DNA from: an uncultured Sphingomonadaceae bacterium
GTDB lineage: Bacteria > Pseudomonadota > Alphaproteobacteria > Sphingomonadales > Sphingomonadaceae
Assembly (NCBI GenBank): GCA_947501325.1
Contig: CANMVC010000004.1
Coordinates: forward strand, 130,001-169,556
Reading direction: 5' to 3'
Length of the DNA: 39,556 nucleotides
The notes under the pieces were generated by a model, which ran no database searches, was not told where the DNA came from, and worked only from the letters and a program-made list of their open reading frames with translations. The position numbers were made by a program, and so were the translations under genes. Of this stretch, positions 1-39,556 are shown in pieces (position 1 is the stretch's first letter; the number at the start of each line of letters is the position of its first letter).

Positions 1-1010
1 TCGCATTATATTTCGCTCTGAACGGTCACGGGGTGTGGACGCTGATATATGCACCTCTTTCCATTTTCTGGACGCGGGCCATCTGTCTGGTGATCGCGGT
101 GAAATTCTATGTCTGGCCGAGCTTCAACTTCAAGGGCGCTGGGGCCATGTTCGGATTCGGCGCCACCCTGCTCGCCAGCCATTTGTTCTGGACGATCCAA
201 AGCCAGTCCGACATTTTCATCGCCGGGCGGTTTCTCAATCCTCATGAGCTGGGCCTTTATGCCGAAGCGTTGTTTCTGACGACCATCTTTGCTGCGAAAT
301 TTGTGCCGCCTCTCAATGAAGTCGCATTCCCGGCTTATTCCCGGCTGCAGGATGACCCGAAAGCTCTGAGTTGGTCGTTTCTAAAAGCGGTCCGCCTGAT
401 CATGCTGATCTCGTGCCCCCTATATCTTGGCATGTCTGTCACTGCCGAGCCATTGGTGGGAACTCTGTTCGGCCCCAAATGGTTGGAGATGACTCCCTTT
501 GTCACCATCCTCGCATTGGCGATGCCGGTGATGACATTGCAGATATTATTCGCGCCGGCCAACAATGCTGCCGGCAAACCTCAGATTACAGCAAGAGCAT
601 CCTTCGTCGGTGCGATATTGATGCCGATCACCTTTTTGATCGGCTTGCAATGGGGTGCTATTGGCCTTGCCTGGGGCTGGGTCATTGCTTTTCCCTTGCT
701 TACACTATTTACCTTCTTTCAGTCCTATCGGCATATCGGCATCACCGCCGGTCAGCTGGCCGGTGCGATATGGCCTGGCCTGTCGACATCCATCGCCATG
801 GCGGCCGTCGTTTATATAGCTGATCAGTTTTTGCCGGAGATGATTGTCTATGCCCGGCTGACCATATTGGTCGGGGTCGGTGGCATAGCTTATATCGGTT
901 TACTAGCCCTGCTGGCCAAGCCAACACTGCTCGAAGTGGTTCAGCTTATTCTCCGTAAGAAGGCACCGGAACCGACGCTTGATCCGGAACTCTCAGAAAG
1001 CCCCTCTTAA
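1..1010 (+). CDS. Polysaccharide/lipopolysaccharide flippase, 5' end missing
   Basis: The reading frame is open from base 3, before the first in-window ATG at 33, so the gene begins upstream of the window; about 335 C-terminal residues are visible. They form a series of hydrophobic helices separated by short charged loops. A stretch with NNAAGKP after a long helix is typical of the MOP superfamily polysaccharide transport proteins (Wzx/RfbX-like), which flip lipid-linked glycans across the inner membrane. The C-terminal tail (KKAPEPTLDPELSESPS) is polar and probably cytoplasmic. The missing N-terminus and gene neighbours to the left prevent assignment to O-antigen, exopolysaccharide or capsule. 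The family call is from pattern recognition of the helices and the loop sequence. Confidence 0.8.
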   Translation, partial: ALYFALNGHGVWTLIYAPLSIFWTRAICLVIAVKFYVWPSFNFKGAGAMFGFGATLLASHLFWTIQSQSDIFIAGRFLNPHELGLYAEALFLTTIFAAKFVPPLNEVAFPAYSRLQDDPKALSWSFLKAVRLIMLISCPLYLGMSVTAEPLVGTLFGPKWLEMTPFVTILALAMPVMTLQILFAPANNAAGKPQITARASFVGAILMPITFLIGLQWGAIGLAWGWVIAFPLLTLFTFFQSYRHIGITAGQLAGAIWPGLSTSIAMAAVVYIADQFLPEMIVYARLTILVGVGGIAYIGLLALLAKPTLLEVVQLILRKKAPEPTLDPELSESPS

Positions 1011-1053
1011 AAGCGCGCATTGATTCAGCCCAACCATGGGCTAGGCAGGCGCC

Positions 1054-1872
1054 ATGGCTCATATATTATCTTTAGCTGCGGGAACCCTCCCCGAATTTCT
1101 GCCCGATCAAATCGCTCGCGCGGCTGGACAATCCGGTTTTGGCCATGTCGGCTTTACGATAGAACCCGAGCAGTGGACCCCCGAACAGGCCAAGGCGACC
1201 AAGGCCGCGCTTCGGCAATATAATTTATCCGTCCTGGATGTCGAGGTGGTGTGGATTCCTGAAGGAGGCGTGCTAACCGATGATCACCGGCTGATTATAG
1301 ATGCTGGCGCGGAGCTGGGCGCGCCTAACGTGCTTGTTGTCAGTGCTGAGCCTGATCCGGACCAAACGGCTAGCGCATTGCACCAACTATGCGAATGGGC
1401 GGCACCGGCCGATATGCGGGTTTCGCTCGAATTTCTGATGATCACGGCGGTACGATCGCTTGGTGATGCTCTCGATATCGTGAAACGCTGTGATCATCCA
1501 GCCGCGGCGGTGTTGATTGATTCGCTGCATTTCCAGCGCGCGGGTCATAGCGCCGCTGATCTCAAGGCCGTTGACCGCAATTTGCTCACTTATAGCCAGA
1601 TATGTGACGGCAACCTGCAGTGCGCCGATGACTATGACAGCTATTTGGATGACGCTGTAGATTTGCGCAGCGCGCCGGGAGAGGGTGAGTTGCCGCTCGT
1701 TGATATATTGTCCGCGCTGCCATCAACAATCCCGCTCAGCCTCGAAGTCCGGTCAAAGGCTTATCGCGATAACTATCCTGATCCTGTCGAACGCGCCAAG
1801 GAAGTGCGGACTGCAGCGATGGATTATTTTGACCGTCACAACATAACTATCGCGCAGAAGTCTCACATTTGA
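1054..1872 (+). CDS. Sugar phosphate isomerase/epimerase family protein (xylose isomerase-like TIM barrel)
   Basis: A 272-residue soluble protein with the alternating strand/helix pattern of the AP endonuclease 2 / xylose isomerase-like TIM barrel. Likely metal ligands sit at the ends of strands: E126 (SLEFL), D156 and H159 (LIDSLHF), D185 and E231 (SLEVRS). Members isomerise or epimerise sugars or related polyols; some act on inositol or hydroxypyruvate, and the substrate cannot be read from the sequence. The chosen ATG has only a weak GGCAGG-like ribosome site. It follows the flippase by about 40 bases on the same strand. Its last 10 bases overlap the 3' end of the convergent cyclase gene. 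Confidence 0.75.
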   Translation: MAHILSLAAGTLPEFLPDQIARAAGQSGFGHVGFTIEPEQWTPEQAKATKAALRQYNLSVLDVEVVWIPEGGVLTDDHRLIIDAGAELGAPNVLVVSAEPDPDQTASALHQLCEWAAPADMRVSLEFLMITAVRSLGDALDIVKRCDHPAAAVLIDSLHFQRAGHSAADLKAVDRNLLTYSQICDGNLQCADDYDSYLDDAVDLRSAPGEGELPLVDILSALPSTIPLSLEVRSKAYRDNYPDPVERAKEVRTAAMDYFDRHNITIAQKSHI

Positions 1873-3101
1873 AGCCGGTATATTTCGGTATCGCCCACGC
1901 CTTTTAACGTCAGGCTCTCTGGCTCACTAAATGCAAAGCCGTCGCCGCACTCAAAATAAGTGGCAGAAGAGACCGCAATTCCATTGGCGTCTGCCGTCCC
2001 TTCGATGCGGCTCGCAATATTCATGGTATCGCCCCAATAGTCATAGGCCAACCGGTTTGAGCCCACCACTCCGCCAACCACTGGTCCGGAATGGATGCCG
2101 ATACGCAATTTAATGTCGACTCCGCTTTCTTCCGCACGGGATTGCATCATGGTAATCAGCTCGCGTCCGAAATTAATCGCCGCCCGCGCTCCCTGGCCAC
2201 CGGAAGCGGTTCCTCCCGAAACCGCAAGATAGGCGTCACCGATAGTCTTTACTTTTTCAATGCCATATCGATCCGCGCATTCATCGGCCATGGAGAAGAA
2301 ATTATTGAGCTGTTCCACCAAATGACCGGGCGACAATATTTTGGCCAGCCGCGAAAAACCGACAATGTCGACAAAGATTACCGATACATCGGAAAAGGAA
2401 TCGGCCACCGCCTCTCCGGCACGCAACCGTTTGGCGACTGACTGCGGCAACACATTATATAATAGCTGCTCGGTCTTTTGCCGTTCGGCATCCAGCGCTT
2501 CGTTGGCGACAAAGACGTCTCTAGCGCGCCGGTCGATGTCCCAGTTTACGAAAAGCGCGAAGGTCAGAAAAATCGAGACGTTGGAGATCATGTATATTTT
2601 CGGAAAAACCGGAATGTCGACAACCACCACATAGCCGACATAGATAAGCATCACGCTCATCGCCCAAGCCAAAAACCATCGCACATTGGCAACGAAAGCG
2701 ATGCTCGCATAGGCGAACGCGATACCCAGATTAATGACCGCCATGCCAAGAAAGGATGTGCCGGTGGTATCTTCCGTACGGGCCAGCGACGCCATCAGGA
2801 TCACGACCGCAACCGACATCAGTGCAAAGATCAGGAAATCGAGCCAGACCCATTCCAGATAAAAGCGCGTCCCGACGACATAATAGGCGAACACCAAGGC
2901 CAGGATCATCAGCGCGGAAAGACTATTATATATAATCAGCACCGCGCCGGGAAAGAACATCGGATTGAAGATCGTAAAAGCCACATACACCGCAATGGCA
3001 ATAATGATCAGCGTCCGGGTTGCCGTACGCCGTGCCTGCCGTTCATCTGTAACATACTGATCTTCAACTGCCGGATCGGCAAAGCGATTCAATAGCCCCA
3101 T
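1863..3101 (-). CDS. Membrane-bound class III adenylate cyclase
   Basis: The 412-residue protein makes cAMP from ATP. Six hydrophobic helices lie between residues about 29 and 185, followed by a coiled linker (EALDAERQKTEQLLYNVLP) that is usual before class III catalytic domains. The catalytic domain runs from about 236 to 412. Key residues are all present: metal-binding D245 (FVDIVGFS) and D289 (KTIGDAY), purine-selecting K285 and D354 (YDYWGD), and N361 and R365 (NIASR) for transition-state stabilisation. The Lys/Asp pair argues for ATP rather than GTP as substrate. The six-helix N-terminus is not one I can name as a known sensor. The gene converges on the isomerase gene, overlapping it by 10 bases. 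Confidence 0.88.
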   Translation of the reverse strand: MGLLNRFADPAVEDQYVTDERQARRTATRTLIIIAIAVYVAFTIFNPMFFPGAVLIIYNSLSALMILALVFAYYVVGTRFYLEWVWLDFLIFALMSVAVVILMASLARTEDTTGTSFLGMAVINLGIAFAYASIAFVANVRWFLAWAMSVMLIYVGYVVVVDIPVFPKIYMISNVSIFLTFALFVNWDIDRRARDVFVANEALDAERQKTEQLLYNVLPQSVAKRLRAGEAVADSFSDVSVIFVDIVGFSRLAKILSPGHLVEQLNNFFSMADECADRYGIEKVKTIGDAYLAVSGGTASGGQGARAAINFGRELITMMQSRAEESGVDIKLRIGIHSGPVVGGVVGSNRLAYDYWGDTMNIASRIEGTADANGIAVSSATYFECGDGFAFSEPESLTLKGVGDTEIYRLQM

Positions 3102-3143
3102 TTTTTCCTAGCCCCCGCTATCAAATATCTGCAGCCGAACAGA

Positions 3144-3572
3144 TTATGCGGACTGGATATAATTCCGCATGGCTGCGGCTTCGCTCTCTATTTTATCGAT
3201 GCGATATTTGACCAGGTCGCCGATAGATATAAAGCCAACCAGCTGGCCGCCCTCAACCACCGGGAGATGGCGGATACGGCGTTTGGTCATCAGGGACAGC
3301 GCGCCAATCGCGCTCTTTTGCAGATCGACGGAAATGACATCGGCGGTCATCACCTCTGCAACCCGTTTGTCCATCAAAGCGGGGCCGAGATTCTGAATAC
3401 CATGCAAGACGTCCCGCTCCGAAAAAATGCCTGCAACCCTGTCCCCGTCCAGAACCGGCAAGGCACCAATTCTCTTCTCGGACAATATAGCAATCGCATC
3501 TGCCACGCTTTGATCTGCGCTGCAGCTAAATATCGGTCCTTCGCGTCCCTGTAATATAGCCTGAATTGTCAT
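3144..3572 (-). CDS. Tandem CBS domain protein
   Basis: I place the start at 3572 (MTIQAILQ), giving 142 residues, because a purine-rich GGGGAGAGG ribosome site precedes this ATG. An in-frame ATG at 3680 would add 36 residues that do not resemble the family. Two CBS motifs are visible: residues about 8-60 (ADAIAILSEKRIGALPVLDG..GIFSERDVL) and 75-130 (ALSLMTKRRIRHLPVVEGG..GFISIGDLV). Such stand-alone CBS pairs bind adenosine nucleotides and are common in alphaproteobacteria, often with a role in stress or redox signalling. It lies just upstream of the cyclase gene on the same strand (42-base gap), so the two may be co-transcribed; a functional link through adenine nucleotides is only inference. 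Confidence 0.85.
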   Translation of the reverse strand: MTIQAILQGREGPIFSCSADQSVADAIAILSEKRIGALPVLDGDRVAGIFSERDVLHGIQNLGPALMDKRVAEVMTADVISVDLQKSAIGALSLMTKRRIRHLPVVEGGQLVGFISIGDLVKYRIDKIESEAAAMRNYIQSA

Positions 3573-3710
3573 CCGCGCCCTCTCCCCATCTCCTAAAATC
3601 GCTATCGATTCTCTCCGTAATCGCAGCATAGCATATTTTTGGCCGAAGTTGGGCTTGATGGCAAATCCAATAAAGTCCAAAGAGGAGCAACCCCAACGGA
3701 GTGATATATT

Positions 3711-4010
3711 GTGCCTGGTCCCTCGCAGCTAGATGATCCCTTATATGCCGGTATGGCCTGGTCGCGATACTGGCGCCTGATGCGCTGGATGACCGCGCTG
3801 ACTTTCATCTGCATTGCCGTTGCGCTGGGGCTATTATATTATCTCCACGGGCTGGTTTCTATCCATATGTATATTGCGGCAGCCGCTGGTGTCGGCTTTG
3901 CCTTGCTGCTGACAGCAGCGTTGATGGGGCTGGTATTCCTGTCCAGTGGTACGGGCCATGACGACTGTATCGATGACCCGGTCAGCAACGACATATCCCC
4001 TGATGAGTGA
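3711..4010 (+). CDS. Small membrane protein, two predicted helices
   Basis: A 99-residue protein starting with GTG, 10 bases after a GGAG. Residues about 28-47 (ALTFICIAVALGLLYYL) and 53-78 (MYIAAAAGVGFALLLTAALMG) are hydrophobic and fit two transmembrane helices, with an acidic C-terminal tail (DDCIDDPVSNDISPDE). I recognise no domain; proteins of this size and shape beside YciA-type thioesterase genes are common in sphingomonads. It is divergent from the CBS gene, and its stop codon overlaps the ATG I chose for the thioesterase, so the two genes are probably translated together. Confidence 0.7.
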   Translation: MPGPSQLDDPLYAGMAWSRYWRLMRWMTALTFICIAVALGLLYYLHGLVSIHMYIAAAAGVGFALLLTAALMGLVFLSSGTGHDDCIDDPVSNDISPDE

Positions 4011-4419
4011 GGACGAGCTCAAAAAGCTGATCGCCCTGCAACCGGTGCTGCGGGTGGCCCCGCAGCCACGTGATCTCAATAATAATGGCCATATTTTCGG
4101 TGGCTGGGTTCTCTCCCAGATGGACATTGCCGGCGGCATCATGGCAGCCCGGGTGGCGCAGGGTTCCACCGCGACCGTTGCGATCGAAGCCATGTCCTTC
4201 CTCGCCCCGATCCTGACCCGCGATATTGTCTCGGTCTATGCGCAAGTCGAGCGGATCGGCACCACGTCCGTCAGTCTGCGCATTGATGTCGTCGCCGAGC
4301 GTAATCGCGGCGAAGAACATGTGCCCGTGACCAGCGGGCTATTTACCTTTGTGGCGCTGGATGAGCACCATAGCCCCCGGTCGATCCCAGAGAGCTCAAA
4401 GACCCGATATCAAAGCTGA
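4003..4419 (+). CDS. Acyl-CoA thioesterase, YciA-like hotdog fold
   Basis: The start at 4003 gives 138 residues, close to the usual length of the YciA family, and overlaps the upstream stop by 8 bases. Earlier in-frame starts exist at 3946 (GTG), 3958 and 3973, none with a clear ribosome site. The family core is plain: LRVAPQPRDLNNNGHIFGGW, then LSQMDIAGG with the catalytic Asp, an AIEAMSFLAP strand, and GTTSVSLRIDV. These enzymes hydrolyse acyl-CoA thioesters to free CoA and are cytosolic hexamers. The small membrane protein encoded just upstream is the probable operon partner. The substrate chain length cannot be predicted. Confidence 0.85.
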   Translation: MSEDELKKLIALQPVLRVAPQPRDLNNNGHIFGGWVLSQMDIAGGIMAARVAQGSTATVAIEAMSFLAPILTRDIVSVYAQVERIGTTSVSLRIDVVAERNRGEEHVPVTSGLFTFVALDEHHSPRSIPESSKTRYQS

Positions 4420-4440
4420 TTCGCACTGATATTCAGGATA

Positions 4441-4502
4441 GCATGTCTTTTTCTGAATGAGTTTCTACAGTTTCGACACAGAATCACCTGAAAAAAACAT
4501 GC
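4441..4502. repeat. Imperfect 15-base inverted repeat downstream of thioesterase
   Basis: GCATGTCTTTTTCTG at 4441-4455 pairs with CTGAAAAAAACATGC at 4488-4502, 13 of 15 positions, around a 32-base loop. It sits in the 194-base gap between the convergent thioesterase and DUF4139 genes. The stem is A/T rich with GC caps and has no clear T tract after it, so a terminator role is possible but unproven. No gene is seen in the rest of this gap. Confidence 0.4.
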
Positions 4503-4613
4503 GCTCCTCCCCAATCCGAAATATCGCCACGGCGATCAACGGTGAGAAAGAGCAGCCGCTTAATATCACAGCCGTCCCTTTGTAGGAAAGCCCTCTTGCG
4601 TCTTTTTTCGGAG

Positions 4614-6296
4614 CTATCGGCGCACGACCTGATAGGTCAGCACCCGCTCGCTATTGGCTGGCACTGTAATCTTCCAGAAATCCTTGCCATCCTTGCGGCC
4701 CAGCTTCTGGCTCAGCTTACGCAGCCTGTCATCATCGCGGCGATCAATCGTGATTTCGACCTGCGCGGCAATCCGCGAGGCATTGGTGACGACCAGCCGC
4801 ATATTGTTGACGCTTTGGCTTTTGGTATCGGCTTTGCCGGTTGATGCCAGCTGATAGCGGACCAACGGGCTTGTTCCGATGGTGACTTCCACCTCTTCAC
4901 CAATGGCCTTGTCATCCAGTCCGCCTTCCCCGAGCAACAGGCGCTTGCCGCCGGCTTGCTTGAAGGCCACCATTTTGCCCGCCGGCAGCGCCAGGCCAAG
5001 GCCGTCTTTTTTCTTGTTCTGGAAACGCAATGTCGTCAGCAGAGGCGTTGGGTCATAATACCCGTCTACGCGGATCTCCGCTTCGTAAAATTGTACAAAG
5101 GGAATCGCACTCTTTTCAAACATCGCGACCTGTTTCTGGCTTTGCGAAGCGACGGTCACCGGAACCGGAATGCGATAGAGTTTGAGGTCGCCGAGCTCTT
5201 CCTGTTTGGCTTCGATTTTCCTTGAACCGGTAACAACAACCATGTCACCTTCGGCTTCCATAGCAGCCATAGGAGCTGGCATTACATTGCCAACAAAGCG
5301 GGACTCGCGCCGCGCGCGTTCAAATCGCTTCACCATGATATCGCTGGTCGTGGCTTGCGGCCAACACCGCAAGCTAATCGCGCCACCACTTGCTCGTTGG
5401 ATATTATCGCGGCCCTTATTGGGTTGTCCGGCCACCGTCTGCGTCTGGGCATTGGCGAAGGAGGTTTCGTCGCCATTGGCCAGAGTCACCCAAGAGAACA
5501 TATTCATCGTCTGACCATCAGCGCTGACGTCGGCGACATAATTGGCCTGCCAGTCAAAACCAGTGGCAAGATAGGAAAGCGTCACCGTCGCGCGCGTCGG
5601 CTTTGCGACACGGCTTTTCACCGATAAAGTGGGCTTGGCCGAAAGTCCTTCGGGAATGGCCGGGTAGACAATGGTTTCATTCAAACCGGTGCATTGCAGG
5701 GCTTCAAAGCCTTCTGCGGTCTGCAGCACCACGCCGCCGCTGGCATCGGTGCGGATTTGGGCGTCAAATTCTTTGGTCTCGCCCGTTGCGACGCTGGTCC
5801 GGCGGATCGTGACCCCGCGCCCGAGATAGCCGTTGAGCAAAGCGGAGGGGGATAACAAAGCCGCATCGCGGTTTTTCTCGATCACCCCATCGGGCAAGCC
5901 CGTGACAATCGCCGATTGCGGAATGATTCCGCCCGCAACCCCCTCGAAGCGCAGGTCAATTTCGCCTGCTGGCAAAGTCACGGTGCGCTGCTCGGTGATA
6001 AGCGCATAGCCGCCGAGATAGCGCAGGTTCATGCCATTATCAGCGGTGCGGCGCGGGTCGCGATAGACGGTCACCGATACCGCGGATGGGCCTTCGGATG
6101 TGACGACTTGACGCGCCCATTCCGATGCAGCCTGTTCGGTTTGTGCGGAGGCAGGTAATGGCAGCCCCAAAAGCAGAACCAACAGACAAAACAAGCCGTT
6201 CGTCCTGAGCCTGTCGAAGGACTGTTCAAGGCCATAGAAGCCCTTCGACAGGCTCAGGGCGAACGGTCTAAGATGGAAAGATACCACAGCGATCAT
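4614..6296 (-). CDS. Exported DUF4139 domain protein, signal peptide split by a hairpin repeat
   Basis: A 560-residue protein with the DUF4139 layout (distantly MuiA-like): an N-terminal beta domain, the SYLATGFDWQANYVADVS segment, and a C-terminal region with NNMRLVVTNAS and the WKITVPANSERVLTYQV end. The function of the family is unknown. The N-terminus is odd: residues 1-10 (MIAVVSFHLR) and 35-52 (LFCLLVLLLGLPLPASAQ) together make a perfect signal peptide, but 24 residues containing LSLSKG and DRLRTNG, coded by the repeat at 6196-6266, lie between them. ATG 6296 has no clear ribosome site; a TTG just after the repeat (near 6195) could be an alternative start. It follows a paralogous gene after 11 bases, so they are probably one operon. 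Confidence 0.8.
   Translation of the reverse strand: MIAVVSFHLRPFALSLSKGFYGLEQSFDRLRTNGLFCLLVLLLGLPLPASAQTEQAASEWARQVVTSEGPSAVSVTVYRDPRRTADNGMNLRYLGGYALITEQRTVTLPAGEIDLRFEGVAGGIIPQSAIVTGLPDGVIEKNRDAALLSPSALLNGYLGRGVTIRRTSVATGETKEFDAQIRTDASGGVVLQTAEGFEALQCTGLNETIVYPAIPEGLSAKPTLSVKSRVAKPTRATVTLSYLATGFDWQANYVADVSADGQTMNMFSWVTLANGDETSFANAQTQTVAGQPNKGRDNIQRASGGAISLRCWPQATTSDIMVKRFERARRESRFVGNVMPAPMAAMEAEGDMVVVTGSRKIEAKQEELGDLKLYRIPVPVTVASQSQKQVAMFEKSAIPFVQFYEAEIRVDGYYDPTPLLTTLRFQNKKKDGLGLALPAGKMVAFKQAGGKRLLLGEGGLDDKAIGEEVEVTIGTSPLVRYQLASTGKADTKSQSVNNMRLVVTNASRIAAQVEITIDRRDDDRLRKLSQKLGRKDGKDFWKITVPANSERVLTYQVVRR
6196..6266. repeat. Interspersed hairpin (REP-like) repeat inside a coding region
   Basis: The arms are 6196-6220 and 6242-6266. 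Reading inward they are CCGTTCG(T/C)CCTGAGCCTG.. followed by TCGAAGG, matching at 24 of 25 positions around a loop of about 20 bases. In the minus-strand frame it encodes LSLSKG on one arm and DRLRTNG on the other, the familiar mark of a short repeat family seen in many sphingomonad and other proteobacterial genomes. Only one copy occurs in this window. It lies within the 5' end of the DUF4139 gene. Confidence 0.85.
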
Positions 6297-6307
6297 AGCG
6301 CCGCGTT

Positions 6308-7687
6308 CTAGAACCGGGTCTCAAAGGTCGCCGTCACCGTCGTCCGTCCGTTGGCCGGAACCGGAACCTTCCATATGATGCTGTCGGACGAGCGCCGCTC
6401 GCTTTTCAGGCTTTCACTGACAATCCGGGTATCGCTCCAATAGAAATCAAGACCATCCTGGATGAGCGAGACTGTCACCGGGGTCGACTTAGCATTTGTC
6501 AATTCATAGGACATGCTGCTGCGCCATTTGGTGGATGACAGGCGCCGCCGTTCGGTCACGGTCGGCTTGACTTTCACATCAAAAGCCTCGCCGGTTTTCA
6601 AGCCGAGCTCTGATCCCATCGGCGTATGACCGATATTATTTTCGCCGATAAATTGCGGCTGACCAGAGGCGTCTTTCATATAGACCCGCACGGTTCCAGC
6701 GGGCAGTGCGTCACCAAGGCCGCCATCGGCTGATGCGCTGAACTGCAACACCGTCGCTGCGCTCTGCGCTTCATTCTGGCTGCCGAGCCAGCGGTTGGTA
6801 AATTCATAAGCCTTTTGCGCCGATGCGCCGGTCACGTCGAGAAAGCTGACCTGCTTGGTCTGCGCATTGGCAATCGTAGTGCGCGCGGCCAGCGGATAGA
6901 GATAGAAATCGCCGAGGGATTCGCGATTGGCGGATTCGGTTCCGGCCCGGCGAATATTGTTCCGGCCGCCACGGTTCGACTGCCCATTCACGCTGGGCGT
7001 TCCTGCTACCAGCAGGGTTTTAGCGTTGTTGAACGTCGTGCCGGTATTGTTGGTGAGTGTCACCCAGCCCTGCACATCCATCTTGCCTGCGCTCTCATCG
7101 AATAGCGCAACATAATCGGCTTTCCAGCCCATGCCGCTAGTCAGATAGCTGAGCTGCGCGGGGCGTGTGCCGCCACGCGTGCTGTTGAGGGTTACAGACA
7201 ATGTCGGGCGTGCGCGCAGATTATTTGGCACTTTGTCAAAAATCACGCGCGTCGGCAGCCGGTCATCGCGCAGCACCTCAATGCGGCTGCCAATTTGCAG
7301 CACCACACCGCCATTGGCCGCCAGCACTTTGGCGCGCTCGCGCGTTTCCTTGCCGGTGGCCGGGTTGATGCGGACGATCGTAACCGTCTCGCCGACCGCC
7401 TTTTCCATCAATTTTTGCGGAGAGAGCAGATCATAGTCGAAATTCTGTTCGACAATCCCGGTGTCGGCGGCATTGAAACCGACGGTCTCGGCGCGGATCT
7501 GGCCGGAAACGCCGGGGAAGGTTTGCACTGAACGACCGGATGGAATATTCAGCCGCCGCGTATCCTGCACCAGCGCGAGATTATTGTTATAAATCGTGAC
7601 CGCGATATCGCCCTGATCAGAGGACTGGCTGATCGCCGGGGTTGCGAGGGTTACCAGTGCGAGGCCGGTAAAAGCAAGAAGCCGCAT
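6308..7687 (-). CDS. Exported DUF4139 domain protein
   Basis: I place the start at 7687 because GGAGAGAG lies 7 bases before it; the ATG at 7702 overlaps that ribosome site. The 459-residue product begins with a signal peptide (MRLLAFTGLALVTLATPAIS, cleaved before Q). DUF4139 features include SYLTSGMGWKADYVALFD in the middle, SYELTNAKSTPVTVSLIQD later, and the closing WKVPVPANGRTTVTATFETRF. It is paralogous to the next gene downstream: both share the sequence order, the tail and the internal (G)RDNIQRA / GRNNIRRA patch. The protein is probably periplasmic or outer-membrane associated, function unknown. Convention ties the distantly related MuiA to mucoidy in some bacteria, which I do not extend to this gene. 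Confidence 0.82.
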   Translation of the reverse strand: MRLLAFTGLALVTLATPAISQSSDQGDIAVTIYNNNLALVQDTRRLNIPSGRSVQTFPGVSGQIRAETVGFNAADTGIVEQNFDYDLLSPQKLMEKAVGETVTIVRINPATGKETRERAKVLAANGGVVLQIGSRIEVLRDDRLPTRVIFDKVPNNLRARPTLSVTLNSTRGGTRPAQLSYLTSGMGWKADYVALFDESAGKMDVQGWVTLTNNTGTTFNNAKTLLVAGTPSVNGQSNRGGRNNIRRAGTESANRESLGDFYLYPLAARTTIANAQTKQVSFLDVTGASAQKAYEFTNRWLGSQNEAQSAATVLQFSASADGGLGDALPAGTVRVYMKDASGQPQFIGENNIGHTPMGSELGLKTGEAFDVKVKPTVTERRRLSSTKWRSSMSYELTNAKSTPVTVSLIQDGLDFYWSDTRIVSESLKSERRSSDSIIWKVPVPANGRTTVTATFETRF

Positions 7688-7764
7688 ATTTTCTCTCTCC
7701 ATCGTTCGTGATGCACGGCCTAGCGCCGCGAAAATGAATGTAGCGTAAACGGCTAAGGCGTCTC

Positions 7765-9327
7765 TTATTCAGCATCTTGTGGAGACAACCAGCGCAACCG
7801 CACAGTTCCTCTCGACCCGCCCAGTCCAGCAGCCCGGATTGTCGTCGCATTCGTATCGAATAAAGTTTTTCGCGCAACTTCAACATCTTCCGGTGACCCA
7901 TAAGCGCCGAGCGGTAACTGAACACGCGCAGCCGCCCAGCCAATTAAGGGGAGCTCCTCTGCAGATTTTTCGTTGATCGCACCATTGGTGACAATCAGGG
8001 ACGGCAAGGCAACCGCTGGCGGTTTGATCTCGATCGTCCAATCCGCTGCCTGATCCGCGATGCGTTTTTCCAGCGCGTAATAGGTATCGAGCGATGCGCC
8101 CTGCAAGGGTTTCGCCGATACGACGGCCCTGCGTTTTGTCGTGTCGATGGTGACATCATCGGCAGACACACCAGCAACCAGCGCGAGGCTTTCGCGCAGT
8201 TTGACCACCCGGATCTCGGCTTCTTGCGCCTGCTGCTGCGCCCGTGCGGCCGTCAATTCCGCACTGGCCGCATCACTCCCCGTTTCCACGCGATATTGCT
8301 CAATGGCGACCGCTATCGGGCGGTTAAAGGCGCGGCTCAAAACGCGGGCGCTTTGCTGTTCGGCATCGCCAACAATTTTTGGGGTGAAGACGGAGGCACT
8401 GACCAGAATCGGCTCGGCGTCCCAGTCAATCTCTATCTGCGATACCCTTGCGCGGCTGCTAAACTGGTCCTTGATATAGCCATTGGCCTGACGCGAAACA
8501 TTGGCTTCCCAGGCAATTTGTTGCAGCGAATAGCCGAGCGGAATCGCCAGTCCGACAAAAATAATCACCATTGCGCCGATCTGAAACTGCGACTGGCGCT
8601 CCGACAGGCTGGAACGGAAACCATAGAGCCGCGCCATGCCAGCTGCGGTCAAGGCGATGGTCATCAAGTTGGTGAAAAACAGCAATAACGACCCGCCGAA
8701 CACCGACATGTTGAGCGTCGCCAGCCCAAAGCCGACGACCGCCAGTGGCGGCATCAACGCAGTCGCGATGGCCACCCCGACAATCGTTCCCATGCGTCCG
8801 CGAATCATCGCATAGGCACCGGCCAGCGCAGAAAATAGCGCGACCGCGAGATCAAACAGGTTTGGCCGGGTGCGGGCGGCTATTTCGGTCGTGACGGTCT
8901 GCAACGGCGACAAGGCGACCACCAAGGCGGCAAAGAGCACCGCCACGAGAGTCCCGAGGATCAGCGCTTTTGCGCTTTCTTTCAGCCATGCGTAATCGCC
9001 AATGGCCAGCGCAAAACCCGCGCCCATGATGGGGCCCATAAGCGGAGACAGCAACATGGCGCCGATGACAACCGCTGGCGAGGATAGCAGTAAGCCCAAT
9101 ATCGCAATGCCGGCCGACATACAGGTCATGAAAGCATAGCGCGGACTGAAATCGCTATCTTCCTTCACTTTATCGATAACGGCTTGCTGGTCGACGCCAG
9201 AACAGACCACGACCCGCCACCAACGGCGGAAAAGCAGGATGCTTCCCGTTACCGGTTGAAACGGGCCAGCCTCTTTTTCAGGCTCTGATGCCGGAGAACG
9301 CGTCTCGGCTTGGGAATTTTCGGTCAT
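7765..9327 (-). CDS. DUF389 (TIGR00341-type) membrane protein
   Basis: A 520-residue protein. The DUF389 hallmark SSPAVVIGAMLLSPLMGPIM is at about residues 82-101, followed by GTIVGVAIATALMPPLAVVG and LLLFFTNLMTIALTAAGMARL. About six helices occupy residues 65-275. The remaining half is a soluble region with a coiled segment (ELTAARAQQQAQEAEIRVVKL) and alternating beta/alpha pattern, likely extracytoplasmic. The biochemical function of the family is not established. Start 9327 is the first ATG, 158 bases from the divergent TetR gene, so that regulator may control it, which is inference from position only. Confidence 0.85.
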   Translation of the reverse strand: MTENSQAETRSPASEPEKEAGPFQPVTGSILLFRRWWRVVVCSGVDQQAVIDKVKEDSDFSPRYAFMTCMSAGIAILGLLLSSPAVVIGAMLLSPLMGPIMGAGFALAIGDYAWLKESAKALILGTLVAVLFAALVVALSPLQTVTTEIAARTRPNLFDLAVALFSALAGAYAMIRGRMGTIVGVAIATALMPPLAVVGFGLATLNMSVFGGSLLLFFTNLMTIALTAAGMARLYGFRSSLSERQSQFQIGAMVIIFVGLAIPLGYSLQQIAWEANVSRQANGYIKDQFSSRARVSQIEIDWDAEPILVSASVFTPKIVGDAEQQSARVLSRAFNRPIAVAIEQYRVETGSDAASAELTAARAQQQAQEAEIRVVKLRESLALVAGVSADDVTIDTTKRRAVVSAKPLQGASLDTYYALEKRIADQAADWTIEIKPPAVALPSLIVTNGAINEKSAEELPLIGWAAARVQLPLGAYGSPEDVEVARKTLFDTNATTIRAAGLGGSRGTVRLRWLSPQDAE

Positions 9328-9445
9328 GATCTTCTATAAGCGCTCTGGACCTTTGACGACAATATAGAAACGACACAGATCGCATTACCTCGGGGGTAAT
9401 TGAAAAATAAATAAAAATATCTTTTATCATAAAACCGTATGAGGT

Positions 9446-9464
9446 ACATATAGCACAGATATGT
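9446..9464. promoter_or_regulatory. Possible TetR operator in the divergent intergenic region
   Basis: ACATAT and ATATGT form perfect 6-base arms around AGCACAG, 22 bases before the TetR start codon and about 120 bases from the DUF389 start. TetR proteins commonly autoregulate from palindromes in such a position. No second copy was found, so the assignment is tentative. Confidence 0.3.
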
Positions 9465-9485
9465 GAAGCCAAGCAGGAGCCGACA

Positions 9486-10124
9486 ATGCCCCGTCCCGAA
9501 ACCGATATCGAAGCCGGCCGTGAAAAACTGATCCAGACTGCGGAAGTCATCATCCGGGAGCGCGGCGCGATCAGCTTCACCATCACCGATCTCGCAGCGG
9601 AGGCCGGGATGTCGCAATCCAACGTCTATCGTTTCTTCGAGAATAAGGATGACTTGGCCGAAGCGATGGCAGGCCGCTGGTTTGCCGAACTGATCACGAT
9701 TATCGAGGATCTGGTTGAGGCGGACATGCCCGCCGAACAGAAGCTCTATGAATTTTTTGCCCGGCGGCTGGCCATTAAACGCGCCCGGTTTGAGGAAGAT
9801 CCGGACCTGTTCCGTTCTTACATGGAATTGGGCGACGAGCATTTCGAAGTCATCCGCGGCTATGTCGACCTGACCGACCATTACATGGCAATGATCCTCG
9901 CCGAAGCGATGGAAGAGGGCTATTTTAAGGGGCTGGAGCTCGACCAGATCGTCTCTTTGGTTAACACGATGGTGCAACCGTTTTGCAATCCCAATCTGAT
10001 GATGGACATGATGCATCTCGCCGACGAAAACCGGTTGCGGCAGGTGATCGATACGATCCTCGCCGGCCTGAAAGCGCACGAGAATCAAAAGCCCAGGAAA
10101 ACAGAACTGCATATTGCCCGATAA
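9486..10124 (+). CDS. TetR/AcrR family transcriptional regulator
   Basis: A 212-residue protein with a typical TetR N-terminal helix-turn-helix at residues about 29-64 (ISFTITDLAAEAGMSQSNVY then RFFENKDDLAEAM). The C-terminal ligand-binding region is helical and resembles no member I can name. The start is supported by GGAG nine bases upstream of ATG 9486. It is divergent from the DUF389 gene and followed, 68 bases later, by a TauE-like transporter gene on the same strand. The likely target is one or both of these neighbours; the inducer is unknown. Confidence 0.88.
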   Translation: MPRPETDIEAGREKLIQTAEVIIRERGAISFTITDLAAEAGMSQSNVYRFFENKDDLAEAMAGRWFAELITIIEDLVEADMPAEQKLYEFFARRLAIKRARFEEDPDLFRSYMELGDEHFEVIRGYVDLTDHYMAMILAEAMEEGYFKGLELDQIVSLVNTMVQPFCNPNLMMDMMHLADENRLRQVIDTILAGLKAHENQKPRKTELHIAR

Positions 10125-10192
10125 GGCCGGAATCATCCCCCCACGCGTCAATAACTTATTGCTCTTGGGGAAGTAATCGGCGAAGAGCCGCC

Positions 10193-10963
10193 ATGATTGA
10201 TGCGCTCGATATTTGGCTAAGCACCCATGCGGGATTAGCTCTCCTGCCCTTTCTTTCCATATGCCTGATTGTTGCCGGCGCCGCCTTTTTTCGCGGCCTG
10301 ACCGGGTTTGGCTATGCCATTTTATCGGTGCCGCTGGTGAGTCTGGTGGCTACTCCAACGGTGGCCGTGCTGATGGCGATCCTGATGCAACTGATCATCG
10401 GACCATTTGGTGTCAGACAGGCGCGCGGAATAATCGATGTCCCGATGGTTGCAAAAATTGCCGCGATCGCTTGCTTGACGACACCGCTCGGGCTGTGGCT
10501 GCTGGATATCGTTAGTGCCGATGTGGCGCGACTGATAATCACCGCGATCGCCATCGGAAGCTTTCTCGCCTTTATGATGAAGCGTCCGCAGACAATGAAT
10601 GTCTCTCCTCTTCATATCACATTGGTTGGCACCATATCCGGGCTATTGAATGGCTTCGCCGCGATGCCTGGCCCACCGGTGGTTCTTCATTTCGTCCGCA
10701 AACAAGTTCCGCCCGCAGTATCACGCGGATCGATGATCACAATATTCTTTGCCACCGCTGCGATGGCAACATTAGTCGCCTTCTGGCGCGATATGGTGGA
10801 CATACAGCTTTTGGTCCTCACCGCGCTGACCTGCCCGCTGATGATCGGCGGAAATCATCTGGGTTCGAAATATTTTGGCGCGGTTTCGGAACCAGTCTGG
10901 CGCGGTTTTGTTATGGTGTTGCTTGCAATCGCGGCGGCAGTGGCTCTGATCAAGCTACTCTGA
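10193..10963 (+). CDS. TauE/SafE family membrane transporter
   Basis: A 256-residue protein of about eight helices. The start at 10193 (MIDALDIWL) sits after the GAAGAG at 10182; longer open sequence upstream overlaps the TetR gene in another frame and is not credible. The motif FFRGLTGFGYAILSVPLVSL near residues 31-50 and the internal echo GTISGLLNGFAAMPGPPVVLHF near 145-165 are typical of TauE/SafE (DUF81) proteins, which are implicated in export of sulphite, sulphonates or organic anions. The two half-copies reflect the family's internal duplication. The gene's 3' end overlaps the convergent VOC gene by 9 bases. Confidence 0.85.
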   Translation: MIDALDIWLSTHAGLALLPFLSICLIVAGAAFFRGLTGFGYAILSVPLVSLVATPTVAVLMAILMQLIIGPFGVRQARGIIDVPMVAKIAAIACLTTPLGLWLLDIVSADVARLIITAIAIGSFLAFMMKRPQTMNVSPLHITLVGTISGLLNGFAAMPGPPVVLHFVRKQVPPAVSRGSMITIFFATAAMATLVAFWRDMVDIQLLVLTALTCPLMIGGNHLGSKYFGAVSEPVWRGFVMVLLAIAAAVALIKLL

Positions 10964-11503
10964 CCGCGCTTCCCGTGCATCTTTCGCTAGCCACTGCTTC
11001 ATCATCGCCGGCGGCGGCGTTGGCTTCATTTCTTTTTCATCCAGTGCGGCCAGAGCGCGTTCCCGCTCTACCTCGCCAAAATTGCCGGTGGTCAGGCAAA
11101 ATTCGACCATATTGCCGTTGGGGTCGCGGGTGTAGATGGAATGGCACCAATTATGGTCAATTTCCAGAACATCCAGGCCCGCTGCATTCCATTGATCCCT
11201 GCGCTCGGCGAGTTGTTCGGCGCTTTCCACACCGAAGCTGATATGATTGGTGCCTGGTGGCATTTTCGCCGCTGCATTTAAATCAAACTCATGGGCCTCT
11301 TGCCCCGGAACATCATGCAACTCCCAAAAGGCGATAAACTTGCTGTCATCGCCGTCCATTCGGTAGAAAAAATGCTTGCCCCAGCCGCCACCCATGACCG
11401 GTGCAATTTCGACCGTCACCAGTTCAAAACCCATGACACCTTCGTAAAATTTATGGATCGCGGCCATGTCTTTGGCGGCCAATGCGAGATGATGATAGCT
11501 CAT
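10955..11503 (-). CDS. VOC (glyoxalase/dioxygenase fold) family protein
   Basis: A 182-residue protein. Metal-ligand positions of vicinal oxygen chelate enzymes are visible: H5 (YHHLALAAKDM), H87 (GTNHISFGV) and E134 (GNMVEFCL). The segment RDPNGNMVEF is typical of the superfamily. Substrate and reaction cannot be deduced: glyoxalase I, extradiol dioxygenase and fosfomycin-resistance proteins all share the fold. The start overlaps the end of the decarboxylase-like gene by 4 bases (ATGA), so the two are translationally coupled and may serve a common aromatic or ketone degradation step, which I infer only from the arrangement. Confidence 0.85.
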   Translation of the reverse strand: MSYHHLALAAKDMAAIHKFYEGVMGFELVTVEIAPVMGGGWGKHFFYRMDGDDSKFIAFWELHDVPGQEAHEFDLNAAAKMPPGTNHISFGVESAEQLAERRDQWNAAGLDVLEIDHNWCHSIYTRDPNGNMVEFCLTTGNFGEVERERALAALDEKEMKPTPPPAMMKQWLAKDAREARSE

Positions 11504-12153
11504 TGATCTGACTCCTTGCGCTTGTCGACCATACCCATGACATCGGCAGTCGCGCCTGCTGGTGCTGGCACTTCCACCACCCGCTCATCGACATCATCAA
11601 ATTCCAGCCGCAGCGCCCGGCTCATCACCGCGTGCATCATATAGGTGCAGGTGATATAGGTCAGTTCGATGATCTCGACTTCCGACAGATGTTCTTTCAG
11701 CGCGTCGAAAACGCCATCGGGCACCCGGCCCTGTTCCAACACCAAACAATCCGTATAGGCGAGCACGGCGCGCTCAACCGGACTGAAACAATCCGCCACT
11801 GACCAATTGGGAATGGCTTTGACCTGCTCTTCGGAAAACCCTTCAAAGCGCATCGCCTTGCTATGCTGCGAATAGACAAATTGCGATCCCACTACGTAAC
11901 CGGCACGAATTTGGCCGAGCTCGCGCAGCTTCGGATCCAGTTTGCGATTGGGTGAGCGGTAAAAGCCAAAGCCTTCGGTCGTATGTTTAAAAGCATCGGG
12001 GACCTGCGCAAAGACAGTCCACCAATTTCCCGGTGTCCCGGTTGCAGTACCCGGTTCTGCGACCGGATCACGATCTCCGAACAATGTCTGATACAGTTTC
12101 AGGACATAGTCGTCCGTAACTTCAGAGCGTGGAATCTCGCGCAGTCGGGGCAT
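11500..12153 (-). CDS. Carboxymuconolactone decarboxylase/AhpD-like protein lacking the CxxC pair
   Basis: A 217-residue helical protein with the CMD/AhpD core (LRELGQIRAGYVVGSQFVYS then QHSKAM, around residues 76-101, and AVLAYTDCLV at about 146). In AhpD-type enzymes a Cys-x-x-Cys precedes the conserved His by four and seven residues; here those positions before H97 hold Val and Ser, so the redox motif is absent. This suggests a decarboxylase-like or other non-peroxidase role. The start is ATG 12153. It lies just upstream of, and overlapping, the VOC gene, and follows the GIY-YIG gene and hairpin repeat on the same strand. Confidence 0.8.
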   Translation of the reverse strand: MPRLREIPRSEVTDDYVLKLYQTLFGDRDPVAEPGTATGTPGNWWTVFAQVPDAFKHTTEGFGFYRSPNRKLDPKLRELGQIRAGYVVGSQFVYSQHSKAMRFEGFSEEQVKAIPNWSVADCFSPVERAVLAYTDCLVLEQGRVPDGVFDALKEHLSEVEIIELTYITCTYMMHAVMSRALRLEFDDVDERVVEVPAPAGATADVMGMVDKRKESDQ

Positions 12154-12186
12154 GGGTTTCTCCTATGCCTGGAAGCTAACACCATC

Positions 12187-12217
12187 GTCATTCCTGCGAA
12201 AGCAGGAATCCATTTCC
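12187..12217. repeat. Hairpin repeat copy 1 (flanks GIY-YIG gene)
   Basis: The core ATTCCTGC-GAAA-GCAGGAAT at 12190-12209 is a perfect 8-base stem with a GAAA loop. Including flanks, it matches copy 2 at 12696-12726 in inverted orientation over 31 bases with only two differences, which are paired positions of the stem. In the coding sense it reads as VIPAKAGI, the signature of a repeat family dispersed in many proteobacteria and similar to the dRS3 repeats of Neisseria. It lies 33 bases upstream of the CMD-like gene start. Confidence 0.85.
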
Positions 12218-12274
12218 GGGTAGGAAACTAAAAGCCAGCTCTAGAAAAAGGATACACAATCAATTCGGATAGGC

Positions 12275-12613
12275 TCAGTCTTTCCTTGTTATCTGCGGTG
12301 GCAATGGATCAAAACCGAGACCGATCGCTAGATCCTGCCAGTCCGGATTGTCCTTCTCAATCAGTTCGATGCGCCAAGGTCGTTTCCAATTTTTAATCCG
12401 TTTCTCGCGCAATATGGCCGCATCCATATCGTCATGTAATTCAAACCACATCAGGCGTTTGATGCTATATTTTTTGCTGTGACCCTCAACCAATCCTTCG
12501 CGGTGTTCATATATCCGTCTTAGCAGGTTTGAGGTCACGCCTGTATAAAGCCGCCCCTGTTTCTGACTCGCAAGAATATAAACGACCGGAGCAAATTCGC
12601 GTTGCATGGACAC
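12275..12613 (-). CDS. GIY-YIG nuclease domain protein (UPF0213-like)
   Basis: A 112-residue single-domain protein. VYI at residues 11-13 stands for GIY and YTG at 23-25 for YIG. Then come R33, Y35 and H37 (LLRRIYEHREG), the KKYSIKRLMWFE strand, and the metal-binding Glu E70 within ILREKRIKNWKR. All elements of a GIY-YIG nuclease are thus present, with only the YIG Ile replaced by Thr. Stand-alone genes of this kind are frequent in bacteria and their biological role is unclear. The gene sits between two inverted copies of a hairpin repeat (12187-12217 and 12696-12726), with no other gene in that 540-base block, and shares its strand with the genes on either side. Confidence 0.85.
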   Translation of the reverse strand: MSMQREFAPVVYILASQKQGRLYTGVTSNLLRRIYEHREGLVEGHSKKYSIKRLMWFELHDDMDAAILREKRIKNWKRPWRIELIEKDNPDWQDLAIGLGFDPLPPQITRKD

Positions 12614-12695
12614 TCATTAATTTCGTTAGCGGCTATCGTCACGCGCGACCGAATCCGCCGCCTATTTTTCACGCGACCCTCAAAATATATGATCA

Positions 12696-12726
12696 GGAAA
12701 TGGATTCCCGCTTTCGCGGGAATGAC
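12696..12726. repeat. Hairpin repeat copy 2, just after acnA stop
   Basis: On the minus strand the core is ATTCCCGC-GAAA-GCGGGAAT, a perfect 8-base stem with GAAA loop, inverted relative to copy 1. It differs at two stem positions (C for T and G for A) that keep the base pairing. It begins 4 bases downstream of the acnA stop codon, so it may act as a 3' RNA hairpin for acnA mRNA. Confidence 0.85.
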
Positions 12727-12729
12727 CAA

Positions 12730-15408
<2,679 letters not shown>

Positions 15409-15630
15409 ATTAAAGTCCCTTATTTTAATCTGTGCTTTTGCCGGTTTGGGGAAAGCGGCCAACAAGGCGCAAACCAGCAGATGAATCGATGTTCGAGAGG
15501 GCTTTAGCGCAGGGGGTGCCGGGGTGCAATGGGAAGGCGTCCACAGATCATCCACTACTCGTTCTTGCAAATGCAAAAAATTGATAAAGTAATTCTTTTG
15601 TTTTTTACAAAGGTAATCTAATCGATAATT

Positions 15631-16752
15631 ATGTCTTCATGGTCTTTTCTAGAGTTTTTTGCTGGAGGCGGGTTCGCTCGGCTGGGACTGGGCGACAATT
15701 GGAAATGCTTACTTGCCAACGATTGGGACCCAAAAAAGGCGGCCACTTATAAAGAAAACTGGGGCAACAGCGACCTACATTGCGAAGACGTTGCGAATCT
15801 CCAAACAAATCTAATTTCAGAAAAAACTGACCTCGCTTGGGCTTCCTTCCCCTGCCAAGATGTCTCTCTTGCAGGTGCCGGCGCGGGTTTGCTTGGAGAT
15901 CGGTCTGGAACATTTTGGCCTTTTTGGAAATTTGTAACCGCTTTAGCTTCAGAAGATCGGGCACCATCCATTGTCGTAATCGAAAACGTCTGCGGTATGA
16001 TTACCTCGAAACGTGGCAAAGATTTTGATGCGATTTGCAACGCGCTCGTCCAAGAAGGATATCGAGTAGGAGCGATTGTTGTCGATGCCGCTCTATTTGT
16101 GCCTCAGTCGCGAAAGCGCGTTTTTATTATCGGCGTCAAAGATCATATCAAGATTCCGTCGCATTTAATATCACCGACCCCCAAATACTTTCAGTCTGAC
16201 TCAATCCAACGAGCGGTCGCTGAGAGGCTCACCATTGACCCACAAAAATGGATAAATTGGAATCCATCGCCTCCTGACGTCAAGGTTGAAAACCTCCAAA
16301 GCATTTTGGACACTAATACAACAGTAGCTTGGGACTCACCGGAACAGACATGTCATTTGCTAAAGCTTATGAGTCCAACGACATTGCTAAAACTTCGTCA
16401 TGTTAGGAAAAGCGAAAAGTCCACAGTTGGTACCGTTTACAGAAGGATGAGAAAAAATAAATCCGGACAGAAGGTGCAGCGCGCTGAAGTGAGGTTTGAT
16501 GGAATAGCCGGATGCCTTCGAGCACCTACCGGAGGATCAAGCAAGCAAACGCTCATCTTTGTAGAAGGTAATAATATAAGGACGCGCCGACTGTCTGGAC
16601 AAGAAGCTGTCAGATTAATGGGTGTGCCTGACTCATACAAAATCTCAAAAAGACAAAACGACGCCTATAAACTGGCTGGAGAGGGAGTAGCTGTCCCAGT
16701 AGTTCGATATTTGTCACAATCAATTTTCGAGCCAATACTTGACGCTAACTGA
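15631..16752 (+). CDS. DNA (cytosine-5-)-methyltransferase
   Basis: The 373-residue enzyme transfers a methyl group from S-adenosylmethionine to C5 of cytosine in a specific sequence. Motifs are in standard order: I (FFAGGGFARLGL, residues 9-20), IV with catalytic Cys (FPCQD, C75), VI (ENV, 118-120), VIII (QSRKR, 159-163), then a variable target-recognition region (about 175-300), IX (RRLSGQEAVRLMGVPDSY) and X (AYKLAGEGVAVPVV). The recognition sequence cannot be predicted. The gene is A+T rich unlike its flanks, and lies only 18 bases before the Z1 gene, which suggests that methylation protects host DNA from whatever the Z1 protein does or recruits. No restriction nuclease is seen nearby. Confidence 0.92.
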   Translation: MSSWSFLEFFAGGGFARLGLGDNWKCLLANDWDPKKAATYKENWGNSDLHCEDVANLQTNLISEKTDLAWASFPCQDVSLAGAGAGLLGDRSGTFWPFWKFVTALASEDRAPSIVVIENVCGMITSKRGKDFDAICNALVQEGYRVGAIVVDAALFVPQSRKRVFIIGVKDHIKIPSHLISPTPKYFQSDSIQRAVAERLTIDPQKWINWNPSPPDVKVENLQSILDTNTTVAWDSPEQTCHLLKLMSPTTLLKLRHVRKSEKSTVGTVYRRMRKNKSGQKVQRAEVRFDGIAGCLRAPTGGSSKQTLIFVEGNNIRTRRLSGQEAVRLMGVPDSYKISKRQNDAYKLAGEGVAVPVVRYLSQSIFEPILDAN

Positions 16753-16770
16753 ATATACTGGGGGCCAAAT

Positions 16771-18906
16771 ATGACTTCGGGATTTTACGATAGATTACGC
16801 GCGAAACGCAAAGACGATGTTGCCCTCGCGGGGTGTATAAAAAATGTAGTCGACAAGCTCGGAGAAGTTGAAACTGATAGTGATAAACCAGGCATGTTGC
16901 TGGGCAAAATTCAGTCTGGAAAGACTAGGGGTTTTGTAGGGTCCATAGCGCTTGCATTCGACTCTGGATACGACGTTGCGATTGTCCTTACAAAAGGCAC
17001 AAAAACTTTGTCGGCACAAACTGTTTCAAGATTAGAAACTGACTTTGCTGAATTTATTGAAAACGATGAAATGATCGTGTTGGATATTATGCATCTGCCT
17101 GGGAAGTTGGCGGGTAGCGAACTTTCTCGGAAAATAGTCATCGTCGCCAAGAAGCAATCGCACAATTTGGATTATCTAGTCTCAATGTTCGAAGACTATG
17201 ATGTCCTGCTGTCTAAGAAGGTGTTGTTAATCGATGACGAAGCCGATTTGGCTAGCATTCGTTTTGTTAAGAACCGTGAAGCCGATGTTATTGAGCAAGG
17301 CAAAATTGCCGAAAAAATGGATGCATTTAGGGATAAGATTGATGATGTCTCTTTTTTACAGGTAACAGCTACCCCTTACTCGCTTTATCTGCAGCCAGAA
17401 GATTACGAAGATGGCAATGAGGACTTTGTTTTCAAGCCAAAGAAACCCGCATTTACAGAACTCTTGCCTATCCATGGGGGATATGTGGGTGGCGACGATT
17501 ACTTTGGCGAGTTTGATGAAACTGACCCTCGGTTTTATCTATATTCTGAAGTTTTCTCGAACGAGTTAGATACTCTAAGAGAGAAAGACCTCAGACGAGT
17601 AAAAAAAGAGAAAGTTCTCTCGTCAGACAACACAAAGGCTCTGAGAACATCCATTGTGAATTTTATCTTGGCAGTTTGTTTGAGGCGGGCACAGCAACAA
17701 AAATTGGAATTGAAACTTAGAAAATATTCGATGGTTATCCACATCGATACAAAAAAAGCAGCGCACAAATGGCAGGATGAACTGATCCAATGGATTTTTG
17801 ACCGCATAAAGAAACAAGCCCAGCAGTCGCCAGATCAACTGAAATCGATTTTCGATGACGCTTACAATGACTTGAAGCGATCGGTTACAGCGCATGGGGA
17901 CTGGATGCCCACGCGAAAGAACCTGTTCAAAAGTTTTCTGGGAGCCTTTTTAAATGATGACATCGTATGGGAACGGGTCAACTCCGATAACGATGTTCTG
18001 GCTTTGCTTGATCAGGACGCCGAACTAAAATTAAGGACTCCATTTAATATCTTCGTGGGCGGCAATATTCTTGATCGTGGAATTACCATCCCAAATTTGA
18101 TATCATTTTACTACGGCCGAAATCCGAAAACTATGCAAGCGGACACCGTGCTGCAACACTCTCGGATGTATGGCAATAGAGACAGAAGTGATCTTGCCGT
18201 TACTCGCTTTTATACATCCCAAAGTGTTTATGATCGCCTATACACCATCAACCAATTCGAGAATGCTTTAAGAAGCGCATTTGAGACGGGAGCGCATGAT
18301 GCAGGCGTTGTTTTCATTCAGCAGAATGCCAACCAACAAATAAGGCCATGTGCTCCAAATAAGTTGCTACTGAGCAAAGTAAATGCGGTGAGACCTAGTG
18401 GACTGTTGCTGCCAACCGGCTTTCAAACAGTTGTGAAACCAAAGCTTTCAAAACTGGTCAAAAGCATCGACGATATACTTGACCTCGATGCAAGAGTACC
18501 GGAGCAGTTTCACGAAATGTCGCTCAATGATGCCAAATCTATTGTTAATTTGATAGCGAAGTCATGTAAATTCGAAGGTCCAAAGTTTGAATGGGATGCT
18601 ATGAAGGGACTGATCGACTATTTTGATCAGGCATCAGAATCGAATGACGGGCAGGTTTTGGTCATTTCAAGCCTAAATAGGTCTCTCGATCGCTTAAAAT
18701 CAGGTGACAAGTCGGGCAGATCAATTCTCGGTACAGCATTAAGATCACGGATGGCGCAAGAGCATACCGATCGAACAAAATTGGCTCTACTGCGTCAAAC
18801 GGGAACAAAAGCCTTGAACTGGAACGGTGGCCCGTTTTGGTGGCCAGTACTATGCGCACCAGATAGCATTGAGCCTTGTGTTTTCGCCTCTAAAACGATC
18901 GGATAA
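16771..18906 (+). CDS. Z1-type superfamily 2 helicase-like ATPase, probable defence effector
   Basis: A 711-residue protein starting at ATG 16771 after a GGGGG site. It has a P-loop (GKIQSGKTRG, residues 45-54), a Walker B/DEAD-like box (DDEAD, 155-159), motif III (VTATP, 198-202), and the Z1 signature GGNILDRGITIPNL (430-443) followed by LQHSRMYGNRDR (461-472, the Q-x-x-R of motif VI). The rest has no domain I can name; residues 680-700 contain GGPFWWPVL and a few conserved-looking hydrophobics. Z1 proteins are known in bacterial antiphage loci such as MZA (MutL, Z1, a PD-(D/E)xK protein, AIPR), where they accompany a cytosine methyltransferase. Here no nuclease, MutL or AIPR gene is present; whether 711 residues include a nuclease is not visible to me. 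Confidence 0.8.
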   Translation: MTSGFYDRLRAKRKDDVALAGCIKNVVDKLGEVETDSDKPGMLLGKIQSGKTRGFVGSIALAFDSGYDVAIVLTKGTKTLSAQTVSRLETDFAEFIENDEMIVLDIMHLPGKLAGSELSRKIVIVAKKQSHNLDYLVSMFEDYDVLLSKKVLLIDDEADLASIRFVKNREADVIEQGKIAEKMDAFRDKIDDVSFLQVTATPYSLYLQPEDYEDGNEDFVFKPKKPAFTELLPIHGGYVGGDDYFGEFDETDPRFYLYSEVFSNELDTLREKDLRRVKKEKVLSSDNTKALRTSIVNFILAVCLRRAQQQKLELKLRKYSMVIHIDTKKAAHKWQDELIQWIFDRIKKQAQQSPDQLKSIFDDAYNDLKRSVTAHGDWMPTRKNLFKSFLGAFLNDDIVWERVNSDNDVLALLDQDAELKLRTPFNIFVGGNILDRGITIPNLISFYYGRNPKTMQADTVLQHSRMYGNRDRSDLAVTRFYTSQSVYDRLYTINQFENALRSAFETGAHDAGVVFIQQNANQQIRPCAPNKLLLSKVNAVRPSGLLLPTGFQTVVKPKLSKLVKSIDDILDLDARVPEQFHEMSLNDAKSIVNLIAKSCKFEGPKFEWDAMKGLIDYFDQASESNDGQVLVISSLNRSLDRLKSGDKSGRSILGTALRSRMAQEHTDRTKLALLRQTGTKALNWNGGPFWWPVLCAPDSIEPCVFASKTIG

Positions 18907-18989
18907 GAAACCCCCTTTCCTACAACCCCCAGTCTTTGATACACCGGCCCGAATCAAAGGAACAAAAGCAGAACGAAAGGGCCGCAGCC

Positions 18990-19880
18990 ATGGCAGATGA
19001 CACCCCCCATAACTCCAATCTTCCCGTCCCCGCGGCGCAGGAGCCGCCGCCGGAGCGCCCCTATCGTGTGCGCCATGATGGCTGGACGGCGGAGCGGCAG
19101 AATATTTTTATTGAATCGCTGGCCAAGACGCGCTGCGTGCGCGACGCCAGCCGCATGGCGGGGATCAGCTGGAACAGCGCCTATCGCCATCGCAGGCGCA
19201 GCCCGGCCTTTGCCGAACGCTGGGCCCTTGCGCTGCGCCGGTCAGAGACGACCATCGGCGAAGTCACGTGGCAGCGCGCGGTGGAGGGCGTGGAGGAGGA
19301 TGTCTGGTATTATGGCAAGGTGGTCGGCAAGCGCACCAAATATGCCAATGACCTGCTGCGCCTGCTCTATCAGCATGACACCAACGGCGCCGGCCGCGAC
19401 GCGCAGGGGCGCTTTGCGCCGGCTGGTTCGGGGGCGGATGTGCGGGCGGATGTGGATGCCGGTGAGGTGGCCGGTCAGGCGACGGGTGCGGCAGCGCAGA
19501 GGCTGCTCCCTATGGCCAGTCAGCCTGTCGACGTGGATGAGCCCACCATGATCGGGGACCAAACGATCTATCCCCAATGGCTCGCCACGCCCGAACCGGC
19601 GCCGGGCGCGCCCAAGGACAGGCTGGAGGAAAAGCTCAAGGCGATCAGCGAGCGGATCGGCGAGACCGGCAGCCGCAACATCGACCTGCGCACCAATGAG
19701 GGCATGACCGACGAAGTGGTCGAGGCGGTCCAGCGCTTTGTCGCGGGCGGACGGGTGATGCTGCCCGAAAAGTTCAAATGGCTGTCCCCGGAAAAATTTG
19801 AAGCGGCCAAGGCGGCGTTTCTCGCCGAATATCCCGGCGGGGTGGCGGAGGTCCAGCGGGAGCCATCCAGCCAGAGCTAA
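18990..19880 (+). CDS. HTH domain protein of unknown function
   Basis: A 296-residue protein starting at 18990 (ATG after AAAGGG); an ATG at 18936 would add 18 residues with no better ribosome site. A helix-turn-helix is visible around residues 36-75 (NIFIESLAKTRCVRDASRMA then GISWNSAYRHRRRSPAF), reminiscent of phage terminase small-subunit or recombinase-type HTHs. Residues 120-200 are rich in Gly, Ala, Asp and Gln and look disordered. The C-terminus is helical with LSPEKFEAAKAAFLAEYPGG. I recognise the architecture as a common sphingomonad hypothetical protein but cannot name a function. High G+C marks the return to the host-like composition. It converges on the MarR gene, with the two stop codons on opposite sides of a hairpin. 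Confidence 0.75.
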   Translation: MADDTPHNSNLPVPAAQEPPPERPYRVRHDGWTAERQNIFIESLAKTRCVRDASRMAGISWNSAYRHRRRSPAFAERWALALRRSETTIGEVTWQRAVEGVEEDVWYYGKVVGKRTKYANDLLRLLYQHDTNGAGRDAQGRFAPAGSGADVRADVDAGEVAGQATGAAAQRLLPMASQPVDVDEPTMIGDQTIYPQWLATPEPAPGAPKDRLEEKLKAISERIGETGSRNIDLRTNEGMTDEVVEAVQRFVAGGRVMLPEKFKWLSPEKFEAAKAAFLAEYPGGVAEVQREPSSQS

Positions 19881-19907
19881 GCGCGCCAAGGGGGGGGGCG
19901 CGGCTTA
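19878..19907. terminator. Hairpin between converging HTH and MarR genes
   Basis: TAAGCGCGCC (19878-19887) pairs with GGCGCGGCTTA (19897-19907) with one bulged base, around a loop of G residues from a run of nine. The TAA stop of the HTH gene and the TTA (stop) of the MarR gene lie at opposite outer edges of the stem. There is no clear T tract, so it is a probable bidirectional hairpin terminator or transcript-end stabiliser rather than a strong intrinsic one. Confidence 0.45.
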
Positions 19908-20330
19908 ATCCGCGTCGTTGATAATCAGCTCCATCGCCGCGACCACCGTGGCGATGGTCTTCTCGCCGAGCAGGGCATCCACCCGGGCGCTGGTTTCATC
20001 GGTGATCATATCGGTCTTCTGCACCGCTTCGGCGCCCGTTTTGGTGAGCTTGAGCAGCCACGCCCGCCCGTCCTTGTCATCGCGCACCCGCGCGACCATC
20101 TCCAGATCGATGAGCCGCCGTACCATCGCGGTAATGGCCGAATCATTCAGGCCCAGCTCGGTCGCCAGCCGGGTCTGTGTCGTGGTCTCCTCCGACGCGA
20201 TCAGCGCCAGCGCCGACATCTGCGCGGTGGTGACGCCCGCCACCTCCAGCAACCGCCGGTCAGAGCTTTTCTTCAGCACATGGGCGGCAATTTGCAGCCG
20301 CGAATAAAATCGGAGTTTTCTTGCCGTCAT
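19905..20330 (-). CDS. MarR family transcriptional regulator
   Basis: A 141-residue winged-helix protein. The HTH and wing span residues about 42-100: TTAQMSALALIASEETTTQT, RLATELGLNDSAITAMVRRL, IDLEMVARVRDDKDGRAWLL. Flanking helices form the dimer interface usual for the family. It lies divergently 209 bases from an acyl-CoA dehydrogenase gene, with two TTCA-N4-TGAA palindromes in between, which suggests autoregulation and control of the dehydrogenase. The ligand could be an acyl-CoA or aromatic acid by analogy with family members; this is inference. Confidence 0.88.
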   Translation of the reverse strand: MTARKLRFYSRLQIAAHVLKKSSDRRLLEVAGVTTAQMSALALIASEETTTQTRLATELGLNDSAITAMVRRLIDLEMVARVRDDKDGRAWLLKLTKTGAEAVQKTDMITDETSARVDALLGEKTIATVVAAMELIINDAD

Positions 20331-20377
20331 GGGCTTTATGCTATCCTATTTCCGGCGCCTTGTGAACCGATTATAAG

Positions 20378-20389
20378 TTCATAGGTGAA
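20378..20389. promoter_or_regulatory. Probable MarR operator, site 1
   Basis: TTCA-TAGG-TGAA lies within TTATAAGTTCATAGGTG, with TTATAA sequences on both sides (20371-20376 and 20390-20395). It is 48 bases upstream of the marR start codon. The four-base spacer is the same as in site 2. Confidence 0.5.
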
Positions 20390-20449
20390 TTATAAATGAT
20401 GGGTTTTGGCAGGCAAAGGCTGATATTGCTATCTATAGCCTATGTGATA

Positions 20450-20467
20450 TAGTTCAATGCTGAACTA
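20450..20467. promoter_or_regulatory. Probable MarR operator, site 2
   Basis: TAGTTCA-ATGC-TGAACTA is a perfect palindrome with 7-base arms, 73 bases before the start of the acyl-CoA dehydrogenase. It shares the GTTCA-N4-TGAA core with site 1 about 72 bases away. Confidence 0.55.
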
Positions 20468-20539
20468 AATGACGACTCGCGTTTTCATCCATCGCCAATG
20501 CGGACAGGACTGTCCCAACATCCTAGAAAAGGAACCCCA

Positions 20540-21802
20540 ATGATCCAAGATCCCAATGATTCTGAAATGAATGACCTGCGCATGTCCGACGAGGGCCGCG
20601 TGCTCTATGACAAGGTCAAACGCTTCGTCACCGAAGAAGTCGATCCGATAACCGAGCAGTTTTTCGCCATGGGCGAAGGCCGCGCGGAACGCTGGAGCTA
20701 TGCACCGGGGCAGCTGGAATTGCTCGAAGGCGTGAAGGACAAGGCGCGCGAGCAAGGGCTGTGGAATTTCTTCCTGCCGGACGCGGAATCGGGCGAAGGG
20801 CTGAAGAATCTCGATTATGCCTTCATCGCGGGCGTGCTGGGTCAAAATTCTCTGGCGTCCGAATGCATGAATTGCAGCGCGCCCGACACCGGCAATATGG
20901 AAGTGCTGGAACGGGTCGGCACGACGGCCCAGAAACAGGAATGGCTGGTGCCGCTGCTCGAAGGCAAAATCCGCTCGGCCTTTGCGATGACCGAGCCGGG
21001 CCACCCTTCATCAGACGCGCGCAATATTCGGACCGAAGCGGTTCTCGAAAAAGGCGAATGGGTCATCAACGGCGAGAAATTCTACATTTCCGGCGCGGGC
21101 GATCCGCGGTGCAAGGTCATGATCACCATGGTCCGCACCAATCCGGACGGTCCCTCCCACTCGCAGCAATCCCAGATCCTGGTCCCCATCGACACGCCAG
21201 GCGTCGAGATTATCGGACCCATGCATGTGTTCGGCGATGATGACGCACCGCATGGCCATATGCATATCAAATTCAACAATGTGCGCGTGCCGGAAGAAAA
21301 TATCCTGCTCGGTGAAGGCCGCGGTTTCGAGATATCGCAGCTTCGCCTCGGACCGGGACGTATCCATCACTGCATGCGGTCAATCGGCGTCGCAGAACGG
21401 GCGCTGGACCTGATGATTCATCGGGGCGGCAGCCGGGAAGCCTTTGGACAGCCTTTGGCGCTGCTCGGCAAAAACCTGGAAGTCATTTCACGCGCGCGCA
21501 TCGACATCGAAGCCATGCGTCTCATGGTTCTCAAAGCGGCCAAGGCGATGGACGTCATGGGCAACAAACAGGCGCGTGTCTGGGTGTCCATGGTCAAAGC
21601 CTATGTGCCAGAGATTACCTGCCGGATCATCGATGAGGCAATCCAGATTCACGGTGCTGCCGGTGTGTCGCAATGGACACCGCTATCGCGCATGTATGCC
21701 AATCAAAGAACGCTGCGTCTTGCCGATGGACCGGATGAGGTCCACCATATGGTCGTTGGCCGGAACGAAATGGCCAATGCCGGCTACAAGCCGCAACGCT
21801 AG
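20540..21802 (+). CDS. Acyl-CoA dehydrogenase family protein
   Basis: A 420-residue flavoprotein; ATG 20540 follows AAAAGGAA and an in-frame ATG at 20498 would add 14 unlikely residues. The family fold is clear: an N-terminal helical region, the beta domain FAMTEPGHPSSDARNIRTEA with the FAD-binding TEP motif, FYISGAG, and the C-terminal helical domain ending with the DEAIQIHGAAGVSQWTPLSR block and ADGPDEVHH (residues 395-402). It resembles the ACAD10/11-type enzymes more than short-chain ones and probably oxidises an acyl-CoA or hydroxylated/branched substrate in beta-oxidation. Operator-like palindromes upstream and the divergent MarR gene suggest substrate-induced expression. It ends in a clear intrinsic terminator. 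Confidence 0.9.
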   Translation: MIQDPNDSEMNDLRMSDEGRVLYDKVKRFVTEEVDPITEQFFAMGEGRAERWSYAPGQLELLEGVKDKAREQGLWNFFLPDAESGEGLKNLDYAFIAGVLGQNSLASECMNCSAPDTGNMEVLERVGTTAQKQEWLVPLLEGKIRSAFAMTEPGHPSSDARNIRTEAVLEKGEWVINGEKFYISGAGDPRCKVMITMVRTNPDGPSHSQQSQILVPIDTPGVEIIGPMHVFGDDDAPHGHMHIKFNNVRVPEENILLGEGRGFEISQLRLGPGRIHHCMRSIGVAERALDLMIHRGGSREAFGQPLALLGKNLEVISRARIDIEAMRLMVLKAAKAMDVMGNKQARVWVSMVKAYVPEITCRIIDEAIQIHGAAGVSQWTPLSRMYANQRTLRLADGPDEVHHMVVGRNEMANAGYKPQR

Positions 21803-21824
21803 GTCCCGGACGGAACCAGATCAA

Positions 21825-21855
21825 AAAAAGGCCGGATGTCATGTCCGGCCTTTTT
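21825..21855. terminator. Strong intrinsic terminator, bidirectional
   Basis: AAAAAGGCCGGA and TCCGGCCTTTTT form a 12-base perfect stem around TGTCATG, with a T run on the plus strand and a matching A run that becomes a T run on the minus strand. It lies 22 bases after the acyl-CoA dehydrogenase stop and 33 bases past the CHAT gene stop on the other strand, so it can serve both converging transcripts. Confidence 0.9.
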
Positions 21856-21887
21856 GCTGTCTGTGTATGGAGCGGTGACCTGTTGGC

Positions 21888-24800
21888 TTATTCTTCGGTG
21901 AGCAACGGTTTGGAACCGTCGCCGAGCACGACAAAGGCGGCCCAATAATAAGGGTGGGACGTAATCGGATCATCCATGAGCTTCTGTTGTGCCAAGCGCA
22001 GGGACGTCGCCAGCGCGCCGCCGCCTTCGCCGTCTTCGCCAGCTTCTCCGCGGAACATGCCGCCAATTAAACGCTCGGTAGCGTCAAAATCATCCGGCAC
22101 GGGCCAGTGACTGGCCACAACCGATCGTGCGCCCGCGCCGACAAAGGCGCGCACCAGACCGTCCAGAGCATAGTTTCCGCCGGTGGCAACGCCAGCTTCT
22201 CGGGAAGCGCCCACGCTGGCCATACCGGCGGTGTCGCAAGCCGACAGGATCACGACATCGGCATTGAGCCGCAGATCAAAAATCTCCTGAAAGCTTAACA
22301 GGCCGTCAGACCCTTCGCCACCAAAGGAGGTAACCAAGGCGGGGCGCGCCGTGCATTGCGGCTTGGGCGCTGTGACGAGACCATGGGTTGCAAAATGGAT
22401 GATGCGATATTCATTGAGATCATCCTGCGCCAACAGCGCGCTGTCGGAAAACCCCGCGCCGGTCAGAACGCTTGATTGTGAGGAACCGACAATGCTGCTC
22501 GCCAGATTAAGTTCGGACGAAGAAATCGGATTGCCCCATGTTTCAATGCCCCACTGGCACGCATCATCCTGCACAGCTATATTCTGAGGACGGGCATCAG
22601 GCACAGCATTTTCACCCAGGCCAAGATATTTGAACTTGCCCGTTGAGGGCGCAATTGCCCGCACCTCGGCAAAGGATCGTGGCGATACCGCAATCGACAT
22701 ATCGCGGCCTTTGCCAAACCATTGGACGCCGGTAAAATCGAACAGGTCGGAATCGATATCCTGCGTGCGATCCACATAAGCGTCCACGCTCGCCTGATCT
22801 TCGACCAGCAGATAGGGCGGCAGTTGCAACAACGGCCCGTCAGGCTCGTAGATCAGGTGGCTAACGTCAGCGAGTTGTGCGCTAACCGGCTCGAACAAGG
22901 ATAGATAGAGCGAGCGCGCCAGCTCGACATTAAACGGATAGGTGGTCGGCGCGCCATATTCGATACGCACGATGGAATCGCGCAAATCATTCACGGTTTG
23001 CTGCAGGGCCGTCAGATCATCGGCAACTTTAAAGCTGCGGACATCATCGGGTGTGACAAGGATGCTGTAGATGGCATCGCCAACGATATTCACCTTATAA
23101 TAGGCTTCCCCCGTTTTCAGAAGCTCTTGCATCTCATCAAGCTGCATGACTTGCGGGGCCAGCACGCGATACCGGGGAAACTTGCTCAATTGCGATTGCA
23201 GACGCGTTTGCTCCAGCTCCAAATTGCTCAGCGCATCGCGGGCATAGCCGAGATCGCGGATATCATTGGCATTGGGCGAGGCCTTGGATGACAGTTGCGC
23301 GATCTGGATCGTCGTGCGCGCTATTTCCCGTGTGCGCGATACCGCCAGACGAAATAGCGCAGAAGCCTCATCATCGCCTTCGGATAGTTCGCGCGCCAGT
23401 GCCGCCTGTGTTTGCGCAACCCCGGGCCGTTGCAGAGCCTGCGACGCGAGGAACATAGCCGCCGCGGCATCCGCATCATCGGCGGGCCGAGCGATCAGCA
23501 ATTCGAAATATGGTCCCAAAAGATCGCGCATCACAACCGCCGCGCCGGAGACAGAGCTGCTCTCTTTCACAACCGTAGCGTAGAGGGCCAGCGCTTCGTC
23601 AACCGAGCCGCTGCGCCCGAGAAATCCGGCATAGCGCGCTTTGGCCGCGAGCAAGGCAGGAGATTGCGGATATTCTCTTTCAAAAATAGCGATGGCCTCG
23701 GCAAAATGCCCTTTGGCGACATCCAGATTGCCGGAAACCTCCGAAGTCAAAGCCAGTTCCGACCGAATATCCGAGCGCAACCAGGCGGTCGAGATAACCC
23801 TTCCTTCCCGCACGGATTCTATGGTTTGCAGCGCAATATTCTGGGCTTCGGCAGCGGCCTGAAAATCTTCGGTGATACGCATCGCAACGCCGCGCAGATA
23901 GCTTGCCTGACCATCGAGAACCTGACCGCGTTCAAAGTCGCTTAGTCCGCTGTCAAACCCGCCAACCCGTCGCAGGTTTTCGTTTTCGCGGTTGATTTGA
24001 ATGGACAGTTCCGATGTGATCTCACCGGACGAAACGACATTGCCATCAATGCCTTCGGAAATCTTGACCACCGGGCGCTGCAACAGCGCCAGGGCGGCAT
24101 CCGCTTTTTGCTGGTTGAGCAAATGGATCGTGCGGAAATTACGGATCAGTCTTTGCGTGACGCCATCCCGCGCGGCAACGGAAGCATCCGCGCGATCAAA
24201 CAAAGCCTGCGCATTGGCAAATTTGCCCAGATTGGATTGCTGCAGACCTTGGTTGGCGAGGAATTCCGCCGTCCGGCCGGTGCTGTCGTCTCGCGTCACC
24301 AAGGTTTCAAAAAACTCCGATGCCTCGGCGTAGCTACCGCTATGATTGCGCGAATAAGCCTCGCTGCGCGCGCCCTCCATATCCAGTGAACCGGCTTGAA
24401 TCCGCGCAAAGGCAACCGGATCACTGACCGAGGTCGTTGCGACCTCGACCGGACCGGAAACCGGGCGATCGGAAACCAGCGCTGCCAGCCCGAGGCGCAG
24501 AGCGGAGTCATATCCCGCAAGCCCCTGGGCAATATAGGTCGTGTTGCCGCGCACGGTGGAATAGATATGGTGATCAATACGGGTCACGCTGTTGGTACAG
24601 ATGGTCGCGGACACCGGCCCAAGACTGTCTATCGCGGCTTCGTCCTCCGGTCGGCACATCAGCGTGTCCGATACCGTAAAACCCGCCATGGTGACGGGAT
24701 CACTGGCGCTGTCCCGGATAGCCAGAAATGTCCCGACACTGGTCGCCGCATCCCGGCAAACAATACGATAGCCCCGGTCAAACATACCGACCAGTCCGGG

Positions 24801-24968
24801 CAGGTTTGGCGCATTCTGCGCGGTACATAAAACGCCTGTACTCCCGATGCGGAAGCTGTCTTGAACGGACAGTGGCAAATCGCGCGCTTGGACGGGTTGC
24901 GCGGTCATTATAGCGGCTGCAGAGCCGAAGAGCAGCGCGGCGGCTAGCTTGTTTTTCTGTCCGATCAT
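21888..24968 (-). CDS. Exported TPR-CHAT (caspase-like) protein
   Basis: A 1026-residue protein. A signal peptide (residues 1-28, KLAAALLFGSAAAIMTAQPVQA then RDLP) predicts export. Residues about 30-170 form a domain unknown to me with several Cys (LCTAQ, IVCRDA, LMCRPED, TICTNS). Tetratricopeptide-like helical repeats follow (about 190-560), then a linker and the C-terminal CHAT domain (about 700-1020). The catalytic dyad of the caspase/separase-like clan is intact: H862 in HFATHG and C911 in SACDTAG. The domain's end contains VASHWPVPDD. Its ATG overlaps the TpsA stop by 4 bases, so it is the third gene of the tpsB-tpsA operon. A natural reading is processing of the TpsA protein or of a partner at the envelope, but no substrate is shown. 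Confidence 0.88.
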   Translation of the reverse strand: MIGQKNKLAAALLFGSAAAIMTAQPVQARDLPLSVQDSFRIGSTGVLCTAQNAPNLPGLVGMFDRGYRIVCRDAATSVGTFLAIRDSASDPVTMAGFTVSDTLMCRPEDEAAIDSLGPVSATICTNSVTRIDHHIYSTVRGNTTYIAQGLAGYDSALRLGLAALVSDRPVSGPVEVATTSVSDPVAFARIQAGSLDMEGARSEAYSRNHSGSYAEASEFFETLVTRDDSTGRTAEFLANQGLQQSNLGKFANAQALFDRADASVAARDGVTQRLIRNFRTIHLLNQQKADAALALLQRPVVKISEGIDGNVVSSGEITSELSIQINRENENLRRVGGFDSGLSDFERGQVLDGQASYLRGVAMRITEDFQAAAEAQNIALQTIESVREGRVISTAWLRSDIRSELALTSEVSGNLDVAKGHFAEAIAIFEREYPQSPALLAAKARYAGFLGRSGSVDEALALYATVVKESSSVSGAAVVMRDLLGPYFELLIARPADDADAAAAMFLASQALQRPGVAQTQAALARELSEGDDEASALFRLAVSRTREIARTTIQIAQLSSKASPNANDIRDLGYARDALSNLELEQTRLQSQLSKFPRYRVLAPQVMQLDEMQELLKTGEAYYKVNIVGDAIYSILVTPDDVRSFKVADDLTALQQTVNDLRDSIVRIEYGAPTTYPFNVELARSLYLSLFEPVSAQLADVSHLIYEPDGPLLQLPPYLLVEDQASVDAYVDRTQDIDSDLFDFTGVQWFGKGRDMSIAVSPRSFAEVRAIAPSTGKFKYLGLGENAVPDARPQNIAVQDDACQWGIETWGNPISSSELNLASSIVGSSQSSVLTGAGFSDSALLAQDDLNEYRIIHFATHGLVTAPKPQCTARPALVTSFGGEGSDGLLSFQEIFDLRLNADVVILSACDTAGMASVGASREAGVATGGNYALDGLVRAFVGAGARSVVASHWPVPDDFDATERLIGGMFRGEAGEDGEGGGALATSLRLAQQKLMDDPITSHPYYWAAFVVLGDGSKPLLTEE

Positions 24969-27900
24969 AGTCCGTCCCCCTCACTGATATCGCCCGCTGG
25001 TGCCGAGCTGGGAACGCCCATCAGATTCGGGTTGCCCCCGCTGGTAACCGGTTCCGAAATCGTTCCGTTACTGCCCATCGGCCGGGTGTTGATTATCGAA
25101 ACCTTGCGCGAAATCGGGCTTTTGCTGGTCGCCTTTTCTTCGGCTTCTTCCTGCTCTTCTTCGGTCAATTCTTCTTCAACGACCTGCGACTGTTCTTCAA
25201 CGACATCACGGACACTGACGGCTATCGGGCTATCTTCGGTGACCGCCACCAGACAGACGGATGCGGTCAACAAACACCCGTTAATGCTGGAGCCTTCCGT
25301 GAAACCATCGGACGGTGCGACCGGGAAGATAGAATCCCGGACATCATTATTGAGCACCTGTGTGCCATCCATGTTCAGCGTTGCGCCGTAAATGACAACA
25401 TCCAAATTGCCCGTGCCGGTCGGGATTATCTCAACCTGATCGGTTTCGGCATAAAAGCCGTAGAAGACACCGTTGCCGCCGACATTTTGAATGAGCAGGC
25501 TGTCTTCGGCTGCAAAGGTGATGCGGGCGGCCTGAATGGAACCTTCCGGATTGCTGGTTGGCGTGGCGCGCGCCAGGAAATCATCGCGTCCTGCAAAAAA
25601 CGGATCAACGGCCAATTGGTCCAGCAAGGTCGTACTGCCCACATGAATATGCCGGGCCGAGAGGTCCAATATGCCGCCGGGCGAACTGCCTTCGAGCACA
25701 ATACCGCCAGTATCGCTCGCGACGCTGATCGTATCGGCCGTCAGCGACAGCAGATTATCCGTCGCCATGTCGGTTATGTTGAGATTGCCCGACACCCGGA
25801 TATCAGCCGTTGAAGCTATTTGCAGTGCGCCGTCAACGCCGACCAGATTGGCACTGGGAGCATCAGAACCCGTCAGGTCGAGGTCACCAATAACGATCCC
25901 GCCCGAGGCATCAGACTCTATCCGGATCATATTAGCCCGCAGACGTCCTGCTTCGGCATTGCTCAAATCATAGCCAAGCGGACCGGACGCCACGTCACCA
26001 ATCGACACGCCGTCGGTACCGCTATTGATCAATGTCAGTTCCGTCGTATCTGCATCGCCCAGACCGCCGCTTGCACCGATTTCGATATCGCTCGAAGCCA
26101 AGTTTATGATCGGCGCGGTTAAGACACCGCCAAAGCCTGCCAGGCCAGCGGCATCGACGTCAAATAGCGTGGAAAGGACTATATTCCCCTGACTGACGAA
26201 ATTGTCTGCCGTTGCCGCAACCAGATTGCCGCCGGATACCGCGTTATTGATTGTTATCGAACCGCTGGTTGCGACCGGATCAAGCGCAAACAGGGGCGTG
26301 GGATCGCCACCAGGCCCGAAGGATGCCTGCATGCTGGCATTCGCGAGATAGATGAAATTATCTGCGCCGGCTGCCGTGCCAATGCCGCCCGTGGTGATGG
26401 CCGTGCCCGCCAGTAATATGACATCGGTCGCTGCTGTGACATTGCCGGTCGTAATCGCCAAAGGTGTGAGCAACCCGATAGCGGCCGAACCGGTGGATAG
26501 ATCGCCGGTGACAAGACCGCCCGCTGCGTCAAGAGCGATACCCAATATACCGCCACTGCCAACGCCCTGTGCCGAAATATTCCCGTAGCTGGCGCTACCA
26601 AAGGCCTGCGATTCAAAAGCGCCGTCCGTCATAATCACGCCGGTGCCCAGGATCGATTGATCGGAATCGAGCAATATATCATCCAGGCTGGTCAAGCTGC
26701 CCGTTTGTATATTGCCGCCCGCAAAAATATCGATCAACCCGCCGGCATTGGCATTGGCCAATGTCAGCGCGCCCGCGGCATCGATGACAATATCAGTGCC
26801 TGCATCAATATTGCCGAAGCTGGCGCTGCTGCCCGTGACCGCTATGTCTACGTCGGCCCCTGCGATAATGTCCTGAACAGCCACAAGGCCATCAGACGTG
26901 ATGACCACTGCTCCCACAGCCTGGACGATACCGGTATCTAGTCCGGTGACGCTGGACAGGATTACATCAACACCGCCGTCCAAAGCACCCAGAGTAAGGG
27001 CGGCGTTGGATGATATATCAATCAAACCGCCACTGGTCACGTCGCCAAAGCTGATGTCGGCTGTTCCCACCGGTGTAACGATAAAATCATCACCCGTATC
27101 AACAGCTCCGCCCGTGATAGCGCCGGTCTGAGATGCGATTTGTGCTGTGCCGACGGCAGACAGATTGCCCAGCGTAACATCATCAACCGCCGTTACCGTT
27201 AAAGCGCCGCCGCTGTCGAGATCGCCCGTCGTCAATGTTCCGGTCGCATCGAGCAGAAGATCGCCCACGCTCGTCAAATCGCCGGTCTGCGCATTGCCGC
27301 TAACGGCGATGTCGATCACGCCGCCGCTGGCAATATCGCCAAAGCTGACATCCCCGATGACGGTAGTGGTAAAACCGGCGGTCGCCTGAATATTTGTGCT
27401 CAGGATAACATCGGCCGCTGATGCCAAGAGAGTCGTACCCCCGACGGACAGCAATCCGGGATTGACGGGTGGCGTGCCATCGCTGCTGACGACAAAAGTG
27501 CCGTTGGTATCGAGATCCAGATTACCGCCGATGGTAATCACGCCGCTATCTGTCACGACCGCGATGTTGCTGTCGGTGACCAAAGTCAGATCGTTGGTGA
27601 CATTAAGCGTGCCATCTGCAACCGACAAGAAACTCGGAAAATCGCCCGCACCGGCGGTATCCCCAGATATGAACGCATCATAAGAGGCGATCGTCGCTGT
27701 GCCCTGCACAATATCAATCACACCGATTCCAACAGCACTGGTTCCCGCAACGGCGCCTGCGCCGCCATTGGCCGTGCTGAAAATACTGATATTGCCAGCA
27801 TTTAACGAACCCTGTTCGATACGGTTGACGCGGTTCGTCACCAATATAGTGGTGTCAGAACCGGTCGCATCGCCGCCATCGCCTTGCGCGGCGCCTGTAC

Positions 27901-30900
27901 CGCCGTCGCCGCCGACCGATTGGGCGGTGTAGTTAACGTCGCCGAAAATGACCGGTGAACCGCGCGACAATAATGTCAGCTCGCTAGCGAAAGCTTCACC
28001 GCCATTGCCGCCACTGCCAGCTAAGGCTCCCGCGCCGCCGTTACCGCCATTGCCCGCAACAGCATCCGTTGTAACGAAGGTGTCGCCAAATGTCGCGGAG
28101 CCCAAATTGATGGGCGTATCAAGACCGCTATTCGTGCCCAGTTGGACAAAGGCCGCCGATGCCGATCCACCGGAACCACCGTTGCCGCCCGTGCCAGGCC
28201 CGCCATCTCCTCCATCGCCACCGGTCCCTCCGACAGCAGAGCTATTGATGGTCAGGTTTCCAAGCGTGAGGACGCCGCTACCGGCTGAACCCAAGAGCGA
28301 GATTGTGCCCCCTGGCAAGGCGTCACCGCCATTGCCGCCGTTGGCACCGCTTACGCCATTGCCGCCATTGCCCGCGCTTGCCAGATTATCGACGACAGTG
28401 TCAGCGAAACTAATGTTGCTCAGGCCTCCGGCTGCGGAATTGCCAATCTGTATGCTTGTCGTTCCGCCAACAACATTGCCGCCATCAAAGCCATCAGCAC
28501 TGCTGCCAGCCGTTGCGTCAGTAGCAATATTCAAGTTGTTGCCGGTCAGCACGCCATCGCCGCCGCCCGCAGCTGTAATATTGGCAGAACCACCAAATGC
28601 ATCGCCGCCAAGACCATTTGCCGACGATGTTCCAGCATTGGCAGCGCCTCTAAACAGCACGTCGCCGCCGATACCGATCACGCCAGCCGAACCGATTGAA
28701 AGATCCAAAGCGCCACCGGTGGCATCACCCGCATTGCCATTAGAGGCATCACCGCCCACGGCATCAGCAATCAATGTCGCGCCGCCGAGAATATCAATCG
28801 CATTATTTGTGCCGCCGCTGGCGCTCATACTGATCGTACCGCCCGCACCGGTGCCGCCGCCCTCGCCGCCTTGGCCACTGCCTTGAGCAATCAGAAAAAG
28901 TGCCCCGGTGGCAATAATAGTCGCATTGTCGCCATTGGCTAAAAGTTGAATGGCGCCACCAGAGGCACTGCCGCCAATACCTGTGGCCGTTCCAGCTGTG
29001 CCAAAGGCCAACACTTGCAGGCCATTAAAACTCATCCTCGTCCCGGTGTTGGCAATGATATCAATATCGCCGCCGATCGCGGCACCGCCATTTGCGCCGG
29101 AAAAACTTGTATGTTCAGCAAAGGCATTGATAGTCGTTGCGCCAAGAGCGATCAGGTTGTTAGTCCCACCGCTGCCGGTGATGGTGACAGACCCGCCAAC
29201 AGCATTGGCACCGTTAAGATTGTTGCCAGGTTCTGTAGAATCACGACCTTCTGCGATAATTGTCGTAGCCGTTCCAACCAGAAAATCGGCGTTCCCGCCA
29301 CCTGCACTCAGTAAAACCCCGCCGCCAATGCCGTCCCCGCCATCACTTCCGCTATCGGCGGTTCCGCCAAAACCAGCAACGTTGAGATTCAATTGCGTGG
29401 TCACGTCAATCCTACTATGCGCACCCGCTTGAGCGAAAATCGAACCGCCGGTACCGCTACCTGCGCTGCCGCCCATCCCATCGCCGCCAAAGCCTGATGC
29501 GATGAGGGTGGTGTCGCCGACCAAATTCACTATGCCACTACCATTAGCGAGCAAGTTGACCGTTCCGCCATCACCCGATCCGCCGTCAAAACCGCCAAAG
29601 CCGTCCGCAGAAGCAAAACTGGTGCCCCCGATCGTCAAAGTTCCGCCATTGACAGAGATATCAGCCGTGCCGCCAGTACCGCTATTTGAACCGGATCCAG
29701 ACGCACCATTGGCGCTCAGGTTAGCGCTGTCATTGATGGTCAGATTGCCGCCGCTGGCTTGAAGCGCGACAAAACCACCGAAACTATTGCCGTCACCAAT
29801 TGCGTCCGCGTTGAGGTCAACCGGACCGGTAATCGTGATATTGCCGGGGCCAGAATCGATTGCACCAGAGCCCCCTTGCGCGGTTCCGGACAGTGCCAGG
29901 CTGCTAAAACCGCCATTGACGGCGCTCGCCAGCTGCACATCCGCGCCAGTCGTTATAATGCCGGTTGCATCAGATGTTGTGATCAACATCGCGCCTCCGG
30001 TGGCGTCGCCGCCATTGCCGAGCGCGTCGCTATTGCCGCCCAGCACGGTTGCCCCGGCGATGAGCGTGCCGACAAAATTCAATGTGGTTCCGGAACCGGC
30101 ATCGACTGTGATGTCACCGCCTATTGCCGAACCGGCATCCCCGGAAAATGCGTCCGCACCGAACGCATCCGCGCCAAGTGTCGTGGGGCCTCCGATGTCG
30201 ATCAGATTATTCGCGCCACCAATGCCGGAAATAATGATCGTACCGCCAGCGGCATTGCCGTTCGTGTCAAGTAAACCACCATCGCCCGACGATCCGCTAC
30301 CCGCCACAGAAATGGACAAATTACTGTCAATCGACACGGTTGAATTGCCATCATTGGCCAATAGCCTACCGGTACCGCCGGTGCCGTTGCCGCCATCGAC
30401 TCCGCTACCGCTAAAACCACCAATGCCATCGGCGGTCATCGTGACGGCGCCGCTGACATTGACGGTGCCGCCGCCGTCTGCAGCAATTTCAACCGTTCCG
30501 CCAAAACCGTCGCCGAGTTTGCCCATCCCACCGAAATTATCAGCGCCTGTACCATTGGCGCTGAGCGAAACATCGCCATTGAAAACAACGGTTCCGCCGC
30601 TGCCGAGAATCCCAATGACCCCGCCAGTCGCGTCTTCGCCGTCCGCCACGCCCTGCACATCAGCGCTCAGGTCCGTAATACCATCGACGGTGATCGCGCT
30701 GCCCGGTCCGAAGGCCATGACATCGACACGATCATCGGCTTGCAAAGTCAGGTTGGAGGCAAAAGCCATCGCGCCCGAAGTGGCGGTCGCTGTAATATTG
30801 GTCGAAGCACGAGCAGTTACAGCCGAAGTAAAGCTGTTATTTTCAATCTCTATCGACGCATCAGTCCCGTTGACCGGCGTGTCCACTATGACATCACCGG

Positions 30901-31900
30901 CAACATTGCGGCCGGCGGACAAAATCACTGCATTGCCAACAACATCAGCGGCACCAGCAATATCAAAGCCAATATCGCCGCCATTTTGGATGGCGATGCT
31001 GATGGCGTTATTTTTCGGGACGGCAACCGCATAGACACGGTGATTATCGCCCGCGCCGCTGCTGACTGGACCGCTCGTGACGCCATCATGACGCAAGGCG
31101 ACACCGGTTGGGATATCGCCGTCAGTGCCAATGGTGACGTTAATGTCGAACAGGCCCTGATTAAATGTAATCGATGCCTGTTCCGCCGCGATATAGGCAG
31201 CAGACCCGTTTACATCGACATCGCCCGATTGCGTCACAATGGGCGCAAGCAGCCCGACATAACTGTTTTCCGGGGTCAGCGTAATGGATGCACCGGCGTC
31301 TATCTCGGCAAAGCTACCGCTAATCGCGGGAGCAAAACTGGTCGTTCCGCCGGCATCGATAAACTCACCCATGCCATCGACTATCGGATCAGCTGTCGTC
31401 AGGAAAAGCCCGCCCACATCGATAACCGCCGTTCCACCGATAACGATACCGCCGGGCGCGTAAAACCAGACGCTACCGCCGGGCATAAGCGGACCGCCGC
31501 CAACTCTCACCTGGCTTGTAATGGTGCCGTTCAAGATTATCGGCCGCGTATTATCAACCGGTATGATCCGATTAAGGACTGTGTAATTTGCAGGGCCACT
31601 GATCGCAGTTTCAAAATTGGCAGTATTAGCGGCGGGTAGAAAATCAAGATCCGCACCATTGATCGCCATGTCATTGGGTAGCCAATCAATCACCACCTGA
31701 TTTGTACTAACCGAGATGGTATCAACAAACGCGTTAGAGTTGATGCTGGCATCACCGAATTGGACGGTTGGCGTCCCCTGAAACGCCATCTGGGCATGGA
31801 CGGCGGAAGACGTGCCAAAGAAAAGGCCAAGAGCAAGAGCTGCGCTCGACGCCAATGGCCGATGGCGAAGCGAATGTAAGAGCCTGGATGTACCGGTCAT
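24965..31900 (-). CDS. TpsA-type filamentous haemagglutinin-like exoprotein
   Basis: A 2311-residue secreted protein. A long signal peptide (residues 1-37, SAALALGLFFGTSSAVHAQ) is followed by a haemagglutination/TPS domain (about 38-250). Residues 148-155 read APGGIVIG where classical TpsA proteins have NPNG. The middle (about 420-1400) consists of Gly/Asn/Asp-rich repeats, then shorter repeats of about 20 residues (GDVxSGGxIDI) with the look of a right-handed beta-helix. The last region (about 2100-2311) includes an acidic stretch (EELTEEEQEEAEEKA). The only cysteines in the protein, C2209 and C2216, lie near the C-terminus. It starts directly at the TpsB stop (TAA-ATG) and overlaps the CHAT gene by 4 bases. 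It is probably a surface adhesin or shed protein; its ligand is unknown. Confidence 0.88.
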   Translation of the reverse strand: MTGTSRLLHSLRHRPLASSAALALGLFFGTSSAVHAQMAFQGTPTVQFGDASINSNAFVDTISVSTNQVVIDWLPNDMAINGADLDFLPAANTANFETAISGPANYTVLNRIIPVDNTRPIILNGTITSQVRVGGGPLMPGGSVWFYAPGGIVIGGTAVIDVGGLFLTTADPIVDGMGEFIDAGGTTSFAPAISGSFAEIDAGASITLTPENSYVGLLAPIVTQSGDVDVNGSAAYIAAEQASITFNQGLFDINVTIGTDGDIPTGVALRHDGVTSGPVSSGAGDNHRVYAVAVPKNNAISIAIQNGGDIGFDIAGAADVVGNAVILSAGRNVAGDVIVDTPVNGTDASIEIENNSFTSAVTARASTNITATATSGAMAFASNLTLQADDRVDVMAFGPGSAITVDGITDLSADVQGVADGEDATGGVIGILGSGGTVVFNGDVSLSANGTGADNFGGMGKLGDGFGGTVEIAADGGGTVNVSGAVTMTADGIGGFSGSGVDGGNGTGGTGRLLANDGNSTVSIDSNLSISVAGSGSSGDGGLLDTNGNAAGGTIIISGIGGANNLIDIGGPTTLGADAFGADAFSGDAGSAIGGDITVDAGSGTTLNFVGTLIAGATVLGGNSDALGNGGDATGGAMLITTSDATGIITTGADVQLASAVNGGFSSLALSGTAQGGSGAIDSGPGNITITGPVDLNADAIGDGNSFGGFVALQASGGNLTINDSANLSANGASGSGSNSGTGGTADISVNGGTLTIGGTSFASADGFGGFDGGSGDGGTVNLLANGSGIVNLVGDTTLIASGFGGDGMGGSAGSGTGGSIFAQAGAHSRIDVTTQLNLNVAGFGGTADSGSDGGDGIGGGVLLSAGGGNADFLVGTATTIIAEGRDSTEPGNNLNGANAVGGSVTITGSGGTNNLIALGATTINAFAEHTSFSGANGGAAIGGDIDIIANTGTRMSFNGLQVLAFGTAGTATGIGGSASGGAIQLLANGDNATIIATGALFLIAQGSGQGGEGGGTGAGGTISMSASGGTNNAIDILGGATLIADAVGGDASNGNAGDATGGALDLSIGSAGVIGIGGDVLFRGAANAGTSSANGLGGDAFGGSANITAAGGGDGVLTGNNLNIATDATAGSSADGFDGGNVVGGTTSIQIGNSAAGGLSNISFADTVVDNLASAGNGGNGVSGANGGNGGDALPGGTISLLGSAGSGVLTLGNLTINSSAVGGTGGDGGDGGPGTGGNGGSGGSASAAFVQLGTNSGLDTPINLGSATFGDTFVTTDAVAGNGGNGGAGALAGSGGNGGEAFASELTLLSRGSPVIFGDVNYTAQSVGGDGGTGAAQGDGGDATGSDTTILVTNRVNRIEQGSLNAGNISIFSTANGGAGAVAGTSAVGIGVIDIVQGTATIASYDAFISGDTAGAGDFPSFLSVADGTLNVTNDLTLVTDSNIAVVTDSGVITIGGNLDLDTNGTFVVSSDGTPPVNPGLLSVGGTTLLASAADVILSTNIQATAGFTTTVIGDVSFGDIASGGVIDIAVSGNAQTGDLTSVGDLLLDATGTLTTGDLDSGGALTVTAVDDVTLGNLSAVGTAQIASQTGAITGGAVDTGDDFIVTPVGTADISFGDVTSGGLIDISSNAALTLGALDGGVDVILSSVTGLDTGIVQAVGAVVITSDGLVAVQDIIAGADVDIAVTGSSASFGNIDAGTDIVIDAAGALTLANANAGGLIDIFAGGNIQTGSLTSLDDILLDSDQSILGTGVIMTDGAFESQAFGSASYGNISAQGVGSGGILGIALDAAGGLVTGDLSTGSAAIGLLTPLAITTGNVTAATDVILLAGTAITTGGIGTAAGADNFIYLANASMQASFGPGGDPTPLFALDPVATSGSITINNAVSGGNLVAATADNFVSQGNIVLSTLFDVDAAGLAGFGGVLTAPIINLASSDIEIGASGGLGDADTTELTLINSGTDGVSIGDVASGPLGYDLSNAEAGRLRANMIRIESDASGGIVIGDLDLTGSDAPSANLVGVDGALQIASTADIRVSGNLNITDMATDNLLSLTADTISVASDTGGIVLEGSSPGGILDLSARHIHVGSTTLLDQLAVDPFFAGRDDFLARATPTSNPEGSIQAARITFAAEDSLLIQNVGGNGVFYGFYAETDQVEIIPTGTGNLDVVIYGATLNMDGTQVLNNDVRDSIFPVAPSDGFTEGSSINGCLLTASVCLVAVTEDSPIAVSVRDVVEEQSQVVEEELTEEEQEEAEEKATSKSPISRKVSIINTRPMGSNGTISEPVTSGGNPNLMGVPSSAPAGDISEGDGL
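27730..30650 (-). repeat. Gly-rich beta-helix repeat region within TpsA
   Basis: About 970 codons encode imperfect repeats built from alternating GG-rich loops and short hydrophobic strands. A recurring unit is roughly 50-60 residues: GGxxxAxGGxxx, then xxGxxTLxADAxG, then xSGxxGxAxGG. The DNA is rich in GCC and CCG trinucleotides on the plus strand and produces long antisense reading frames that are not genes. Copy number differences in such regions are a common source of length variation. Confidence 0.7.
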
Positions 31901-33649
31901 TTAGCGTTTTCCCCATGGGAGTAACTTGGTCGTGAAGGATAGCAAAAAGCGGACATCGCCTTTGCGATTCTGCAATCCTGCGGCGCGGGTTGGCAGAGCG
32001 ACCGTCAGGTCAAGCCGCGCGCGATCGGAAATGCTGCTGCGTATGCCAGCGCCGACCGATAATAATCGCTGCGGATCAATATTGCCGGGACGATCCTTGT
32101 TCCAAACCCATGCGGCATCTGCAAAAGCAAAGGGCTGGATTGTAATATTGGATCTTTTTGGTGGGCTGATACGCGGGCCTCTCGCTTCCAGTTGGAAGCC
32201 GACGCCATCATCACCGATAATCACGCCCGGCTCATAGCCGCGCCCGATGGTGTAATTGCCGCCCGAAAATTCTTCAAAGCTGAACAGTGGATCGAAGGCA
32301 TATTGCGCTTTGGGCCGAATGAAAAAGGATAGCTTTGACGAAACAACATATTCCGCCGACGCCGAGGCCCTGATGGTCGTCGCCGTGGGATCGCCATCTA
32401 TGCGGCTTGGCAAGGTCACGCCAGCCGGGCACAGCGGATTACACCCTTTGCTCGCGCCCAGAATGCTCAAACCACGCCGAAGCTCCAAACTACCCGTCAG
32501 TCGCCAGCGCGGTGCCGCGATTGACTTGCTATCAAAAGCATCGGCATCAACCCGGGCATAGGCCACCCGCAAACGATCCCGGCTCAGCGGTGCGAGGAAA
32601 TCCACCTTCTGATTCACATAATCAAAACCGCCCGAGACGGTGATATTGCGCGCCTGGCTGCGGACCAGAGGGTAGCTCGCCTCGGCCGAAGCCAATAATG
32701 TACGAGCTGTCAGATCGGCTGTATTTCCGCCGCCAAAATCGCCCAGATCGGGTTTTGTCCAGGCGTAGGTGAACCGGCCGCTGAAGCGCAGACCTTCGCC
32801 GCCCACGCGAAAGCTGTGACCGGCTTGCAAAATTTGTTGCTCGCGAAATTCAGCCGTCGAATAGAAGGAAATATTGGTGGTATCGCCCATGCCGGTGAGA
32901 CCATGAAACTGCGCGCGCAGCTGGCCACCCCAGATGCCGGTATCTTGCGCGGCCAAATTCTGGACATTGAAATCGACCTCGAACGGCCGCCTGGTAACGG
33001 TAACATCGCCGATCAACTCGCCGGGGCCGGTGCCTGCGGGCCGCAATGTCAGCCGGACGTCATAACCGGGCAGATCGCGCGCCAGCAAGAGATAGCGCTC
33101 GGCATTATTGCGGTCAAAAATCTCGTCATTTTCAAGCTTTGCCAGATAGCGGCCGATCAGCGTTTCTGCCCGTCCCGCCTGGCCACGTACACGCACGTTG
33201 GTGATGCGGGCGTAGAGCACTTCGAACTTTACCTGCCCGCCTTCAATCCGCTGCGCAGGCACTTCTACCGCGGCCAGATAGCCTTTGTTTCTCAAAAGAG
33301 TGGCGGCAGCATCGCGGATTTCGCAGACCCGTTTAATCGGCTGTGACTTACCCAGATAAGGCCCGTAAGTCTGGCGAATTTCCGCCTCGGTCACGCCCTG
33401 CAGATTGTTGAAAAACACATCATCAATATCAACGCGGATATCATCATATTCCGGCTTATCGAGAGGACAAGGCGACCGCTCGATATTATCATCTATCTTA
33501 AGGCGCGGGCGATCGCTTTCGAGGGACGGAGCGGACCGGTCAATCTCGTCGCGGGTGGGTGGCGATATCTGCTGCGCATGGGCTGCACCGGCACTCAAAA
33601 TCGCTAGCAAGCCAAACGTGCCGACAAGCCGCCTCATATTCATTTTCAC
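31901..33649 (-). CDS. TpsB-type outer-membrane transporter (ShlB/FhaC/HecB family)
   Basis: A 582-residue protein with signal peptide (residues 1-26, LLAILSAGAAHA then QQIS). Two POTRA domains follow (about 62-145, including GVTEAEIRQTYGPYLG, and 146-235), then a 16-strand beta-barrel. The Omp85-superfamily RGY motif is at 469-472 (GRGYEPG, R470), within the loop that plugs the barrel. It exports its cognate TpsA across the outer membrane, without ATP, after Sec transport of the exoprotein to the periplasm. It is the first gene of the operon, ending with TAA immediately followed by the tpsA ATG. A 141-base gap separates it from the upstream histidine kinase gene, on the same strand. Confidence 0.9.
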   Translation of the reverse strand: MKMNMRRLVGTFGLLAILSAGAAHAQQISPPTRDEIDRSAPSLESDRPRLKIDDNIERSPCPLDKPEYDDIRVDIDDVFFNNLQGVTEAEIRQTYGPYLGKSQPIKRVCEIRDAAATLLRNKGYLAAVEVPAQRIEGGQVKFEVLYARITNVRVRGQAGRAETLIGRYLAKLENDEIFDRNNAERYLLLARDLPGYDVRLTLRPAGTGPGELIGDVTVTRRPFEVDFNVQNLAAQDTGIWGGQLRAQFHGLTGMGDTTNISFYSTAEFREQQILQAGHSFRVGGEGLRFSGRFTYAWTKPDLGDFGGGNTADLTARTLLASAEASYPLVRSQARNITVSGGFDYVNQKVDFLAPLSRDRLRVAYARVDADAFDSKSIAAPRWRLTGSLELRRGLSILGASKGCNPLCPAGVTLPSRIDGDPTATTIRASASAEYVVSSKLSFFIRPKAQYAFDPLFSFEEFSGGNYTIGRGYEPGVIIGDDGVGFQLEARGPRISPPKRSNITIQPFAFADAAWVWNKDRPGNIDPQRLLSVGAGIRSSISDRARLDLTVALPTRAAGLQNRKGDVRFLLSFTTKLLPWGKR

Positions 33650-33692
33650 TTTATTTGGTCCCCCGTCGAGCGCCCCGCTCAGGTGATCGCTT

Positions 33693-33724
33693 ACAGTAAA
33701 AACAACTGTTTACAAATATGTAAA
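33693..33724. promoter_or_regulatory. Palindromes upstream of the tps operon
   Basis: TTTACA-AATA-TGTAAA (33709-33724) is a perfect palindrome with 6-base arms, and ACAGT-AAAAACA-ACTGT (33693-33709) a second one. They lie 44-75 bases before the tpsB start codon, in an A+T-rich segment. They could be operator sites or parts of the promoter; no regulator is identified. Confidence 0.4.
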
Positions 33725-33790
33725 TTGAAGCATCATCGATGCCTCTCGACCTGGCCTCTTAAAGCGCGGATATGGGCGACAGGGATACGA

Positions 33791-36592
33791 TCAAGCCGCC
33801 TTTAGAAATTCACTCATCGCGCTCTCCAGGCTTTCCAGATTATTGCTTGATTTCCAGCCTAACATCCGGGTTTCTATTTCGCGCGCCTGGTTTCCCAATT
33901 CGGCCTCGCCGAAAAAGGCTGCCGTTCCGACAAATTTATGGAGAAAGTCTTTGGCCTCATCGAGATCGCTTGCTGAATATGCCTTTTCGCGGATCAGCTT
34001 TTCCAGGCAGGCGATAAGCTCGTTTTTGCGGTCGGCATATTTTTGCTGAAGATTGCTGCTCAGCTGCATCCCCGCAGGCTCCGGCACAACCGCCGCTGCA
34101 TCATGCTCATCGCTGACAATCCATCGGTCCAATTCCCGCTTTAACACATCGATCATGATAGGCTTTGCAACATGGGCCTGCATTCCCGCAGCGATACAAT
34201 TTTCGATATCTTCGCCATAGGCATTGGCGGTAATTGCGACGATCGGCAGTTGCTCGGCCGTTATTCCCTGTTTCCGGATGACCTGACACGCTTCCAAGCC
34301 ACCCATGACCGGCATTTGAATGTCCATGAGCACCAGATCAAACAACTCGCCTGATGCGCGCGCTTCGTCTATTTTTGCGATCGCCTCCACGCCATTCACC
34401 GCTAAAACAGTGTCATATCCCATCTTCGTCGTCATGGCGGTGATCAACATCTGATTGACGTCATGATCCTCGACCAAAAGAAGCCGCTTTTGCGATTCGC
34501 TGGTCTTTTTTGCGGCACGTTCTGATTGTACCGGCGCAGCTTTCTCCGTCTTTTGTTCATGCGCCACGGCCGGAAATTGTAGCGTAAAGGTCGTGCCCTC
34601 ACCTTCCTGGCTGTCTACCATAATCGTTCCCTCCATAACTGCCGCAAGCTGCCGGCTGATCGTCAAGCCAAGCCCGCTACCACCAAAATCTTCAGCCGTA
34701 CTCGCTTTGGCTTGTTCAAACGGATCGAAAATCGCTGATAAACGCTCCTTTGATATCCCAATGCCAGTGTCTGTAACCGCGATATTGACCAACATATTAC
34801 CCCCGGCCTGCGGTGTCGCAAAAGCCCGGAGCGTTACGGTGCCCTGCTGCGTAAATTTCACCGCATTGCCGAGAAGATTCAGCGCGATCTGCCGGATGAA
34901 ATGGCAATCTCCGACGATATCGTCCGGGACCGATCCATCAATATCCAGAATAAGCTTTAAATTCTTTTGATCAGCCGTTGGCGCCATCAAGTCGGTACAG
35001 CTGCGCAACACATGGCGCATGTTCATCGGCTTGAGGTTTATCCGAGAGCTGCCTGCTTCTACTTTGGATATATCGAGAATATTGTTGAGCAACCGCATCA
35101 TGGCATTGCCGGAATCATGGATCATCTGCATTTGCGTGCGCTGTTCATCCGTCAGATCACTGTTTAGCAACAGCTGGGTAAATCCCAAGACGCCATTCAT
35201 CGGCGTTCGGATTTCATGGCTCATGCTCGCCAGAAAACGGGTTTTCGAGTGCGCTGCTTTTTCGGCATCGCGGCGCGCAGACACCAGGTTTTTCTCCATC
35301 GCCTTGCGCTCGGTAATATCCCGAATATTACCAATCGAACCAAGATATTCACCATCCGCATCGGCAAGTCTCGACAGGCTCAGTTCGACGTCAAATACCG
35401 ACCCGTCCCTGTGCTGAAATTGCCATTCCAGCTGACATTGCTCAGCCTCGCCAAGACGAATGGGATCGAGTTTTTCACGCAATTGCTCCATTTCGCCATC
35501 CAGAATGACGTTCGAAACATGCTTGCCGATGCTCTCTTCCACCGACCAGCCCGTCAGATTTTCCCACGCCGGGTTCAGAAAAACCCATTCGCCATCGACA
35601 TTTGTACGGAAAATCACCTCGTGCATATTCTGCAGCATGGAGTCACTCAATTCATTATAATCCCTCAGTTTGCGGCGCATCCGTCCCTTTTCTGCCAGAA
35701 CCACGGCGACCGGGAAACCGACCGCAAAACAGGAAAGCAGAAATATCTGGAGGACAAATAATTTGGTCGAGAGAGAGATGTCGAGGGAATAAAATGGGCC
35801 GAGTTTCAAGGCTGCGCACGCTGCAACAATGATCGAAATCTGAATAATCGATACCGCTGTGCCCGCGATACGCAGGCGAAATGCGCTCAGCAAAATGATC
35901 GGCGCGACAAGAAAGAAAGCTGGAAATGACATGATTCCGAAGAGGAAAAAGGTCAAAAAGAATGTGGTGGATTGAATCGCTATCCACTCGGCTTTTTTCG
36001 ATCGATAACGTGCTGCATTGGCCGCGACAGCATGTTTCCGGGCATTGAAGCCATCGATGACCATCATCGTGGCCGGCGCGAATAAAAGCATCCCGAGCCC
36101 GTCAGTCGCCGTCCACTGCAGCCAAGCTGGCAGAATGGCGCTGATGCTGCCGTCTGTCAGATACAAGGCCGCGAATAATCCGGACACGGCCGGAACCAGG
36201 AGACCGCCAATCAGGCAAAATTTGCCGAGTTCAGAAAGCCGTTGCATATCCGGTCGCGCCAGACCGATTTTTCTCATCAAAAGCCAGATCGCGACGATTT
36301 CAAATTGATTGATCAGAGAAAAGATAACCGCGCGGGAAGCTATATCGCCAACGGCCAAACCGGCAGCTATATTGGCCAGAAACGCGCCAGATAGAAAGGC
36401 TATTCCCTTTCGTGGTTCACTCCGCAGCAGAACCCCAACCACCAAAGCATTGGCAAGCCAGACCACCGCAACGGCGCCCTCACCGCGCGTGAGAACAACG
36501 CTTGCCCAAGCCAGCAAGCCATAGCCCATCGATACCAGCAGAATGACAGGCATGTCGCGCGCGAGAATTCTATTCTGAACTTGTGCATTCAT
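33791..36592 (-). CDS. MASE1-type hybrid sensor histidine kinase with PAS, receiver and Hpt domains
   Basis: A 933-residue membrane protein. Residues about 10-300 form a MASE1-like multi-helix sensor. A PAS domain (about 325-440: EVIFRTNVDGEWVFLNPAWE then LTGWSVEE) precedes the HisKA domain with phospho-accepting H459 (SMSHEIRTPMNG) and a HATPase with NLLGNAVKF, DTGIGIS and GSGLGL. A receiver domain follows, with D757 (LVLMDIQMP), then a C-terminal Hpt domain with H885 (DFLHKFVGTAAFFG). The protein therefore has the full H-D-H relay, missing only a separate DNA-binding response regulator, which is not in the window. It is separated from tpsB by 141 bases on the same strand and is divergent from the TspO gene. 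Confidence 0.92.
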   Translation of the reverse strand: MNAQVQNRILARDMPVILLVSMGYGLLAWASVVLTRGEGAVAVVWLANALVVGVLLRSEPRKGIAFLSGAFLANIAAGLAVGDIASRAVIFSLINQFEIVAIWLLMRKIGLARPDMQRLSELGKFCLIGGLLVPAVSGLFAALYLTDGSISAILPAWLQWTATDGLGMLLFAPATMMVIDGFNARKHAVAANAARYRSKKAEWIAIQSTTFFLTFFLFGIMSFPAFFLVAPIILLSAFRLRIAGTAVSIIQISIIVAACAALKLGPFYSLDISLSTKLFVLQIFLLSCFAVGFPVAVVLAEKGRMRRKLRDYNELSDSMLQNMHEVIFRTNVDGEWVFLNPAWENLTGWSVEESIGKHVSNVILDGEMEQLREKLDPIRLGEAEQCQLEWQFQHRDGSVFDVELSLSRLADADGEYLGSIGNIRDITERKAMEKNLVSARRDAEKAAHSKTRFLASMSHEIRTPMNGVLGFTQLLLNSDLTDEQRTQMQMIHDSGNAMMRLLNNILDISKVEAGSSRINLKPMNMRHVLRSCTDLMAPTADQKNLKLILDIDGSVPDDIVGDCHFIRQIALNLLGNAVKFTQQGTVTLRAFATPQAGGNMLVNIAVTDTGIGISKERLSAIFDPFEQAKASTAEDFGGSGLGLTISRQLAAVMEGTIMVDSQEGEGTTFTLQFPAVAHEQKTEKAAPVQSERAAKKTSESQKRLLLVEDHDVNQMLITAMTTKMGYDTVLAVNGVEAIAKIDEARASGELFDLVLMDIQMPVMGGLEACQVIRKQGITAEQLPIVAITANAYGEDIENCIAAGMQAHVAKPIMIDVLKRELDRWIVSDEHDAAAVVPEPAGMQLSSNLQQKYADRKNELIACLEKLIREKAYSASDLDEAKDFLHKFVGTAAFFGEAELGNQAREIETRMLGWKSSNNLESLESAMSEFLKAA

Positions 36593-36608
36593 TGAAGCAG
36601 ATCATTCC

Positions 36609-36620
36609 TTTGGCTCGCCA
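36609..36620. promoter_or_regulatory. Direct repeat copy 1, TTTGGCTCGCCA
   Basis: It lies 17 bases upstream of the histidine kinase start, in the divergent gap of 239 bases. The motif contains the palindrome TGGC-TC-GCCA. An identical 12-base copy is at 36800-36811. The rest of the gap holds no gene. Confidence 0.4.
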
Positions 36621-36799
36621 GTTTGTGAAGTAACGGACGGAGTCTCCAATTCTTAATCTCGAATGTCGTTTTCATCTGAATGGAACAAAACTTACCCACG
36701 GAAAATGAGACGGCCCAAGCTCACAATGCAAAGCGGCTATTTTTTGGAATAAAATGGTCATTGCGCCTATGGCCGGTAAGTGAAGTTGATCACTCATTA

Positions 36800-36811
36800 T
36801 TTGGCTCGCCA
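36800..36811. promoter_or_regulatory. Direct repeat copy 2, TTTGGCTCGCCA
   Basis: An identical copy 191 bases away, 20 bases upstream of the TspO-like gene start; here the palindrome extends to TTGGC-TC-GCCAA. Equal position before each of two divergent genes suggests one regulator binds both, or that the two lie in duplicated leader sequence. Confidence 0.4.
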
Positions 36812-36831
36812 ACCCATGGGAAAATATATTC

Positions 36832-37548
36832 ATGAAATCCATTCTCGTACTTGTCGCCGCTATAGCCTTTGCTGTTGCGCCGTTTCTCTCACCCGAATTC
36901 GGCGGCTTTGATCCCGAGCGCTATCCCATACCCCAACGCAATCCGGCTGTTCAGCCCGCTGGTTGGGCTTTTGGTATCTGGGGTCCGATCTATTTATGGT
37001 TGCTCGCCCACGCGGTTTTCGGCGTCTTCCAATATAAGCAGGACGGGGAATGGGACAAAGGCCGCTATGCGCTGGTGATATCCCTGGCAATCGGGGCCAT
37101 ATGGCTGCCCGTGGCGCTAATATCTCCGATCATTGCAACCATATTGATATGGATAATGCTCATCACCGCGCTGCTTGCCGTATATCAATTGGAGAGTGCG
37201 ACGCCCTCCTGGATCTCCCGATGGCCGATAGCGCTTTATGCCGGATGGCTCTCGGCCGCATCGTTCGTTTCCATCGGATTGCTGCTTGCCGGATATGGCT
37301 TTGTTGGAGAATTTGAAGCCGCGGTCATCGCCCTTGTTATGGCAACCGGCTTTGCTGGATTTAATGCTCAGCGTCTTAAATCCTGGCCATATACTATTGC
37401 CGTAGCCTGGGGATTTATCGGTATTGCATTTGCCAATTTCGGCTCTTCGACAACATTGGCGGTCGCCGCGATGATCGCAGCTTTATTGGTTTTCGGTCTT
37501 TCCGTTTTGCCCAAAAAAGCGAAGGCTTTTCAGTCAAATAGTCAGTGA
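36832..37548 (+). CDS. TspO/MBR-like tryptophan-rich membrane protein
   Basis: A 238-residue protein with a signal-anchor-like first helix (residues 2-20) and about five further helices. The signature QPAGWAFGIWGPIYLWLL (residues 41-58) is typical of TspO-related proteins, which bind porphyrins and other ligands and are linked to stress responses in some alphaproteobacteria. It is longer than canonical TspO (about 160 residues) and so is better described as a distant relative. The stop codon at 37546-37548 overlaps a possible GTG start of the Stealth gene. Confidence 0.7.
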   Translation: MKSILVLVAAIAFAVAPFLSPEFGGFDPERYPIPQRNPAVQPAGWAFGIWGPIYLWLLAHAVFGVFQYKQDGEWDKGRYALVISLAIGAIWLPVALISPIIATILIWIMLITALLAVYQLESATPSWISRWPIALYAGWLSAASFVSIGLLLAGYGFVGEFEAAVIALVMATGFAGFNAQRLKSWPYTIAVAWGFIGIAFANFGSSTTLAVAAMIAALLVFGLSVLPKKAKAFQSNSQ

Positions 37549-37589
37549 GGCACTACCAAAATTTGGCGGGCATCGCTATCACGCCCAAC

Positions 37590-38534
37590 ATGTTCAATGC
37601 TGACATTGTAATCACCTGGGTCGACGGGGCGGACCCGCAGCTGAAAGCCGAGCGGGATCGTTATCTGAACGGGGCGCAGGAGCCACTGCATGGCAATGGC
37701 ATTAACCCACATCGCTGGTTGTGTAGTGACGAGCTCAACTATTGCCTTCGGTCGATTGCCAACAACGCGCCCGATGTGCGGCGGATTTGGATCGTTACCG
37801 ATGGGCAGATCCCTATCCTTTCCGGCCTGCCCGCTGCATTGAGCGCCAAGATCAGCATTGTTGACCATCGCGAGATTTTTGCCGACTATGAAGCCGCGCT
37901 TCCCACTTTCAATTCGCTCTCGATCGAGACTTTTCTGTGGCGGATTCCCGGACTGTCCGAACATTTTATCTATTTTAACGACGACGTTTTCCTGACGTCT
38001 CGCGTGAAGCTTGCCGACTTTTTCACGGAAACAGGCCCCGTCATGCGCGGAAAATGGGTCGATTTTTCGCATCTGTCGGAAAGCGAAGACAGCCGGGACG
38101 AAGCAGCATTGCTCAACCATTATAACCAAATTGCGGCCGCCGATCTGGCGGGATTTGCTGCAGACCATATGTTCGCCAGCGCGCATGTCGTCCACCCGAT
38201 GCAACGGTCCATTATGGCGGAATTATTTGCCGATCATCATGATCAATTTGTCCGCAACAGTTCCTTTCGCTTTCGCTGCACGGAACAGTTTTTGCCGCAA
38301 AGCCTGCACAATCACCATTGTATCAAAAACAAGCTTGGTCGCATTCACGAAACACGCGACCATATCCATGTTGATGCCGATGAGACGGGCGGTTGGACGG
38401 CGCACCAGATCAATGGATTCCTGGATAGTCCCGACAGGGCCAACATCAAATTTCTATGCATCAATGATTTGCCAGCGTTAGAACGCCGGTTCGACGACAC
38501 CCACCGCTGGATCGAAACAGCGATTGGGGGTTGA
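37590..38534 (+). CDS. Stealth family polysaccharide phosphotransferase
   Basis: I choose ATG 37590 (MFNADIVITWVDG), 314 residues; a GTG at 37545 would add 15 residues and overlap the TspO stop. Stealth conserved regions are evident: CR1 (DIVITWVDGADP, residues 4-15), CR2 (LRSIANNAPDVRRIWIVTDG and the long HREIF..FNSLSIETFLWRIPGL..YFNDDVFL), and CR3 (AHVVHPMQRSIMAELF..CTEQFLPQSLHNHH). Family members transfer sugar-1-phosphate to build phosphodiester-linked capsular polysaccharides and GlcNAc-1-phosphotransferase is a eukaryotic relative. No capsule cluster is visible around it, so the acceptor is unknown. A weak ribosome site precedes both starts. Confidence 0.85.
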   Translation: MFNADIVITWVDGADPQLKAERDRYLNGAQEPLHGNGINPHRWLCSDELNYCLRSIANNAPDVRRIWIVTDGQIPILSGLPAALSAKISIVDHREIFADYEAALPTFNSLSIETFLWRIPGLSEHFIYFNDDVFLTSRVKLADFFTETGPVMRGKWVDFSHLSESEDSRDEAALLNHYNQIAAADLAGFAADHMFASAHVVHPMQRSIMAELFADHHDQFVRNSSFRFRCTEQFLPQSLHNHHCIKNKLGRIHETRDHIHVDADETGGWTAHQINGFLDSPDRANIKFLCINDLPALERRFDDTHRWIETAIGG

Positions 38535-39027
38535 AGGGTATATGCAGCGCGGCGCGTTCCCCGCAGAAAAAGGATGATCGCCAGGGGGAAAGAAATGGTG
38601 CGTGACGCAGTCTGTGGCGAACGGGTCTCACGCAGTTCTTCCCTGTTTCTCTAAAATCTACAGGGAAAATCGCACCGATCTTCCGCTCTTTTAAACAACG
38701 CAGTCCCTTAAGCGCGGGGATTCCGCCGATCTTGCTCTAAATATCGAAGCTCTACCCTCAAAAAATAATAGGGAAGTGCGAAGGCATTAACAGGGAAATC
38801 ATATCTCAATAACAGGGCATTTAGTCGCGCCGAGCCCGATATTTTTTGAGCCCCCAAGCGTCAATCCAGAAGTTTCTTACCATTAACAGACACGCATTAC
38901 TTATTGTTGACAAGACGCCAATGATCCATATCTTACAAGAAGTAACGGAATGTAAAATTGGATAGAGGAACAATCTCATGACCGACCCGATCATCTTAAC
39001 AACTCACAAAATGATTGGAGAAGTTTC
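38535..39027. other. 493-base stretch without a clear gene
   Basis: It contains ACAGGGAA-type repeats: ACAGGGAAA at 38660-38668 and 38790-38798, ACAGGGCA at 38812, and an inverted TTCCCTGT at 38639-38646 that could pair with the first. A short frame from 38978 with a good ribosome site runs into the next gene (listed separately). I saw no tRNA, no terminator with T tract and no conserved protein in the rest. Confidence 0.6.
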
Positions 39028-39079
39028 ATGCTTGAGAGCCATACCCCCTACCCTCGCACGATTATCCATGCGCGAATAG
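38978..39079 (+). CDS. Possible 33-residue leader peptide overlapping the ParB-domain gene
   Basis: ATG 38978 follows AGAGGA at 9 bases and encodes 33 residues (MTDPIILTTHKMIGEVSC at the start), with its TAG at 39077. It overlaps the next gene's first 52 bases in another frame. Such arrangements can couple translation, but the peptide has no recognisable similarity and may be chance. Listed only because the ribosome site is good. Confidence 0.2.
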   Translation: MTDPIILTTHKMIGEVSCLRAIPPTLARLSMRE

Positions 39080-39556
39080 ATACGCTTGTCCCCTATGCGC
39101 GCAATGCGCGAACCCATTCCAAAAAACAGATCCGGCAGATTGCTGACAGCATAGAGCGCTTTGGATTTACAAATCCGGTGCTCGTCAGCGACGACAATGA
39201 GATTGTCGCGGGCCATGGCAGAGTGGAAGCGGCCAAGCTGCTCGGTCTCAAAACTGTCCCGACCTTGACCCTGTCGGATATGAGCGAAGCGGATCGCCGG
39301 GCCTATATATTGGCAGACAACAAGCTCGCCTTAAACGCTGGCTGGGACAAGGACTTGCTGGCGAGCGAATTGCAAGGTCTGATTGATCTGGATTTTGATG
39401 TGGAACTCACCGGCTTTGACCTGGCCGAGATTGATCTGGTTCTTGATGAAGCCGATGAGGCTGATCCTGCTAAAACGGATCACCGTTTCTGCAAAGCGAT
39501 GATGGGCCAGTGTAGATGGAAGGCGCAGACCAAACACCTTAAGCAGGCCGCGTATT
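39028..39556 (+). CDS. ParB N-terminal domain protein (probable DNA methyltransferase N-terminus), 3' end missing
   Basis: ATG 39028 follows GGAGAAG at 5 bases. The first 140 residues form a ParB/Srx-like nuclease-fold domain: IDTLVPYARNARTHSKKQIR, QIADSIERFGFTNPVLV, IVAGHGRVEAAKLLGL, DNKLALNAGWDKDLL and LTGFDLAEIDLVLDE. In sphingomonads this domain is usually followed by a N-6 adenine DNA methylase. Here, after about residue 150 (DEADPAKTD), the sequence no longer resembles that linker and the frame is open to the window edge. The gene may continue beyond the window or be interrupted; see the findings. It is not listed as complete. Confidence 0.75.
   Translation, partial: MLESHTPYPRTIIHARIDTLVPYARNARTHSKKQIRQIADSIERFGFTNPVLVSDDNEIVAGHGRVEAAKLLGLKTVPTLTLSDMSEADRRAYILADNKLALNAGWDKDLLASELQGLIDLDFDVELTGFDLAEIDLVLDEADEADPAKTDHRFCKAMMGQCRWKAQTKHLKQAAY
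39478..39556 (-). mobile_element. Possible transposase fragment (IS110-like) at the right edge
   Basis: On the minus strand the last 79 bases read IRGLLKVFGLRLPSTLAHHR then FAETVI. The (I/V)RGLLKxFGL opening is like the middle of IS110-family transposases, by my recollection of the family and not by a search. At the same place the ParB-domain gene on the plus strand loses its family resemblance, consistent with an insertion or rearrangement. Only about 26 residues are visible, so this is a weak call. Confidence 0.22.

What the first reader, a model, noticed from the sequence alone, without database searches (positions are those of the whole stretch)
15577..18935. Two-gene Dcm-Z1 island: a candidate minimal antiphage module
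Seen: an A+T-rich island with only a complete C5-cytosine methyltransferase (all motifs) and a complete 711-residue Z1 ATPase (P-loop, DDEAD, TATP, Q-x-x-R), 18 bases apart and co-oriented, between acnA and an HTH gene. Known: Z1 proteins occur in defence loci such as MZA with MutL-like, PD-(D/E)xK and AIPR partners. Inference: here all those partners are missing, so either the Z1 protein carries its own unrecognised nuclease or it acts with host nucleases, or the island is a remnant. A methylase plus ATPase without nuclease would be an unusual restriction-like arrangement.
Basis: partly seen in the sequence, partly recalled or inferred. Interest (0 to 1): 0.78.

Follow-up and report, generated by a model that had tools for sequence, protein, structure and literature searches.

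The report
A chromosome slot that holds different defence-type genes in related bacteria here holds only a DNA-marking enzyme and an ATP-driven DNA motor, without the DNA-cutting enzyme that such motors usually accompany, so it is either a cutter-less defence unit or one that lost its cutter.

The parts
15529..18912 (.). Slot between acnA (minus strand, upstream side) and the HTH-type gene, filled by the two-gene cassette
   Evidence: Edges from alignment with 9 congeners; other cassettes in the same slot
15631..16752 (+). C5-cytosine DNA methyltransferase, 373 aa
   Evidence: (PADLOC DruM2/DruM profile 470 bits, MTase_II 334 bits)
16771..18906 (+). [not shown]
   Evidence: model of mean pLDDT 83.8 matching SF2 motors
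18301..18903 (+). C-terminal region of the ATPase (residues 511-711), aligned with the C-terminus of the NgoAVII ATPase subunit

Best explanation
[not shown]
Confidence: 0.45

Rival explanations
1. Remnant: a restriction-modification locus that lost its nuclease. The methylase persists because it is harmless or protects against related restriction systems; the motor is a passenger.
Confidence: 0.28
2. Nuclease in trans: the pair works with a nuclease encoded elsewhere in the genome or with general host nucleases.
For: CglI-type motors act with a separate nuclease (PMC4267653). A GIY-YIG gene lies 3 kb away at 12275-12613, though it belongs to a different, repeat-flanked unit.
Against: Own-genome searches gave no match for Vsr (control rang), c285 (the query rings in 2 of 4 relatives' genomes), DUF4928, the GIY-YIG c5 protein or a PLD R protein (the last three without a positive control). 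Eco29kI-type and unknown nucleases were not searched.
Confidence: 0.2
3. [not shown]
For: The region is conserved (65 of 201 columns in the close family), with four acidic columns at 90% or more there: D519, E607, D646, E701. The structure search tested mainly residues 3-515, so the fold of this part is not settled.
Confidence: 0.07

Closest known systems
CglI (Corynebacterium glutamicum) and NgoAVII restriction systems, PMC4267653 and PMC5737866
   Different: They have a third gene, a PLD-B3 nuclease that recognises the site; here it is missing. The methylases are only about 25% identical.
[not shown]
   Different: 25 of 28 have a nuclease; the window has none
[not shown]
   Same: SF2 helicase with a DThhQXuRhFG motif, here DTVLQHSRMYG, beside a cytosine methylase
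   Different: Those neighbourhoods contain nucleases and/or GHKL ATPases; here neither
MZA
   Different: MzaC score far below its cut-off; no other gene in the slot
BREX (recalled, from no call)
   Same: Idea of methylation-marked self with ATPase-dependent blocking rather than dedicated cutting
   Different: Many genes, unrelated proteins; an analogy of working only

Membership tests
[not shown]
   68.9 bits against 1500; PADLOC MzaC 50.6 bits
   The slot holds only the two genes
[not shown]
CglI/NgoAVII-type restriction system | Adjacent C5-cytosine methylase | tested here: met
CglI/NgoAVII-type restriction system | PLD-B3 nuclease subunit | tested here: not met
   None in the slot; no match to a Mucilaginibacter PLD R protein in the genome, without positive control
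CglI/NgoAVII-type restriction system | ATP-dependent site-specific DNA cleavage | not testable with these tools
   Needs purified proteins
Type II R-M of the methylase + c285/DUF4928/GIY-YIG kind | Methylase of the same family | tested here: met
   51% to L004, up to 53% to L006
Type II R-M of the methylase + c285/DUF4928/GIY-YIG kind | Linked nuclease | tested here: not met
   No tblastn match in the window to c285, DUF4928, GIY-YIG c5, Eco29kI or Vsr baits
Druantia | DruM-type methylase | tested here: inconclusive
   PDLC00028 at 470 bits, but the profile also fits ordinary R-M methylases
Druantia | Other core genes such as DruE (recalled) | not tested
   None in the slot; the genome was not searched for them

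The most novel reading that the evidence does not exclude
Probability: 0.35. Interest if true: 0.8.

Novelty: new variant of a known kind. Interest (0 to 1): 0.52.

Why it matters
If the pair protects, the ATP-driven motor of a restriction enzyme can defend without its nuclease, which bears on what that motor does in CglI-type enzymes and on how much of restriction is cutting. The unit is two genes and 3.4 kb, so it is easy to test. The acnA-HTH slot is also a compact place to look for further small defence cassettes in this genus.

Full report

Own genome. No match to Vsr (control rings in 5 of 14 named genomes), DUF4928 (no control rang), c285 (the query rings in 2 of 4 relatives' genomes), the GIY-YIG c5 protein or a PLD R protein, the last two without control. 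Eco29kI types were not searched.

Judgement. A nuclease-less variant of a known kind: 0.45 functional unit, 0.28 remnant, 0.20 nuclease in trans, 0.07 built-in nuclease. The mechanism proposed, methylation-based self-marking plus an ATP-driven blocker, is inference; BREX is recalled as an analogy only.

Noticed in passing
15529-18912, and L094-L102: The acnA/HTH-gene slot holds a different AT-rich cassette in each of 9 congeners read, 8 with PADLOC matches: a candidate defence-exchange hotspot without tRNA or obvious integrase.
   Followed up: partly
L095:1740-4975: In one congener the slot holds a cytosine methylase (421 aa) plus a GHKL/MORC-like ATPase (654 aa) and nothing else recognised: a second methylase-plus-ATPase pair.
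   Followed up: partly
12187-12726: A GIY-YIG gene (12275-12613, minus) flanked by 31-nt inverted repeats (94% complementary); in congener L101 the sequence on either side lies 28 nt apart, so it looks like a small mobile unit.
   Followed up: partly
[not shown]
   Followed up: no
[not shown]
   Followed up: no
[not shown]
   Followed up: no
L003:13566-14417 and A4: c285, a 285-aa protein overlapping the methylase gene by 4 bp in many loci, has no Pfam match in the row tested and a PD-(D/E)xK-like motif: probably an unnamed restriction nuclease family.
   Followed up: partly
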